NCBI GenBank assembly: GCA_002368155.1
Contig: AP018180.1
Coordinates: 6,690,561-6,754,560 of the forward strand
Direction: 5' to 3'
From: Nostoc carneum NIES-2107
Lineage (GTDB): Bacteria > Cyanobacteriota > Cyanobacteriia > Cyanobacteriales > Nostocaceae
Length of the DNA: 64,000 bases
The notes below the pieces were generated by a model, which saw only the letters and a program-made list of their open reading frames with translations, did not search any database and was not told the DNA's origin. The position numbers and the translations under genes were made by a program. This document shows, piece after piece, positions 1-64,000 of the stretch. Every line of letters begins with the position of its first letter. The stretch's first letter is position 1.

Positions 1-55
1 TCCCCAGTCCCCAATCCCCAGTCCCCAGTCCCCAGTCCCCAATCCCCATTCCCCC
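1..55. repeat. short tandem repeat, C-rich (CCCCAGTCC/CCCCAATCC)
   Basis: Alternating CCCCAGT and CCCCAAT units abut the 3' end of the Ycf20 gene. The complementary G-rich version (GGGGACTGGGGATT) recurs at about 1635, 23947, 29686 and 41181, always just after a stop codon. It is a dispersed low-complexity repeat of the kind common in Nostocales. No coding function is seen. Confidence 0.85.
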
Positions 56-57
56 AA

Positions 58-390
58 TCACGACCCCAGCTTGAATGCTTCCAGAAACAGGCTATAGGTA
101 AAACCAACCTTGAGAAAGTTTAGTGCTTCCACCCATAGCGATCGCCTTGAGAAAAAGTTACGACTGTAGAAGATTCTGCTACTCACTTCTGTCAGTACAA
201 CTAACACTGCTGCTACCCAAATATCCAATTCTGCCCTTTGTCCAGCACTGGTAGAAATTGCCGATCCGAGGAAGAAACCAAACAAAAAACAAATTATTAG
301 TAGCGATAATCGCCGCCAAGGGTTAACAAACCATAGCCCTAATTGTCTGGAAGTGGCATCAACTAAATTATTTATACGAGTGTTTTGCAT
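58..390 (-). CDS. ycf20: Ycf20-like protein (DUF565)
   Basis: This 110-residue membrane protein matches the Ycf20/DUF565 family of cyanobacteria and plastids. Around residues 23-46 it has the family-typical 'NPWRRLSLL' stretch followed by a hydrophobic, glycine-containing segment (FLFGFFLGS). Further hydrophobic segments lie at about 55-75 and 88-108. The size is normal for the family. Plant relatives are linked to non-photochemical quenching, but the biochemical role is not established. The ATG at 390 has a long AT-rich leader on its 5' side. The gene is monocistronic as far as the window shows, and its 3' end runs into a C-rich tandem repeat at the window edge. Confidence 0.8.
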   Translation of the reverse strand: MQNTRINNLVDATSRQLGLWFVNPWRRLSLLIICFLFGFFLGSAISTSAGQRAELDIWVAAVLVVLTEVSSRIFYSRNFFSRRSLWVEALNFLKVGFTYSLFLEAFKLGS

Positions 391-1004
391 AATTGGGACA
401 CAAGCAAAAAGTCAAGAAATCATGAAATATTCCTCTTTTAGAGGATATCGGTTTTAGCATAAGCTTGTTTGAGCAGTAATTTAACTATCTAGTGGGCTTT
501 CAGTGTTGATGAAATTTTATACAGGGTGCCATCTGCAGGTCAGTAAAACTTTTCCAAAAATTGTTGAATATAGGGTTCCACCCCTTAACAATCAGAGTTA
601 TCTTAAAATATGTAGTGTGAAATATTAAGAAAAATGAAGTGCATTCCACAGATCAATCTGGGGGTTTGTCACCATAATCTTTGTTACTGTCACTACTTGT
701 AAAACCAAAATTACTGTTTGCGCTTCTCCGAAGAAATCTGCTAGTGATGTATTATATTTTTTGTGCTTTTTCACATTCTCAACAAAAGATAGCCTTGATT
801 AATCAGGCTTACACCTGATTTTTCGTTGGAGAATCAAGGTAATTATTTTTGTCAGTATGTTTCTTGAAAATGCTATTTATGATACATTGCATAACTTGCT
901 TTCAAGAGGCTCTATAGTAGGCAATTACAGTAATTGCCCTGGCGGAGAATAGGCTAGGATTTGGACAAGCCTAAACAAATACTTATTTCTAAATAACTAT
1001 CAAT
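391..1004. other. intergenic region, 614 bp, between divergent genes
   Basis: No credible gene is seen. The region is AT-rich and should hold the promoters of the divergent Ycf20 and lipoprotein genes. A small inverted repeat (AATCAGG/CCTGATT, about 800-818, followed by TTTT) could form a hairpin, but no gene end lies nearby. Short reading frames here lack ribosome binding sites. Confidence 0.5.
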
Positions 1005-1634
1005 ATGAAAACGTCAGTGTATCGTAACGCTGCTGTTCTAGCTTGTTCTTTGGGACTGTTAGGGTTACTGGTGGGATGCTTTGGCATGAGTGTTTCTTTT
1101 GAAACTACAGATCCAAACTCAACTTCATCACAACCAAATGAAACGCCTCAACTACCCAGCAATTCTTCTCCATCTTTTGCTCATGAAACCGTTAGCTCAA
1201 AGAATGTTTCTGCTTCAGTAACTCTACCTGTTGAAGCGGTAGAAAATAGTACTAATAAAGATACTTCTCTATTGGCATATAGTCAAAAATCTTCTGGAAG
1301 TATCAAAGCAGGAGAAGGCAAATTGCGGATGAGTAATCAAACCAATCAGCCTGTGCGCCTGGCTTTATTAGCACGACAGTCGGCGGCAAAAGATGCGTCC
1401 AAAACTCAGCAAGATATTCCCGCTCATTGGGATTTTGAACCCCAAGAAGGTAGTGAAAAAGGCCTACTCCTATCTTTGCCTAACGGTAACTTAAAACTAG
1501 AAAAGGGAGATATTCTCGTAGCCTTTGCCCAAGATGGTTCAAGGCGCTACTGGGGGCCGTATGTAGTCGGGGAAACATCTTCACCAGTATGGAATTCTCA
1601 AAGCCGAGAATGGCGGCTAGTACTTAGTAAGTAG
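1005..1634 (+). CDS. putative lipoprotein of unknown function
   Basis: The 209-residue product begins with a lysine-containing n-region and a hydrophobic stretch ending in LLVGC (Cys at about residue 25). This is a good lipobox, so the mature protein is probably lipid-anchored on the periplasmic side. A Ser/Thr/Pro/Asn-rich linker (about 35-105) follows, then a compact C-terminal region (about 135-209) rich in Trp, Gly and aromatic residues. No family is recognised. The gene stands alone, and its stop codon is followed directly by the G-rich tandem repeat. Localisation is reasonably supported; function is unknown. Confidence 0.65.
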   Translation: MKTSVYRNAAVLACSLGLLGLLVGCFGMSVSFETTDPNSTSSQPNETPQLPSNSSPSFAHETVSSKNVSASVTLPVEAVENSTNKDTSLLAYSQKSSGSIKAGEGKLRMSNQTNQPVRLALLARQSAAKDASKTQQDIPAHWDFEPQEGSEKGLLLSLPNGNLKLEKGDILVAFAQDGSRRYWGPYVVGETSSPVWNSQSREWRLVLSK

Positions 1635-1800
1635 GGATTGGGGATTGGGGACTGGGGACTGGGGACTGGGGATTGGGGACTGGGGAAAGGGGAAAGGGGG
1701 AAAGGAAAATTACCAATTACCCATTACCAATTACCCATTACCAATTACCCCATGCCCAATGCCCAATGCCCAATGCCCAATGCCCCATGCCCAATTCCCA
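1635..1800. repeat. composite short tandem repeats (GGGGACTGGGGATT, then ATTACCAATTACCC and TGCCCAATGCCCA)
   Basis: Immediately after the lipoprotein gene, about 70 bp of GGGGATT/GGGGACT units are followed by ATTACC(C/A) units and then CCCAATG units up to about 1798. Reading frames open in several phases across it, which is a property of the repeat and not evidence of coding. The same three repeat types appear together at 23947-24090. Confidence 0.9.
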
Positions 1801-1878
1801 AGAACAAAATCTACCAAGTCAACGACTATTAACAAAGTGCTGTTTGACTGTAGACTTTTGAGCATTGACTGATAACAA

Positions 1879-3750
1879 ATGAACATGAAATTGAGCCTTC
1901 CCCACACTGTTGGCCAGTGGTGCAAAAATATACTTACGCGTCCGGCGCTGGCTGTGACTGTATCGGTTCTGTGGTTAATTGTGATTGGTTGGATAGCTTA
2001 TGGTTGGAATTTAGGCAACATTGGCTTAGTTGATGAAACCGAACCACTGTTTGCTGAAGCTTCCCGTCAAATGTTCGTTACAGGAGATTGGATCACTCCC
2101 TTCTTTAATGCCGAGACACGCTTTGATAAACCAGCGTTAATTTATTGGTGTCAAGCGATCGCTTATGGCATTTTGGGTGTGAATGAATGGGCGGCGCGAA
2201 TCCCATCAGCACTGGCTGCTATGGGGACAGTTGCTTTAGCTTTTTACACAGTACATTGGTCGCTAGCGAGAAAAGATGAGTTAGAACAAGTTTCTCGCCC
2301 TGTTCGCCGTTACTTAACGGCTGGTTTGGCTGCAACTGTCATGGCACTAACTCCAGAAATGATTGCCTGGGGACGTATTGGTGTCTCGGATATGCTGCTG
2401 ACTGGGTGTATCGCATCAGCCTTATTATGCTTCTTTTTGGGTTACGCACAGAATTCACAATTCCCTAGTAATAAATGGTACTGGGCTTGTTATGTGCTAG
2501 TTGCTGGGGCAATTTTAACTAAAGGCCCGGTAGGAATTGTATTACCAGCATTAATTATTGGTGCGTTTGTTATCTACCAAGGCAATTTAGTAGAAGTATG
2601 GCGACAAATGCGTCCCCTAGTAGGGTTGCTAATTATTTTAGGATTATCAGTTCCCTGGTATGCGCTGGTGATTTGGCGTAATGGCTGGAATTATATTAAT
2701 TCGTTCTTTGGGTATCACAATCTAGAACGCTTCACAGAAGTAGTTAATGGACATTCAGCACCCTGGTATTTTTACTTTTTAGTAGTGCTATTAGGCTTTG
2801 CTCCATACTCAGTCTACTTACCCGCCGCGATGATCCGACTGAAGTTTTGGCAGCGATCGCACTGGCGTTCTCAAGAACGTTCTCAGCAATTAGGTTTATT
2901 TGCTTGCATTTGGTTTCTAGGAGTTTTTGGCTTTTTCACCATCGCTGTTACTAAACTTCCTAGCTATGTATTGCCGTTAATGCCAGCTGCGGCGATTATG
3001 GTGGCACTATTATGGAGTGACTTGATCCCAGAACCAGAAGCCGACAATAACAAATCTGTCATCGCCTCCAAATCTTTTGTTTGGAGTAGCTGGATAAATG
3101 TCATCCTTTTATCTGCGATCGCTACAGCATTATTTCACCTCGCCCAGTTAGTAGGTTACGATCCTGCTGCACCTGAGTTGTATCAGTCGATTCAACAGAT
3201 GGGTTTACCAGCGATCGGCGGTATGATTTGGCTATTGGTAGCCATTATTATTGCCGCGTTTACCCTAACTCGCCGTTGGCAATGGATTATCACTGCTAAC
3301 TTATTAGGGTTTGTGATATTTTTTACAGTTGTTTTGATGCCTACTTTGTTTGTCATGGATCAGCAGCGTCAGCAACCTTTACGAGAATTAGCTACAATCG
3401 CTGCCCAGGTAGAACAACCAAAAGAAGAATTAATTATGCTGGGTTTCAAAAAGCCTAGTGTGGTGTTTTATAGTCATAAAACAGTCAATTACATCTCATC
3501 TGCACCGGAAGTTGTAGACTATATTCACAAACAAAATTCTCAACCAGCCAAGCTTAATTCTTTGCTACTGCTAGCTGAAAAAGACAGATTTTTAGCAATG
3601 GATTTGCAACCTGAAGAATACAAGCATATTGCTAGCAAAGGTGCTTATTATTTGGTGAGAGTTCCTGTCAAGAAAATTAAAAAACAAAAACTCGATATCT
3701 CTTATTCTGTTCCGACTAACACCATTCAAAATTCAAAGCTTAGTCAATAA
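1879..3750 (+). CDS. GT39/ArnT-type membrane glycosyltransferase
   Basis: A 623-residue polytopic membrane protein of the PMT/ArnT (GT-C fold) group, which moves sugars from polyprenyl-phosphate donors onto lipid or protein acceptors. The first extracytoplasmic loop, right after the first membrane segment (about 25-46), carries the acidic 'DETEP' motif (D52, E53) expected for the catalytic loop. The family-typical 'RFDKPALIYW' follows at about 81-90. About ten further hydrophobic segments run to about residue 495, then a soluble tail of about 125 residues. The acceptor cannot be told from sequence; modification of cell-envelope glycolipid or lipid A-like molecules is possible. It starts at ATG 1879, beyond the repeat block, and converges with the aminopeptidase gene. 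Confidence 0.8.
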   Translation: MNMKLSLPHTVGQWCKNILTRPALAVTVSVLWLIVIGWIAYGWNLGNIGLVDETEPLFAEASRQMFVTGDWITPFFNAETRFDKPALIYWCQAIAYGILGVNEWAARIPSALAAMGTVALAFYTVHWSLARKDELEQVSRPVRRYLTAGLAATVMALTPEMIAWGRIGVSDMLLTGCIASALLCFFLGYAQNSQFPSNKWYWACYVLVAGAILTKGPVGIVLPALIIGAFVIYQGNLVEVWRQMRPLVGLLIILGLSVPWYALVIWRNGWNYINSFFGYHNLERFTEVVNGHSAPWYFYFLVVLLGFAPYSVYLPAAMIRLKFWQRSHWRSQERSQQLGLFACIWFLGVFGFFTIAVTKLPSYVLPLMPAAAIMVALLWSDLIPEPEADNNKSVIASKSFVWSSWINVILLSAIATALFHLAQLVGYDPAAPELYQSIQQMGLPAIGGMIWLLVAIIIAAFTLTRRWQWIITANLLGFVIFFTVVLMPTLFVMDQQRQQPLRELATIAAQVEQPKEELIMLGFKKPSVVFYSHKTVNYISSAPEVVDYIHKQNSQPAKLNSLLLLAEKDRFLAMDLQPEEYKHIASKGAYYLVRVPVKKIKKQKLDISYSVPTNTIQNSKLSQ

Positions 3751-4030
3751 ATCTTTCACAATCCGTCTTGGAAAGTCGGTTCAGGGCCAATACAGTTCAA
3801 TTAAGAAAATAAATTGACAACAAAACAAGAATTTTGGAGGGGGTTTGGAGGACGCAACCGTCACCCAATCGGGGGTTTGGGGGAGAATCCTCCAATTGTT
3901 CTAGCTGCTTCCACAAGTGACGAATCGGGCAAAAGGGGAAGAGGAAAAGGTTTTTTCTTGCACCTTTAACCCTTACCCTTTCACTTTTTACCCAAACCAA
4001 ATTCCCAGTTGAAAATCCTTAACAGTGCAT

Positions 4031-6628
4031 TTACGATGCAGTACTCTGAGATTTCGCCTCCAAATTTTCTAAGCGGCTTCTCAATTCTTGATTTTGCTGC
4101 TTAAGCTGATCGAGTTCCTCACGCAAAGTTCGCAGCGCATTGTCTGTACCAATATTGCTTTGCACGCGCGTAATTTCTTCATCCGCATAGCGACGGACAC
4201 GTCCATCGGGAGTTTGATCGGCTAGCGATCGCAAAATTCCAATGGCTTTGGGTGTTTCCATTTGTCCTAATGCGGTGACAACTGCAACTTGGGTTAAAAA
4301 GAAGCTTTCTTTGGCTAGTTCTCCTAATCTTTCTAAAATTCGTTCTAAATTGACTGGAGTTTGACCGACAGAAATTTTACCTAAAGCGCGAATTGTCGCC
4401 AAGCGTAAGGCTTGGGGTACGCCAGGTTTGGTGTATTCCAGCAACAAATTTAAAGCTGCTTCAGAGGTTTTCAGTTCTGCTAAACCTGCGATCGCACCAC
4501 TGCGAACTACTTCATTCCAGCCTTGTCTTTCTTCTAAAACCGACTTGAGAAGTTTCAGTGCTTTTTCTTCTCTGGGTTTTTCGTCTAGGTTAACAGAGGC
4601 GATCGCGCCGATTGCACGACAAGCTGCTGATTCTACATAGTAACTGCGATCGCCATCTTGAACTAAGCCTTTCAAAGCTTTATAGCTTTCGGTGGTTTTG
4701 ATTTTAGCTAGCGCATCGACAACCGCACGACGCACATAAGGACTTTTATCTTCTAAACCAACGACTAAACCATCAAAGGCTTGATCCAATTTGATTTCGG
4801 CTAGTTGTTTAGCAACTTCAACACGCACACCCCAAAATGGATCGTTTTTCAAAGCCGCAGATAATGTTTTAGTTGCTTCTAAGCTACCTTTTTTCGCTAA
4901 AGCTTCAGCTGCATAAATGCGGGAGAGGGGATCGGGATCAAATTCTAACTGTGCTTTTAATTCGGGAATGGGATATTCCAAAGTTACAGTTTTGAGATAA
5001 TTATTCCCCACATCAAAGCTGATAAATTGAGGCTTAGTTTCTAATGGAAAGTAGAAACTTTGTTCTCTTTCATTTACCCTCACAGTAAAAGTTTTTAGTT
5101 GTGGCGATTCTCCTGATTCGCTATAACCAAACCCAATAGGAATTCTCAGGTCAAATAACTCTTTACTGTTATTATTTTGTGCTTGGGTTTGAGTAACAGT
5201 AACTTTTGCTAAATTAGCATCTCCATCCCAAGAGTAAGCCACTTTAAAATCAGGATGACCACCACGATAAACATACTGGTCGAACAGGAAGGTGAGATTT
5301 CGTCCTGTAGCTTTTTCAATAGCCCGTAATAAATCTATTGTTTCTACAGTTTTGTGGGCATTATCCTGAACAAATGTGTGAATTGCTGGCCAAAACAATT
5401 CTTCGCCTAATTCCGCCCGAATCATGTGATAGACACAAGACCCTTTTTCGTAAATGTGGCGGTCATAAAGTTCAATTGCTTCGCGGTAAACATGAGTTAC
5501 CATCGGACGGCGGTAGCGTCCGCTATCTTCACTAAAGTAACTCCGCGCTTCTAATAATCGATAATATGCTGCTTCTTGGCTACTATATTCATGTTCTGTC
5601 CACATAACTTCAGAATAAGAAGCCATGCCTTCTTTAATCCAAGCATGAGACCAATGTTTAATTACTAGTAAATCACCAAACCATTGGTGTGCTAGTTCGT
5701 GAACAACTAAACTTTCGGTATTGCGATTATCTAAAGCAGCGCGTTCATCTAATAAACAGCGATCAGTTAATAGCGTGGCTGAGGTATTTTCCATCCCGCC
5801 GAAAATGAAGTCATCAACGCACACTTGGGCATATTTCGGAAAAGGATAGACATAACCATACTTTTCACTTAAAAATTCAATCATGCGGGGGGTTTTGCCC
5901 ATGCTACGTTTCGCATCTTCTTCCCTACCTTTTTCTACATAGTAGGTAACAGGTTTCCCTTGCCATTCATCACTAATTTCGGCAAAGTCACCAATCGCCA
6001 GCGTCATTAAGTAAGTAGGATGAATTTGTTGCTGTGACCAATGGTAGATTTTCTCTTTACCATCTTCCTCTGTGCGAATCAATTCACCATTAGAAATTGC
6101 TACCAAAGGTTTAGGAACACGCACCCGAATTTCCGATGTAGAAAGTTGTCCGGGATAGTCAAAACAGGGAAACCAAAAGCGGGAATCTTCGTCTTCTCCT
6201 TGTGTCCAAACTTGGGTAGGCTTTTTGGGGTAATTTTTATCTGGTTGAATAAAGTAAATCCCGCGTTGGGGTTTTTCCACTGAGTAGGCGATCGCAATTA
6301 TTATCCGCTTACCTACTTGGGTGGGGCTAGAAAGTTTAATTACTAGCTTTTCACCATCGTAGTCAAACTCCTGCTCTACTTCGTCTACCTGGACGTATTT
6401 AATATTCAGGTTGACAGCATCCAACGTCAAACTTTCAATGCCACTGCGGACTGGTAAAAGGCGAATACTACAATTACCAGAGTAACTTTGGTGAGAAATA
6501 TCCAAACTTAGATCTAAAAAAATATGCTCTACTTGTCCAGGGCGATCGGGATTGTAATGAGGTTTAGCCCCTGGTAACTCAAAAGATCTGTGACCGTTAT
6601 TTTCTGTATCAAAATAAAAATTGGACAT
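4031..6628 (-). CDS. M1-family zinc aminopeptidase with C-terminal HEAT repeats
   Basis: This 865-residue protein is a gluzincin aminopeptidase. It has the substrate-binding GGMEN motif (277-281), the zinc motif HELAH (310-314) and the third ligand Glu333 in WIKEGMASY, spaced as in aminopeptidase N. A Tyr at about 393 (YEKGSCVY context) fits the transition-state tyrosine. After the catalytic and beta-sandwich domains (to about 575), residues about 585-825 form helical repeats of HEAT/PBS-lyase type (for example 'DPFWGVRVEVAKQLAEIK'). A coiled coil follows at about 832-858. There is no signal peptide, so it is probably cytoplasmic. Length and architecture are normal for cyanobacterial M1 peptidases. 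The gene is monocistronic. Confidence 0.92.
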   Translation of the reverse strand: MSNFYFDTENNGHRSFELPGAKPHYNPDRPGQVEHIFLDLSLDISHQSYSGNCSIRLLPVRSGIESLTLDAVNLNIKYVQVDEVEQEFDYDGEKLVIKLSSPTQVGKRIIIAIAYSVEKPQRGIYFIQPDKNYPKKPTQVWTQGEDEDSRFWFPCFDYPGQLSTSEIRVRVPKPLVAISNGELIRTEEDGKEKIYHWSQQQIHPTYLMTLAIGDFAEISDEWQGKPVTYYVEKGREEDAKRSMGKTPRMIEFLSEKYGYVYPFPKYAQVCVDDFIFGGMENTSATLLTDRCLLDERAALDNRNTESLVVHELAHQWFGDLLVIKHWSHAWIKEGMASYSEVMWTEHEYSSQEAAYYRLLEARSYFSEDSGRYRRPMVTHVYREAIELYDRHIYEKGSCVYHMIRAELGEELFWPAIHTFVQDNAHKTVETIDLLRAIEKATGRNLTFLFDQYVYRGGHPDFKVAYSWDGDANLAKVTVTQTQAQNNNSKELFDLRIPIGFGYSESGESPQLKTFTVRVNEREQSFYFPLETKPQFISFDVGNNYLKTVTLEYPIPELKAQLEFDPDPLSRIYAAEALAKKGSLEATKTLSAALKNDPFWGVRVEVAKQLAEIKLDQAFDGLVVGLEDKSPYVRRAVVDALAKIKTTESYKALKGLVQDGDRSYYVESAACRAIGAIASVNLDEKPREEKALKLLKSVLEERQGWNEVVRSGAIAGLAELKTSEAALNLLLEYTKPGVPQALRLATIRALGKISVGQTPVNLERILERLGELAKESFFLTQVAVVTALGQMETPKAIGILRSLADQTPDGRVRRYADEEITRVQSNIGTDNALRTLREELDQLKQQNQELRSRLENLEAKSQSTAS

Positions 6629-7396
6629 TGATGCTTGTTGACCTTATATCCTGATAAGTCTAGCTGGATGTAGTGAAAAAATAGTGAAATTGGGTATCTT
6701 CCCCAATCAACTCAGCAGTCTGGAAGAACGCTTTTCTGGGTTTAATGACTAATTCATAATTTGTAATTCAGAAAATAGCGATAAGCCTAAAACTCTTTAG
6801 TCGGCACAGTTTCAGGTGCAGTCTAAATCCTTATCTGAAACTCTATTACGAATTAAGCTGATACGCGCCTAAATCAAATATTCTGGCGTTAGGACTGTCA
6901 AGGGTCAAGAGTCCAAAGTCCAAACTAGCCTTTGACTCTGGACTCTTGACTTTTGACAACCTGAGTGCGAAATATACAATTTAAATGCGTAACAGCTTAT
7001 CAATTAAGAATTACGAATTTTTCATCTTCCCCTTGTTTCTCCCTTATATGCTTTCCCTGATGTCAGTTGATCTCTTGTACTTCTTGGTATTCAGTCAAGA
7101 GTCTCTTCTTGACAGATACCCCTTAAGTACAAATACTCCCAAGTATTTCTATAACTTAGGATAACTTGCTGCTGTTGACCAAGCTATTTTTTTAAGTTAA
7201 ACAACATACTATTTACGGATTTGCTTCTCATTATGTTGTATTAATTCTTGGAGTAAGTTAAAACCCTTAGTGTATAGTAATACTAATTTTGTCAGTAAAT
7301 ACCGCTAAATTAGTACAACTTATTAATAATTCCGAAAACTCTACAATGACGTTTTTACTAGCCTCCATAAAAATTGGGGAAACGAGGATCTAAGCA
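6629..7396. other. intergenic region, 768 bp, between divergent genes
   Basis: No gene is seen. It carries a GTCAAGAGTCCAAAG-type inverted repeat at 6896-6958 and is otherwise AT-rich with scattered short direct repeats. A GAGGA ribosome binding site precedes the ATG at 7397. Promoters for the two divergent genes must lie here, but none is convincing by eye. Confidence 0.5.
6896..6958. repeat. GTCAAGAGTC-type inverted repeat
   Basis: The left half reads TGTCAAGGGTCAAGAGTCC and the right half GGACTCTTGACTTTTGACA, so the segment could fold into a long imperfect hairpin. Related GTCAAGRGTCAA units occur at about 15398-15423 and about 51070-51135. It is a dispersed intergenic repeat of unknown function. 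Confidence 0.7.
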
Positions 7397-9088
7397 ATGC
7401 CTGAAAGTAAATCAAAGTTTTTAATTCCTACTATTGGTGCAGCTATAGTGATCACAGGGGGTATAGCTGCCTATATGTATTTTAAAGGAGGCCCTGCAGG
7501 CGATAGCGCAGGTGCTTTAGGCAGCGCTAAGGTAGTACCTTCTACAGCCTTAATGGCAACTTACATTACCACCGATCCCCAAGCTTGGGCGAAGTTACAG
7601 CAGTTTGGTACCCCCGAAGCACAACAGCTAGTTGCCAAAGGTTTAGAGTCATTCAATCAAGATCTGTTAAAAGATACTAACATTTCTTATGAAAACGACA
7701 TAAAACCTTGGGTGGGTGGTGTGATGATGGCTGTCTTACCACCAAATCCCGTTAAACCCGCACAATTTAATCCACCGACTGGCGCACCCAATAAACCTAC
7801 CAAGTTACAAGCAGAACCAAAGATGCTGCTGGTAGTGGGAATCAAAGACAAAATCGGCGCTTTAAATTTTGGCAATAAATTAAAAGCCCAAAAAGGTATT
7901 AAATTTCAAGAAATTGAATATAAAGGCGAAAAAATTACAGAAGCCACAGATAAAGGCAAACCAACCTATAGCGTAGTTTTAAATAATAGCCAATTACTTT
8001 TATCTCCCGAAAAACCAACAATTGAACAGGCAATTGATACTTATAAAGGACAACCTTCCTTTGCCACTAAAGAAGGTGCCAGCAATATTCTAAGCAAAGG
8101 TGTAGATGTCAAAAATACCCTGGCACAAATTTATATACCTGACTATGCGGGGATGATTCAACAGTTAGCAGCCGCTAATCCCCAAGGTACACAATTACCT
8201 CCCCAAACCCTCAAACAATTGCAGCAAGTAAAATCGATGGTGGCGGGTGTGGGTGTTGATGATGCAGGCTTGCGAGTCAAAGCGATCGCTAATTTAGATT
8301 CCCAACTCAACAAATTCCAATATCAAAATACTGCTGCCAAAATCGTAGGAGAATTTCCTGCTGAAACCTTTGCTTTAATTAGTGGACAAGGGATCAGCAA
8401 GACTTGGACAACTTTAATAGAACAGTCCAAAGATTATCCTGAATTTAACCAAGCCGTGGCACAGGTACGCCAACAACTGAAATCAGTTGCCAATTTGGAC
8501 TTAGATAAAGAAGTTCTCGGCTGGATGGATGGGGAATTTGCTTTAGGTGCAATTCCTGCTAATCAAGGTATTTTAGCCAGCGTGGGTTTTGGCGGAGCAT
8601 TCTTATTTGATACCAGCGATCGCAAAACAGCCGAAGCCACTCTCAGTAAACTTGATGACTTGATCAAAAAGCAACTAGTCACAGTTGCTCAAAGAACTAT
8701 CGATGGTAAAAACGTCACTGAATGGCAAGTACCACAACAAGGTGCTTTACTATCTCATGGCTGGTTAGATCAAGATACCGTATTTATAGCTATTGGTGGC
8801 CCAGTTGGCGATGCGATCGCCACTAAGAAAAACCAATCTTTAGACGGTAGTGAAACTTTTAAAGCTGTAACTGGTACCTTGCAAAAACCGAATGGCGGCT
8901 ACTTTTACATAGATATGGATAAAACCATGACTGTGGTGAATCGTTTCGCCGCAGCCAAACCTCTACCACCTCAAGCCAACGCCATTCTCAGTTCTATTCG
9001 TGGTTTGGGTGTGACTGCTACCAGTCCAGATCAATCAACCAGTCAAGTAGAAATGTTATTGGCTCTCAAACCTAAAGCTGCAAAATAG
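7397..9088 (+). CDS. DUF3352 domain protein, membrane-anchored
   Basis: The 563-residue product has a single N-terminal membrane segment (about 9-28) followed by a large soluble domain. This domain matches the DUF3352 family common in cyanobacteria and Planctomycetes ('VPSTALMATYITTDPQAW' near its start). No catalytic motif is known for the family, and the topology suggests a periplasmic or thylakoid-lumenal location. ATG 7397 is preceded by GAGGA at suitable spacing, which supports this start. The 3' end runs straight into GGGGAAG/GGGTAAT repeats. Function unknown. Confidence 0.75.
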   Translation: MPESKSKFLIPTIGAAIVITGGIAAYMYFKGGPAGDSAGALGSAKVVPSTALMATYITTDPQAWAKLQQFGTPEAQQLVAKGLESFNQDLLKDTNISYENDIKPWVGGVMMAVLPPNPVKPAQFNPPTGAPNKPTKLQAEPKMLLVVGIKDKIGALNFGNKLKAQKGIKFQEIEYKGEKITEATDKGKPTYSVVLNNSQLLLSPEKPTIEQAIDTYKGQPSFATKEGASNILSKGVDVKNTLAQIYIPDYAGMIQQLAAANPQGTQLPPQTLKQLQQVKSMVAGVGVDDAGLRVKAIANLDSQLNKFQYQNTAAKIVGEFPAETFALISGQGISKTWTTLIEQSKDYPEFNQAVAQVRQQLKSVANLDLDKEVLGWMDGEFALGAIPANQGILASVGFGGAFLFDTSDRKTAEATLSKLDDLIKKQLVTVAQRTIDGKNVTEWQVPQQGALLSHGWLDQDTVFIAIGGPVGDAIATKKNQSLDGSETFKAVTGTLQKPNGGYFYIDMDKTMTVVNRFAAAKPLPPQANAILSSIRGLGVTATSPDQSTSQVEMLLALKPKAAK

Positions 9089-9129
9089 GGGAAGGGGAAG
9101 GGGAAGGGGTAATGGGTAATGGGTAATAG
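9089..9129. repeat. GGGGAAG / GGGTAAT tandem repeat
   Basis: Short G-rich units follow the DUF3352 stop codon and pass into TAATGGG units. They belong to the same class of gene-end repeats seen elsewhere in the window. Confidence 0.8.
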
Positions 9130-9235
9130 GAATTCCTCCCCTTATTTCCTTGTCCACCTCATCTCCCTCACCTCCCTCATCCCAATCCCTAGCGTTAAAA
9201 TAAACCCATCAATAGCAAATGCCATAGCCTCAGCC

Positions 9236-9895
9236 ATGTCCCTCGCCAAAGAATTAGATGCTACCCAGGACACTCAAGAAGATGTTATTCTTCCGCCAGG
9301 TGACTTATATAGCGATGAGCCTCCCTTGGAAACAGAATTACATCTTCGGCAAATAATTCTACTTTTCAAATGTCTTGAATGGTTATGGCGAGACAGAACA
9401 GATTTCTACGCTGCTGGCAATCTTACTATTTATTACAGCTGGAAAAAACTTAAAACTGAGAGCTTTCGCGGCCCTGATTTTTTTGTGGTACTCAATACTG
9501 AACGCAAAACCCGCAAAAGTTGGGTAGTGTGGGAAGAAGATGGTAAATACCCTAACTTTATTCTCGAAATTCTTTCGGAATCAACAGCAAGTACAGACAA
9601 AGAATTAAAGAAAAAGATTTATCAAGATACCTTCCGCACCCCTGACTATTTTTGGTTTGATCCATACACACTAGAATTTGCAGGTTTTCATTTAGTAGAT
9701 GGTCAATATCAACCTCTAGAACCAAATCAGCAAGGACATTTATGGAGCCAGCAGCTTGGTTTATATTTAGGAATTGAACAAGGACTATTAAGACTTTTTA
9801 CACCCGCAGGCAAGCTAGTACCAACCCCAGAAGAAACTGCAGAGAAATTAGCAGCTAAACTGCGAGAATTAAATATCGATCCTGAAACAATTTAA
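9236..9895 (+). CDS. Uma2-family (DUF820) PD-(D/E)xK nuclease-fold protein
   Basis: The product (219 residues from ATG 9236) belongs to the Uma2/DUF820 family, which is hugely expanded in filamentous cyanobacteria. The family core is visible: 'RGPDFFVV' (the PD acidic residue), then 'FILEILSEST' (E-x-L-S), and 'YQDTFRTPDYFWFDPYTLEFAGF' as the usual Y...W.D strand. The C-terminal helix (KLAAKLREL) is also typical. An in-frame ATG exists at 9119, but those 39 residues derive from repeat-like DNA, so 9236 is preferred. Members are predicted nucleases, often linked to mobile DNA; the real substrate is unknown. Confidence 0.85.
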   Translation: MSLAKELDATQDTQEDVILPPGDLYSDEPPLETELHLRQIILLFKCLEWLWRDRTDFYAAGNLTIYYSWKKLKTESFRGPDFFVVLNTERKTRKSWVVWEEDGKYPNFILEILSESTASTDKELKKKIYQDTFRTPDYFWFDPYTLEFAGFHLVDGQYQPLEPNQQGHLWSQQLGLYLGIEQGLLRLFTPAGKLVPTPEETAEKLAAKLRELNIDPETI

Positions 9896-9910
9896 CAAAT
9901 AATTTGTCAC

Positions 9911-9944
9911 CAAATAGGATTCCTATTTGATTATTTGATTTTTT
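9911..9944 (+). terminator. possible terminator after the Uma2 gene
   Basis: CAAATAGGA and TCCTATTTG form a near-perfect palindrome (9911-9929), followed by a T-rich stretch ending in TTTTTT (about 9939-9944). It lies 16 bp after the Uma2 stop. The stem is AT-rich, so it is a weak candidate. Confidence 0.45.
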
Positions 9945-9956
9945 AAATTCACGTAG

Positions 9957-9983
9957 GATGCGTTAGCGTCAGCGTAACGCATC
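9957..9983. repeat. REP-like palindrome, GATGCGTTA...TAACGCATC family
   Basis: Perfect 9-bp arms GATGCGTTA and TAACGCATC surround a 9-nt centre, with TAG before the left arm. It sits between the convergent Uma2 and mscL genes. Further copies lie at 26452, 33173, 33268 and 35585, with degenerate ones at 32771 and 44788. Confidence 0.85.
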
Positions 9984-10015
9984 TCTTGCTAACCAGTTTT
10001 TAGGTTACAGTTGAA

Positions 10016-10447
10016 TCAAAATTGTGGATTACGAGATTCCAAAGTCTGCGTCAACCGATCTAATGCTCCAGTTAATCTTTCTTGAGCTATAAGATTGGGG
10101 TCTGCTGGTGGAGGTTCGGCAGCAATTTCTTCTTTTTTCTTGAATTTTTGTAAAGCTTGAATTACTACAAACAAGACCAAAGCAATAATCACAAAATCAA
10201 CTATTGAACCGAAAAACTTACCAATTGCAATTCCTGGGCCAACAGTGATTGTCCTCCAATCTTTACCAGCCACAGCAACTAAAGGATTAATTAATGGCAT
10301 TACCACATCCTCAACAAAGGAGGTGACGATTTTGCCAAAAGCTCCACCAATAATAACTGCGATCGCTAAATCAACTACATTGCCTTTGAGGGCAAACTCT
10401 TGAAAATCTTTTAAAAAACTGCTAGTTCGTCTTCTTGCTCTTACCAT
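10016..10447 (-). CDS. mscL: large-conductance mechanosensitive channel MscL
   Basis: This 143-residue protein is a clear MscL, the tension-gated pore that releases solutes on hypo-osmotic shock. It has the N-terminal amphipathic helix (FLKDFQEFALKGN), TM1 with the gate-lining 'VVDLAIAVIIGGAFGKIV', the periplasmic loop, TM2 ('FVIIALVLFVVIQALQ') and a charged KKKEE stretch. A C-terminal helix follows (about 115-140). Length and order are standard for the family. It acts as a pentamer in the cytoplasmic membrane. The gene is single and converges on the Uma2 gene, with a REP-like palindrome between the two ends. Confidence 0.95.
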   Translation of the reverse strand: MVRARRRTSSFLKDFQEFALKGNVVDLAIAVIIGGAFGKIVTSFVEDVVMPLINPLVAVAGKDWRTITVGPGIAIGKFFGSIVDFVIIALVLFVVIQALQKFKKKEEIAAEPPPADPNLIAQERLTGALDRLTQTLESRNPQF

Positions 10448-10690
10448 ATTTTTCGTTGATACTATCTCAAAGTTGGTTATAGTTTTGTAAAAATGGCATC
10501 ACGTGCCGGAGTAGATAAAACTGATTGTTGTAAATATTGGTATCTTACCAGTCGCAGATTCATGTATTTGATAAAGTTATATTTTGCATTCCAGCGTCAC
10601 AGAATGCAGTTATACAATTGCATCTGTTGCTAGACTGGTCGTCAGCAAGTATGTCATAAGTTAAAAAGGCAATTGAACGTAAATTGATCT

Positions 10691-11611
10691 ATGACTGCTG
10701 CTGTAGATAATGCTCCTGGTTTAGCTTCCCGCTTGGTCAATGGTGTACTGGCTATCAAGCCTTTAGCCAACTTAGCCAAGCATCAAGCCAGACAGATGAT
10801 GATTAAACGTGCTGAAAAAATGGGCGTACCTTGGACGAAAGAAGTACAGCAACTTCAAGCACGTAATTGGACAAACGATTTAGCGAAAGTAGAAAATCCC
10901 CAGATTTCTTACCCAGACTACTATCTCACCTCATTCCACGCCTATGACAGTGGAAATATGAGCTGGCAAGCGGCGTTTGAGGTAGAACCTGCGGCCTATG
11001 CTGTTCACGCTAAAATTTGGCAAGGTGCAGAAACTAAAGGCGATTGTCAACTGCGCCAAAATTACCACGATATTCTCAAAAACCAACTTCCCAACCCACC
11101 ACAAGACATCTTAGATATTGGGTGTAGTGTGGGTATGAGTACCTTTGCCTTACAAGCGCTTTATCCCCAAGCTAAGATTACAGGTTTAGATTTATCTCCC
11201 TATTTCTTAGCGGTGGCCGAATATCGTTCACAGCAACGTCAAGCAAAAATCAACTGGGTTCATGCGCCAGCAGAAGCCACCGGATTACCAGATGCTGCTT
11301 TTGATTTAGTTTCGATTTTTCTGGTTTGCCATGAATTACCCCAAGCGCCTACTAAGCAAATTTTTGCAGAGGCGCGGCGTTTACTACGTCCAGGTGGTCA
11401 TTTGGCAATTATGGATATGAATCCCAAATCAGAAGCTTTTGTAAAAATGCCACCTTACATTTTGACACTGCTCAAAAGCACTGAACCTTATCTAGATGAA
11501 TATTTCAGCTTAGATATTGAACAAGCTTTATTAGAAGCAGGTTTCCACACTCCAACAATCTCTAGCAATAGCCCTCGTCACCGTACTGTTATTGCTCAGG
11601 TACGTGGCTGA
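10691..11611 (+). CDS. class I SAM-dependent methyltransferase
   Basis: The 306-residue product has a cyanobacterial N-terminal helical region (1-120) followed by a Rossmann methyltransferase domain. Motif I is DIGCSVG (142-148), motif II is 'ITGLDLSPY', and the motif IV/post region is 'FDLVSIFLVCHELP' with 'EARRLLRPGGHLAIMDM'. This resembles the UbiE/type 11 group. The substrate is not deducible; a small lipid or quinone-like acceptor is possible. The last 20 nt overlap the start of the PrsW-like gene in another frame, so the two are probably translationally coupled. Confidence 0.8.
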   Translation: MTAAVDNAPGLASRLVNGVLAIKPLANLAKHQARQMMIKRAEKMGVPWTKEVQQLQARNWTNDLAKVENPQISYPDYYLTSFHAYDSGNMSWQAAFEVEPAAYAVHAKIWQGAETKGDCQLRQNYHDILKNQLPNPPQDILDIGCSVGMSTFALQALYPQAKITGLDLSPYFLAVAEYRSQQRQAKINWVHAPAEATGLPDAAFDLVSIFLVCHELPQAPTKQIFAEARRLLRPGGHLAIMDMNPKSEAFVKMPPYILTLLKSTEPYLDEYFSLDIEQALLEAGFHTPTISSNSPRHRTVIAQVRG

Positions 11612-12554
11612 TTTTTTACTTGTCTTGTGGGCAGTCATTCCACCATTACTGCTGCTTGCTTACTACTATTGCCGTATTTCTACTCCCCCACCACTGTTAA
11701 AGTTGCTGCTGTTATTTATCTTGGGGGGAATTTCTGGTTTTGTTGCCCTCGGCTTAGAAATAGTTTTTGAAACTGTAGCCAATTGGGTTATCAACTGGCG
11801 ACAAATGAACTACTCGCTTGTTGGTATTGCTTTACGGCAACTTGTGGAAATAGGGCCAATTGAAGAAGGTTGTAAGTTGGTAGCAGTGATTGCCCCAAGC
11901 CACTATCTGCAACGCAGGTATCGATTGCGCCCTAGTACGGTGTTTATTTTTACCATAGCTGTTGCTTTAGGATTTACTGCTCAAGAAAACTGTGTTTACC
12001 TATTCAATAACACAGCATCAATTCTTAACCGGATTATTGGTACGCCAGTTCATGCTTTGTTTTCTGCCCCTTGGGGCTATGCTTTGGCGATGTATTTCAG
12101 CCACAACCGAAATTTACTGTTTTTGGCTTGGCTAAATTCTGTAGTCTGTCATGCCATAGTCAATGTTTTATCTAATACGGGGCGTTATTCATGGCCATTA
12201 CTTATTCTCAACTATGGCTTATTTCCATTTCTGTTGTGGATGTTTTGGCGAATGGAACAATTACTGCGAAGAGTCGAAGGTAAACGCCCAATCAATTTGA
12301 TTTTTGGTAGAACACCGCAACATCGTTACTGGCAAAGAGGTTTAGTGATATTTGCGCTGATGTTAGGTGGTAATGCGATTTTTGCCTTATTTCTCCTAGC
12401 TCAAAAGCTCAGTTCCCTGAGTTGGTCACAGCTTTTTTACCCTGATATCTTGTGGTATACAGTGACGAGGTTTGCAATTAATTTAATCTTTGCAACTATA
12501 GCCTGGTTAATTTATATTTATTTGCGACGTTCAGCACAGCGACGTTATTTTTAA
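11592..12554 (+). CDS. PrsW-family intramembrane protease-like protein
   Basis: A polytopic protein (320 residues if the TTG at 11592 is used; an in-frame GTG at 11604 is an alternative). It shows PrsW/CPBP-like features: EEGCK (91-95) at the edge of a membrane segment, 'GFTAQEN' (E132), 'TPVHALFSAPWG' (H154) and 'VVCHAIVN' (H187). These Glu and His residues are the expected metal-binding set of this intramembrane metalloprotease group. About eight hydrophobic segments are visible. PrsW of Bacillus cleaves an anti-sigma factor; the target here is unknown. The overlap with the methyltransferase gene implies one transcript. Confidence 0.75.
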   Translation: MLRYVADFLLVLWAVIPPLLLLAYYYCRISTPPPLLKLLLLFILGGISGFVALGLEIVFETVANWVINWRQMNYSLVGIALRQLVEIGPIEEGCKLVAVIAPSHYLQRRYRLRPSTVFIFTIAVALGFTAQENCVYLFNNTASILNRIIGTPVHALFSAPWGYALAMYFSHNRNLLFLAWLNSVVCHAIVNVLSNTGRYSWPLLILNYGLFPFLLWMFWRMEQLLRRVEGKRPINLIFGRTPQHRYWQRGLVIFALMLGGNAIFALFLLAQKLSSLSWSQLFYPDILWYTVTRFAINLIFATIAWLIYIYLRRSAQRRYF

Positions 12555-12615
12555 AGATGAGGAGTTGGTAATGGGTGAAAGAAAAAATTTCTTACCAATT
12601 ACCAATTTTTAATTA

Positions 12616-13488
12616 TTAAACCCGCGCTAACATTGGTTGATTTGCATTTGCACTCACAGAATTAGATTCCGCATCAGTACAGTAAATTTCACAAGAGTTA
12701 TTTGGGCTTTCAATCAGCTTCACTTTGTGCAGCTTGGCTCCTAATTTTTGCACAGGCGATCGCAATAAATTACTAATGTAAAGTGCGATGTTCTCAGCAG
12801 TTGGTACAACTTCAGCAAAGTAGGGAATATCTTTATTTAAAAAGGTGTGATCGAATGGTTCTACCACATAATCTTCTATCACTTGATTCAACGCACCTAA
12901 ATCGACAATCATACCCGTGCGTTGATCAATTTCCCCTTTAACGGTGACTTCTAAATGATAGTTATGCCCATGTCCGTTGGTACGCGCACACTTACCATAA
13001 ATCTCTGCATTTTCTTCGTTACTTAAATTAGGGTGAGCTAGCCGATGGGCGGCGCTAAAGTGAGTGCTAATAGTGAGGTAGGCTTCCATTGAGTTTCCCA
13101 TATAATCTGCCCAAAGTTCAGGATGTTCAAATAACTGTACGCGGACTAAAGGCAAGTGGGGTGCTAGCCTCTGCCAGATAACCCGTGCAATATTCTCAGT
13201 TGTGGGTAGAGTTTCTTGAAAATCTGGCCACACATCATTGAGATAAGAAAAGTCCAGTTGGCTGGTAACTTCCCGCTTGATTACTTGTTTCACATCAGAC
13301 AAGTTCAATACCATGCCATATTCATCTAATTCCCCAATCAGGGAAATAAATAAGACATAGTTATGCCCGTGTCCTGGAAATCTAGAGCAAGCACCAAATT
13401 GCTGAGTGTTCTCAGCTTCACTCAGTTCGGGCAACCAATAGCGATGACTTGCCGAAAACTGAGCGCGGCGATTTACGATACATTGCAT
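12616..13488 (-). CDS. tandem 6-pyruvoyl-tetrahydropterin synthase / QueD-like protein
   Basis: This 290-residue protein carries two fused PTPS/QueD domains (about 1-130 and 136-275). Each has the zinc histidines (H15, H40, H42; H148, H173, H175), a cysteine (C34; C167) before GHGHNY, and a late glutamate (E121 in LFEHP; E260 in LIESP). The second domain also keeps the Asp-His pair of the catalytic triad (FDHTFLN, 212-218), while the first reads LDFSYLN, so its His is replaced. The likely reaction is conversion of dihydroneopterin triphosphate to a pterin or to 6-carboxytetrahydropterin, the queuosine branch. It is monocistronic; no other que gene is in the window. Confidence 0.85.
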   Translation of the reverse strand: MQCIVNRRAQFSASHRYWLPELSEAENTQQFGACSRFPGHGHNYVLFISLIGELDEYGMVLNLSDVKQVIKREVTSQLDFSYLNDVWPDFQETLPTTENIARVIWQRLAPHLPLVRVQLFEHPELWADYMGNSMEAYLTISTHFSAAHRLAHPNLSNEENAEIYGKCARTNGHGHNYHLEVTVKGEIDQRTGMIVDLGALNQVIEDYVVEPFDHTFLNKDIPYFAEVVPTAENIALYISNLLRSPVQKLGAKLHKVKLIESPNNSCEIYCTDAESNSVSANANQPMLARV

Positions 13489-13694
13489 GAGTACACTGGG
13501 AGCAAAATTTAAAATTTCTTAATCTTTCTCTATATCCAGCATAAACTAAATTCTTTATCTGTAGCGACGGGAATAATATCTATATCTATTAAATTCCTGA
13601 ATGCCACACTGGGAATTTTTGATATGGATACTTTACTACTGCGATCGCTACACAAGGTTTAGGAGATACAGCGATCGCATTTCCAGAAGAGATG

Positions 13695-14390
13695 CTAGGT
13701 ATATTGCTTCACCGAAGCTTGCACTTCGTAAAATAATTTCCTTGCTATGCGAAACATCTCTTGTCCTGTGTGCAAGTAGCGATCGTCATAGTTCATAGGA
13801 AAATATGCCAACTCTTCTAAACCATCACCAACTTGATTGAGACTGTAATAGAGATGGGCCGCAGTTCTGGCTAAACTGGGAGGATTGGGTAGAGAACGAA
13901 AGGTAGTTTGTGCTTGCTTGAAATCCTGGCGACAACTGTCTAAATACTCTTGAAATTCTTCTAATAATTCGTCATCAAAGGGATCTGCGGCTAATTCATC
14001 AATTTGCTCTTCTAAAGAATTGAGGATGTAAGCAAGTATACGTTTGACTGGTTGATAAACTAGGCGCAACCATTCTTCAACTTGCTCATCAGCATCTTTT
14101 CCTGTTTTCCTTGTAGCTTGGTAATGCTTCTGTGCTGATGCTGTCCGCTGTTGGCGGCTATTTAATTTCTGGGTACTATTTTTGAGTTGTTCGTCGTAGT
14201 TTAAGCGAGTTTGGCTATCGCCTAAAACTTCATAAGCCGCATTAATGCGAATAATCTGCTCTTTATCTGCTGTTTCCTGATTGCTGTCAGGATGAAATAG
14301 TTTTACCAGGCGGCGATAAGCTTGCTTAATCTCCGCCTGGCTAGCATTGGGACTAACTTTGAGAATTTCGTAGTGGTTAGAATCGGCCAT
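13695..14390 (-). CDS. J-domain (DnaJ-like) protein
   Basis: The 231-residue product has a J domain at residues 5-68 (HYEILKVSPNAS...), with the HPD motif at 33-35 that stimulates DnaK/Hsp70 ATPase. There is no G/F region and no zinc domain, so this is a type III J protein. The rest is helical and acidic ('DELAADPFDDELLEEFQEYL'), with no recognised client-binding fold. ATG 14390 is preferred over a TTG one codon upstream. Only 15 bp separate it from the cysK stop, so it is the third gene of an Rrf2-cysK-J-domain transcript. Confidence 0.85.
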   Translation of the reverse strand: MADSNHYEILKVSPNASQAEIKQAYRRLVKLFHPDSNQETADKEQIIRINAAYEVLGDSQTRLNYDEQLKNSTQKLNSRQQRTASAQKHYQATRKTGKDADEQVEEWLRLVYQPVKRILAYILNSLEEQIDELAADPFDDELLEEFQEYLDSCRQDFKQAQTTFRSLPNPPSLARTAAHLYYSLNQVGDGLEELAYFPMNYDDRYLHTGQEMFRIARKLFYEVQASVKQYT

Positions 14391-14405
14391 CAATCCAATT
14401 TATAG

Positions 14406-15368
14406 CTAGCTGATGCTAGCTGCTACTCTGTCCTCCAAATCTTGAAACAATGGTGTCGTTAAGTACCTTTCTCCAAAACTTGGTTGAATGACTACAATTA
14501 AACGCCCCTCGTTTTCTGGTCGTTGGGCAACGCGAACTGCAGCACATAAGGCTGCACCACTGGAAATACCAGAGAGTAAGCCTTCTTCTCTAGCTAAACG
14601 CCGACCATAGGCGATCGCTTCTTCATCGGTGACTGTAATCACTTCATCAATCAATTCTAGCTTCAGTACTTGGGGAATAAAACCAGCACCAATTCCCTGA
14701 ATTTTATGTGCTCCAGGTTTGCCACCGGATAATACTGGGCTATTACTGGGTTCAACTGCGATCGCTTGAAAACTGGGTTTGCGTGCTTTGATGATTTCTG
14801 CTACACCTGTGATCGTACCACCTGTGCCTACCCCGGCGACAATCATATCTACCTGGCCGTCAGTATCTTTCCAGATTTCTGCTGCGGTAGTTTCTTGGTG
14901 AATTTTCGCATTTGCAGGATTGCGGAACTGTTGCAGCATATAAGCATGGGGTGTTTTATTCACTATTTCCTGCGCCCGGCGAATTGCCCCACTCATGCCT
15001 TCAATTCCTGGTGTCAATTCCAGTTCCGCCCCATAAGCCCTCAACATTGCCCGTCTTTCGCCACTCATAGTATCAGGCATTGTCAAAATTAACCGATAAC
15101 CCTTAGCAGCAGCAGCCATTGCTAAAGCGATACCTGTATTCCCAGAAGTTGGTTCTACCAATACTGTTTTCTCTGGATTAATCAACCCTTCCTTTTCGGC
15201 AGCACTAATCATACTTACCCCAATGCGGTCTTTGACGGATGCCGATGGGTTCATACTTTCTAATTTCACTACAATTCTTGCCACACAACCTTCTGCTTGA
15301 GGAATGCGATTCAACTGCACTAAAGGTGTGCGACCAACGAGTTCTGTTATGTTAGTAGCAATTCGCAT
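14406..15368 (-). CDS. cysK: cysteine synthase A (O-acetylserine sulfhydrylase)
   Basis: The 320-residue product is a fold-type II PLP enzyme that makes L-cysteine from O-acetylserine and sulfide. The PLP lysine is K46 in [11 protein letters not shown], the substrate loop is PTSGNTG (about 73-79), and the phosphate-binding glycine loop is [10 protein letters not shown]. The C-terminal signature '[12 protein letters not shown]' is typical of CysK. Length is normal. It lies 91 bp after the Rrf2-type regulator gene and 15 bp before the J-domain gene on the same strand. Control of cysK by the adjacent regulator, by analogy with CymR, is inferred. Confidence 0.95.
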
Positions 15369-15397
15369 AATTAGTTTTTATCCTTAGTTTATTAGTC

Positions 15398-15423
15398 AAG
15401 GGTCAAGGGTCAACAGTCAAGAG
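15398..15423. repeat. GTCAAGGGTCAA direct repeat
   Basis: GTCAAGG/GTCAACA units lie between the Rrf2 and cysK genes. They are related to the arms at 6896-6958 and 51070-51135. Confidence 0.6.
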
Positions 15424-15459
15424 CGATGTTTCTTTTAACTTCTGAGTTTCAATTGTTGA

Positions 15460-15897
15460 CTAAATGTAGTACATGATATCTAACTGCCGCCGAGAATCTC
15501 TTTTTTCGCAAAGATCCTGAAGCGTGTAGTTTTGAAACACTGAGTTTGCCGCCTGACAAGCTTCTTGCCAGATTTCTTCCACAACAAAACTGTCTACTGT
15601 TCTGGGTTTGATGTCATCTTGATCGGTTCGCACATCTAACCCTTCTAAGCATTCCAAAACCTCAAATATGCTAATTCTCCTCGGTTCTCGTGCTAAGAGA
15701 TAGCCACCTTTAGACCCTCGCTGACTTTTGATTATACCTCCACGTCTTAAGGTTGCTAACAGCTGTTCCAGATAGCGATCAGGGATGTTTTGTTGTGCTG
15801 CAATCTGTCGAATTTGCATCGGTTCACCGTTTTGATAATGAGTTGCCATTTCTAATAAGGCAAGAATTGCGTATTCAGACTTACAAGATATTTCCAC
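15460..15897 (-). CDS. Rrf2-family transcriptional regulator
   Basis: The product (145 residues from GTG 15897; a TTG at 15906 is possible) begins 'MEISCKSEYAILALLEMA', the standard Rrf2 opening. Its winged-helix DNA-binding part ('IPDRYLEQLLATLRRGGIIKSQRGSKGGYLL') is clear. Cysteines occur singly in the C-terminal half but not in the clustered IscR arrangement, so an Fe-S cluster like that of IscR is not supported. Next to cysK, the closest analogy is CymR, the Bacillus cysteine regulator that senses sulfur status through CysK. Co-transcription with cysK is likely. Confidence 0.88.
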   Translation of the reverse strand: MEISCKSEYAILALLEMATHYQNGEPMQIRQIAAQQNIPDRYLEQLLATLRRGGIIKSQRGSKGGYLLAREPRRISIFEVLECLEGLDVRTDQDDIKPRTVDSFVVEEIWQEACQAANSVFQNYTLQDLCEKRDSRRQLDIMYYI

Positions 15898-16010
15898 AAG
15901 CAGCAATTAAGAATGAAGAATAAAGTATGAAGGATCAAGATTTTTCATACTTCATACTTTTCTTAGTATACTCCGGTTACTCACTGGTGTTTGTGTGCCA
16001 CTGCTACCGA

Positions 16011-16038
16011 AAATAAAAAACCCCACCAAAAGGTGGGG
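16011..16038 (-). terminator. intrinsic terminator of the porin gene
   Basis: CCCCACC and GGTGGGG pair around an AAAA loop (16021-16038). On the minus strand the stem is followed by a run of Ts (complement of 16015-16020 and beyond). It lies about 50 bp after the porin stop codon and has the form of a strong rho-independent terminator. Confidence 0.9.
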
Positions 16039-16090
16039 GATAATCGAGTTTCGATTTTATAGGTTTAATTATTTACCCTGGAGCCAGCTT

Positions 16091-17875
16091 CTAGAAGGTA
16101 AAGGTGGTTCTGAGTGTACCGATGAATGCGTTTTCTTCGGCATTGTTTTGGCCAGGAGCTCTCAACCAGATAACACCAGGTGTAACGGAGATATTATCAG
16201 ACACGCGATATTTGTAGAAACCTTCAACGTGGATTGGTGCATTACCACCAGCAACTCCACCAGGTACTACACGGTTACGTGCGTAAGGTTCAGCACCTGC
16301 GAAAATACCCAATACGTTACCTCTCTTACCAAAGTCAGGTAGAGCTATACCACCACCATAACTCCAAGCTTCAAAGTCATCTCCAGCACCTACACCATTG
16401 ACATCGTGGTAAGTGACGAAGCCACTCAGTGACAAGTTGTTACTGGGTCTAAATGCTGCAGAAACACCATAAGAGTTACTGTTAGCTGCGGTTTGTACAA
16501 GTGTATTGCCGAGATAGTTGGCTTGACCAGTACCAACAACACCGCCTGTTAGACCGTTGTTGCCATTCAGACCGGCACCAGAATCAAATAGGGCAGTACC
16601 AGCAGCATGATAACCGTGAACATAGGTAGCAGCCAATGCCAAGCGATCGCCAACTGCAAAGTTCAACTGTCCTAAAGCAGCATAGCTACCATTGAATAAA
16701 CCTGTATTGTTACCAGGGTTATTAGCATCTGAAGCTAAGTAACCTACGGTAAGGGAGCTGGGTTTAAAGATACTACCACCGCTGCTAAAAGGTAGATTAA
16801 CAGCGATACCAGCACCACCACCAATCCGATAGATGGGGCTTTCAGAGGCAAAGGTAGTTAAAGCTCCGTTACCACCGTCATCTCCATCATGGAAATAAGG
16901 ATTGTTAACAGCAGCATAGTGGTCATGACGACCACCACTAGCAGCAAGATAAACTTGTGCTGGGCCGATGGGAGCTTCGTAGGTTAATCTATCAATTCTG
17001 ACACCATTATTACCAGTGCTGCCAACTTGATAGGTTTGAGTTCCTTCTCTGGTACCATTCAGTGGGGTATTGAGAATATTATTAGCTTGGTCTCTCAAGG
17101 AGAAAGCGGAAGCGTTACCTGCAGCTAGACGAGTTGTTAACTTGTCTCTACCAGTGAAGCTGGTTTCCAACGCCAAGCGAACTCTGTCTTGGAATACAGT
17201 ATTGTTCGCATCACCTGTTCTGCCACCAAAAGCATCGCTCACAGCAAAAATAGCTTCACCGACTAGTTTGGTGGTAGTGGAGAACTGATTTGCTTCCAAT
17301 TCAGCAGTACGTGCTTCTAAGGAATCAACGCGACCGCGTAGGGTTGCTAGTTCTGCAGAAAATTCTTCTTGTAACCGCTGTAAGGTTGCTAAATCTTGCT
17401 TGGTTACCAAATCAGCTGTTGCTGTGGCAATCAATTCGTTAACGCGGTCTAAACAAGCATTCAAGCCAGCAGCAAATTCATAACGGGTTAAAGCACGGTT
17501 ACCGCGATAAGTACCATTTGGATAACCTGCGATACAACCATAGCGCTCAACCAACGATTGCAATGCTTGGAAAGCCCAGTCAGTTGGTTGCACATCGGAG
17601 AATTGTGAAACCGATGTCACTTGAGCCTGAGAGTTACTGCTACCTTCTTTGCTGTAGCGGTTAACTTGATCTAAAACTTTGGTATCGTCGCTTGCAGGAG
17701 CTGCTTGCGCGATGATTTCTGCTGCCTTGGGAGCGATTTCAACTGCTGCTTGTTTATCAGCTGCAGATACTTCTGTTGTAGTATTGGGAGCTGCCATTGC
17801 TGATGCGGAAACTAGCAGCGTTGCTCCTAAAACTGCTGGACTTACGACCAGTGATTTCCATAATATATGAGACAT
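16091..17875 (-). CDS. SLH-domain OprB-type outer membrane porin (iron-uptake porin family)
   Basis: This 594-residue protein is a major cyanobacterial outer membrane porin. From ATG 17875 (GAGGAG ribosome site upstream) it has a signal peptide ending near ASAMA (about residue 28). One SLH domain follows at about 93-150 ('DVQPTDWAFQALQSLVERYGC...RYEFAAGLNACLDRV'), which binds peptidoglycan-linked polymer. A coiled coil spans about 155-197, and a beta-barrel rich in Gly/Asn and aromatics ends in the outer-membrane aromatic terminus (TTFTF). An in-frame start 16 codons upstream is less likely. It probably passes small solutes or inorganic ions. It is monocistronic with a good terminator. Confidence 0.9.
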   Translation of the reverse strand: MSHILWKSLVVSPAVLGATLLVSASAMAAPNTTTEVSAADKQAAVEIAPKAAEIIAQAAPASDDTKVLDQVNRYSKEGSSNSQAQVTSVSQFSDVQPTDWAFQALQSLVERYGCIAGYPNGTYRGNRALTRYEFAAGLNACLDRVNELIATATADLVTKQDLATLQRLQEEFSAELATLRGRVDSLEARTAELEANQFSTTTKLVGEAIFAVSDAFGGRTGDANNTVFQDRVRLALETSFTGRDKLTTRLAAGNASAFSLRDQANNILNTPLNGTREGTQTYQVGSTGNNGVRIDRLTYEAPIGPAQVYLAASGGRHDHYAAVNNPYFHDGDDGGNGALTTFASESPIYRIGGGAGIAVNLPFSSGGSIFKPSSLTVGYLASDANNPGNNTGLFNGSYAALGQLNFAVGDRLALAATYVHGYHAAGTALFDSGAGLNGNNGLTGGVVGTGQANYLGNTLVQTAANSNSYGVSAAFRPSNNLSLSGFVTYHDVNGVGAGDDFEAWSYGGGIALPDFGKRGNVLGIFAGAEPYARNRVVPGGVAGGNAPIHVEGFYKYRVSDNISVTPGVIWLRAPGQNNAEENAFIGTLRTTFTF

Positions 17876-18279
17876 TTTGTCTTTTCTCCTCACACCTTGT
17901 ATAGATAATTGTTTTCGTTGCACCTAATTCTCAAATATGCGACATCTCGTTAGGGCCTTTCGATGAGGCATAGTTGCCACTACTACAATTCTAGTTTTTG
18001 CGAAGCTAATCACCGATTAACTTGATGTTAAATATTGATGGAATTAACTTATGCAAAAACACACCTTTATAGCATATCATTATAAAACATCTCAGGCAGA
18101 TGACAACATCACAGCGATCGCCTAAACAACTGTCACACTCTTAACCTAATATATTTCTTCTGGGAGTAGCTTTAGAGAATTTACTAAATTCCTATTTACC
18201 TAAGTAGTAAGTATGAACTACGTACACCAGAATGCATAAAAATTAGTTTTTCTGCTTCTGCCTCCAGAATTTTTTTAGG
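17876..18279. other. intergenic region, 404 bp, upstream of the porin gene
   Basis: It holds the porin leader with its GAGGAG ribosome site just before ATG 17875. No gene, strong hairpin or recognised operator is seen. The spacing suggests that the dehydratase and porin genes, although co-directional, are transcribed separately. Confidence 0.5.
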
Positions 18280-18561
18280 TCAGTTAATTTGGGAAATTAC
18301 CTCTGCTAGATGAAAATCTTTTGGTGTTAAACCACCTGCGTCATGTGTGGTTAATTGGATTTTCACCTTGTTATAGGAAATCTCTATATCAGGATGATGT
18401 CCTGCGGACTCAGAAGGTTCCACTAATTTGTTAACAAACTCAATTGCTTGAATAAAATTTTTAAAAGTACGCGTAGTCTTTAAGTTAGCTCCTTCAACAG
18501 TCCAGCCTGAAAGCCCACTTACTTTTTCTTGAATTTCCGTCTCAGTGAGTAGCTGCACCAT
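18280..18561 (-). CDS. 4a-hydroxytetrahydrobiopterin dehydratase (PCD/DCoH)
   Basis: The 93-residue product is a full-length pterin-4a-carbinolamine dehydratase. It has the family signature 'SAGHHPDIEISYNKVKIQLTTHDAGGLTPKD', with catalytic histidines H55, H56 and H73, and 'GWTVEGANLKTTRTFKNFIQAIEFVNKL' ahead of it. The enzyme dehydrates pterin carbinolamine in the recycling of the hydroxylase cofactor. ATG 18561 is chosen because GGAG lies 9 nt upstream; a TTG at 18570 would overlap that site. The gene lies about 150 bp past the terminator of the structured RNA described here. Confidence 0.9.
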   Translation of the reverse strand: MVQLLTETEIQEKVSGLSGWTVEGANLKTTRTFKNFIQAIEFVNKLVEPSESAGHHPDIEISYNKVKIQLTTHDAGGLTPKDFHLAEVISQIN

Positions 18562-18709
18562 ATTCAACAACTCCTTCTGTTGTAATATTAGTTACCATGT
18601 ATCTTTCAGGGTGCTACTAGTATTTGCACTGCATCTATTATGAAGATTGCATAGATGCTGATTTTACGCTTTTAAAACTCTTTGAATACTTTTGTTATTA
18701 GCCACTTCC

Positions 18710-18756
18710 AAAAACTATCCGCTCTGATTTAGATCGGATAATCTAAGTCAGAGCGG
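18710..18756 (-). terminator. strong intrinsic terminator of the structured RNA
   Basis: On the minus strand CCGCTCTGA-C-TTAGAT pairs with ATCTAA-A-TCAGAGCGG around a 6-nt loop (18719-18756). A U5 run follows (18714-18710). The 15 pairs with a single mismatch make it one of the best terminators in the window. It closes a transcript coming from the psbD side and does not belong to the dehydratase gene, which starts beyond it. Confidence 0.88.
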
Positions 18757-19005
18757 TCTAGTCGGGTCTTCAGGTTGCAACCAGACTGCCGGAAGGAACT
18801 CCGTGCATCAGCCTAGCTACTTGAGCTACACTTAGTATCTCTAAGAGAACTAAGGCTAACTTTTAGAGAACAGCCCCGGCACACAGCCGGCTAACTGCAA
18901 CCTGATGACCCATGCGTTTACTACTTTCTATCATGGGCATCACCTCCTTGTTGCCTAAGCGGTCTTAGTCTCAATAAGGCAGAGTATCTTTACTCTGGGT
19001 TTAGA
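18757..19005 (-). ncRNA. candidate structured RNA between psbD and the dehydratase gene
   Basis: Reading the minus strand, about 250 nt fold into a multibranched structure. A long-range helix joins 18907-18911 and 18896-18904 with 18764-18768 and 18771-18779 (5 + 9 pairs with a 2x2 loop). Inside it are CCGGC/GCCGG (18876-18890), AGGCTAA/TCAGCCT (18853-18859 with 18808-18814) enclosing CTTAGT/ACTAAG, and AGCT/AGCT. Upstream are CAGAGT/ACTCTG and a CCCATG/CATGGG hairpin (18909-18914 with 18932-18937). The latter excludes the GGGTC part of the long helix. A strong terminator follows. No known RNA family is recognised; it was compared mentally with tmRNA, 6S, SRP, RNase P, glutamine riboswitches and introns. 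Confidence 0.6.
18863..18934 (-). CDS. 23-codon ORF with a near-perfect Shine-Dalgarno sequence
   Basis: Within the structured RNA, ATG 18934 opens a 23-residue frame beginning MIESSK and ending CAGAVL before TAA. It is preceded 8 nt upstream by GGAGG inside AAGGAGGTGAT, which is fully complementary to the 16S rRNA 3' end. The start codon lies in one arm of the CCCATG/CATGGG hairpin. The peptide has no membrane segment and resembles no known small photosystem subunit. It may be a leader peptide, a small regulatory protein, or a coding part of a dual-function RNA. The ribosome site is strong evidence; function is unknown. Confidence 0.5.
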   Translation of the reverse strand: MIESSKRMGHQVAVSRLCAGAVL

Positions 19006-19057
19006 ACCTTCAATAAATATAGCACATAAATTTTCTTTAATTCACCAACAACTAGAT

Positions 19058-19093
19058 AAAAAAATCCCCCGTCCAAAAGGGTCGAGGGATTTT
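19058..19093 (-). terminator. intrinsic terminator of psbD
   Basis: On the minus strand AAAATCCCTCG pairs with CGGGGGATTTT around an 11-nt loop, followed by a T7 tract. It lies about 55 bp beyond the psbD stop codon. It separates psbD from the structured RNA downstream. Confidence 0.88.
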
Positions 19094-19148
19094 AAAACCT
19101 AGAGAATGATGAATGTTAAATGTCAATCAACTCAGAGTGATGACTTAA

Positions 19149-20204
19149 TTAGAGAGCATTACCACGAGGTAGCACTTCTTCAGGGAATACAAATTGTTCG
19201 TGGGGCTGATCTTGAGGAGCCATCCAAGCACGGATACCCTCGTTCAGCAAAATGTTTTTGGTATAGAATGTTTCAAATTCTGGGTCTTCAGCCGCCCGCA
19301 ATTCCTGCGATACGAAGTCGTAAGCCCGCAGGTTGAGAGCGATACCGACGATGCCCACTGCTGCCATCCACAGACCTGTGACTGGCACAAACAGCATGAA
19401 GAAGTGCAACCAGCGTTTGTTGGAGAAGGCAATCCCGAAAATCTGTGACCAGAAACGGTTTGCAGTCACCATTGAGTAGGTTTCTTCTGATTGGGTGGGG
19501 TTGAAGGCGCGGAAGGTGTTCGCGGCTTCTCCGTCTTCAAACAGGGTATTTTCCACTGTGGCACCGTGAATCGCACACAGCAATGCACCACCCAACACAC
19601 CTGCTACTCCCATCATGTGGAAGGGGTTGAGGGTGAAGTTATGGAATCCTTGTACAAATAAGATGAAGCGGAAAATTCCTGCTACTCCAAAGCTCGGTGC
19701 AAAGAACCAGCTTGATTGTCCCAAGGGGTACATCAAGAACACGCTGACAAACACTGCAATCGGTGCAGAAAATGCCAAGGCGTTATAGGGGCGGATTCCT
19801 ACTAGACGAGCAATTTCAAACTGCCGCAACATGAAGCCAATTAATCCAAAGGCTCCGTGTAGCGCCACGAATGTCCATAACCCCCCAAGTTGACACCAAC
19901 GAGTGAAGTCTCCTTGTGCTTCTGGCCCCCACAGCAGCAGGAGGGAATGTCCCAAACTATCGGCTGGGGTGGATACAGCTACTGTGATAAAGTTACAGCC
20001 TTCTAAATAAGAAGATGCTAAACCGTGGGTGTACCATGACGTAACGAAGGTTGTGCCTGTGAGCCAACCGCCTAGTGCTAGGAAAGCGCAGGGGAATAAC
20101 AATATTCCTGACCAACCTACGAATACAAAGCGATCGCGCTTCAACCAGTCGTCTAGAACGTCAAACCACCCTCTACTGGGGGCGCGCCCAACTGCGATGG
20201 TCAT
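19149..20204 (-). CDS. psbD: photosystem II D2 protein
   Basis: The 351-residue product is a full-length D2, one of the two reaction-centre subunits that bind P680, pheophytin, QA and the non-haem iron in the thylakoid membrane. The N-terminus '[28 protein letters not shown]' and the C-terminal '[12 protein letters not shown]' are canonical. The five membrane helices and the iron/QA-site motifs ('[16 protein letters not shown]', '[14 protein letters not shown]') are intact. No psbC overlaps or follows it, so this is a stand-alone psbD copy. Cyanobacteria usually have a second one in a psbDC operon, the lone copy often being stress- or high-light-responsive. GGAG lies upstream of the ATG, and it has its own -10 box and terminator. 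Confidence 0.97.
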
Positions 20205-20251
20205 GAGAATGAATCTCCAAAATGTTTATAAGTACAGGTTTTTACTTCTGT

Positions 20252-20257
20252 ATTATA
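20252..20257 (-). promoter_or_regulatory. psbD -10 box
   Basis: On the minus strand a perfect TATAAT lies about 50 bp upstream of the psbD start codon, giving a leader of roughly 40 nt. No good -35 hexamer is seen at 17 bp spacing, as is common for regulated photosynthesis genes. Confidence 0.55.
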
Positions 20258-20403
20258 GATCGCTAGGATTTAGCTCTCTATGAACACAAAGGCTACTGGC
20301 TTTTGTTTCCAGTTTACAATTTTTTACTGTCTCTAATTATGTTAGGTGCAAATCTCTAATATTTCCAGGTATATTTAAATTTTTTTTAAGATTTGTATAT
20401 ATT

Positions 20404-20465
20404 TATGGGAAAGGGCATGGGGCATTGGGCATTGGGCATGAGGTAATGGGTAATTAGGTGTTGGG
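20404..20465. repeat. GGGCATT / GGGTAAT tandem repeat
   Basis: GGGCATTGGGCAT units pass into GAGGTAATGGGTAATTAGG. They are the complement of the CCCAATGCCC and ATTACC repeats at 1711-1798 and 24055-24090. Confidence 0.8.
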
Positions 20466-20517
20466 TGTTCTGGTTGGTGATTTCCCCTTCCCACCCTATG
20501 GAAAGCCCTTCTTTTTC

Positions 20518-20643
20518 AGAGACGCTAACGCGTAGCTTGCTTCCCCGTAGGGGTACGGGTGCATCCTTCGGATACGCTACGCGAGCGCCAGTTCCTTTAT
20601 GCCGGGGAACCCGTCCACCGGACTGGCTCACCGCTACGCGTCT
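20518..20643. repeat. composite palindromic repeat with ACGCGTAGC / GCTACGCGT ends
   Basis: The segment begins AGACGCTAACGCGTAGC and ends GCTACGCGTCT, giving imperfect terminal inverted repeats. Several internal short hairpins are present (GTAGGGGTACGGG, ATCCTTCGGAT, and CGGGGAACCCG). It looks like a nested, dispersed repeat of the Nostocales type. A fragment resembling it (GCGCGTAGCGGAGTCCG) lies in the RHH gene at about 58608-58624. Confidence 0.65.
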
Positions 20644-20761
20644 ACATCCTCCTCATCTCCCTTGCTCCCTGCTCCCTGCCCCTTTTCCCTTCCCCGCCCT
20701 ACACCAGTAATCAAGCAGCTAGCGCTAGAATGAGTGCTACAGTTAAATTGATTAATGCTAA

Positions 20762-21034
20762 ATGTTTACCATCGACTTAACCGTCAGAAATACGGCTTTC
20801 CCAGTATCGGTACAACGTAAGTCAGCAGAAGATGCTGAAGCTGTCTATCAACTGATTTTGGCAGCGATGCGGTCTGGTAACCCTGACATTGTGGAACTAA
20901 AGTGTGAAGGCAAGACAGAGAAAAAAATTGCTGTTCGTGCTAGTGAAATTTCTGGGGTACAGATTATGCAAAAAGATGGTGTCACCACTAGCAGTGGTAG
21001 ACCACCTGGATTTGTTTCCCTGACTGCTGAATAA
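20762..21034 (+). CDS. UPF0367 family protein
   Basis: This 90-residue protein matches the cyanobacterial UPF0367 family along its whole length ('MFTIDLTVRNTAFPVSVQRKSAEDAEAVYQLILAAMRSGNP', then 'ELKCEGKTEKKIAV...SEISGVQ'). It is small, soluble and conserved in cyanobacteria; the function is unknown. Only 13 bp separate it from the ABC ATPase gene, so the two are probably co-transcribed. Confidence 0.88.
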   Translation: MFTIDLTVRNTAFPVSVQRKSAEDAEAVYQLILAAMRSGNPDIVELKCEGKTEKKIAVRASEISGVQIMQKDGVTTSSGRPPGFVSLTAE

Positions 21035-21047
21035 GCAGGTTATCTAA

Positions 21048-21725
21048 ATGGCGGAAGCGGGAATTAAAGTTAAGGATTTACACTTTAGTTGGCCAAGTGG
21101 GCAGAAAGCCATTAAATCTTGCTCGCTAGAAGTCCCTAAAGGCGAATTTTGGATGCTTCTGGGTACAAATGGCAGTGGTAAATCAACGCTACTGAGATTG
21201 TTAGCAGGATTATTAGCTCCCACATCAGGAGAAATTGGGGTGTTGCATCCCGTGGGCTTTGTGTTTCAAAATCCCGATCATCAACTGGTAATGCCCACAG
21301 TTGGTGCAGATGTGGCTTTTGGACTAGTAAAAGAAAAATTGCCCCCTGCAGCAGTTAGAGCCAGAGTAGAGGAGGCTTTAGGGGCTGTGAATTTACACAC
21401 CCTACAACGCCGTCCTATATATGCTTTGAGTGGTGGACAGAAACAGCGAGTGGCAATTGCTGGTGCGATCGCACGTCGCTGTGAAATCTTACTATTAGAT
21501 GAACCCACTGCCCTCTTAGATCCAGATAGCCAACTAGATTTAGTGGCTGGTGTCCGTAATCTTGTCAAAAGTCGTGGTATTACAGCGCTGTGGGTAACCC
21601 ATCGCTTAGATGAGTTGAATTATTGTGACGGTGCTTTTCTATTAGAAAATGGTTTGCTTGTAGATCAAGGTGAACCCCTGCGCCTCAAACAGCGTTTGAT
21701 GGAAGTACACAAAGAAGTGTCATAA
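21048..21725 (+). CDS. ABC transporter ATP-binding protein, ECF/CbiO-like
   Basis: The 225-residue ATPase has a Walker A motif (GTNGSGKS, 39-46), Q-loop ('VFQNPDHQLVMP'), signature LSGGQKQR, Walker B (EILLLDEPTALLD) and H-loop (VTHRL). The 'QNPDHQ' Q-loop is typical of energy-coupling-factor and cobalt/biotin-type importers. No membrane or substrate-binding partner is encoded nearby, so its permease must lie elsewhere, as with the plastid ABCI10/ABCI11 relatives. It follows the UPF0367 gene by 13 bp and ends before a clear terminator. Confidence 0.88.
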   Translation: MAEAGIKVKDLHFSWPSGQKAIKSCSLEVPKGEFWMLLGTNGSGKSTLLRLLAGLLAPTSGEIGVLHPVGFVFQNPDHQLVMPTVGADVAFGLVKEKLPPAAVRARVEEALGAVNLHTLQRRPIYALSGGQKQRVAIAGAIARRCEILLLDEPTALLDPDSQLDLVAGVRNLVKSRGITALWVTHRLDELNYCDGAFLLENGLLVDQGEPLRLKQRLMEVHKEVS

Positions 21726-21792
21726 AATCACAATTTCTTTGCTAGTTCTTTGTCCGCAGATCACAATTCAACAAGATAACTTCAACAACTGC

Positions 21793-21825
21793 AACGCGCC
21801 TTTCACAGGCGCGTTTTCAATTTTT
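21793..21825 (+). terminator. intrinsic terminator after the ABC ATPase gene
   Basis: AACGCGCCT (21793-21801) and AGGCGCGTT (21807-21815) form a GC-rich 9-bp stem with a TTCAC-type loop. TTCAATTTTT follows. It lies about 70 bp after the stop codon. Confidence 0.88.
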
Positions 21826-21942
21826 AGCTGTATTTTTAAACAACTTTTGTGTTCTGTAACATAGTGTGACAAGCGGTGCTTCAATTACTATATAAAGTTA
21901 TGAACGAATCTTGTCAACTCTAGATAATTGTGATTAAAAACC

Positions 21943-22494
21943 ATGCCCCGTTCCTTAACCCAAGCCGTTTTGTTAGTAGACGGCTACAACATAATTGGCG
22001 CTTGGCCTTGTTTGAAAAAAACTCGTGATAATTCAGGACTTGAAGCTGCACGAGTTGAATTAGTGGAAACGATGACTAGTTATAGTTCGTTTCAAGGTTA
22101 CGATACTCAAATCGTTTTTGATGCCCAATATCAAAATACCTGTAGTAACAAAGAAGTTATTACAGAGCTATTATCAGTTCACTATACCGATTTTGGGCAA
22201 ACAGCAGATACCTATATTGAAAAACTCTGTGCGTCTTTACGCTACCAAATAATTCAGTCGCGAATTTCTCGCGTGATTGTCGCCACGTCAGATCGGGCAC
22301 AGCAGCTGATGGTACAGGGGTATGGTGCTGAATGGTTGTCTGCACAACAACTATGTGGCGAAGTCGAAACTACTGTTTGCCGGATGCGACATAAGTATCA
22401 ATCACGCAAACAATCTAAAAGCAGATTTTTGGCTAACGCCATTGATGCTAAGTCTCGGCAGCGGTTGGTGGAACTGCGAATGGGATTGAAGTAG
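21943..22494 (+). CDS. NYN-domain (YacP/Rae1-like) putative ribonuclease
   Basis: This 183-residue protein belongs to the YacP/NYN family of PIN-like nucleases. The N-terminal strand 'AVLLVDGYNIIGAWP' carries the conserved Asp and Asn of the active site. 'VFDAQY', 'ADTYIEKL' and 'VIVATSDRAQQ' supply the further acidic residues of a PIN-type metal site. The C-terminal basic tail ('HKYQSRKQSKSRF') could bind RNA. Bacillus Rae1 cleaves mRNA in the ribosomal A site; a similar role here is inference. The start at ATG 21943 fits the family. It lies just upstream of tRNA-Asn on the same strand. Confidence 0.83.
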   Translation: MPRSLTQAVLLVDGYNIIGAWPCLKKTRDNSGLEAARVELVETMTSYSSFQGYDTQIVFDAQYQNTCSNKEVITELLSVHYTDFGQTADTYIEKLCASLRYQIIQSRISRVIVATSDRAQQLMVQGYGAEWLSAQQLCGEVETTVCRMRHKYQSRKQSKSRFLANAIDAKSRQRLVELRMGLK

Positions 22495-22641
22495 ATCGAT
22501 ATTTGAGTCTGGTAAATCTCTGCTTTAAATCCAGAGCCAATTTGGACTGCAAAAATTACCAAGTTTTAGGCTTTAAAAAAAAATTAGCCCAGGTACTTGC
22601 CAAATCTTATTTTTACCCTTAAGATTATAAATCGTGAGCAA

Positions 22642-22713
<72 letters not shown>

Positions 22714-22736
22714 TTAAAAAGGATAAAAGGTGAAGA

Positions 22737-23939
22737 ATGAAGGATGAAAAGGTAAATTTCAAACTTCAATCTTCAGAATATGCAAACTTATGGACTCTTG
22801 ATCCAGGAATAACATTTCTGAATCATGGGTCTTTTGGTGCTTGTCCGAAAGCGGTGCTAGGGGTTCAGCAAAAATTGCGATCGCAGCTGGAACAAGAGCC
22901 AATCAACTTTTTTGGCAGAGCGTGGGAACCCCTAATAGATAACGCTAGAAGCAAACTAGCGGATTTTGTGGGTGCGGATAGAGAAGATGTGGTATTCGTC
23001 AATAATGCGACGACTGGTGTAAATGCAGTATTGCGATCGCTTACCTTCACTGCTGAAGATGAAATTTTGACAACAAACCACGAATATAACGCTTGCCGCA
23101 ATGCCTTAGATTTTATTGCTAGTCGCACTGGGGTACGGATAGTGATTGCTAAAATTCCGTTTCCGATTGAGTCGCCACAGCAAGTAATAGCGGCGGTAAT
23201 GGAGCGAGTTTCTCCAAAAACAAAGTTAGCCCTAATAGATCATGTAACTAGCCAGACAGGGTTGATTTTCCCGATTCAGCAGTTAATTCAGGAATTACGA
23301 CAGCGAGGCGTAGATACACTCATAGATGGTGCTCATGCGCCGGGAATGATATCGCTGAATCTGCGAGAAATTGGAGCAACTTATTACACAGGCAATTGCC
23401 ATAAATGGCTATGTGCGCCCAAGGGAGCCGCATTTTTGTATGTGCAACGAGATAAACAGCCTGAAATTCGTCCTCTGACAATTAGTCATGGTGCTAATTC
23501 ACCCAGAACTGATAAATCGAGATTTCAACTAGAATTCGATTGGACGGGTACAGACGATCCTACAGCTTATATGTGCGTTCCCGAAGCGATCGCTTTTATG
23601 GGTTCCTTACTTCCTGGTGGTTGGGATGAGCTGAGGCAGCGAAATCATCAGTTAGTGTTAGAAGCCAGACAGTTACTTTGCCAGTCCCTGGGAGTTTTAC
23701 CACCTTGTCCCGAGTCAATGATTGGGTCGATGGCGGTTGTACCCATGCCAACTGCATCGGAAAATCGGCATTTTATGTCTGTACATGATGAATTATTTGA
23801 TAAATTTGGCATTCAAGTACAGGTAGTACCCTGGCAGGAATCCCCGCGCCTGCTGCTGCGGATATCCGCACAAATTTACAATACGCTAGAGCAGTATGCA
23901 TATTTGGCAAAAGCGCTGAGTCAGCTCGCGGGTGGTTAA
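22737..23939 (+). CDS. class V aminotransferase, isopenicillin-N-epimerase-like
   Basis: The 400-residue product is a fold-type I PLP enzyme of the class V (CefD/NifS-like) group. The N-terminal 'FLNHGSFGACP' is the hallmark of the epimerase-like subfamily. D198 in DGAHAPG contacts the pyridine nitrogen, and K223 in 'TGNCHKWLCAPKG' should form the Schiff base. The catalytic cysteine loop of cysteine desulfurases is not evident. The substrate is unknown; beta-lactam synthesis should not be inferred from the subfamily name. It begins 24 bp after tRNA-Asn and ends at a repeat block. Confidence 0.85.
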   Translation: MKDEKVNFKLQSSEYANLWTLDPGITFLNHGSFGACPKAVLGVQQKLRSQLEQEPINFFGRAWEPLIDNARSKLADFVGADREDVVFVNNATTGVNAVLRSLTFTAEDEILTTNHEYNACRNALDFIASRTGVRIVIAKIPFPIESPQQVIAAVMERVSPKTKLALIDHVTSQTGLIFPIQQLIQELRQRGVDTLIDGAHAPGMISLNLREIGATYYTGNCHKWLCAPKGAAFLYVQRDKQPEIRPLTISHGANSPRTDKSRFQLEFDWTGTDDPTAYMCVPEAIAFMGSLLPGGWDELRQRNHQLVLEARQLLCQSLGVLPPCPESMIGSMAVVPMPTASENRHFMSVHDELFDKFGIQVQVVPWQESPRLLLRISAQIYNTLEQYAYLAKALSQLAGG

Positions 23940-23946
23940 GGATTAA

Positions 23947-24090
23947 GGGGGATTGGGGACTGGGGATTGGGGACTGGGGAAAAGGGAAAAGGGGAAAGGG
24001 GAAAGGGGAAGAACCAACAGCAAATGACAAATGACAAATGACAAATGACAAACCCCAATTACCAATTACCCAATGCCCAATGCCCCATGC
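23947..24090. repeat. composite repeats: GGGGACTGGGGATT, GGGGAAA, CAAATGA, ATTACC, CCCAATG
   Basis: Five kinds of short tandem units follow each other between the convergent aminotransferase and kinase genes, in nearly the same order as at 1635-1800. The CAAATGA units (about 24020-24050) also appear at about 59203-59225. Confidence 0.9.
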
Positions 24091-24091
24091 C

Positions 24092-26284
24092 CTACATATT
24101 GTCCAAAGTATTCAATACTTCGCTGGCTGACTGATATCTTTGGGTAAAGTCGAGGTGTACCATTTTATCTAGGACTCTGGCAAAGGTTTCGGTAGTTTCT
24201 GCTAGTTCCCACCAATATTTCCAAGCCTGATCGTCTGTGTCGGATTCTACTGGGAGAATAACTGCGCCTGTATTGATATCTCTGCGGAAGACTTTGGGGT
24301 ATACCCCTGTTAAAGCTTGGATAGCAATCATTCCTAAGGCAAAAATATCGCTGTTGAGTGTGGGTTGACCACTCAATTGCTCAGTAGCAGCATAGCCTGG
24401 TGTACCGATAGCGATTGTTTGGTTGTCTTGTTCTTGCGGTTGCACTTGCTTAACCGCACCAAAGTCAATGACCACAATGCGTCCATCTGCTTTGCGCCTA
24501 ATTAAATTACTAGGTTTGAGATCTCGATGAATCACACCGTAGCTGTGAATAAAAATTAAGACTTGCAAAACATCCTTGAGAATAGCCATAACTTCAGATT
24601 GTTGGAGGCGTTTATCTGAATTGATTTCTTCAGAAAGAGGATGCCCAGATATAAATTCTTGTATTAAATAAAATTGCTTATTTTCTTCAAAAAATGCTAG
24701 TAAAGATGGTATTTGCGGGTGATTACCCACAATTTCTAAAATTTTTGCCTCTGTTTTAAATAAGCGTCTGAGAATATCTAAATATTCAGTATCTTGGCTA
24801 GCAGGACGCAACTGTTTAACTACACATTGAGGATATCCAGGGCGTTGGGTATCTTCCGCTAAGTAAGTATAGCTAAAGCCACCAGAACCTAAATTACTAG
24901 TAATTCTATAACGCTTGTTGAGTATGGTGTCTGTTTGGAGTTCTTGAGTGATGGGAGAGAACGTATGTGTGATGGCGGCTACTGTGGTAGCGTCGTTACT
25001 CCGGCTAACAAAGTTTTGCAGTTGAGCAATTAATTCTTTTTGCTCTTGGACTTTTTGCATCATCACTGCTTGTTCTTGCTTGCTTTGGTAGGCTGTATAA
25101 GCTAGCACGCCTCCGCTTGCAAATAATAATCCCAATACTGGAGATACTACAGGAAACCATCCAGCTTGGGTAAAAATCACAAAGCTGCTACCACATAACA
25201 CTAATATGCTTGTGGCTTCTGCGATGCCTAAGCCAAGTGGATGCTGAATGCGCCAAGCGATTAATCCCCCTACTAAAGTCCATCCCCAAATCCACAATAC
25301 TTCTCCCCACTCTGGTAAAAACCAAAATAGCGGCTGCTTGTTAAGAACTACACTCAGAATTTGGCTGATGCTGTGGGCGTGAAGCTCAATTCCTGGAATT
25401 TTACCAGAACGATCTGATTTCCCTGTACCATAAGGCGTGTTAAAAAAATCATTGAGACTAGATGCTGTAGAACCAATTAAAACGATGCGGTCTTTGATTA
25501 ATTCTGGTTTTACCTGGTCGGAAAGTAGTTCGGTAATTGTTACCTGCTGGGCAATTTGGCGGGGAGAACGATAATTGAGCAGGATTTGGTAGCCTATGGT
25601 ATCGGCGTGCTGATACGCACCATCATCAGGTTGTAGAGGTTTGAAGATAATATTACGCAGTTGCAGTTGTTTGTTAGAGGTCAATTGTGGTTGAATGCCT
25701 CCTACTGCTAAATATTTGAGTGCTAACTGCCAGCTAAAGGAAAAAACAGCTTGGCATGGATCGTTGGCATTTGTACCTACTGATAAAAGATTACGGCGAA
25801 TTACGCCATCAGTGTCTTCAACAACATCGCTAAATCCCACTCTATCTGCTTCTATACCTTGAGGGGGTGCGGTTCCCGAATTTCCCGGGTTAGCTTTTTC
25901 TGAATGTTTACATACAGGAGTGATAATATCGCTATCTTGGAGGCGCTTTAGCAGTTTTTCATGTCCTGGTTGTACTGGCAAGTCGCGAAAAATATCTAAA
26001 CCTATGGCGCGAGGTTCAGATGCTTCTAGTTTGCCTAAAGCCTGGTCTAGGACTTCACCAGAAAGGGGCCAATTCCATTTTTTCAGGTCTTGTTCTGTGA
26101 CTGCAACAATTAACAACCTAGGATCTACCCCTGGATCGGCGCGCATTTGCATCATGCGATCGTAAACTTTTAGTTCTAGTGGTTCTATAACTCCCAGTTT
26201 TTGAATACCTAGCATCAAAACAGTAATACAGGCACTGGTAATAATAGCTGGCTGTATGAATAAAGTTTTGAAATCTGCAAACAT
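24092..26284 (-). CDS. CHASE2-domain serine/threonine protein kinase
   Basis: A 730-residue transmembrane receptor kinase. After an N-terminal membrane segment (about 11-30) comes a CHASE2 extracytoplasmic sensor (about 35-325, with 'DPRLLIVAVTEQDL' and 'KDRIVLIGSTASSLNDFFNTPYG'). Two or three membrane helices follow (about 328-400), then a short coiled coil and a Hanks-type kinase domain (459-725). The kinase is complete: glycine loop LGSGGFSYTY, lysine K490 (CVVKQ), HRDLKPSN (D588) and DFG (607-609). CHASE2 kinases sense unknown periplasmic signals and phosphorylate cytoplasmic targets. The family is abundant in filamentous cyanobacteria. It is divergent from the EamA gene. Confidence 0.92.
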   Translation of the reverse strand: MFADFKTLFIQPAIITSACITVLMLGIQKLGVIEPLELKVYDRMMQMRADPGVDPRLLIVAVTEQDLKKWNWPLSGEVLDQALGKLEASEPRAIGLDIFRDLPVQPGHEKLLKRLQDSDIITPVCKHSEKANPGNSGTAPPQGIEADRVGFSDVVEDTDGVIRRNLLSVGTNANDPCQAVFSFSWQLALKYLAVGGIQPQLTSNKQLQLRNIIFKPLQPDDGAYQHADTIGYQILLNYRSPRQIAQQVTITELLSDQVKPELIKDRIVLIGSTASSLNDFFNTPYGTGKSDRSGKIPGIELHAHSISQILSVVLNKQPLFWFLPEWGEVLWIWGWTLVGGLIAWRIQHPLGLGIAEATSILVLCGSSFVIFTQAGWFPVVSPVLGLLFASGGVLAYTAYQSKQEQAVMMQKVQEQKELIAQLQNFVSRSNDATTVAAITHTFSPITQELQTDTILNKRYRITSNLGSGGFSYTYLAEDTQRPGYPQCVVKQLRPASQDTEYLDILRRLFKTEAKILEIVGNHPQIPSLLAFFEENKQFYLIQEFISGHPLSEEINSDKRLQQSEVMAILKDVLQVLIFIHSYGVIHRDLKPSNLIRRKADGRIVVIDFGAVKQVQPQEQDNQTIAIGTPGYAATEQLSGQPTLNSDIFALGMIAIQALTGVYPKVFRRDINTGAVILPVESDTDDQAWKYWWELAETTETFARVLDKMVHLDFTQRYQSASEVLNTLDNM

Positions 26285-26646
26285 AATTACTAAATGAAAG
26301 TATTTTCAAAAATAAGTATGTTTTATAGTAAATTTTTCATGTCTAAGTTATTCAAGACAATTTACAAGTTGTAAGAAAGTAAAAATACTTTGTGCTGCAT
26401 TCTGCAGCGCTGGAGTCTTAGTATAGTAACCCATGAAAAGGTTTGGCAGTTATGCGTTACGCTATCGCTAACGCATCCTACGTGAACGAATTTATTCAGA
26501 TGTTTCACATTTAAATTGCACATTTCGGACAGGCTAGATACCAATTACGCAAGATTTATAGACATTTGAAATATGCAAAATAGATGTAGTTTAGCTTGAC
26601 CACTAATTCCTAAATACAATCTATAATTTTCTCTTTACCTTTAACT
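26285..26646. other. intergenic region, 362 bp, kinase / EamA
   Basis: It contains one REP-like palindrome (26452-26476) and AT-rich DNA that should hold both divergent promoters. No gene is seen. Confidence 0.55.
26452..26481. repeat. REP-like palindrome, GATGCGTTA family
   Basis: ATGCGTTA and TAACGCAT arms flank CGCTATCGC, and CCTACG follows the right arm. It is nearly identical to the copy at 35585 in the same orientation. Confidence 0.85.
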
Positions 26647-27564
26647 ATGCATCAAAGTTCTGGTCGCTGGCGTTTAGGGCTGGCTTTATCGCTGCTAACG
26701 GTGATATTGTGGGGTGTTCTACCGATTGCCCTGATGGTGACTCTTAAAGCGCTTGATGTTTATACAGTTATATGGTTTAGGTTTTCGGTAGCCTTTGGTT
26801 TGCTGGCTGTATATTTAGGGGTACAAGGTAAATTACCGACATTCGCACAACTGCGTTCTGCATCTTGGAAGTTATTAGCGATCGCAACTATTTTTTTGGC
26901 GCTGAATTACTTTTTATTTTTGCAAGGTTTGTCTCTGACTTCACCTGCAACTGCAGAAGTAATTATTCAGTTGTCTGCAGTTTTCTTAGGTTTGGGAGGG
27001 TTAATTGTTTTTCGAGAACGTTACAAACTACATCAATGGATGGGAGTATGTGTAATGACTCTCGGTTATATTTTATTTTTTCACGAACAGTTGACTAATT
27101 TAATTACAGCCCATCATAATTATCTTTTTGGCAGTACCTTAATTGTTTTAGGTGCAGCAGCATGGGCTATTTATGCTTTAGCACAAAAACAATTATTACA
27201 ATCTTGGTCTTCTGCACAAATTATGCTTGTTGTTTATGGTGGATGCGCTATTTTATTTGCTCCTTTGGCTACAAGTAAAACAATTTTTACACTGAGTAAT
27301 TTCTATTTGGGTACATTGGTTTTTTGTGCATTAAATACAGTAATTGCCTATGGTGCTTTTGCTGAATCATTGGCACATTGGGAAGCCTCACGAGTGAGTG
27401 CAGTATTAGCTTTGGCACCTGTTGTAACTTTAGTTGCAGTTGGGATTGTATCAGTAATTGCACCTTCATTACTTCTACCAGAAAAATTTACATTTTTAGG
27501 ACTGATGGGAGCGGCTTTAGTTGTTACTGGCGCTGTGGCAATTGCTATAGTAAAAACTGAATAA
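26647..27564 (+). CDS. EamA/DMT-family transporter
   Basis: The 305-residue membrane protein has ten hydrophobic helices in two EamA repeats (about 10-145 and 158-300), as in drug/metabolite transporters of the RhaT/YdcZ superfamily. Typical landmarks are 'LSLLTVILWGVLPIALMV' at the start and 'ALNYFLFLQGLSLTSPATAEVI' at the end of the first repeat. 'NTVIAYGAFAESLAHWEASRVSAVLALAPVVTLVAVG' lies in the second. Such proteins export amino acids or other small metabolites; the cargo cannot be read from sequence. It is monocistronic. Confidence 0.88.
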   Translation: MHQSSGRWRLGLALSLLTVILWGVLPIALMVTLKALDVYTVIWFRFSVAFGLLAVYLGVQGKLPTFAQLRSASWKLLAIATIFLALNYFLFLQGLSLTSPATAEVIIQLSAVFLGLGGLIVFRERYKLHQWMGVCVMTLGYILFFHEQLTNLITAHHNYLFGSTLIVLGAAAWAIYALAQKQLLQSWSSAQIMLVVYGGCAILFAPLATSKTIFTLSNFYLGTLVFCALNTVIAYGAFAESLAHWEASRVSAVLALAPVVTLVAVGIVSVIAPSLLLPEKFTFLGLMGAALVVTGAVAIAIVKTE

Positions 27565-27896
27565 ATCGTAGATGTTTCAGAGTTTTTACTGTCTCTTGAT
27601 TGTAGTAATTTAATCATCAATAGAAAGCTACATTATAAATACTGAGGCAGGGTATTTTTTTCTTTGTTATGATTTCACAGTAAGCATCAACCAGTTGAGT
27701 AACTCTCTTGCCAAGTAGATATTTGTAGTATCAGGATGGCTTTGTTACATTTAATTTTTGGCATTGTAACAACGAGATAAATACTCAAAAATCTGCGAAT
27801 TAATGAGGCGATTAATATTAAATAACCTTACCAGGGTGTCCGAATAACTACCAGAGCCAACGCCTCGTGACACCACATCACCGAAACAGTTGAGCG
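27565..27896. other. intergenic region, 332 bp
   Basis: AT-rich DNA between two co-directional genes. No gene, terminator or recognised repeat is convincing. The promoter of the DUF1400 hydrolase gene is expected here. Confidence 0.45.
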
Positions 27897-29681
27897 ATGA
27901 TTAGTTTGTATGGTAAGTGGGCCAGCAGCCTGAGAAGAATTTCAATAGTGCTGGTTCTTTCAGTGTTGCTGCCAACATTTGGAATGAGTAATTCTGTGTT
28001 AGCAGCAGAACAAGTTTATGGTTCTTATTCAGCTTTCAGACTTTCTATACCGATAACTTCTTTAGAAACATATGCCCAAACTGGTGTAATTGATAACAAG
28101 CTGAATGTTTACCAACAGTACCTACCAGCACAAAAACTCCAAGACTTACGGAGAATTTTACTTACTCCTGTAAAAGTAAGTCCGGTCGTGGTTGCACAAT
28201 TTCTCTACACACCACAAGGGGAATTTATTCTCCGACGGTTAGCAGAAGCAATTAAAACAACATCTCCACAAACACAACCGGAATATCAAACTTTACGTGA
28301 GGCGTTTATTTCTGCGGCTGCGGAACCGGGAGGGCTAACATTATTAAATCTGTTACGCAAGTATCCCAATAGCAGTATTAATATCGATTTAGCGCACAGT
28401 ATGGGGATAGCTGGGGAACTAGAACAGCTGATCAATGAAACTAGCCTAGCGATCGCAGAAGTTAACCGTAAGTCCAATATAGAAGCTACTAACCAAGAAC
28501 CAATAAATTTCTCGCAACTGCCAGATTTACGACAATTAGGAAAATTGACAGCGCAAAAATACGCACTAGAATTTTTCGACTTGTCACGACATAGGCAATT
28601 ATCAACGGATGTTTATATACCTAATGTCCAAAGTCCAGCGCCAGTAATTGTCATTTCCCACGGTTTGGGTACAGATAGCAGCAATTTCCGTTATTTAGCT
28701 ACTCATTTAGCTTCCTATGGATTTGCCGTTGTTGTGCCTAATCATAGCGATGCTGAACAATTGCGATCGCCAATTAATAACAAGACTATTGAAGTTACAC
28801 AAGCAGATGAATTTACCAATCGACCCTTAGATGTGAAATACATCCTGAATCAACTGGAAGCAGCGAACCAGTCTGATTCTCGGTTTAGAGGTAAGTTAAA
28901 TCTGCAACAAGTAGGAGTGTTTGGACAATCTTTAGGTGGTTATACAGCCTTAGCTTTAGCGGGCGCTAAGATTAACTTTGAGCAACTGCAACGAGATTGT
29001 CAGCCAAAGTTACTCGAAGATACTTGGAATATGTCTTTACTTCTCCAATGTCGCGCCTTAGCGTTAAAAAATGGGCAGTCTGGGGAAGAAATCAACTTGC
29101 GGGATGAGAGAGTTAAAGCTGCGATCGCAGTTAACCCCATTACTAGCTCTATTTTTGGCAAAGCTGGCTTGAGCCAAGTTAAAATTCCCGTGATGGTGGT
29201 CGGTAGTAGTGATGATACGGTTGCGCCAGCTTTATTTGAGCAAATTGTCCCCTTCTCTTGGTTTGCGAATTCTCAAAAGTATCTCGTAATGTTAATTGGT
29301 GCAAGTCACTTTTCTACCATTGGTAATGGTAATAGCGATCGCGAAGCTGTAGGGTCGCTGGCTCAAGTTATTGGCGATAATCCAGCTCAAGCACATCGTT
29401 ACATGAATGCTTTGAGTTTACCTTTCTTCCAAACTTACGTTGCGGGAACCTCAACATACTTCCCCTATCTGAACGCCGCCTACGCCAAAGCTATTTCTAG
29501 TCAGCCTTTAAGTGTAAGTTTTGTGCAATCTCTACAACCTACCGAATTAGCACAAATTATTAACATCGAAGGTAAAGCAAGCAAAGGATTGAGCAAAAAG
29601 TCACCTAACTCCATCGTGAGTTTTGGATTTTGGATGTTGGATGTGGGTATGGCGCTGCTGCATGTGATTATGTTTCTGTGA
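27897..29681 (+). CDS. alpha/beta hydrolase with N-terminal DUF1400 domain
   Basis: The 594-residue exported protein has a signal peptide (cleavage near SVLAA, residue 37). A DUF1400 domain (about 40-165) follows, as usual in this cyanobacterial family. The catalytic part is an alpha/beta hydrolase: oxyanion loop 'VISHGLG' (about 252-258), nucleophile elbow GQSLG (S345), acid in 'GSSDDTVAP' and histidine in 'GASHFS'. It resembles platelet-activating-factor acetylhydrolase/dienelactone hydrolase-like enzymes; the substrate is unknown. The last ~20 residues (WMLDVGM...) are encoded by DNA resembling TTGGATTTTGGATG intergenic repeats, so the C-terminal tail may be recently acquired. Confidence 0.85.
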   Translation: MISLYGKWASSLRRISIVLVLSVLLPTFGMSNSVLAAEQVYGSYSAFRLSIPITSLETYAQTGVIDNKLNVYQQYLPAQKLQDLRRILLTPVKVSPVVVAQFLYTPQGEFILRRLAEAIKTTSPQTQPEYQTLREAFISAAAEPGGLTLLNLLRKYPNSSINIDLAHSMGIAGELEQLINETSLAIAEVNRKSNIEATNQEPINFSQLPDLRQLGKLTAQKYALEFFDLSRHRQLSTDVYIPNVQSPAPVIVISHGLGTDSSNFRYLATHLASYGFAVVVPNHSDAEQLRSPINNKTIEVTQADEFTNRPLDVKYILNQLEAANQSDSRFRGKLNLQQVGVFGQSLGGYTALALAGAKINFEQLQRDCQPKLLEDTWNMSLLLQCRALALKNGQSGEEINLRDERVKAAIAVNPITSSIFGKAGLSQVKIPVMVVGSSDDTVAPALFEQIVPFSWFANSQKYLVMLIGASHFSTIGNGNSDREAVGSLAQVIGDNPAQAHRYMNALSLPFFQTYVAGTSTYFPYLNAAYAKAISSQPLSVSFVQSLQPTELAQIINIEGKASKGLSKKSPNSIVSFGFWMLDVGMALLHVIMFL

Positions 29682-29685
29682 GTTG

Positions 29686-29738
29686 GGGGTTGGGGATTGG
29701 GGACTGGGGACTGGGGATTGGGGATTGGGGACTGGGAA
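29686..29738. repeat. GGGGATT / GGGGACT tandem repeat
   Basis: It begins five bases after the hydrolase stop codon. It is the same unit as at 1635, 23947 and 41181. Confidence 0.85.
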
Positions 29739-29855
29739 AATTCTTGTGGGTGAATTAGGTGGAAATCTCATACAAAAATTATGTTGAGTGCGATCGCTCG
29801 TGTCTCTACATAATTTTTGTGGGAGAATATCATCTTCGGTTTCTAAAATTCAACT

Positions 29856-30728
29856 GTGCAAGGTTTTCTTAACTTAAACAAACCATTTGACTGGACTTCT
29901 CATGATTGTGTGGCGCGGGTGCGGAAACTCCTGCGCCTCAAACGTGTGGGACACGCGGGAACTTTAGATCCAGCAGCTACGGGGGTTTTACCCATTGCAT
30001 TTGGTAGAGCGACGAGATTATTACAATATTTGCCAGGCAATAAAGCTTACAATGCCACCATTAGGTTTGGCGTGCAGACGACAACCGATGATTTACAAGG
30101 GGAAGTCATTACTTCTGCGCCTTGTCCTCAGTTGAGTTTAACTGAGGTAGAAACAGCCTTACCGCAATTTTTAGGAAAAATTGAGCAGATTCCGCCTAGT
30201 TATAGCGCCATTCAAGTAGATGGACAGCGTTTATATGATTTAGCACGGCGAGGGGAAAAGGTGGAAGTTCCTGTACGCACAGTAGAAGTGTTGCAAATGG
30301 AGATTTTAGCTTGGAGAGAAGGAGAATTTCCGGAATTAGATATTGCGATCGCTTGTGGTGCTGGGACATATATTAGAGCGATCGCGCGGGATTTAGGTGC
30401 AGTTTTACAAACTGGGGGAACCCTCGCCGCTTTGACACGTACAGCAAGTAGTGGTTTTGAGTTAGCACAGAGTTTAACTTTGAGTGATTTAGAAACTCAA
30501 CTGCAAGCCGGGATATTTCAACCAATTCCCCTTGATGCACCTTTACAACATTTGCCCTCAGTCATTTTACCGATCACATTTGCCCAAAAATGGTGTCAAG
30601 GACAGCGAATTTCCGTAAATACAGATATATCTGGAAATGTGCGAGTTTATGAGGAATCAACTCGTTTTTTAGGAATTGGACAAGTTAATGATGAAGTATT
30701 GATCCCAACAACAGTTGTAGAGATTTAA
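29856..30728 (+). CDS. truB: tRNA pseudouridine-55 synthase
   Basis: The 290-residue product is TruB, which makes pseudouridine 55 in the T loop of nearly all tRNAs. '[17 protein letters not shown]' opens the domain, and the catalytic Asp38 lies in '[15 protein letters not shown]'. Further family motifs are '[22 protein letters not shown]' and '[15 protein letters not shown]'. The start is GTG 29856, which gives the normal N-terminus. It is a housekeeping gene, monocistronic here. Confidence 0.95.
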
Positions 30729-31084
30729 AGATTAATTTATTGGAAATAGAGCATAAAATCCTAAAATACCGTATTTTCAACCTTTAGGTTATGGATGTTT
30801 TTTGACTAACCTGGAATTAAGCCAAGGCTAAAATAAATCTAATTTGTTGTGGGTTTATTTATCCATGATATGACTTTTCTGATGTCACTAATGTGAACAT
30901 CAGAAATATTATACCAATTTAAAAAAAGAATGCGACAGATTGTAGGAGCAAGGCATTGCCTTGCCCTCTAGAATATATTGATGTGTCGCAAACATTATTT
31001 GAATTGATATTACTATAATGATGTAATTTACATTTATATTAGCTGATATATTTTGGCAGTCTCCTGCATAAATTTTACGCAAAA
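30729..31084. other. intergenic region, 356 bp, containing a 100-bp MITE-like element
   Basis: Apart from the inverted-repeat element at 30911-31010, the region is AT-rich and shows no gene. Confidence 0.6.
30911..31010. mobile_element. 100-bp MITE-like element, copy 1
   Basis: The ends ATACCAATT and AATTGATAT form imperfect terminal inverted repeats, extended inward by AATGCGACA and TGTCGCAAACATT. The centre holds GGCATTGCCTTGCC. A second 100-bp copy lies in the opposite orientation at 41237-41336, and a partial left end at 61325. TA dinucleotides at both ends fit a TA-targeting (IS630/Tc1-like) transposase acting in trans. Confidence 0.75.
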
Positions 31085-32746
31085 ATGAAGAGGAAATATA
31101 AAATTTCTGCAAGTTCAATTAAAATTTGCTGGAAGTATTTAGCGCATAAACTTGCACTGCGTCCCTCGCAAGTTATTAGTGTGACAGTAGTTTTAACTCT
31201 ATTTTTATTTATTCCCCAGACTTGGGTTGCTTGGCAAGCTTACCAAGATTTTAATAGTATTATCAAACATGAATTACGATTGCAAAAATTAAGCGATACA
31301 ATTACACATCTAGATGAAGTGCTAACTATGTCAGCACGGATGAATGCTGCTACAGGTAATTCTATATGGGAACAGCGTTATCGTTCATTTGAGCCTAAAT
31401 TAGATGCAGCTATTAAGGAATCAATTAAACTTGCACCCCAAGCTTATACAGGAGAAGATGCGAAAAAAACAGATATTGCTAATCAGCGTTTAGTGGAGAT
31501 GGAATATAAATCATTTGAATTAGTAAAAAACTCCCAAAAACTTGCAGCACAAGCGCTTTTATCTAGCAAAGAATATGAATTAGAGAAACAAAAATATGCA
31601 GAGGGTGTTGCTAGTAGAAACCATTCTATTTCAGTTCAGCTTGACAATAAAATAGCTGATTATCGCCAAAATCTATTTTGGGCAACATTCGCCTCTGTTT
31701 TTAGTTTAGCAATGCTGATTCCATCATGGCTATTTGTATTGAGTCTCCTAAGAGAATACTTAAGAATTAAGCGAATTACTCAAATTGCTATAGAACAAGC
31801 TAATCAAGAGTTGGAAATTAGAGTAGAAGAACGGACAGAGGAATTAACAGATAAAAATATTCAACTCCAACAGACTCTGCAAGAACTGCAAGAAACCCAA
31901 ATGCAACTGATTCAAACTGAAAAAATGTCTTCCTTGGGTCAAATGTTAGCCGGGATTGCTCATGAAATTAAGAACCCTGTTAATTTTGTATCTGGGAATA
32001 TTATTTATGCTCAAGAATATCTCTATGACTTATTAAAATTAGTCCAGCTATATCAAAACAACTATCCCAATCCTCCCCAAGCAATCCAAGCAGAAATAAA
32101 AGCAATAGATTTGGACTTTTTGGTTAAAGATTTTACAAAACTCCTCGAATCTATGCAACTAGGAACAAATAGAATTGAGGAAATAATTTATTCGCTGCGT
32201 AACTTTTCCCGTACAGATGAGACAGCAGTACAGCAAGTAGATATTCATGAAGGGATTGACAGTACATTAATGATTTTAAGCCACCGTTTGAAATCTCACG
32301 ATGTACAACCAGAAATTTCTATAGTCAAAAATTATGGCATACTACCAGCGATTGAATGTTATCCGAGTCAACTTAATCAAGTATTTATGAATATCCTTGC
32401 CAATGCGATTGATGCTTTAGAGGAGCAAAATAACCAGCGCACATCGGCAGAAATTCAAGCTAACCCTAGTTATATTAATATCTCTACTCAAGCATTAAAT
32501 TCAGATAAAATATTAATATGCATCAAAGATAATGGTGCAGGTATACCAGAAAATATTATTTCCCGACTATTTGACCCATTTTTTACTACCAAAACTGTTG
32601 GTCATGGTACAGGAATAGGACTATCTATTAGTCATCAAATCATTGTAGAAAAACATGGTGGTAAGCTATCTTGTAACTCAAAAGTAGGAGAGGGTACAGA
32701 ATTTATGATTGAGTTAAAAACAAGCCTCTCACCAAATTTAAAATAA
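31085..32746 (+). CDS. membrane sensor histidine kinase
   Basis: The 553-residue kinase has two membrane segments (about 30-50 and 197-220) framing a helical, mostly polar sensor region (about 55-195) with no recognised small-molecule domain. A coiled coil (about 235-283) leads into the HisKA domain, with H293 in 'MLAGIAHEIKNPVNFVSGN'. The ATPase domain has the N box 'FMNILANAIDAL', G1 'IKDNGAGIP' and 'GHGTGIGLSISHQII'. No receiver or response regulator gene adjoins, so it is an orphan kinase. The ligand is unknown. Confidence 0.9.
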   Translation: MKRKYKISASSIKICWKYLAHKLALRPSQVISVTVVLTLFLFIPQTWVAWQAYQDFNSIIKHELRLQKLSDTITHLDEVLTMSARMNAATGNSIWEQRYRSFEPKLDAAIKESIKLAPQAYTGEDAKKTDIANQRLVEMEYKSFELVKNSQKLAAQALLSSKEYELEKQKYAEGVASRNHSISVQLDNKIADYRQNLFWATFASVFSLAMLIPSWLFVLSLLREYLRIKRITQIAIEQANQELEIRVEERTEELTDKNIQLQQTLQELQETQMQLIQTEKMSSLGQMLAGIAHEIKNPVNFVSGNIIYAQEYLYDLLKLVQLYQNNYPNPPQAIQAEIKAIDLDFLVKDFTKLLESMQLGTNRIEEIIYSLRNFSRTDETAVQQVDIHEGIDSTLMILSHRLKSHDVQPEISIVKNYGILPAIECYPSQLNQVFMNILANAIDALEEQNNQRTSAEIQANPSYINISTQALNSDKILICIKDNGAGIPENIISRLFDPFFTTKTVGHGTGIGLSISHQIIVEKHGGKLSCNSKVGEGTEFMIELKTSLSPNLK

Positions 32747-32770
32747 CCAATAAGCTTAATTATGGCTGTG

Positions 32771-32802
32771 GTGCGTTGCGCTACGCGACAACACACCCTA
32801 CG
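32771..32802. repeat. degenerate REP-like repeat (GTGCGTTGCGC...CCCTACG)
   Basis: GTGCGTTGCGCTACGCGAC followed by AACACACCCTACG resembles the GATGCGTTA family but has diverged arms. It lies between the kinase gene and the convergent 98-residue ORF. Confidence 0.5.
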
Positions 32803-32830
32803 TTTTTGAAATCCAAAATCTAAAATTGTT

Positions 32831-33127
32831 TTACTCCCAAGTTGAAACATTGCGTAGTAAATCGGGAATTTGCTCTTGAGATTGGGGGAACTCTAGTAAG
32901 GTTTCTCTATAACCTAAATACCCAGACTCTGCAAAAGATAATAACATTCTTGTCAGGGCCATCCACACTTCAGGCTCATATTCCCAATCACGATAACGCC
33001 CAGATTTACCAGCAATTGAACGTAGTGCCCAGAAATAAGAATTTCTTACCACAGAACCACCTTTTTTAAACCCTGGTAAGTCCTCACGGTTGATAATTAG
33101 CACCTGATTCTCAATTCTGGCTCTCAT
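32831..33127 (-). CDS. hypothetical protein, 98 residues
   Basis: A small soluble protein, not recognised. It opens 'MRARIENQVLIINREDLPGFKKGG', has an aromatic/basic centre ('NSYFWALRSIAGKSGRYRDWEYEP') and an acidic C-terminal half. It has no membrane segment or known motif. Length, codon use like its neighbours and clean borders suggest a real gene. It lies among several REP-like repeats and is unrelated in strand to the kinase before it. Confidence 0.6.
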   Translation of the reverse strand: MRARIENQVLIINREDLPGFKKGGSVVRNSYFWALRSIAGKSGRYRDWEYEPEVWMALTRMLLSFAESGYLGYRETLLEFPQSQEQIPDLLRNVSTWE

Positions 33128-33172
33128 GGATATTAGGGAATATCAAAAAATAAATACTCCCATATATTGTAG

Positions 33173-33198
33173 GATGCGTTAACGCAGTGTAACGCATC
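33173..33198. repeat. REP-like palindrome, GATGCGTTA family
   Basis: GATGCGTTA and TAACGCATC arms surround ACGCAGTG. GTAG precedes the left arm, as in the copy at 9957. Confidence 0.85.
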
Positions 33199-33267
33199 GT
33201 ATTTAATGTTGGGCAATTATAAAAAAAATATATTAGCTCAACGCATCATATTAAATGATATTGGCGG

Positions 33268-33300
33268 TGCGTTAGGCTAACGCCTAACGCATCCTACAAT
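33268..33300. repeat. REP-like palindrome, GATGCGTTA family (compact variant)
   Basis: GCGTTAGGC and GCCTAACGC pair around TAA, followed by ATCCTACAAT. It abuts the 3' end of the TonB-dependent receptor gene and could act as its terminator hairpin or protect the mRNA end. Confidence 0.8.
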
Positions 33301-33301
33301 T

Positions 33302-35419
33302 CTACAATTCTGAAGATAAACCTATGCGGAAAGTAAAACCAGGACTATAGATGCGATTCACTCGTTCGTATTGTTCACCTAATAGGTTTTCTAAGTAAAC
33401 TATTAAGCCTAAACTTGTGGTTAAAGGAATGCGTCCACTCAAATCTAAGTTGAGGAAAGAGGGAGCAAAATCTGTAGGTCTGTCGCCAGTTCTATTAAAG
33501 AGGGAGCGACGTGCGCCACTGTTGTAGGTAACATACAAATTAGCTTGCCAACCTGAATTTTGATAACCTATACCTGTTTGCAATACAGAATAGGGAATTA
33601 AACCTAACTGTAAACCTCTTTCATCTCCAGTTTTAATTTGGGCATCTGTATAGGTATAGTTGACAAAAGTTGACCAACCACGGGCAAATTTTAATTGCAA
33701 AGCTGCTTCTAAACCATTGGTATCCACTAAGCCAATGTTTTGCCATTTTCCAGCTATTACTCCTAGGCGATTGTCTAAACTACTGCCAAAGTAAGTAAAT
33801 TGTCCAGTCAAATTTTCCGAGAAGTTAATATCAACTCCCGCAGTCCAAGAAGAACCTGTTTCTGGTTTTAAATCAGGGTTAGGTTCCCAGCCATGAACTG
33901 TATCGTAAACATATAACTGATCTAAACCAGGGTTACGCTGTCCTCCTGTCCAGCTACCGCGTACAGCGATGCTAGGTGCAACAGCATAACGCAAGCCCAC
34001 GCTAGGATTTAAATAGTCCCCAAACTGGCTATCAAAATTTTGTCTTAGCCCTAAATCTATCAGGAAATTATCGCTGATATTAAATGTATTGACTGCAAAT
34101 AAGGCTGTGGTAAAGACACTCCTATCTTCAGTTTCATTAGTCCCAATTCTATTAGGACTGCTACTTAAAACATCACCAGTTAAGTCAGTATTTTTTAAAT
34201 CTAAACCCCAACGTAATTGATTATTTGGGGTCATTCTCCATTGATGATCCAGTCTCGCTGTGAATTGTTGTGTATCTAAAACACCTGTACGATAAAATTC
34301 TCTGCCTTGAAAAACTGTAGGGCCGTAGGTACTGAAATAATCTTGGTTATAACCAAATGTGGTAGTTAAAATCGAATTTTCACCATTTCCTAGACGAGTT
34401 TTCCAGGATAAGCCAGCATTAAATCCATCATGGTCTAGGCGGTCTCTTTGCAGAGGGAAACCAAAATAAGTTAAGCCGCGACGACTGCTTAATTTAGTAA
34501 TATCGAAATTCAAAGAATTTCTTGGATTCAAATCTACACCAATACTGCCAAAGTAAGTACTTGTAGCTGTATCTGCATTGAAGAAAAATCCTTGTGGATC
34601 GCGATTGGCTGCGCCTATGGGAACGCGGTAACGGTTATCTGTAAAATATCGCTCAAAGCTGAAGTTATATTTTACAGAGCCAGTAGAGCCAGCATAAGTA
34701 AATTGTTGATTATTTTGGCTTAAGGAGCCAAATTCTACACTACTGGTTAATTTGGGTTGACTATAACCTTCTTTGGTGATGATATTAACTACTCCACCAA
34801 AGGCTGATGAACCATATAAAGCCGATGCAGCACCACTGTAGAGTTCTACTCGCTCAATCGCTTCTACAGGAATACTATTTAAATCAGTACCACCATGATA
34901 TGTATTGATATTGGTGTTAATTGCTCTGCCGTTAATTAGAAATACAGATTGATTAATAGAAGCGCCACGGTAGTATGTACCTGTGTGGATATCTGCACCA
35001 TGACCTGCATCATTGATAGCAAATCCTGGCATTCTTTTTAAAACATCAGCCAGACTATTAGCACCTTGCTTTTTAATTTCTGCTTGCTCAATTACATAAG
35101 TTGGAGTTGATTGCGGTAGAGTATCTTCTGCTCCAATTACTTCTATGTTGATATCTGCTTCATCGTTAGAATTGGAGTTTGTTGTGGGATTATCTGCTGG
35201 TTGAGTTTCGGAATTTTCTGTGTCGGTTGCTGGTGCTTGCGTTAATAATTCAGCATTTGTAGAGGGTAACTCAATTTCACTGATATCGATAATTTGGGTA
35301 ATTACTGCAGGCAATTTCTCAGCATTTTCCTGCTTGATTTCAGCCTCAGATGCAAAGCCAGCAGCATCTAACAGTACAGTTTGCACAATAACTGGCAGCA
35401 ACAAAAGACATTTATTCAC
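33302..35419 (-). CDS. TonB-dependent outer membrane receptor
   Basis: The 705-residue receptor has a hydrophobic N-terminal signal region (about 3-24) and a long Asn/Glu/Thr-rich linker (about 30-100). The plug domain spans about 105-220 ('SLADVLKRMPGFAIND', 'VFLINGRAINT', 'ERVELYSGAASALYGSSAFGGVVNIITK'). A 22-stranded barrel region runs to the C-terminus, including 'RYAVAPSIAVRGSWTGGQRNPGLDQLY'. The plug is of the BtuB/siderophore type, so the cargo is probably a metal chelate, cobalamin-like compound or haem. The initiation codon is GTG 35419. The barrel ends in SSEL, not in the usual aromatic residue. No TonB or permease gene is adjacent. Confidence 0.88.
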   Translation of the reverse strand: MNKCLLLLPVIVQTVLLDAAGFASEAEIKQENAEKLPAVITQIIDISEIELPSTNAELLTQAPATDTENSETQPADNPTTNSNSNDEADINIEVIGAEDTLPQSTPTYVIEQAEIKKQGANSLADVLKRMPGFAINDAGHGADIHTGTYYRGASINQSVFLINGRAINTNINTYHGGTDLNSIPVEAIERVELYSGAASALYGSSAFGGVVNIITKEGYSQPKLTSSVEFGSLSQNNQQFTYAGSTGSVKYNFSFERYFTDNRYRVPIGAANRDPQGFFFNADTATSTYFGSIGVDLNPRNSLNFDITKLSSRRGLTYFGFPLQRDRLDHDGFNAGLSWKTRLGNGENSILTTTFGYNQDYFSTYGPTVFQGREFYRTGVLDTQQFTARLDHQWRMTPNNQLRWGLDLKNTDLTGDVLSSSPNRIGTNETEDRSVFTTALFAVNTFNISDNFLIDLGLRQNFDSQFGDYLNPSVGLRYAVAPSIAVRGSWTGGQRNPGLDQLYVYDTVHGWEPNPDLKPETGSSWTAGVDINFSENLTGQFTYFGSSLDNRLGVIAGKWQNIGLVDTNGLEAALQLKFARGWSTFVNYTYTDAQIKTGDERGLQLGLIPYSVLQTGIGYQNSGWQANLYVTYNSGARRSLFNRTGDRPTDFAPSFLNLDLSGRIPLTTSLGLIVYLENLLGEQYERVNRIYSPGFTFRIGLSSEL

Positions 35420-36019
35420 GTTATTCTCTCACACCCGTAAAAACACTCACTAAGTATATTTTTTGGGTGATTGCTAATAAATGTCAAAAGACAAGCTGTC
35501 ATAGTTAGTTATTCAAGTAATTCTCAATAGTTATCTAGGACTGATATTTGAATTTTGAAAAAATCTAAGAGAAGCGTTAACACTGATGCGTTACGCTATC
35601 GCTAACGCATCCTACGGCATACCAATTTCATGTGAAGTTACACATATTTTAGTTACCCCTAAATCCCCTTTTTAAATCTAGATTTTGATAGATTGGTTCC
35701 GGGTTAACCTTTGTTAAAAAGGGATGAATTATATGCCGTTTTATCAAGAATTAGTGTTAACTACAAAAATCAAATATGAGTCTGATAGAAAACATTTTAG
35801 GTTCTATTTATTTGAGATATAAAAAATTTATTTTTTGGGTTCATTTCCCCAATATTTCAGACAAAATGTTATTTTAATGAGAGCAAGGTACTATATTTTA
35901 TATCTTTTTTGACTCATTAATTTAATTTATATCTGAAGATAGATGTTGAAGAGAAAATAAAATTTTTAAAAATATTAAGGTTTTATTGTTGCTGTTAATT
36001 TATAATTTGCAATTTTATT
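35420..36019. other. intergenic region, 600 bp, receptor / bacteriophytochrome
   Basis: It contains a REP-like palindrome (35585-35611). An imperfect inverted repeat of CCCCCTTTTTAAA type (about 35663-35727, right arm TTAAAAAGGGA) follows. About 290 bp of very AT-rich DNA lead to the phytochrome GTG start. A 32-codon frame at about 35727 overlaps the repeat and is not considered a gene. Confidence 0.55.
35585..35616. repeat. REP-like palindrome, GATGCGTTA family
   Basis: GATGCGTTA and TAACGCATC arms surround CGCTATCGC, followed by CTACG. It is almost identical to the copy at 26452. Confidence 0.85.
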
Positions 36020-38762
<2,743 letters not shown>

Positions 38763-38785
38763 AAGCATAACTATAAAACGTAACC

Positions 38786-41182
38786 ATGCTCCAGCACACC
38801 GTTTTGATTGTCGATGACTGCCCTGAAGACCGGGAAATCTATCGCCGCTATTTAGCAAGCGATCGCCAACACAGCTATACCATCCTTGAAGAAGAGTTGG
38901 GAGAGCCAGCACTAGCTTTGTGTCAAAAGATGCAACCAGATGCCATCTTACTTGACTTTGTCCTCCCTGACTTGGATGGATTGGAATTTTTAGCCGTTAT
39001 CCAGCAATCTCTTACCAATCCACCACCTGTAATTATGGTGACAGGGCATGGCAACGAAACCGTGGCAGTCCAGGCCATGAAAAATGGTGCCAAAGATTAT
39101 CTAATTAAAGGGAAGACAACATCAGACAGTTTGCAATTAGCAATGCGGTGTGTCATCGATAACACACGATTGCGCCAAGAATTACAGCAAAGTCAAGAGC
39201 AGTTCTGTACCTCTATCGAAAATATGCTCGATTGCTTCGGCATTTACTCCGCGATTCGCGATGCAGCCGGGAGAATCGAAGATTTTTGCGTAGAGTATGT
39301 CAATGAAGCAGCTTGTAAAGCTAATCAGATGACCAAAGCCGAGCAGATGGGTAAAAGGCTGTGTGAAATTTTACCAGGTCATCGGGATTCGGGTCTATTT
39401 GACGAATATTGCCAAGTAGTAGAAACTGGTAACCCACTACGGAAAGAATCACTAATTTATACCGATGTCTATGGACAGCAGGTGTTAACCAGAGCTTTTG
39501 ATATTCACGTCAGTAAGTGGAAAGATGGCTTTGTGGCTTCTTGGCGAGATGTTACAGAACGCAAACAAGCAGAAATTCATCGCCATCAACTGCTACGTGA
39601 AGAAAGAGCAGCACGCAAGAGAGCTGAGTTAGCCGAACAGCAGTATCGGAAACTTAGCAGCGAGTTACAAGAAAGTGAACAACGTTTCCGAGCAATTTTT
39701 AATTCCACTTTTCAGTTTATTGGCTTACTTACCCCCGATGGTATTTTATTAGAAGCCAATCAAACTGCCCTAGATTTTGCCGGCTTAACAGCAGCAGAAG
39801 TCATCAATCGCCCGTTTTGGGAAGCGCGATGGTGGCAGATTTCTGCACAAACACAAGCGCAATTGCGACAAGCAATTAACCGGGCGGCTGGTGGGGAGTT
39901 TGTGCGCTACGAAGTCGAGGTTTTGGGAGCAGGTAACCAAGTACTAACAATTGATTTCTCTTTACAACCGATTTGCAATGACTCAGGAGAAATCATACTA
40001 CTCATTCCCGAAGGAAGAGACATTAGCGATCGCAAGTACCTAGAACAAACCCTGCGTGAAAATGAAGCTCGTTTTCGACAGCTAGCCGATGCAATTCCCC
40101 AAATCGTCTGGACTACAACTGCTGATGGTCAAACAGAATACAACAATCAGCAATGGTTTGAATATACAGGACTAACTTTAGAACAAACACAACAGCTAGG
40201 CTGGCAAACAGCATTACATCCTGACGATTTACAACGTGCTTACGCCATTTGGACAAGTGCCTTACAAACAGGCTCATTTTATCAGGCAGAATACCGCTAT
40301 CAAAGAGCAGCAGATAATACCTATCGCTGGCATTTAGTGCGAGCAACTCCCTTAAAAAATGAGCAGGGAGAAGTAATTAAATGGTTTGGTAGCTGTACAG
40401 ATATTGAAGACCAAAAACAAATTGAGGCAGAACGAAATCGTTTGCTCATGCTAGAGCAAGCAGCAAGGGTAAAAGCCGAGGAAGCCAGCCGCGCCAAAGA
40501 TGAATTTATTACTGTTGTCTCCCATGATTTGCGCTCTCCTCTTAACAGTATTCTCGGCTGGACAAAACTTTTGCAAAAAGGCAATCTTGACGCAGTTACC
40601 ACTAGCCGCGCCTTAGATGCAATTGAAAGAGGCGTAACATCTCAAGTTAGATTAATTGAAGATTTGCTCGATATCTCTCGCGTTATCCGCGGTACATTAG
40701 AACTTCAGATTAGTACAGTTGATTTAATTAGCATTGTCGAGTCAGCCGTTACTACCGCCCATCCCTTAGCTATAGCTAAAGATATCAGCCTTAATTACGT
40801 GTTACCCAAATATATCGCCCAAATTACCGGCGATGCTCAAAGATTACAGCAAGTTTTGAGTAATTTACTTGCTAACGCTATTAAATTTACTCCCAATTCT
40901 GGGCAGGTAGAAATAAAACTAGAGCAAATCAAAACACAAATTCAAATCAGCGTCAGTGATACAGGATGTGGTATCAATGCTGAATTTTTACCTCATATAT
41001 TCGATCGCTATCGCCAAGAATCAGGTACTCATAAAAAAGCTGGTTTAGGATTAGGGCTGGCAATCTCTCGCCACATTATAGAACTACATGGAGGCACAAT
41101 CAGCGCTACTAGTCCTGGTGAAGGGCAGGGTGCGACTTTTACTATTCAGTTGCCTATTTTTCGGAGGTTTAAACAGGTTTAG
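38786..41182 (+). CDS. hybrid REC-PAS-PAS-PAS histidine kinase
   Basis: A 798-residue soluble kinase. An N-terminal receiver (about 5-125, phosphoacceptor D57 in ILLDFVLPDLDG) is followed by three PAS domains (about 140-258, 297-420 and 425-548). The third has 'ADAIPQIVWTTTADGQTEYNNQQWFEYTG' with a PAC motif. Then come HisKA (H580 in FITVVSHDLRSPLNSILGW) and a full ATPase domain ('LLANAIKFTPNSG', 'VSDTGCGI', 'GLGLGLAISRHIIELHGG'). It follows the Rcp gene by 23 bp, so it is the third gene of the phytochrome operon and may receive phosphate through its receiver. The PAS ligands are unknown. Confidence 0.92.
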   Translation: MLQHTVLIVDDCPEDREIYRRYLASDRQHSYTILEEELGEPALALCQKMQPDAILLDFVLPDLDGLEFLAVIQQSLTNPPPVIMVTGHGNETVAVQAMKNGAKDYLIKGKTTSDSLQLAMRCVIDNTRLRQELQQSQEQFCTSIENMLDCFGIYSAIRDAAGRIEDFCVEYVNEAACKANQMTKAEQMGKRLCEILPGHRDSGLFDEYCQVVETGNPLRKESLIYTDVYGQQVLTRAFDIHVSKWKDGFVASWRDVTERKQAEIHRHQLLREERAARKRAELAEQQYRKLSSELQESEQRFRAIFNSTFQFIGLLTPDGILLEANQTALDFAGLTAAEVINRPFWEARWWQISAQTQAQLRQAINRAAGGEFVRYEVEVLGAGNQVLTIDFSLQPICNDSGEIILLIPEGRDISDRKYLEQTLRENEARFRQLADAIPQIVWTTTADGQTEYNNQQWFEYTGLTLEQTQQLGWQTALHPDDLQRAYAIWTSALQTGSFYQAEYRYQRAADNTYRWHLVRATPLKNEQGEVIKWFGSCTDIEDQKQIEAERNRLLMLEQAARVKAEEASRAKDEFITVVSHDLRSPLNSILGWTKLLQKGNLDAVTTSRALDAIERGVTSQVRLIEDLLDISRVIRGTLELQISTVDLISIVESAVTTAHPLAIAKDISLNYVLPKYIAQITGDAQRLQQVLSNLLANAIKFTPNSGQVEIKLEQIKTQIQISVSDTGCGINAEFLPHIFDRYRQESGTHKKAGLGLGLAISRHIIELHGGTISATSPGEGQGATFTIQLPIFRRFKQV

Positions 41183-41227
41183 GGATTGGGGATTGGGTAC
41201 TGGGGACTGAGGACTGGGGACTGGGAA
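41181..41227. repeat. GGGGATT / GGGGACT tandem repeat
   Basis: It directly follows the hybrid kinase stop codon and belongs to the same family as the repeats at 1635, 23947 and 29686. The 100-bp MITE-like element begins 10 bp further on. Confidence 0.85.
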
Positions 41228-41236
41228 AGAATCTTT

Positions 41237-41336
41237 ATACTAATTCAAATAATGTTTGGTGGCAGATAGATCATTCGGAGGACAAGGCACTGCCTTGCCC
41301 CTACCCTTTTGTCACATTCTTTGTGTAAATTGGTAT
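41237..41336. mobile_element. 100-bp MITE-like element, copy 2 (inverted)
   Basis: In reverse complement it reads ATACCAATTTACACAAAG... and ends AATTAGTAT, matching copy 1 (30911-31010) in length, ends and the central GGCA(T/G)TGCCTTG motif. Terminal inverted repeats are ATACTAATT and AATTGGTAT. It lies between the phytochrome operon and the RNA ligase gene. Confidence 0.75.
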
Positions 41337-41428
41337 TATTTATTATGTATGTTTTTATACTTGAATGAGATGAATGGGCTAAATAATGTATTATACTTGT
41401 AATATTAAAAAATACATAATGTTGATCG

Positions 41429-42199
41429 ATGAGTTATGATTTCTCGCTGCACAGTTGTGATTTAAGCAGACTCAACTCCATGAGCAAATATCCGAGTATC
41501 CCTACTTATCATGGGTTAGGAGAAAAAGGAGCTTTACTAGAACAGACGGTGAAATTTGATGGTGAGGTAATCCTGACGGAAAAAGTTGATGGGACTAACT
41601 CGCGGATTATCATATTGCCCGATGGCAACTTTGTATTGGGTAGTAGAGAAGAATTACTGTATGCCAAAGGTGATTTAATTGGCAATCCAGCATTAGGTAT
41701 TGTTGATGCTCTGAAAAATAGTGCCTATTCCTTACCTCACTCATCCAGTGAGATTGTAGTGGCATATCTAGAATTGTATGGCGGGAAGATTACCTCTGCG
41801 AGTAAGCAATATACGTCACAACAAGCTGTTGGCTGGCGACTATTTGATGTTGCAGTTTTTCGGGATATCGAGGTGTTATTTGCCAAATCTCTACAGCAAT
41901 TAGCTGCTTGGCGAGAAAATGGGGGTCAATCTTTTCTGAGTGAGGCGGAACTGAAGCAAGCTGCAAAAGATTATGGCTTTGAACTAACGCCGCGAATTGG
42001 CACAGTGACAAATCTACCAGTGGATATTCAAGAAACATACGAGTTTCTCAAGGCAACGATACCACAAACCCAAGTCTCGCTAGATGAAGGGGCTGGTGGT
42101 CGTGCGGAGGGGATTGTAGCTAGAAATAATTCCCGAAAGGCGATCGCCAAGTTAAGATTTGAAGATTATGAGCGTCATGCCAAACGTCGCGCTAAGTAA
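41429..42199 (+). CDS. RNA ligase family protein (Rnl2-like)
   Basis: The product (256 residues; 239 if the ATG at 41480 is used) shows nucleotidyltransferase motifs of the T4 Rnl2/REL-like ligases. Motif I is 'LTEKVDGTNSRI', with lysine K52 as the expected AMP acceptor. 'LGSREELLY' lies near motif Ia, 'VVAYLELYGGKI' is motif III, 'RAEGIVARN' is motif IV, and 'AIAKLRFEDYERHAKRR' is motif V. It would seal nicks or ends in RNA through an adenylated intermediate. No RtcB, nuclease or toxin gene adjoins. Neither start has a clear ribosome site. Confidence 0.8.
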   Translation: MSYDFSLHSCDLSRLNSMSKYPSIPTYHGLGEKGALLEQTVKFDGEVILTEKVDGTNSRIIILPDGNFVLGSREELLYAKGDLIGNPALGIVDALKNSAYSLPHSSSEIVVAYLELYGGKITSASKQYTSQQAVGWRLFDVAVFRDIEVLFAKSLQQLAAWRENGGQSFLSEAELKQAAKDYGFELTPRIGTVTNLPVDIQETYEFLKATIPQTQVSLDEGAGGRAEGIVARNNSRKAIAKLRFEDYERHAKRRAK

Positions 42200-42383
42200 G
42201 GGACTTCAACTATACGCCTGTAAGCTTTTGTAAACAAGGCAAAAATTACTATCAATCTGATTGGGCTATTGATTATACGCTGCACTCACAATAACCTATT
42301 ATGAGTAATTTGCCGGGCATCATATCAAGTACTCTTTCTTCGATACCATGTCCCTCAATAAGTAATTGTCTTTGAGTGCACTT

Positions 42384-43562
42384 ATGTCCCAACCTGTTTC
42401 TCCTCCTACAACCAAGCCTAGCAATCCTTTCTTCTCTTCTGGCCCCTGTTCTAAGCGTCCCGGTTGGTCTGTTTCGCAACTAGAAAACGCCTGTGTTGGT
42501 CGTTCCCACCGTTCCAAAGATGGTAAAGCGAAATTAGCCGCAGTCATTGAACGTTCTAAGCAAATCCTCGGTGTTCCGGCTGATTACCGCTTGGGTATCG
42601 TTCCCGCTTCTGATACAGGTGCAGTGGAAATGGCTATGTGGTCACTTTTAGGACACAAACCCCTCGATATCCTGGCGTGGGAAAGCTTTGGTCAGGAATG
42701 GGTAAAAGATGTCACCGATGAATTAAAGTTACCTGATACCCGCCTGATTAAAGCACCTTATGGTAGTTTGCCAGATTTAAGCTCTGTTGATTTTAGCCAT
42801 GATGTTGTGTTTTTGTGGAATGGCACAACCTCTGGTGTGAGAGTGCCAAATGGTGATTGGATTCCAGATAATCGCGAAGGTTTGACTATTTGCGATGCAA
42901 CATCCGCAGTATTTGCGATGGACATACCCTGGAATAAGTTGGATGTAGTGACTTATTCTTGGCAAAAAGTATTAGGTGGCGAAGCACAACATGGTGTGAT
43001 TGTACTTTCACCCCGCGCTGTAGAACGCTTAGAAACTTATAAACCAGCTTGGCCTTTACCTAAACTCTTCCGTATGTCCCAAAAAGGGAAGCTGATTGAA
43101 GGTATTTTCCAAGGAGATACCATCAACACCCCATCAATGTTGTGTGTAGAAGATGCTCTAGATGGTTTAATTTGGGCAGAAAGTATTGGCGGACTACCTG
43201 GTTTAATTAAGCGTAGTGAAGCTAACTTAAATGCGATCACAAAATGGGTAGAGAAAAGCGATTGGGCTGGCTTTTTGGCAGAGAACTCAGAAATTCGCTC
43301 TTGTACTTCCATTTGCTTGAAAATAACTGATTCTTGGTTCACTAGCCAAACTCCAGAAGCACAAGCAAAATGTGCTACTCAATTAGCCAAACTCCTAGAA
43401 AAGGAGAAAGTAGCGTATGATATCGGCGCTTACCGTGCAGCACCTCCAGGATTGCGAATTTGGGGAGGCGCAACAGTAGAAACCGCAGATATTGAAGCAC
43501 TGCTTCCTTGGTTAGATTGGGCTTACAGTTCGGTTAAAGCTGAGTTGGCGGCTGTGGTTTAA
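42384..43562 (+). CDS. serC: phosphoserine aminotransferase
   Basis: The 392-residue PLP enzyme is a SerC of the alternative (alphaproteobacterial/archaeal) type. '[16 protein letters not shown]' opens it, '[16 protein letters not shown]' forms the phosphate-binding loop, and K195 in '[16 protein letters not shown]' is the Schiff-base lysine. It converts 3-phosphohydroxypyruvate and glutamate to phosphoserine in serine synthesis, upstream of the cysK reaction in this window. ATG 42384 is preferred over a TTG six codons upstream. It is monocistronic. Confidence 0.9.
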
Positions 43563-43697
43563 AGATTGGGGAATGAGTAATGGGGAATGGGTAATGGGAA
43601 ATGGAATGAGAGTTATTTCTTCTTTGTCCCCTTTTCCCCTTTCCCCCTTTCACCTTTGTCCCTTTCCCCTTGTCCCTCTTGTCCCTCTTGTCCCTAC
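43563..43697. repeat. GGGGAAT/GGGTAAT, CCCCTTT and TCCCTCTTG repeats
   Basis: Between the convergent serC and TPR genes there are AATGGGTAATGGG units, a CCCCTTTCCCC tract and three TCCCTCTTG units. All are low-complexity repeats, and no gene is present. Confidence 0.85.
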
Positions 43698-44611
43698 ACA
43701 AATTCCGAGGCGGCGGGTATTTGCTTTTGCATTGTCTGGAGTATTTTGACAGCCTTTTGGTAGGCTAGTTTTTTGCCTGTGTAACCAAAGAACTCGGATG
43801 CTTTTTGTAAATCAGCGATCGCTCCTTGATAGTACCCTAGTTGATAGCGGGCTACTCCACGGTTAACGTAAGCCATACCATTACTAGGATTAAGGCGGAT
43901 GACTTTGGAGAAATCACGCAATGCACCAAAGTTATCTCCTTTTTTACCGCAAGCACAACCCCGGTTAAAGTAGGCTCTGTAATCGGTAGCATCAAGTTGA
44001 ATTGCTTTACTAAAATCGGTCATAGCGCCTTCATAATCAAGCAACTGTAACCGTGCTAAACCTCTGTCATTGTATATATCTGCAAGCAGTAAATTTGCTG
44101 AGGGAGGAATTTGGCTGAGGGCTAAATTATAATCAACTATCGCCTCTAAATTATTGTCTGTGGCTGCATAGGCGAGAGCAATATTATAGTAAGCTCGAAA
44201 ATCAGCAGGTTTAAGTGCGATCGCTCGTTGATAATCGGCAATCGCAGAGAAATAATCTTGTTGTCTGTAGTTTGCCAAGCCGCGATTGATATAAGCCTCA
44301 GCATTGTCTGGTGAAAGATTTATTGCTTGGGTACAATCTGCGATCGCTTGCTGGTATTCTTGGATCTGTAGATAAGCAAGACAGCGATCGCTATAAGCTT
44401 CCCCGAAATTACTTTGCAGTTGAATTGCTTGATTGAAATCCGCGATCGCTTCTTCGTAATGACTGTGGCTAATTTTATCTACACCCATCTGCAAAAATTC
44501 CCGCGCTGTAGTTGGAGTATGATTTAGAGCTGAAGCATTAGCCGGATGAGTCGAAAAAGTAAAAGCCAAAACTGCGATCGTACTGAAAAGTAATCGCCAA
44601 AAATAAATCAT
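43694..44611 (-). CDS. exported TPR-repeat protein
   Basis: The 305-residue product has a signal peptide (hydrophobic 'LLFSTIAVLAFTF', cleavage near ANASA). About seven tetratricopeptide repeats follow, for example 'EEAIADFNQAIQLQSNFGEAYSDRCLAYLQ' and 'QQAIADCTQAINLSPDNAEAYINRGLANYR'. TPRs make protein-protein contacts; the partner is unknown, and location would be periplasm or thylakoid lumen. ATG 44611 is preferred over a TTG two codons upstream. The extreme C-terminus ends next to repeat DNA. Confidence 0.85.
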   Translation of the reverse strand: MIYFWRLLFSTIAVLAFTFSTHPANASALNHTPTTAREFLQMGVDKISHSHYEEAIADFNQAIQLQSNFGEAYSDRCLAYLQIQEYQQAIADCTQAINLSPDNAEAYINRGLANYRQQDYFSAIADYQRAIALKPADFRAYYNIALAYAATDNNLEAIVDYNLALSQIPPSANLLLADIYNDRGLARLQLLDYEGAMTDFSKAIQLDATDYRAYFNRGCACGKKGDNFGALRDFSKVIRLNPSNGMAYVNRGVARYQLGYYQGAIADLQKASEFFGYTGKKLAYQKAVKILQTMQKQIPAASEFV

Positions 44612-44638
44612 AAGCAATACATTTGAGTAAATAATTAC

Positions 44639-44680
44639 TAATTCGTAATTCGTAATTCGTAATTCGTAATTCGTAATTCG
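44639..44680. repeat. heptanucleotide array, six copies of TAATTCG
   Basis: Six perfect TAATTCG units run head to tail 27 bp upstream of the TPR gene start. It is a classic short tandemly repeated repetitive sequence of heterocystous cyanobacteria, probably length-variable. Confidence 0.95.
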
Positions 44681-44710
44681 TAATTAATCGATTGACGTTT
44701 AAATCTTGTA

Positions 44711-44732
44711 GAGACGCGATTCATCGCGTCTC
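44711..44732. repeat. palindrome GAGACGCGAT-TC-ATCGCGTCTC
   Basis: Perfect 10-bp arms. Related copies are at 46379, 49839 (inside priA) and 59174. Confidence 0.9.
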
Positions 44733-45246
44733 CACAACCCCAAAATCATGACGAAAAATTCTTAACCAAACCGTATTACCCTTGTTGTAGGGTGCGTTAC
44801 GGCTTACACCTAACACTCCCCAACCTTTGGCAAAGCTGCGTCATGCTTATTTTAACAATCAAATATAAGTCCCTATATTAATTACGAATTACAGCATTTC
44901 CAGGTCAATGAAGTACAAGGGTCTTGCACATTTTTTTGCCCTCCTGAAATAATCTGTACCTCAATCTTTTGTTCGCTGCTGTATAAATTACTAATTATTT
45001 GAATAATTTTAGGATTGCTACAATTAAGCGGGACAAAAAGCCCCGCTAATGAACGAATTTAGTCAACTAAAAGATGCAAGATGAAGTGAAAATTATTACA
45101 AGCTGAATAGAATAGTAGGCGAAAAAATCAAGTTTCTCCGTGATGATTATTCTATTCCCTCATAGGTGAAATAATTCCATACGTCAGACTTCACACTTAC
45201 AAATTTAGCTGTCAGTCTACCTCTAGAGTTGAGTTAATACTTAACT

Positions 45247-45582
45247 TTATTTCCAGCTTTTATCTGCACTTTCAAGTACGTAAGCAGCTACATCTTCAAT
45301 TTGGTTAGGCTTTAAACGTCCTTTGAAAGCAGGCATAGCATTTTTACCATTTGTCACTTGCGCGATAATGGCATCAGCGGAGTACATACCGTATTTTTCT
45401 AGAGTCTCTTTCTGCAAGTTTTTATTGGCTTGAACCAAATTTTTTCCACCTGCATGACAAGAAGCACAATTAGCACTAAATACCTTGGCTCCACTAGCAC
45501 TATCTGCTGCTAAAGCTGGGTTACTGAAGGCAAAAGTGAAGATTGCTATGCCTAACAGTACTATTGAAAAAAACTTCTTCAT
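45247..45582 (-). CDS. petJ: cytochrome c6 (c553), thylakoid-lumen electron carrier
   Basis: The 111-residue precursor has a signal peptide ending ALA (mature from A26). The haem motif CASCH (C39, C42, H43) is near the start, and the axial methionine M83 lies in '[10 protein letters not shown]'. The C-terminal '[16 protein letters not shown]' is typical of cyanobacterial c6. It carries electrons from cytochrome b6f to photosystem I or cytochrome oxidase, as an alternative to plastocyanin, often under copper control. GAGGAA precedes the ATG. It is monocistronic; no plastocyanin gene is in the window. Confidence 0.95.
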
Positions 45583-45792
45583 TTCGTGTTTCCTCTACAA
45601 CCAAAGCGTATTCGGCGCTATTTCCTTCATATTTTCAGATGAGCAAAGATCTTACGTCAATAGACAGGCTGTCATACTTCGCTGTAATCCTTTACCAGCT
45701 TAGGTTTCCAGTTTTTTTTGTTAATTAACTGCTGATACAAATTATTGTCAAAATAGTGAAGAATTGTTAATTTTTTCTCCATTATTTTACCT

Positions 45793-46296
45793 TTATGAGA
45801 TATTGTATCTTGCCGCTAACTGTGCCATTGATTCTTCAGTAACGCGACAAATTCGCCAATCTTCTAAAATATCAGCCCCCATACTGCGATAAAATTTTTG
45901 TGCAGGTTCATTCCAATCTAAAACGCTCCATTCTAACCTGCCACAATTTTGTTCAACAGCTATTTGGGCTAATTTAGATAACAGAGCTTTACCTATTCCT
46001 TGACGGCGATATTCAGGGACAACAAACAAGTCTTCTAAATAGATACCTGGTTTAGTCAAGAATGTTGAATAATTGTAAAAAAATAGGGCAAAACCTACAG
46101 CTTGCCCTGCATATTCTGCTAAAATAGCCTCCACAAATTTGGGAGAGCCAAATAAATGCTCTTGCAATGCGATCGCATTACCAGTGACAGCATGAGAAAG
46201 TTTCTCATACTCAGCCAGCTGCTGAATTAAGCCAAATAAAGTATCGCAATCAGCAGGTTCGGCAAAACGCACAGTTAAATTGTTACCCAAGGTCAT
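45793..46296 (-). CDS. GNAT N-acetyltransferase, diamine/SSAT-like
   Basis: The 167-residue product has the GNAT fold. The acetyl-CoA loop is 'VPEYRRQGIGKALLSKLAQ', preceded by 'GIYLEDLFV', and the later 'WSVLDWNEPAQKFYRSMGA' matches the spermidine/spermine acetyltransferase-like group particularly well. The substrate is probably a small amine (diamine, polyamine or thialysine), but this is inference. ATG 46296 is chosen; the extra upstream codons come from TAGTCTATAG repeat-like DNA. It is followed (downstream in the window) by petJ on the same strand but is separated by about 210 bp. Confidence 0.82.
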   Translation of the reverse strand: MTLGNNLTVRFAEPADCDTLFGLIQQLAEYEKLSHAVTGNAIALQEHLFGSPKFVEAILAEYAGQAVGFALFFYNYSTFLTKPGIYLEDLFVVPEYRRQGIGKALLSKLAQIAVEQNCGRLEWSVLDWNEPAQKFYRSMGADILEDWRICRVTEESMAQLAARYNIS

Positions 46297-46378
46297 TAGC
46301 CCATAGTCTATAGAGATAGTCCATAGTCTATAGCTAATGGGGGAATGGGGAATGGGAAAAGACAAGGCTACACAATGA

Positions 46379-46402
46379 CAGACGCGATGAATCGCGTCTC
46401 TA
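46379..46402. repeat. palindrome AGACGCGAT-GA-ATCGCGTCT
   Basis: A copy of the GAGACGCGAT family between the GNAT gene start and the sigma factor 3' end. It could form a hairpin at the end of the sigma factor mRNA. Confidence 0.85.
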
Positions 46403-46421
46403 CAAGCTTTTTCCTTGACCC

Positions 46422-47555
46422 TTAAATTAACCAGCCTTTTAAGCGCTTGGCTATATGTGGACGGCGTAATTTTCGCATCGCTTTACTTTGAATTTGGCGC
46501 ACTCGTTCGCGGGAGAGGTTGAACATATTGCCAACTTCTTCTAAAGTGCAGGGTTCGCTGGTTGTTAACCCGTAACGCAGAGAAATTACGTCCTTTTCTC
46601 TGGGGGTTAAAACATCACCCAAAACTTCCCAAATCTCCTGACGCATCATGTTTTCGTTCATTTTTGCTTCGGGAGATTGATTATCTTCATCCTCTAGCAA
46701 GTCCATCAATTCCGTGTCTTCTTCTTTACCTACACGGTGGTTGAGGGAAAGTGCTTGTCGCCGCAGTTGTTGTAATTGGCGTAGTTGCTGCACATTCATT
46801 TCCAAAGCTTCTGCCATTTCTGCTTCGGAAGGATTGCGGGAAAATTTCTGTTTGAGTTCGCGTTGTGCTTTTTTGAGTTTATTAAGTTTTTCAACTATAT
46901 GGATTGGTAAGCGGATTGTGCGCGCATCATTAGCGATCGCTCTAGTAATCGCTTGTCTAATCCACCAGTAGGCGTATGTGGAAAATTTATATCCTTTATC
47001 TGGATCAAATTTTTCTGTAGCGCGGTTTAAACCCATTGCGCCTTCTTGGATTAAATCTAGAAAAGGCACTCCGCGATTAAGATATCGTTTAGCAATGGAG
47101 ACGACTAACCGCAGGTTTGAGCGAATCATTTTCCGTTTCGCTACTCTACCTTGATATAAGCGACTTTCTAGCTGCTTTTCTGTCATATCGAACTCGGCAG
47201 CTATTTGTGCTTTGGTCGGTTGTTGTCCTAAGCTGGAGTATAATTCCTCTTGTTTTTCGCGAAATTCTTCTAAAAATCTGACCCTATTTGCTAACTCTAC
47301 CTCTTCTTCGGCTTTTAGCAAGGGATAGCGCGCCATTTCCTTAAAAAATGCGCCCACAGCATCATCATGCTCGGTTTTATTGTATCCCGAAGGGCGGGCT
47401 GCCGCCATCTCATCGCCATCGCGTTCCTCTGATTCCAGTGGTTCTGGAATTGGGGAATCTTCTTCTGCCACTGCTTCTAAAATTTCAAATGATTGTTCTT
47501 CATTTTCAGCAGCATTCTCCAGTAGTTCCATTGTTCCCAATTGAGCAATATTCAT
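46422..47555 (-). CDS. sigma-70 family RNA polymerase sigma factor (group 2)
   Basis: The 377-residue factor contains region 1.2 ('FFKEMARYPLLKAEEEVELANRV', about 70-92). Region 2 is nearly identical to primary sigma factors ('MIRSNLRLVVSIAKRYLNRGVPFLDLIQEGAMGLNRATEKFDPDKGYKFSTYAYWWIRQAITRAI'-type core, about 138-208). Region 3 and region 4 ('PREKDVISLRYGL...EEVGNMFNLSRERVRQIQSKAMRKLR') are also present. A short acidic N-terminus replaces the basic linker of SigA. It is therefore a non-essential group 2 factor for stress, carbon/nitrogen or developmental control; which Sig letter cannot be decided by eye. AAAGGAAAG precedes the ATG. Confidence 0.9.
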   Translation of the reverse strand: MNIAQLGTMELLENAAENEEQSFEILEAVAEEDSPIPEPLESEERDGDEMAAARPSGYNKTEHDDAVGAFFKEMARYPLLKAEEEVELANRVRFLEEFREKQEELYSSLGQQPTKAQIAAEFDMTEKQLESRLYQGRVAKRKMIRSNLRLVVSIAKRYLNRGVPFLDLIQEGAMGLNRATEKFDPDKGYKFSTYAYWWIRQAITRAIANDARTIRLPIHIVEKLNKLKKAQRELKQKFSRNPSEAEMAEALEMNVQQLRQLQQLRRQALSLNHRVGKEEDTELMDLLEDEDNQSPEAKMNENMMRQEIWEVLGDVLTPREKDVISLRYGLTTSEPCTLEEVGNMFNLSRERVRQIQSKAMRKLRRPHIAKRLKGWLI

Positions 47556-48385
47556 AACTTTCCTTTAGGGATTGTTGCTTTGTTTGGTACATATTTCAGT
47601 GACAGCTGCTTGCTTGAGGCTTGGTAGTTTCCCTAAGGGACAAATGCACACGTCCGGTAGCAAAACGCAAGTTTATGCTAATTTCTCATTAGAAGTTAGA
47701 ATCATTGTCTAGCTGTCATTCTTAAGTTCCTGCTAGATAGATATCATCACAAATACTGGCCTATGCACCCACCAACTTTCTCCTCAGCTCCCCCAACCAT
47801 ATATTCCTCATTCTTTTCTCGATCACCAAATATGTCAAATGCCCTCAAACTTTCTCAACCTGAACTCAGATAAATTTTGCAGCTTGGCATTCCCAAATCT
47901 TAAATTTTTATGTAATTTTACAGTTATTTTTATAAGGTTGGGAGTCATTGCCAAAATGTAAATTTTACGGCTGAGTTTTAACTTGTTGACAAATTTTGTG
48001 GGCGATACAAAATTAGCAAATTTTAATGCGGAAATTTTGTGTTTGATTTGTATAAAAGCATCTCATATATATAAACGAGCTAATATCTATCAATAGGGTG
48101 AAAATTCGATACCCTCTTTAGTAGATATAACTACTGTTTAGAAAATCGCAGATGAAACGCTTCTTTTAGGTGTGGGGAGTAGCGAATATTTATAGCATCT
48201 ATAGTTGAGGTGAAATAGGCAAGTGAATTACATAAGAGGAAACTTACCAAGTCTTATGCAGGATAAAAGTATTGCGATTTACAGTTTATGCCTACAAAAT
48301 CAAAAAGTTAAATTCTTTGGTAGAAGTTAACTTTTGCCAAACTAGATTAAAGGCATAGAAAAATCTATCTATTAACACACAACAT
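47556..48385. other. intergenic region, 830 bp, between divergent sigma factor and priA genes
   Basis: This is the longest gene-free stretch in the window. It is AT-rich, with an AGGGT/ACCCT hairpin at about 48096-48116 and no recognised repeat, RNA or ORF. It presumably holds a complex sigma factor promoter region and the priA leader. Confidence 0.5.
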
Positions 48386-51016
48386 ATGTATATTGATGGC
48401 GTAAATTTATCCCATTTGGTAGTTAATGAGCCGGGAGAATCTTATCATACAAACACAAATGTAAATCGCTGGGTTGAAGTCCTGGTAGACTGTCCAGGTA
48501 ACTTAGGTTTATTTACATATCGTTTACCCGACCAGTTAGAAATCAAACCAGGGGATATTCTAACTGTACCCTTCGGCACACAACAAATGGGAGGGATTGC
48601 CATCCGTTTATTATCACAACCAAATACTGATATACCACTAGAGAAAATCCGCGATGTAGAAGATGTTGTGAGTGCAGGTTTTTTTCCTAGTGGTTATTGG
48701 GAATTATTAAATCGAATCGCAACGTATTATTATACACCTCTAATTCAAGCGATTAGGGTGGCTTTACCACCAGGTTTATTAGGGCGATCGCAGCGTCGGA
48801 TTCGCTTAACTTCTTTAGTCAAGCCAAGTGAAAAAGTAGCGGATCAGAATAATCATGTAATAACTCCCACTACTACCTTCCTCAGTTCATCTGCCCAGCA
48901 AATTTTACAACTTTTACAAGCTCAACCAGCAGGAGACTATAGCTTTGCTTATCTGCAACAAAAAGTGAAATCTGCTTATCGAGGTGTGCGGGAGTTAAGG
49001 CGATTTGGTTTAGTAGAAAGTTATTTAGAACCTCCCAGATTAAAGCGACCAAAATTACAGAAAGCTGTTACACTTATTGCCACCATAGATATAGATTTAA
49101 CCGCGCGCCAACGAGAAATTGTAGAAGTACTACGAAAACGTGGCGGTGAATTATGGCAAAGTGAATTATTGCAAATTTGTCATACTACTTCTTCTATCTT
49201 AAAGACGTTAGTAAATAAAGGCTACATCACTATAGAAGAAAGAGAAGTTTTACGCGCAGAAACAGGCCCAGAAATTACAGGCGATCGCGCTAAATCTTTA
49301 ACAGCAGATCAATCTCATGCTTTAGCTAGAATTCAAGCCATCGATGGATATGCTCAAGTGTTGTTGCATGGGGTTACAGGTTCTGGTAAAACCGAAGTTT
49401 ACCTACAAGCGATCGCACCTTTATTACAGCAAGGTAAATCGGCCTTAGTTTTAGTCCCCGAAATTGGACTCACACCCCAGCTAACGGATCGCTTTCGTGC
49501 GCGCTTTGGTAACAAAGTTAGCGTCTATCACAGCGCCCTTTCGGATGGAGAACGCTACGATACGTGGCGGCAAATGCTTACAGGCGAACCACAAGTAGTA
49601 ATTGGTACCCGCAGCGCCATTTTTGCCCCCTTACCCAACTTGGGTTTAATCATCTTGGATGAAGAACACGACAGCAGCTTTAAACAAGATACCCCCATCC
49701 CCACCTACCATGCGCGCACCGTTGCTCAATGGCGCGCCGAAATCGAAAATTGTCCCTTAGTCTTAGGTTCTGCAACACCTTCCCTAGAAAGCTGGGTAAA
49801 TTTCACGAACTCAGAACTCAGCACTCAGCACTCTTGTACAGACGCGATTAATCGCGTCTCTCCAACTCAGCACTCAGCAACGCCACTTGCTACAACTGCG
49901 GGAACCCCCGCAACGCAGCGGCTCCTCAGCAATCACTACCTCAGCCTCCCGGAACGCATCAACTCTCGCCCCTTACCGCCCATAGAAATAGTAGATATGC
50001 GGCAAGAATTACAGGCGGGAAATCGTTCTATATTTAGTAGATCCCTACAAGCAGCTTTAAACGAACTGCAAGAAAAACAACAACAGGGAATATTATTTAT
50101 CCATCGCCGGGGACATAGTACCTTTGTCTCTTGTCGCAGTTGTGGCTATGTGTTGGAATGTCCCCACTGTGATGTATCCCTAGCCTATCACCACACCGAA
50201 GACGGCGCGCCGCAACTTTTGCGCTGTCATTACTGCAATTATGCGCGATCGCATCCCCAATTCTGCCCCGATTGCGCTTCCCCTTACCTAAAATTTTTTG
50301 GTAGCGGTACTCAGCGTGTGGCGCAAGAATTATCACGCCAATTTCCGCAACTGAAATACATTCGCTTTGATAGCGACACCACCCGCAACAAAGGCGCACA
50401 TCGTACCCTCCTCACCCAATTTGCGAATGGTGAAGCACATCTATTAGTAGGGACGCAAATGCTGACTAAAGGTTTGGATTTACCACAGGTGACATTAGTA
50501 GGTGTTGTCGCTGCTGATGGATTGTTACATCTCTCAGATTATCGCGCTAGCGAACGAGCATTTCAAACTTTAACCCAAGTCGCCGGACGTGCAGGGAGAG
50601 GTGACGATCCTGGTAGAGTAATTATCCAAACTTACAACACAGAACATGAAGTAATTGAGTCCGTTAAACATCACGATTATCACACTTTTTCGGCTGCCGA
50701 ACTGGAACAAAGACAAGCACTAAATTACCCTCCTTACGGTAGGTTAATTTTATTGCGCTTGAGCAGTTTGGATCCAATTCAAGTGCAAAATACTGCTCAG
50801 ATCATCGCCACAGCATTAGGTACAGAAGACGGATTTGAAATTTTAGGGCCAGCACCAGCTAGCATTTTACGAGTCGCTAATCGTTATCGCTGGCAAATCC
50901 TGATTAAATTTGCACCAGATGATTTACCAAATTTACCAGACTGGGAACAAGTGCGATCGCTTTGCCCGGCTGCTGTGAGTTTAACTATAGATGTTGACCC
51001 GCTAAATATTATGTGA
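48386..51016 (+). CDS. priA: primosomal protein N' (replication restart helicase)
   Basis: The 876-residue PriA restarts stalled replication forks. The N-terminal DNA-binding domain is followed by a superfamily 2 helicase with Walker A GVTGSGKTE (about 330-338) and DEEHD (about 423-427). The zinc-binding insert has Cys pairs 'CRSCGY', 'CPHCDV', 'CHYC' and 'CPDC' (about 581-635). The second helicase lobe has 'VGTQMLTKGLDLPQVTLVGVVAADGLLHLSDYRASERAFQTLTQVAGRAGR'-type motifs. Residues about 473-516 are an extra segment encoded by intergenic-type repeat DNA (49805-49935), inserted between 'LESWVNF' and 'YLSLPERI'. It keeps the frame and spares all motifs. Confidence 0.93.
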   Translation: MYIDGVNLSHLVVNEPGESYHTNTNVNRWVEVLVDCPGNLGLFTYRLPDQLEIKPGDILTVPFGTQQMGGIAIRLLSQPNTDIPLEKIRDVEDVVSAGFFPSGYWELLNRIATYYYTPLIQAIRVALPPGLLGRSQRRIRLTSLVKPSEKVADQNNHVITPTTTFLSSSAQQILQLLQAQPAGDYSFAYLQQKVKSAYRGVRELRRFGLVESYLEPPRLKRPKLQKAVTLIATIDIDLTARQREIVEVLRKRGGELWQSELLQICHTTSSILKTLVNKGYITIEEREVLRAETGPEITGDRAKSLTADQSHALARIQAIDGYAQVLLHGVTGSGKTEVYLQAIAPLLQQGKSALVLVPEIGLTPQLTDRFRARFGNKVSVYHSALSDGERYDTWRQMLTGEPQVVIGTRSAIFAPLPNLGLIILDEEHDSSFKQDTPIPTYHARTVAQWRAEIENCPLVLGSATPSLESWVNFTNSELSTQHSCTDAINRVSPTQHSATPLATTAGTPATQRLLSNHYLSLPERINSRPLPPIEIVDMRQELQAGNRSIFSRSLQAALNELQEKQQQGILFIHRRGHSTFVSCRSCGYVLECPHCDVSLAYHHTEDGAPQLLRCHYCNYARSHPQFCPDCASPYLKFFGSGTQRVAQELSRQFPQLKYIRFDSDTTRNKGAHRTLLTQFANGEAHLLVGTQMLTKGLDLPQVTLVGVVAADGLLHLSDYRASERAFQTLTQVAGRAGRGDDPGRVIIQTYNTEHEVIESVKHHDYHTFSAAELEQRQALNYPPYGRLILLRLSSLDPIQVQNTAQIIATALGTEDGFEILGPAPASILRVANRYRWQILIKFAPDDLPNLPDWEQVRSLCPAAVSLTIDVDPLNIM
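49805..49935 (+). repeat. in-frame repeat insertion within priA
   Basis: The stretch contains ACTCAGCACTCAGCACTC direct repeats on both sides of a GACGCGATTAATCGCGTC palindrome (49841-49858). CGCCACTTGCTACAACTGCGG/CCCCCGCAACGCAG follows. These are intergenic repeat types, yet they are read through as about 40 Ser/Thr/Gln-rich residues of PriA. Confidence 0.75.
49839..49862. repeat. palindrome CAGACGCGATTAATCGCGTCTC
   Basis: A copy of the GAGACGCGAT family embedded in the priA coding region. It is the only one of the four copies inside a gene. Confidence 0.9.
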
Positions 51017-51035
51017 TGCTGGGAAAATAAACCAA

Positions 51036-51176
51036 GACTTACGCAACTACTACACCCATGTTCTGGTTTAAGAGTCAAGAGTCAAGAGTCAAGGGTCAAA
51101 AATTCAGGTTTTTTGGACTTTTGACGGTTGACCCTGGACAGCCTAAACGAAGAATAATGTGACACTTGCGTAAGTC
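51036..51176. mobile_element. 141-bp element with GACTTACGCAA terminal inverted repeats
   Basis: Perfect 11-bp ends GACTTACGCAA (51036-51046) and TTGCGTAAGTC (51166-51176) bound a segment that contains GAGTCAAGAGTCAAGG repeats and their complement (TTTTGACGGTTGACCCT). It lies between priA and the broken monooxygenase gene. It has no coding capacity and looks like a non-autonomous inverted-repeat element. Confidence 0.6.
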
Positions 51177-51209
51177 CTATAAACTTTTGAGAGTTTCTTG
51201 ATTTAATCT

Positions 51210-52632
51210 ATGGTTAATAAATTAGCGATTGTGGGTGCTGGCCCTTGTGGACTTCTCCTAGAACACCGATTCACTAATAAAATACGAGACTGAAAACCTC
51301 TGTTTTAAAGTCTCCTACAAGGAAACATTCCTTGTTACAACTCATGAAACCTGGTTTTTTCGTCATGATTCTGAATACTGAATCGGTGTTCTAGCACATT
51401 ATTTACTGCGTCGTGGCGAACAATACCAAATCGATATTTACGAACGCCGCAGCGATCCGCGAACTGTGCCATTTTCCAAATCCCGAACTTTTCCCATCGC
51501 CTTGGGAAATCGCGGAATAGCTGCTTTGCAGAAAATCCCTGGACTTGTGGAAGCAGTCAAAGCCATGAGTTTAGCAACTACGGGGTCTATGATACATCAA
51601 CCCAATGGCAAGACGCGAACAATTACCAGAAAGGAACCTCTGTTTACTCTTGATCGCACAAATTTAGCGATCGCGCTATTAAATCAATTAGTAGAAAAAT
51701 ATGACAACAGCCGATTAAATATTCATTTCAACAGCCAATGTACCCATGTAGATTTAGCTGCAAAACAAGTCACCTTGCAAAGAGATGCGGTAGAGAAATT
51801 TACTGCTGATTATGACTTATTAGTTGGTGCTGATGGGGCAAATTCTGCAGTTAGAGATCATCTTTGTACAATAGAATTGTTTGAATGCCAAAAACAATAC
51901 TACCGCAACGAGTACAAATCCATCTATATCCCCAATCCCACAATTAACCTGCAACCCGGTAAAATTCACACATGGAGAATCGATGATGGCACCAACATCA
52001 TACTACTTAATCAACCTGACGGCAGCATTAGTGGTGTGATCTATTTTCCCCAACAGAAAAATCAAGTAACAAGTCTGACTACCACAGAAGAATTACAGCA
52101 ATTCTTTCGCCATAATTTCCCCGAGGTGGCTCAGTTGATGCCACAATCAGAAGCCGAAGCTTTACTCAAGCGGCCCATTTCCCAAGTAATTACAATTCGC
52201 TGTAACCGTTATCACTATGATGACAGTGTGGTATTAATGGGAGACGCAGCTCATGCTGTTAGCCCCTCTCTAGGTCAAGGTTGTAATTCCGCGCTAGAAG
52301 ATGTGGTTGTGTTCGACAATCTTTTAGACGAGTATGCTGATGATTTAGCCGCAGCAATCGAAAATTTCAGTATTCGCCGCCAACCAGACGCTGATGCATT
52401 AGCAGAACTAAGCGAAAATGCCTTCCCTGCTACTAAGGGACTATTTTTGGAATTTATACTCAGACAACGCCTGTTACAAATTCTGCATCAACTATTTCCC
52501 CAAAGCTTCTTACCATCCCTATTTGAAGTCGTATTTGACACTACAGTTCCCTACGGAAAAATTTTGCAATTTTACCAAGGTTGGGTGTCTAAAGTCAAAA
52601 ATGCTAACAACCAGTTTTACAGCAACCTGTAG
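51210..52632 (+). pseudogene. FAD-dependent monooxygenase (kynurenine 3-monooxygenase-like), disrupted by a MITE
   Basis: ATG 51210 starts 'MVNKLAIVGAGPCGLLL', the FAD-binding GxGxxG strand, and after 17 codons the frame enters an inserted element and stops. The missing continuation 'AHYLLRRGEQYQIDIYERRSD' resumes at 51394 in another frame and runs to TAA 52632. The remaining protein has the second FAD motif ('YDLLVGADGANSAVRDHL', 'VVLMGDAAHAVSPSLGQGCNSALED') and a hydrophobic C-terminus like kynurenine 3-monooxygenase. Removing the element plus one TA restores a 429-residue protein. A shortened product from an internal start near 51466 would lack the FAD-binding strand and is unlikely to work. 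Confidence 0.88.
51261..51391. mobile_element. 131-bp MITE inserted at TA in the monooxygenase gene
   Basis: Thirteen-bp perfect terminal inverted repeats, GAACACCGATTCA and TGAATCGGTGTTC, are flanked by TA on both sides (51259-51260 and 51392-51393). This is the target duplication of IS630/Tc1-mariner-type transposition. The element encodes nothing. It adds 133 bp with the TA and brings an in-frame stop. Confidence 0.92.
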
Positions 52633-53044
52633 CAATTAATCAGGGAACCCAAAATTGGTTAAGGGGAAAAGGTTAAGGGTTAAAGGTTTTTCCTTTCCCC
52701 CTACCCCTTTTTTTAACCGACAAGTATTGGAACCTTAGAGAGCAGAAAATCACAGTTTCTAATTTTTTTCATTAAAGATCTAAAAAAATTAAATCTTAAC
52801 TTTTCTTAACACTATCAATACTAGTATACAACGCATCTTATTCACACATTTTGTATATACGTAGACCACGTGTATTCTACTAGTAAAATTTGTTAATTAT
52901 GAATTTGAGATGAATAAATCGAATTTAGATAAAAACTTTTGATTTCAATATCAAAGCTTTAACAGGTTTATCCGTGTAATTACTGTATAAGTTGTTTGTT
53001 TTGTTCTAGTTTTCGTATCCGGATTTATAGATTGGCTATTGAAG
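52633..53044. other. intergenic region, 412 bp
   Basis: It begins with GGTTAAGGGGAAAAGG...CCTTTCCCCCTACCCC, a purine/pyrimidine inverted repeat followed by T7 (about 52672-52717). This could terminate the monooxygenase transcript. The rest is very AT-rich, with a GTAGA/TCTAC palindrome around CACGTG (about 52860-52880). No gene is seen. Confidence 0.5.
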
Positions 53045-54037
53045 ATGTATTTAGAAACACTGGAAGACATCCTGCAAAATACCGAGTCTAATAATTTGGA
53101 TTTTTGCATAACCCAGTACCTAACCAAAACTTCTATCAAAACACTAATCATCGCCAAGGGTGTAAAGATAATGAAAACCATGAACTTAATGAATGACCAA
53201 ATTTTAATCGAGCAATATATCCAAGGCAAAATCAAGCTGGGATTTAGCCAAAACTTCCGCATCGAATCTATAGGAGAAACCATTCAATTATTAACTAAAA
53301 ATGGCTTCTTTATCGCTACCACAAACTTGGCAGATGAAACTAGAGTTTTTCAGGTAAGGCAAGAATCTCACCATTGGGAATTTCTCAACCAAATATTGCT
53401 TGACAATAGATTTATGCCAACTATTAAAAGTGGTAGTGGGTTATTACAATATGAATATTATCCCCTACCCAAATGCTATAAAATGCATTATACAGAAGCT
53501 TTAGATTTATGGAAGTTGTGGCGTTCTCACTGTAATTTCAAAGTGAACAGTTGCGAGCAATTAAACTTATTAGTATTGAATAATAATAATTGGCAGAAAA
53601 TTGTAGACTTAGCATTTAGTAGAGAAAGCGTATTTATCAAAACTGCTGCTGATGAGATTGTAGTTGATAACTGCGATCGCGTTCTCTGGCTCCTGTATGT
53701 CCAAGAAGAACCAGAACTTGCAACTGTAATTCAAACAAGTAAAGTAGTCAAAGAAAATAACTCTCCTCAAATTGCCAAAGTCACTCACAATCAATCAATG
53801 TGTGTGGTGCAAGATAAACAGCAAAATGATTATGTAGCTTGCGAGAGCAATCCATTTATTGCATCCCTGGTATCATCACCCACCGTCACAACTAATAATA
53901 TTGTCAAACTGCATCAAGGTAAACTTTACATTCAAACACCAGAAGGTGAAGTGGTCGTGGAAGGTTCTAACCTAAAATTCTGGTTTACTCAAGCGGAAAC
54001 TCAAAATCTTGTTCCTCAATCTGTGGTACTAAAGTAA
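53045..54037 (+). CDS. hypothetical protein, about 330 residues
   Basis: The protein is not recognised. It is soluble, with no signal peptide, and rich in Asn, Gln and aromatic residues ('FRIESIGETIQLLTKNGFFIATTNLADETRVFQVRQESHHWEFLNQILLDNRFMP'-type composition). A C-terminal beta-rich part follows ('IVKLHQGKLYIQTPEGEVVVEGSNLKFWF'). The start is uncertain: ATG 53045 is the first, but ATG 53171 (AAGG about 10 nt upstream) would remove 42 residues and may be correct. It is isolated between large AT-rich spacers, which with its composition suggests an accessory, lineage-specific gene. Confidence 0.6.
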   Translation: MYLETLEDILQNTESNNLDFCITQYLTKTSIKTLIIAKGVKIMKTMNLMNDQILIEQYIQGKIKLGFSQNFRIESIGETIQLLTKNGFFIATTNLADETRVFQVRQESHHWEFLNQILLDNRFMPTIKSGSGLLQYEYYPLPKCYKMHYTEALDLWKLWRSHCNFKVNSCEQLNLLVLNNNNWQKIVDLAFSRESVFIKTAADEIVVDNCDRVLWLLYVQEEPELATVIQTSKVVKENNSPQIAKVTHNQSMCVVQDKQQNDYVACESNPFIASLVSSPTVTTNNIVKLHQGKLYIQTPEGEVVVEGSNLKFWFTQAETQNLVPQSVVLK

Positions 54038-54282
54038 ATAATTAGTAGATTCTAGTGCAGCACCATGTAAATAAACCAACCATCTACAATCAACGAAACG
54101 CTAACGCTGTATACCTGCTTGAATTTCTAATTATCGCGCAGCAATCTACCCATCAGAATTACATTGTTGATTGTGCCAAAATTTAAGGCATAAAAACATC
54201 CAAATATGCCATAGCGTAAATTAAGCAGCAATTCTCAATCAATGAATTCCTACCCTATAATCACTTGGAATTTTGCACATTG

Positions 54283-56262
54283 TTATTGCTTTAGGCTTTT
54301 GAGATAATAAACTAGCGCCTCTGCTGTTGGTACATTAGTTGCTAGTAAAACTTTGTTAATATTGCAGCTCCTCAATAGTGCTTCTTCATTTGCTTGACTA
54401 GTCTGCGGTATGAGGAAATCTCTCAAGAAAATAACGGCTGAGATATCACCAGAGTTAACTAATGTATTAATTGCTTGATATCCATTAGAGGTGGCTGCGG
54501 GAATTTGGTGATTAATAGTGATACCTGCGTTTTCATGCAAAACTTCGCTAATTGATTGCCATGCAATAGTATGATGATGTGAGAAAAAATCTTGATGCTG
54601 ATGCACAAATTCAGCTAATTCAGCTTTTTTGTTTTCATGAGCTAAAAGTACTATATTTTTCTGAGTAATTTCTGGCTGATTTTGAATGACAGTTACTTCC
54701 TCATAAATTTCACTAGATTCTGCTTCTGAGGAGTCATAAATTTCAGCAAAAAGTTGATTAATTGACTCAGATGTTAACAGCGTTAATTCTGGGCTAAAAT
54801 CATCTTCAAGTTCTTCATTTAATAGAGCAGATAGAGCATCTGATTCGCTTAATTCGCTAGTTGCTTCCGGTACTTCTGTAAGAAAAGCCTCTTCATTCAC
54901 TACTACTGCATTATCAGTCTTGATATCCTCAGCTTGATTGTTGATAGGTTCCGGTACTTGGCAAAATAAAGCTCCGGAATCAATTAGCATCTCGTCTGAG
55001 AATATAGCTTCTTCATGGCTAAACTCTGGGGTAAAGCCATCCACAAATTTTGGCGCTGCTACACCATCAATATTGACTTTAAAATCCTCCTCAATAACTT
55101 CATCACTGATATGAGGTGGAACTTCAATGATTATATTTTGTGGTTGATTGGATAGATGACGCGGTTGTACAATTGTTAACTCCCGTGGAATTTCTGCATC
55201 CCAATCTATATCTAAATCTGCAATTTCTGTCGGAAGTTCACTCACCATTTCTGCTGGTTGTCGGAATTTATCACGCGGTTGTACATCGGTAAAGTCTTGC
55301 AGAATTGGCATTTCTAAATCGAAAAAGTCATCATCAATATCCGCGACAACTTCATTCAAGGTTGCTGCTGGTGGCTCAGCTTGAGCGCGTGGCTGTACAA
55401 TTGTCAATTCTCGCGGAGTCTCTGCATCCCCATCTATATGTTCATGATTTATCTCTGCAGGAATTGCGCTTGCTGTCTCTGGAACTGAGTCATTTAAATC
55501 TTGTGGCTGCACAAAGGTAATTTCTTCGAGAAATGGTGCAGCCACATCAACATCATTCACCTCTGCGGAAATTTCGTCTCCTATCTCTGGTAATGGAGAC
55601 ATTAAACCTTGTAGTTGCACAAAGGTAATTTCTTCGCTCACTGATGGAGCAGCATCAGCATTTGAATCGCTCACAGATGACGGAATTTCATTTGCTGCTA
55701 GCGAATTTTCAATGATGTTTTCTAGTGCATTGATTTCAGATTCTAGTTCTGAAGTATCTAGTTCGCTTTTATCGTTACTAAATTCTGCAGCCGATTCAGA
55801 ACTTAAGTTACGTACAACTTTGCTATTTACTTTTGCCGCTGGATTAGCAATATTAATATTGCCAATATTGTCATTGACTCGCCAACCAGCCAACAGCGCT
55901 GGATCGATAGTTTTAAATACTGTCGCTGGCAATTGTTGAGGCGTAGGAATCATATCTTCCACAGTCATCACGTAATCACCAATGCGGATAATATCTTTAT
56001 CCTTTAGCTGTACTGGCACATTTTTTTGAGCCAGTTTGCCGTTAATAACTGAGCCATTTCTACTTCCCAGGTCACAGAAGTAGTAATTACTATTATGAGC
56101 AAAAAATTTACCATGTACCCTACTCACATCAGGGCTATTTAAGACCAAATAAGAATCAGGAGAACGACCAATCATGCATTCTCCTGTTGGTGCAGTTGCT
56201 AATGCTAGATCAAGTTCGTTAACTTCATCTGCTGTTGGTGAATAGTTAACTTTTACTTTCAT
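54283..56262 (-). CDS. FHA-domain protein with C-terminal methylglyoxal-synthase-like domain
   Basis: A 659-residue protein. An N-terminal FHA phosphothreonine-binding domain (about 25-98) has GRSPD (32-36), SRVHG (47-51) and 'LGSRNGSVINGK'. A long acidic linker (about 105-530) contains five copies of an E(I/L)T(F/I)VQPQ-like motif at 210, 246, 285, 322 and 361 (period 36-39). Residues 535-659 match the methylglyoxal synthase fold ('KNIVLLAHENKKAELAEFV', 'SGDISAVIFLRDFL', 'EEALLRSCNINKVLLATNVPTAE'). Catalytic Asp71, His98 and Asp101 of the E. coli enzyme correspond to Tyr595, Ser and Asn, so activity is probably lost. It may bind a phospho-ligand and scaffold Ser/Thr kinase signalling. Confidence 0.8.
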   Translation of the reverse strand: MKVKVNYSPTADEVNELDLALATAPTGECMIGRSPDSYLVLNSPDVSRVHGKFFAHNSNYYFCDLGSRNGSVINGKLAQKNVPVQLKDKDIIRIGDYVMTVEDMIPTPQQLPATVFKTIDPALLAGWRVNDNIGNINIANPAAKVNSKVVRNLSSESAAEFSNDKSELDTSELESEINALENIIENSLAANEIPSSVSDSNADAAPSVSEEITFVQLQGLMSPLPEIGDEISAEVNDVDVAAPFLEEITFVQPQDLNDSVPETASAIPAEINHEHIDGDAETPRELTIVQPRAQAEPPAATLNEVVADIDDDFFDLEMPILQDFTDVQPRDKFRQPAEMVSELPTEIADLDIDWDAEIPRELTIVQPRHLSNQPQNIIIEVPPHISDEVIEEDFKVNIDGVAAPKFVDGFTPEFSHEEAIFSDEMLIDSGALFCQVPEPINNQAEDIKTDNAVVVNEEAFLTEVPEATSELSESDALSALLNEELEDDFSPELTLLTSESINQLFAEIYDSSEAESSEIYEEVTVIQNQPEITQKNIVLLAHENKKAELAEFVHQHQDFFSHHHTIAWQSISEVLHENAGITINHQIPAATSNGYQAINTLVNSGDISAVIFLRDFLIPQTSQANEEALLRSCNINKVLLATNVPTAEALVYYLKSLKQ

Positions 56263-56648
56263 ATTAATTTTTCGTTATTTTTATTAATTTCTACTACCCA
56301 ACGCTGACTGGTTGAATCTTCTAAATTTAAAATAGCATCTGTGTGAGCGATGAACATGGTAACAACAAAGTCTACCTGCTCATGAGAATTATTTCTGACG
56401 AGTGATGGAATATAGGGTATTGATGATTAGTTGCGCTACTTAGTTCCCTTTATTTCCCTTGTTTCTCATTCCATTATTGCGTAAACGCAAAAGTGCGATC
56501 GCACTCAGACGAGTCAAAAAATAGCAAATTTTGCCAGACTACTACCCCTGGTAAGTAATTGAGCAATATTTTTGTAATCAAAAAATACTTCCCAAGCTGA
56601 AGAGATTTGCTCAGGTCGCTCCTTTCACCCTTCCCCCAATCCCAATCC
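56263..56648. other. intergenic region, 386 bp
   Basis: Two minus-strand genes flank it. It contains the FHA gene leader, no recognisable gene, and only a short GGGAAATA/CCCAATCCC-type repeat near the kinase stop. Nothing else is supported. Confidence 0.45.
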
Positions 56649-58436
56649 CTATTTCCCCAGACAATCATCACCACAGGAAACGATGACTGGTTGTTGATAC
56701 AAAGGTACAGTGAATGTGACTGTCGAACCCAAGCCTTCACCTAAGCTGTAAAAATTCACCTCACCACCCATTGCTTCTACTAGCTTTTGGGATATAGCCA
56801 GTCCTAAACCAGTTCCCCCATACTGACGAGTACGGGAACCATCAACTTGAGAAAATAATTGAAATAGTTTATCTTGCTTGTCTAAAGAAACACCAATACC
56901 TGTATCTGCTACGCGCACTTTCACCATACCAGGATATTGCTGTTCTTGGAATTTAGCCTTTTTAATGACAATATCAGCACTGATAGTAATACCACCTTCT
57001 TGAGTAAATTTAATGGCATTACCTACCAAATTGAGCATTACTTGTAACAATCTTTGGTAGTTACCTTGAACAACTATTTCATCAGAAGTATTAGGCAATT
57101 GCATCTGAAAGCTGAGGTTTCTCATCTCGGCTTGCGGACGCATGAAATTTTCCACATCACTAAATAACTCAGCCAATTGTACAGGAGTACAATCAAGCTC
57201 CATTTTGCCTGCTTCAATTTTGGCAATATCTAAAATATCGTTGATGATATTAAGCAGGTGGATGGATAATTGATGCGCTTCTTGTAAAAACTGGTTTTGT
57301 TCTTCTGGATCATCTGCCATCCCTTCCAAAATCAGCTTTAAAAATCCAATCATCCCATTTAGGGGAGTACGGATTTCGTGAGAGACGTTAGCTAGAAACT
57401 CACTCTTGAGGCGGGAAGCATCTTCGGCTTTTTGGCGCGCCACTTCCAATTCTTTGTACAAAGTAGCATGAGCGATCGCAGTCCCTAACTGATCCGCTAC
57501 CTCTTTGGCTAGCTCAATTTCTGCATCTGTTAGCGGGTAGCATTCATCTCGTAAATTCAACGCCACCAAGCTATTTGCTTGGTCTTGATAGGATGTCGCT
57601 ACCACTAAAATTTTTTGGTTAGGACATAGACTAGACCCTGGCGCTTGCACTACTACTGGTTCTAAAGTAGCCAAAGCCTGAGCAAAAGCAGGTTCAGCGG
57701 CTAAATCTATATCTGAACCCAACAGAGATTTACACTGAGGCTGATGATACTCTGCTATTACCCGTACTTTTTGGCTAGAAGGCTGGTAAGGACAAATAAT
57801 GCAACGCTCTAGCCGCAGTACTTTTCCTAAACTATCAACTGTTTGTTGCCAAATAATGTCTATATCTAGGTTGCGGCGAATATTTTTAGTAATTCGGTTT
57901 ACCAGTTTTTGATGCTGCTGTGAGCGAACAGCCAACTCTATCTGTGTAGGTTTTTTGGCAATTACATCTACTTTCTTGAGATTGACTTTCGCTTGCAGTA
58001 AGCGTCCCATCACCAAAACTGTGGTAGCCGCTTTACCCAATTGCGGCATAATCGGCGAGATTACCAACTCCAACTCAAATAATTCCTGCCCGTAACTAAA
58101 CCAGCATTGCAATCTTTCGGGCACCAAATTTGTCAAAATTCGGTGTAACCGTTCCAAATAAGCCACCTTATCCACGGGGACAAAGTTAGCTTCCTCATTC
58201 AACTCATCAACTATTTGCTCAGGATTTAACCCGAGAATTTCACTATGCTGCCAATAAAAAGTCAGGTAACGTCCTGACCCATCTTGTGTAAATACCAACT
58301 CGGCTCCTAGAGTTGGTAGCATATAGTCGGTCTGATGATTAATAGAGTTTCGATTCTGGGAGAATAAGTGTGGCAATTGCGAATGGGCAGTAATAGTCAT
58401 TATCGAGTTGGATATACGATTAGCAGCCGACAACAT
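56649..58436 (-). CDS. cytoplasmic PAS-GAF sensor histidine kinase
   Basis: The 595-residue soluble kinase has a divergent PAS-like N-terminus (about 42-150, 'YLTFYWQHSEILGLNPEQIVDEL'). A GAF domain (about 175-328) contains C212 and C215 ('RCIICPYQ'), and a short coiled coil leads to HisKA (H353 in FLANVSHEIRTPLNGMIGF). The ATPase domain is complete ('LNLVGNAIKFTQEGG', 'VRVADTGIGVS', 'YGGTGLGLAISQKLVEAMGG'). There is no receiver domain in the protein or next to it, so it is an orphan hybrid-like kinase. The two cysteines in the GAF domain might bind a cofactor or act in redox sensing; this is speculative. Confidence 0.9.
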   Translation of the reverse strand: MLSAANRISNSIMTITAHSQLPHLFSQNRNSINHQTDYMLPTLGAELVFTQDGSGRYLTFYWQHSEILGLNPEQIVDELNEEANFVPVDKVAYLERLHRILTNLVPERLQCWFSYGQELFELELVISPIMPQLGKAATTVLVMGRLLQAKVNLKKVDVIAKKPTQIELAVRSQQHQKLVNRITKNIRRNLDIDIIWQQTVDSLGKVLRLERCIICPYQPSSQKVRVIAEYHQPQCKSLLGSDIDLAAEPAFAQALATLEPVVVQAPGSSLCPNQKILVVATSYQDQANSLVALNLRDECYPLTDAEIELAKEVADQLGTAIAHATLYKELEVARQKAEDASRLKSEFLANVSHEIRTPLNGMIGFLKLILEGMADDPEEQNQFLQEAHQLSIHLLNIINDILDIAKIEAGKMELDCTPVQLAELFSDVENFMRPQAEMRNLSFQMQLPNTSDEIVVQGNYQRLLQVMLNLVGNAIKFTQEGGITISADIVIKKAKFQEQQYPGMVKVRVADTGIGVSLDKQDKLFQLFSQVDGSRTRQYGGTGLGLAISQKLVEAMGGEVNFYSLGEGLGSTVTFTVPLYQQPVIVSCGDDCLGK

Positions 58437-58573
58437 TATTACTAAAGCTGCTTAAAGTTTGGCATAAATTATTACAGCTTTTGAGCCTTTGGTTGAGTGT
58501 TTTGGATATTTTGTCAGCCAAAGTGGCAAACTTTACATTCTTTTGATTTTTTATTTACAGTTTATTTATGAAT

Positions 58574-58810
58574 TTAGTCGTTCCATTCGCCTCGCGGTGG
58601 AATAGGAGCGCGTAGCGGAGTCCGTGTCAATTCATCATCTCTGGGAATATCACCCCGTAACCATTGCCGAATGGCGACTTCAATCACTTTGCTAGGGTCA
58701 TTGGTTAAATGCTGAATTTGCTCTACTAACTCAGAGTCTAGGCGGACGGCTATTTCTACTTTATCGACATTTCTGTTGTCCCCATCCGTAGCTTTTTCTT
58801 TCATATTCAT
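58574..58810 (-). CDS. small ribbon-helix-helix-like protein
   Basis: A 78-residue protein. Residues about 17-50 ('VEIAVRLDSELVEQIQHLTNDPSKVIEVAIRQWLRG') fit a CopG/MetJ-type ribbon-helix-helix: a beta strand, then two helices. Such proteins are DNA-binding repressors or antitoxins. The C-terminal 'RTPLRAPIPPRGEWND' is encoded partly by repeat-like DNA (GCGCGTAGCGGAGTCCG). No toxin gene adjoins on the same strand, so an antitoxin role is not supported. It starts at ATG 58810; ATG 58804 is equally possible. Confidence 0.65.
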   Translation of the reverse strand: MNMKEKATDGDNRNVDKVEIAVRLDSELVEQIQHLTNDPSKVIEVAIRQWLRGDIPRDDELTRTPLRAPIPPRGEWND

Positions 58811-59362
58811 AGGTTTATATACTCGGAAATTGTGGTTTCAAAAGCTTTTTAAAGCAGTACTCTTATAAATTTCGGTTCAGTTTACTGACAAATGAAAAAA
58901 ATTATAGTTACATAGTTCCCCGAAATTTTACCAAAGTAACAGCTTCTCCTCGCAAGTGGCAATTTTCATAGAAGATACCAAACAGTAGCTCTATTGCATT
59001 GGTGTCAGTAAATCAATAATTTACGGGCAATTACGCCTGGAATTACCACGCTTTTCACACTATGTACTTATACATCTTTATTGTACGCTTCTGGTTGATC
59101 AATACTATCGGCCGAAGGGAAAATGGGATTGGGTAATGGGTAATGGGGGAAAGAATTTATCTTGACCATCGTACAGACGCAATTAATCGCGTCTCTCTTG
59201 ACAAATGACCAATGACCAATGACAAATAACAATTAACAAAGATTTCTCTGGCTAATGACGGTTGTCTCGTCCGATATGCAGCGTCGTTGCCTAAGAAAGC
59301 ATTAAAATACATTAAGTAATTTGCTCTCTCTACCTTGGTTGCTTTTTCAGCAAAAATAGTAT
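58811..59362. other. intergenic region, 552 bp, RHH protein / lepA
   Basis: AT-rich DNA with a repeat cluster at about 59125-59240: GGGTAATGGGTAATGGGG, the palindrome at 59174-59196, and CAAATGACCAATGAC units. No gene is seen. Confidence 0.6.
59174..59196. repeat. palindrome AGACGCAATTAATCGCGTCT
   Basis: A copy of the GAGACGCGAT family with one mismatch in the left arm, followed by TGACAAATGACCAATGACC repeats. Confidence 0.85.
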
Positions 59363-61174
59363 ATGACTGACGTTCCCGCAGTTCGCATTCGCAATTTTTG
59401 TATTATTGCTCACATCGACCACGGGAAATCCACCCTTGCCGATCGCTTACTCCAAGCCACTGGTACTGTTGAAGATCGGCAGATGAAGGAGCAGTTTCTC
59501 GACAATATGGATTTGGAACGGGAGCGCGGCATTACCATTAAGCTGCAAGCTGCCCGGATGAATTACACTGCTAAAGATGGTCAGCAGTATGTGCTGAATT
59601 TGATTGATACGCCGGGACACGTGGATTTTTCCTATGAGGTGTCACGCTCGCTTGCTGCTTGTGAAGGGGCGTTGTTAGTAGTTGATGCTTCCCAAGGCGT
59701 AGAAGCTCAAACTTTGGCGAATGTGTATTTGGCTCTGGAACATAACCTGGAAATTATTCCGGTGTTGAATAAAATTGACTTACCAGGCGCAGAACCAGAT
59801 CGAGTCATCAGCGAAATTGAAGAAATTATCGGTTTAGATTGCAGCGGTGCAATTTTAGCCTCGGCTAAAGAAGGTATTGGCATTAATGAGATTTTAGAAA
59901 CAATTGTGGAGCGCATACCGCCTGCTCCCAATACTGTAGATCAGCGCTTGCGGGCGTTAATTTTTGATAGCTACTATGACAGCTACCGGGGCGTAATTGT
60001 TTACTTCCGGGTGATGGATGGTAGCCTCAAAAAAGGCGATCGCATTTATTTGATGGCTTCTGAGAAAGAATATGAAATTGATGAGTTAGGGGTTCTCTCT
60101 CCCACTCAAAAGCAAGTTAATGAACTGCACGCCGGGGAAGTAGGTTATTTAGCCGCCGCCATTAAAGCTGTAGCTGATGCGCGGGTGGGTGATACCATTA
60201 CTCTGTCTAACGCCAAAGCTGCAGAACCTTTACCAGGTTACACAGAAGCCAATCCAATGGTCTTTTGTGGGATGTTCCCCATTGATGCTGACCAATTTGA
60301 AGACTTGCGAGAAGCCCTAGAAAAGCTCAGACTCAATGATGCGGCGCTACATTACGAACCGGAAACTTCTAGCGCTATGGGCTTTGGTTTCCGTTGTGGG
60401 TTCTTGGGTTTGCTGCACATGGAAATTGTGCAAGAACGCTTGGAACGGGAATACAACTTAGATTTAATTATTACAGCGCCTTCAGTAGTTTATAAAGTGA
60501 CTACTTTGAAGGGTGAGGAACTGTATATAGATAATCCTAGCCATTTACCCTCTCCCAACGAGCGCGAAAAGATTGAGGAGCCTTACGTTAAGGTAGAAAT
60601 GATTACTCCTGAAACCTACGTGGGCACGTTGATGGAGTTATCGCAAAACCGCCGGGGTATTTTCAAGGATATGAAATATCTTACCCAAGGTCGGACAACC
60701 TTAACTTATGAGTTGCCTTTGGCGGAAGTAGTGACAGACTTTTTTGACCAAATGAAATCGCGATCGCGTGGTTATGCCAGCATGGAATATCACCTGATAG
60801 GTTATCGCGAAAATCCTTTGGTGAAACTGGATATTATGATCAATGGCGATCCGGTGGATTCTTTAGCCATGATTGTGCATCGCGATAAAGCTTACAACGT
60901 TGGTCGCTCAATGGCAGAGAAGCTTAAAGAACTGATTCCCCGCCATCAATTTAAAGTACCAATTCAAGCGAGTATTGGTAGTAAAGTCATCGCCAGTGAA
61001 CACATCCCCGCTTTGCGGAAAGACGTATTAGCCAAATGCTACGGTGGTGACATCAGCCGGAAGAAGAAACTTTTGCAAAAGCAAGCAAAAGGTAAAAAAC
61101 GGATGAAATCTGTAGGTACAGTTGATGTTCCCCAGGAAGCATTTATGGCAGTATTGCGTTTAGACCAAAGTTAA
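59363..61174 (+). CDS. lepA: elongation factor 4 (LepA)
   Basis: The 603-residue translational GTPase LepA/EF-4 acts on ribosomes and supports assembly or back-translocation under stress. G1 is AHIDHGKST (16-24), G2 includes 'RERGITIK', G3 is DTPGHVDF, and G4 is NKIDLP. The LepA-specific C-terminal domain is present ('[51 protein letters not shown]', shown here in part as the conserved [11 protein letters not shown]). Length is standard. It is monocistronic with a strong terminator. Confidence 0.97.
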
Positions 61175-61254
61175 TTAATTGGGTATGGGGCATTGGGCAT
61201 TGGGCATGGAAGCAGTCCCAAATCCCTCCTTATCTCTAACTAAATAAAAATTAT

Positions 61255-61296
61255 TAACGGAAACACAGCTTTGATGCAGTATTTCCGTTATTTTTT
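61255..61296 (+). terminator. intrinsic terminator of lepA
   Basis: TAACGGAAA (61255-61263) pairs with TTTCCGTTA (61282-61290) and is followed directly by TTTTTT. It lies about 80 bp after the lepA stop codon. Confidence 0.9.
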
Positions 61297-61324
61297 GGGC
61301 TTTTTATGCAAAATTTGTCTAATA

Positions 61325-61353
61325 ATACCAATTAAAAAAAGAATGCGACAGAT
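61325..61353. mobile_element. partial copy of the 100-bp MITE-like element
   Basis: ATACCAATTAAAAAAAGAAT followed by GCGACAGAT matches the left end of copy 1 at 30911 almost base for base. Similarity then stops and no matching right end is found, so this is a remnant. Confidence 0.65.
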
Positions 61354-61687
61354 ACACAGACCTAAAGCCTTTTTCTGTCTGGATTCCTAATATAAATCGC
61401 AATATTTTTACCTTCGCCCTTCAGCTATACATCTATGGAGTTGAAGATTTTTGAGCAATTAATCTGAAGTTGCTGTATCATGGCAATTTATTGAATGCAT
61501 ATGAAGGTAAATATGAAAAGTTAGCTTCACTAATATTCATATTTACAGCCAGATGAATCCAAAGACAATGTTAAGAATATTGACAATTTTAGTATATATA
61601 CTCACTCTAATTGTCACACTTGTACCTTTAGATAAATTATAGATTTTAGCTATTTATCAATTTGAAAAGCTTCGGGGAGTCTAGTTA

Positions 61688-62878
61688 ATGAAGATATTAG
61701 TGTTAAGTTGGGAGTTTCCACCCAGGATTGTGGGTGGAATTGCTCGCCATGTAGGGGAGTTATATCCAGAATTAGTGAAATTAGGACATGAAATCCACTT
61801 AATTACTGTGGAACATGGTCAGGCTTCGATGTATGAATTAGTTGAGGGAGTACATATACACCGTGTACCTGTAGCTGCTAGTAGAGACTTTTTTCACTGG
61901 ATAGTCAACTTGAACGATAGCATGGGGCATCATGGCGGCAAGTTGATGCTGGAAGAAGGCCCTTTTGATTTAATTCATGCTCATGATTGGTTAGTTGGTG
62001 ATGCGGCGATCGCACTGAAAAATAACTTTAAAGTACCTTTAATTGCAACAATTCATGCAACTGAATACGGACGCTACAACGGTCTGCATACAGACACCCA
62101 ACGCTATATCAGTGGTAAAGAAAATCTGTTAGCTTTTAACGCTTGGCGAATTATCGTTTGTAGCGAATATATGCGCCGCGAAGTAGAAAGAGCATTACAC
62201 AGCCCTTGGGACAAAATTGATGTCATCTTTAACGGTATTCGGCCAGAAAAGAAACAGCATCATGAAGATTTTCATGCTCCAGCTTTTCGCCGCCAATTTG
62301 CTGAAGATTATGAAAAAATTGTTTATTATGTTGGGCGCATGACCTATGAAAAAGGTGTGCCTTTATTACTCAATGCTGCACCCAAGGTTCTGTGGGAAAT
62401 GGGTGGTAATGTCAAATTTGTGATAGTTGGTGGTGGTAATACTGACCATCTCAAGCGTCAAGCCTGGGATTTGGGAATTTGGCATAAATGCTATTTTACT
62501 GGTTTCCTTTCTGATGAATACTTAGATAAATTTCAGACTGTAGCTGACTGTGCAGTTTTCCCCAGTCTTTATGAACCCTTTGGTATAGTTGCATTAGAAA
62601 GCTTTGCCTCTCGCGTTCCCGTAGTTGTATCTGACACTGGTGGTTTCCCGGAAGTAGTACAACACACTAAAACAGGCATTGTTACCTGGGTGAACAGTCC
62701 CGACTCTATCGCCTGGGGTATTTTAGAAGTTTTGAAAAATCCTGGTTATCGCCAATGGCTGATAGATAATGCTTATGAGGATTTAGAGAAACGCTTTAGT
62801 TGGCCAAAATTAGCCCTGCAAACCGAAGCTGTTTACAAGCGAGTGGTGCAAGAGCGATCGCGAGTAGAATGGTTTTAA
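61688..62878 (+). CDS. glycosyltransferase family 4 protein
   Basis: The 396-residue enzyme has the GT-B fold. The N-terminal 'WEFPPRIVGGIARHVGELYPEL' resembles starch/glycogen synthase-like GT4 proteins. 'LIHAHDWLVGDAAIAL' and 'VPLIATIHATEYGRYNG' follow in the acceptor half. The donor half has 'VYYVGRMTYEKGVPLLLNA' and the EX7E motif 'EPFGIVALESFASRVPVVVSDTGG'. It transfers a sugar from a nucleotide donor, with retention. The acceptor is unknown; a role in polysaccharide or glycolipid synthesis is plausible. GGGGAG precedes ATG 61688. Confidence 0.88.
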   Translation: MKILVLSWEFPPRIVGGIARHVGELYPELVKLGHEIHLITVEHGQASMYELVEGVHIHRVPVAASRDFFHWIVNLNDSMGHHGGKLMLEEGPFDLIHAHDWLVGDAAIALKNNFKVPLIATIHATEYGRYNGLHTDTQRYISGKENLLAFNAWRIIVCSEYMRREVERALHSPWDKIDVIFNGIRPEKKQHHEDFHAPAFRRQFAEDYEKIVYYVGRMTYEKGVPLLLNAAPKVLWEMGGNVKFVIVGGGNTDHLKRQAWDLGIWHKCYFTGFLSDEYLDKFQTVADCAVFPSLYEPFGIVALESFASRVPVVVSDTGGFPEVVQHTKTGIVTWVNSPDSIAWGILEVLKNPGYRQWLIDNAYEDLEKRFSWPKLALQTEAVYKRVVQERSRVEWF

Positions 62879-62946
62879 ATTGCACAAGCAGCAAAAAACC
62901 AAACAGAGAATAAAATATCACTCTGCATTTTTGGCATTAAAAAACA

Positions 62947-62961
62947 GTACAAGCCTTGTAC
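62947..62961. promoter_or_regulatory. palindrome GTACAAG-C-CTTGTAC
   Basis: Perfect 7-bp arms are separated by one base, 67 bp upstream of the cyanophycinase-like ATG and 68 bp after the GT4 stop. It is shaped like a dimeric operator, but no regulator is recognised; a weak hairpin is the alternative. Confidence 0.4.
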
Positions 62962-62976
62962 GCTGGGAATTACACC

Positions 62977-63022
62977 CCTTCTGGTGAGAGAGTTAGCAAT
63001 ATTTGCAGTTTGCACCAGAAGG
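62977..63022 (+). promoter_or_regulatory. hairpin sequestering the ribosome binding site of the cyanophycinase-like gene
   Basis: CCTTCTGGTG (62977-62986) and CACCAGAAGG (63013-63022) are perfect 10-bp inverted repeats with a 26-nt loop. The right arm contains AGAAGG, the ribosome binding site, ending 5 nt before ATG 63028. Formation of the stem would block translation initiation. Confidence 0.6.
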
Positions 63023-63027
63023 TTAGC

Positions 63028-64000
63028 ATGACTAAGGCCTTTCCAAATATAGCAAAGTGGTTAAAGAACCTAGGAACCATGTTGCTGAAGATGGGAACCA
63101 CCTTCATAACCCATATTACAGCAAACTTGAGACGCTATTTTCAGGACATTACTGAGGATGTCGATTCTTTATCTCCCTTACCGACCTTACCTGCTTTACC
63201 TGCCTTACCTCATCTAGCTGGGCCTGTTCTGAACCTGGGTGGAGGTGGCCCGGATGTAGAGGAGGCGATTCAATGGATGATCCATCAGGTGAGAGGTGGT
63301 ACTAACTGCGCGACCAAAGTGAATGTTGTAGTTCTCCGCACCTATGGTAATCACGATTACAATCGGCCGATTCAAGGGATGAAAGGCGTGAGGTCTGTAG
63401 AGACGCTGATTATTAGTAATCGCCATGATGCCAACAAAGGGGAGATTATTGATAAAGTCCGCAGAGCCGATGTAATTTTCGTTGCTGGTGGCGACCAATG
63501 TCAATATATTCGTAACTGGAAAAATACTAAGCTACAGGCAGCGGTTCAGTCTGTTTACGCCAGAGGTGGTGGTATTGGGGGTACTAGCGCCGGTGCAATG
63601 ATCCAAAGTGAATTTGTTTATGATGCTTGTGCTTCTTCTGAAGAAGGCATTGAAACCAGAGACGCGCTGGAAGACCCTTATCAGGATATTACCTTCAGCT
63701 ATCACTTTTTTAACTGGAGGTATTTGGCAGGAACAATTGTCGATACCCACTTTGACAGGCGCAAAAGAATGGGGCGAATTATGGCTTTTATCGCCCGTCA
63801 AATTCAGGATGGCAAAACTCAACGTGCTTTGGGTATCGCCATTAGCGAAGAGACATCAGTTGTGATTGATAAATACGGGATAGCGAAAGTCATGGGGAGA
63901 GGTGCAGCATATTTTGTCTTGGGCGATCATCCTCCAGAAATTTGCAAACCCCGTACCCCTTTAACATTCCACGACTACAAAATTTGGCGTGTCCCTCGAG
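63028..64000 (+). CDS. cyanophycinase-like S51 peptidase (partial, runs off the window)
   Basis: The 324 codons present have no stop. An N-terminal extension (about 1-75) includes an amphipathic region and a Leu-Pro repeat (PLPTLPALPALPHLAG). The S51 domain then follows: 'LNLGGGGPDVEEAIQWM', 'ADVIFVAGGDQCQYI' and the nucleophile elbow GGTSAGAM (S187), with 'GTIVDTHFDRRKRMGRIMAFI' supplying the His region. Cyanophycinase releases Asp-Arg dipeptides from cyanophycin. This protein differs from CphB (no GGAEDK start, and the extension), so it is a paralogous S51 peptidase whose substrate is uncertain. The start is supported by AGAAGG upstream. Confidence 0.82.
   Translation, partial: MTKAFPNIAKWLKNLGTMLLKMGTTFITHITANLRRYFQDITEDVDSLSPLPTLPALPALPHLAGPVLNLGGGGPDVEEAIQWMIHQVRGGTNCATKVNVVVLRTYGNHDYNRPIQGMKGVRSVETLIISNRHDANKGEIIDKVRRADVIFVAGGDQCQYIRNWKNTKLQAAVQSVYARGGGIGGTSAGAMIQSEFVYDACASSEEGIETRDALEDPYQDITFSYHFFNWRYLAGTIVDTHFDRRKRMGRIMAFIARQIQDGKTQRALGIAISEETSVVIDKYGIAKVMGRGAAYFVLGDHPPEICKPRTPLTFHDYKIWRVPR

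Follow-up and report, generated by a model that had tools for sequence, protein, structure and literature searches.

A single-copy structured RNA gene beside psbD in Nostoc carneum, very probably of the ncl0160 type, with a 23-codon reading frame and a predicted start-codon switch

The spacer between psbD and a pterin dehydratase gene in Nostoc carneum NIES-2107 combines complementary arms, a Shine-Dalgarno (SD) sequence and a short open reading frame (ORF), and it raises the question of whether it holds a gene in its own right and whether such a gene would act through its peptide, its RNA or both. In the current work, we describe this locus within a window of 64,000 nucleotides (contig AP018180.1, positions 6,690,561 to 6,754,560; positions below are counted from the first letter of the window) and compare it across cyanobacteria. 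On the minus strand, the spacer leading from psbD (19149-20204) to the dehydratase ORF (18280-18561; pterin-4a-carbinolamine dehydratase, Pfam PF01329) houses the RNA gene at 18710-19010. After psbD come, in order, the psbD terminator, an extended -10 element, the SD, the ORF, a variable middle and a terminator that ends at 18710. The gene is single-copy in its own genome, where four further matches span just 17-22 nt (E 0.75). Its parts and their basis are as follows.

19081-19066, minus strand: psbD terminator, distinct from the RNA's own (terminator scan)
19016-19026, minus strand: extended -10 promoter TGTGCTATATT, hexamer TATATT at 19021-19016 (sequence and motif in homologues)
near 19009, minus strand: predicted transcript start (from conserved signals)
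18954-18962, minus strand: conserved 5' motif CCGNNNAGG (in 39 sequences, conservation of 90% or more at C6, C7, A12, G13 and G14 of the first row)
18939-18949, minus strand: Shine-Dalgarno sequence AAGGAGGTGAT (sequence and homologues)
18904-18941, minus strand: start-site hairpin, the alternative fold A, GATGCCCATG with CATGGGTCATC (predicted)
18863-18934, minus strand: 23-codon ORF MIESSKRMGHQVAVSRLCAGAVL, ATG at 18934-18932 and TAA at 18865-18863 (sequence and homologues)
18896-18911, minus strand: 5' strand of long-range helix P1/P2, GGGTC plus CAGGTTGCA, within ORF codons 8-13 (covariation)
18866-18891, minus strand: 5' strands of P3 and P4, within ORF codons 15-23 (covariation)
18802-18862, minus strand: variable middle region with lineage-specific hairpins (length and sequence differ among homologues)
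18780-18801, minus strand: 3' strands of P4 and P3, GAGTTCCTTCCGGCAGTCTGGT (consensus fold, covariation)
18764-18779, minus strand: 3' strand of P1/P2, TGCAACCTG plus GACCC (consensus fold, covariation)
18710-18761, minus strand: intrinsic terminator CTAGACCGCTCT...AGAGCGGATAG plus T run (helix 5 covariation)

The architecture read from the letters in the initial annotation is present: a perfect SD (18949-18939) before a 23-codon ORF (18934-18863), a long-range helix of 14 pairs (18911-18896 with 18779-18764) with further helices inside it, and a terminator (18761-18710) apart from that of psbD (19081-19066). The terminator scan reported the psbD terminator only, and the terminator at 18761-18710 was taken from the sequence and the consensus fold. 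The SD AAGGAGGTGAT is complementary over its full length to the 3' tail of 16S rRNA. In 84 homologues, the 170 nt that precede the SD contain the motif TGTGYTANNNT 56 times, compared to 0.54 expected from mononucleotide shuffles. These signals suggest an independent transcript that starts near 19009 under a promoter of its own and ends at 18710 in a terminator of its own, and the conserved extended -10 and the terminator together lend weight to the earlier proposal of an independent small transcript. By eye, the surroundings CTAAGACCGCT of the CCGNNNAGG element (18954-18967, minus strand, in the interval between promoter and SD) resemble the rising arm CTAGACCGCT of the terminator and could pair with its falling arm.

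For the comparison, 173 cores were located in other genomes by GGAGG..ATG patterns, of which 158 were distinct; thinning by an 8-mer overlap rule gave 85 diverse homologues, with L135, L233 and loci in which no terminator pattern was found being dropped. Since the patterns used for location contain the SD and the start, counts of these two elements are partly circular, as applies to the invariance of GGAGGTGATG in 39 aligned sequences, to the presence of GGAGGTGAT in 77 of the 85 homologues, and to the start codons (ATG in 83, GTG in 2). The ORF has 23 codons in 70 homologues, 24 in eight, 17 in five, and 26 and 34 in one each, and it ends in TAA (45), TAG (35) or TGA (5).

These features bear on whether the RNA is new. 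A widespread cyanobacterial sRNA, ncl0160, was reported with 83 homologues among 89 genomes, in a survey that excluded the Prochlorococcus/Synechococcus lineage (Brenes-Alvarez et al., 2016; PMC4734099). In the portion of that paper available to us, its strongly conserved region is translatable as 23-25 amino acids, always after a possible ribosome-binding site; starts are mostly ATG with few GTG, stops are 47 TAA, 34 TAG and 2 TGA, and the RNA is described as likely translated. As far as that portion goes, the present RNA is alike in being a small independent transcript, wide in heterocystous and other cyanobacteria, with a ribosome-binding site before an ORF of that size (23 codons here; 23 or 24 in 78/85 homologues), and in its stops (45/35/5 versus the published 47/34/2) and starts (83/2). 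Because the published features fit so closely, the window's RNA is almost certainly an ncl0160 homologue, compared by published description and not by sequence, and the label "undescribed" given to it in the initial annotation has to be withdrawn. Mitschke et al. 2011a reportedly attributed the sRNA ncl0160 to Synechocystis sp. PCC 6803. In the literature searched, neither the peptide string RLCAGAVL nor, outside PMC4734099, the name ncl0160 was found.

No catalogued family accounts for the RNA, in keeping with the earlier remark that it matches none: against Rfam 15, only the window's tRNA matched at the gathering score and nothing credible appeared at E <= 10, and 20 distant homologous loci held no Rfam family at the gathering score. 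Yfr6, or Downstream-peptide (RF01704), is similar in being a cyanobacterial RNA of ~250 nt with a short ORF; it was rejected since RF01704 matched neither the window nor the 20 distant loci and its conserved part is differently placed, being, in the excerpts drawn on, the 5' UTR upstream of an ORF that encodes 33 amino acids in Prochlorococcus (further papers drawn on in part: PMC1242208, PMC2864571, PMC2518516, PMC3610870). A tmRNA was likewise set aside, as the genome carries its own elsewhere.

By DNA similarity, the RNA is present in 54 of 58 relatives, and a covariance model built from the 39-sequence alignment (R1) detected it in 307 of the 388 genomes sampled from the class (in 264 when only the 334 of good quality are counted), with one match per genome among the matches listed, except G094 with two. 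In a sample of the phylum, 134 of 386 genomes were matched, only one of them outside the class (G481, 24.5 bits), which we treat as a chance hit. The RNA is missing from some genomes, among them G007, a member of the window's own genus, f44 genomes of one genus, and the smallest genomes of family f29 (Cyanobiaceae-like); named loci are mostly Nostocales, plus Microcoleus. Residence on mobile DNA was rejected, with no blastn match in phages or plasmids and no match to one exact pattern in viral contigs. What emerges is an old, general, single-copy small-RNA gene across oxygenic cyanobacteria. One genome, G109, carries a second copy (L267, G109:C1:2023810-2023988) 5.3 kb from the intact one; it has kept the terminator and is without an SD or clear start, and from its sequence it looks decayed.

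The segment 18700-19010 folds with a minimum free energy of -121.6 kcal/mol versus -90.8 +/- 5.3 for 100 shuffles, none of which was as low (z -5.8). Among 862 strand-windows of 296 nt (six shuffles each), the RNA segment ranks 4th (plus) and 5th (minus), after 6722-7165, and in a tiling of the minus strand (510 tiles of 250 nt) whose frame was not set by the RNA, its best tile is 10th; the earlier statement that its density of arms far exceeds that of other spacers was therefore too strong. The top-folding segment, 6722-7165, contains an imperfect 28-nt inverted repeat of TCAAGAGTCC-type units at 6896-6958.

The structure stands out far more clearly across genomes, where it is far above chance. 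RNAalifold predicted 49 pairs from the 39-sequence alignment, and the 46 kept show standard pairing in 98.2% of cells. The compensatory changes that were sought in homologues were found, and the arms are kept: two-sided changes occur in 20 of the 46 pairs (107 cells), whereas shuffles give 8.4 pairs (27.3 cells) and partner-slid controls never exceed 11 pairs and 18 cells. Most of this covariation comes from P2, in which codons 11-13 pair with the 3' half (98.3% of cells paired; two-sided changes in 8/9 pairs); such changes are also present in P3 and P4 (99.6% and 98.4%; 5/18 pairs) and in the terminator helix, helix 5 (96.7%; 6/14 pairs). P1 is paired in 100% of cells, its GGGUC/GACCC being nearly invariant in the 39; in two f41 loci (L188 and L194), AAUCU/AGAUU apparently takes its place, as judged by eye. 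Comparative analysis in this way shows codons 8-23 base-paired with the RNA's 3' half in the consensus fold.

Of the 85 homologues, 70 have a +1 frame and 82 a +2 frame that stops short of 20 codons, and AGYAGY (Ser-Ser), absent from 12, lies 3, 6, 9 or 12 nt after the start in 73 (9 nt in 69), always in frame. In the 70 homologues with 23 codons, the synonymous fraction at codons 9-23 is 0.43 in frame, where 0.30 is expected, whereas the two other frames give 0.21 and 0.24; these values come from sequence pairs that are not independent and carry no p-value. Codons 2-8 show no synonymous excess in the same set (0.105 versus 0.179 expected), and an excess of third-position variability was absent in 38 sequences (0.41, 0.53 and 0.45 by codon position). 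Given the open frame and the synonymous excess in codons 9-23 but not 2-8, translation is likely and selection on the peptide is partly shown; judged from these comparisons, coding selection appears supported for the second half of the ORF only. In L134 (G043), a one-base deletion turns the ORF into a frame-shifted one of 34 codons, with the helices largely retained.

A divergent version of the gene is found in f29 genomes, which have a 17-codon ORF and a different second half of the peptide. Their loci hold GGGUCUGCU/AGCGGACCC and further helices at the places of P1, P2 and P3, and the outer layout of the terminator is similar. Among L195, L196, L198, L199, L202 and L203, a stretch of ~32 nt, AGGGTCTGCTGATCGCGGAGAACGCCGGCTGA, is identical in five and differs by one change in L202; this near-identity includes third codon positions and suggests strong selection on the RNA rather than the peptide. 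The f29 loci are picked up by R1 with E values of 3e-9 to 2e-6; conversely, R2, a model built on six f29 sequences, picks up L129, a locus from the order to which the window belongs, with an E value of 5e-10. Owing to these cross-matches and to the helices at corresponding places, the two versions are taken as one family. Among nine loci, R2 gave no match to L006 (the window's RNA) or L186, and in L248 it matched the terminator part only. Applied to 25 genomes mostly missed by R1 or blastn, it gave two matches in G109 and also hit G355, neither genome being a new find; G100 reached only E 0.04, and nothing appeared in six f29 genomes of 1.6-1.9 Mb or in 16 others.

Could the RNA, then, be simply a short mRNA for a micro-protein, with a structure that merely stabilises this mRNA or tunes its translation? 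The conservation of frame, SD, start and stop would fit, as would the published statement that ncl0160 is likely translated (in the part of PMC4734099 at hand). A plain mRNA would have no need, however, of 20 covarying pairs among 46, and the f29 loci replace the second half of the peptide yet keep the helices, which makes this explanation quite unlikely.

The neighbouring genes were considered next to the alternative that the RNA is a leader or attenuator of the dehydratase gene, or of a porin gene beyond it. In the window, the RNA lies on the same strand as both; the porin (16091-17923) is of the SLH-OprB type (PF04966 and PF00395), one of 12 OprB matches in its own genome. When 80 named loci, most of them from Nostocales, were retrieved through their dehydratase gene, 76 contained the RNA, and in two of the four misses the stretch before the dehydratase is shorter than 130 nt. 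Of 60 diverse loci fetched for synteny, 59 were assessed, L233 having no located core: psbD lies upstream in 16 and the dehydratase downstream in just 13, and the most frequent neighbour is a same-strand SLH-OprB porin downstream, in 29, with no opposite-strand porin match shown. The fetched stretch has no porin in the other 30, and where present the porin starts 0.36-2.7 kb from the ORF start, often with an intervening gene. The attenuator role suggested in the initial annotation thus keeps only its footing among close relatives, where RNA and dehydratase stay together; with no directly downstream regulated gene conserved, synteny makes it improbable for the dehydratase, and the conserved, covarying terminator helix also counts against a leader. 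We regard the leader or attenuator as very unlikely indeed.

Porin genes are a usual kind of sRNA target, and the alternative of a regulatory RNA with other RNAs or proteins as its targets has to be weighed as well. According to this alternative, the ORF would load a ribosome that frees the 3' half, for which GAGUUCCUUCCGGCAGUC, including an anti-Shine-Dalgarno-like stretch, is a candidate segment, and the peptide would be a by-product. The porin as most frequent neighbour, the lack of synonymous excess at codons 2-8, and the f29 loci, which despite a different peptide have helices where P1, P2 and P3 would lie, along with a terminator of similar layout, are all in its favor. On the other side, pairing with the leader of the neighbouring porin was rejected, no excess complementarity being seen over 29 loci (mean z -0.06), and the in-frame synonymous excess of codons 9-23, with the conserved open frame, favors a peptide that matters. 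Such a regulatory RNA is possible, though rather doubtful, and the porin link may reflect old gene order only. A link between the sRNA Yfr1 and porins is known. In the window, GGTGTGAGGAG lies at 17886-17896 (minus strand), immediately upstream of the probable ATG of the SLH-OprB porin, and GGTGTGAGGA is also in each of the six porin leaders displayed, of 29 examined; GGTGTGAGGA is complementary to CACUCCUCACACC, the conserved motif of Yfr1 as given in the part of PMC4734099 available.

The likeliest explanation is a small mRNA that gates itself and may have a second function as an RNA; it draws on an alternative fold around the start codon. The GGG of P1 is able to pair alternatively with the CCC just before the AUG, forming hairpin A. 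Across the 85 homologues, the unpaired probability of the AUG is 0.14 in the 5' part and 0.49 in the whole RNA; the AUG is more open in the whole RNA in 61 and less open in five, and the SD opens less there than in the 5' part in 13. When the 3' half was shuffled in 43 sequences (every second of the 85), this probability was 0.13 versus 0.50 with the real 3' half, which gave the higher value in 32 and the lower in two (Wilcoxon p 2.6e-9). Among the 71 homologues that have GGGUC and GACCC, hairpin A has a probability above 0.5 in the isolated 5' part in 61, and in 56 it does so while P1 likewise exceeds 0.5 in the whole RNA. Hairpin A is paired in 94.1% of cells but shows no two-sided change among 39 sequences, so that its conservation as a fold falls short of proof. 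The f29 loci gave no consistent AUG opening (L252, 0.10 to 0.18; L253, 0.27 to 0.41; L260, 0.92 to 0.62; L261, 0.89 to 0.89), and there was none in the f41 locus L249 (0.91 to 0.86). The folding model predicts that the 5' part alone hides the AUG and that the 3' half makes it accessible by capturing the strand that blocks it.

For the self-gated mRNA, the proposed sequence of events is the following. Transcription would begin at the RNA's promoter near 19009 and stop at its terminator at 18710, with the short ORF placed behind an unusually long SD. While only the 5' part has been made, a hairpin of CCCAUG with CAUGGG would close the start codon; once the 3' half has been made, it would capture GGGUC in P1 and the start site would open, such that only the complete, correctly folded RNA would be translated. 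The ribosome would then melt P1-P4 as it reads on, the product would be a small peptide, and the melted 3' half might also act elsewhere. We put the chance that this full working holds for the single-copy ncl0160-type gene at about even. A more specific version, offered tentatively and on balance unlikely, is a lineage-wide stand-alone switch whose start stays shut until the 3' half is made, with translation as the signal and the RNA, not just the 17-24-residue peptide, as the effector; here the ribosome would unfold the long-range helices and expose the conserved 3' segment.

An RNA that is carried by about four-fifths of the genomes sampled in the class, almost always as a single copy, and that joins covarying helices to a short ORF points to a general role. 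To the account of ncl0160, as known from the part of it at hand, the present work adds a covariation-supported structure, the extended -10 promoter, the 17-codon f29 version, the predicted start-site switch and the synteny with a downstream porin. With the structure and the start-site prediction, direct tests become feasible of which is needed: the peptide, the RNA or both.

Among known systems, RNAIII/hld and SgrS/SgrT, as far as the sources drawn on describe them, offer an analogy in joining a structured RNA to a short translated ORF. In the present RNA, a second function is a possibility; the dual-function RNA first suggested for this spacer, structured and at the same time encoding a peptide, is plausible. 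In hok mRNA, a local hairpin closes the nascent start site until pairing with the 3' part takes over, and the metastable start-site hairpin predicted here, displaced in turn by a 3' part, is of the same type. The outcome differs: full-length hok mRNA is the closed form, whereas the full-length RNA described here is predicted to be open.
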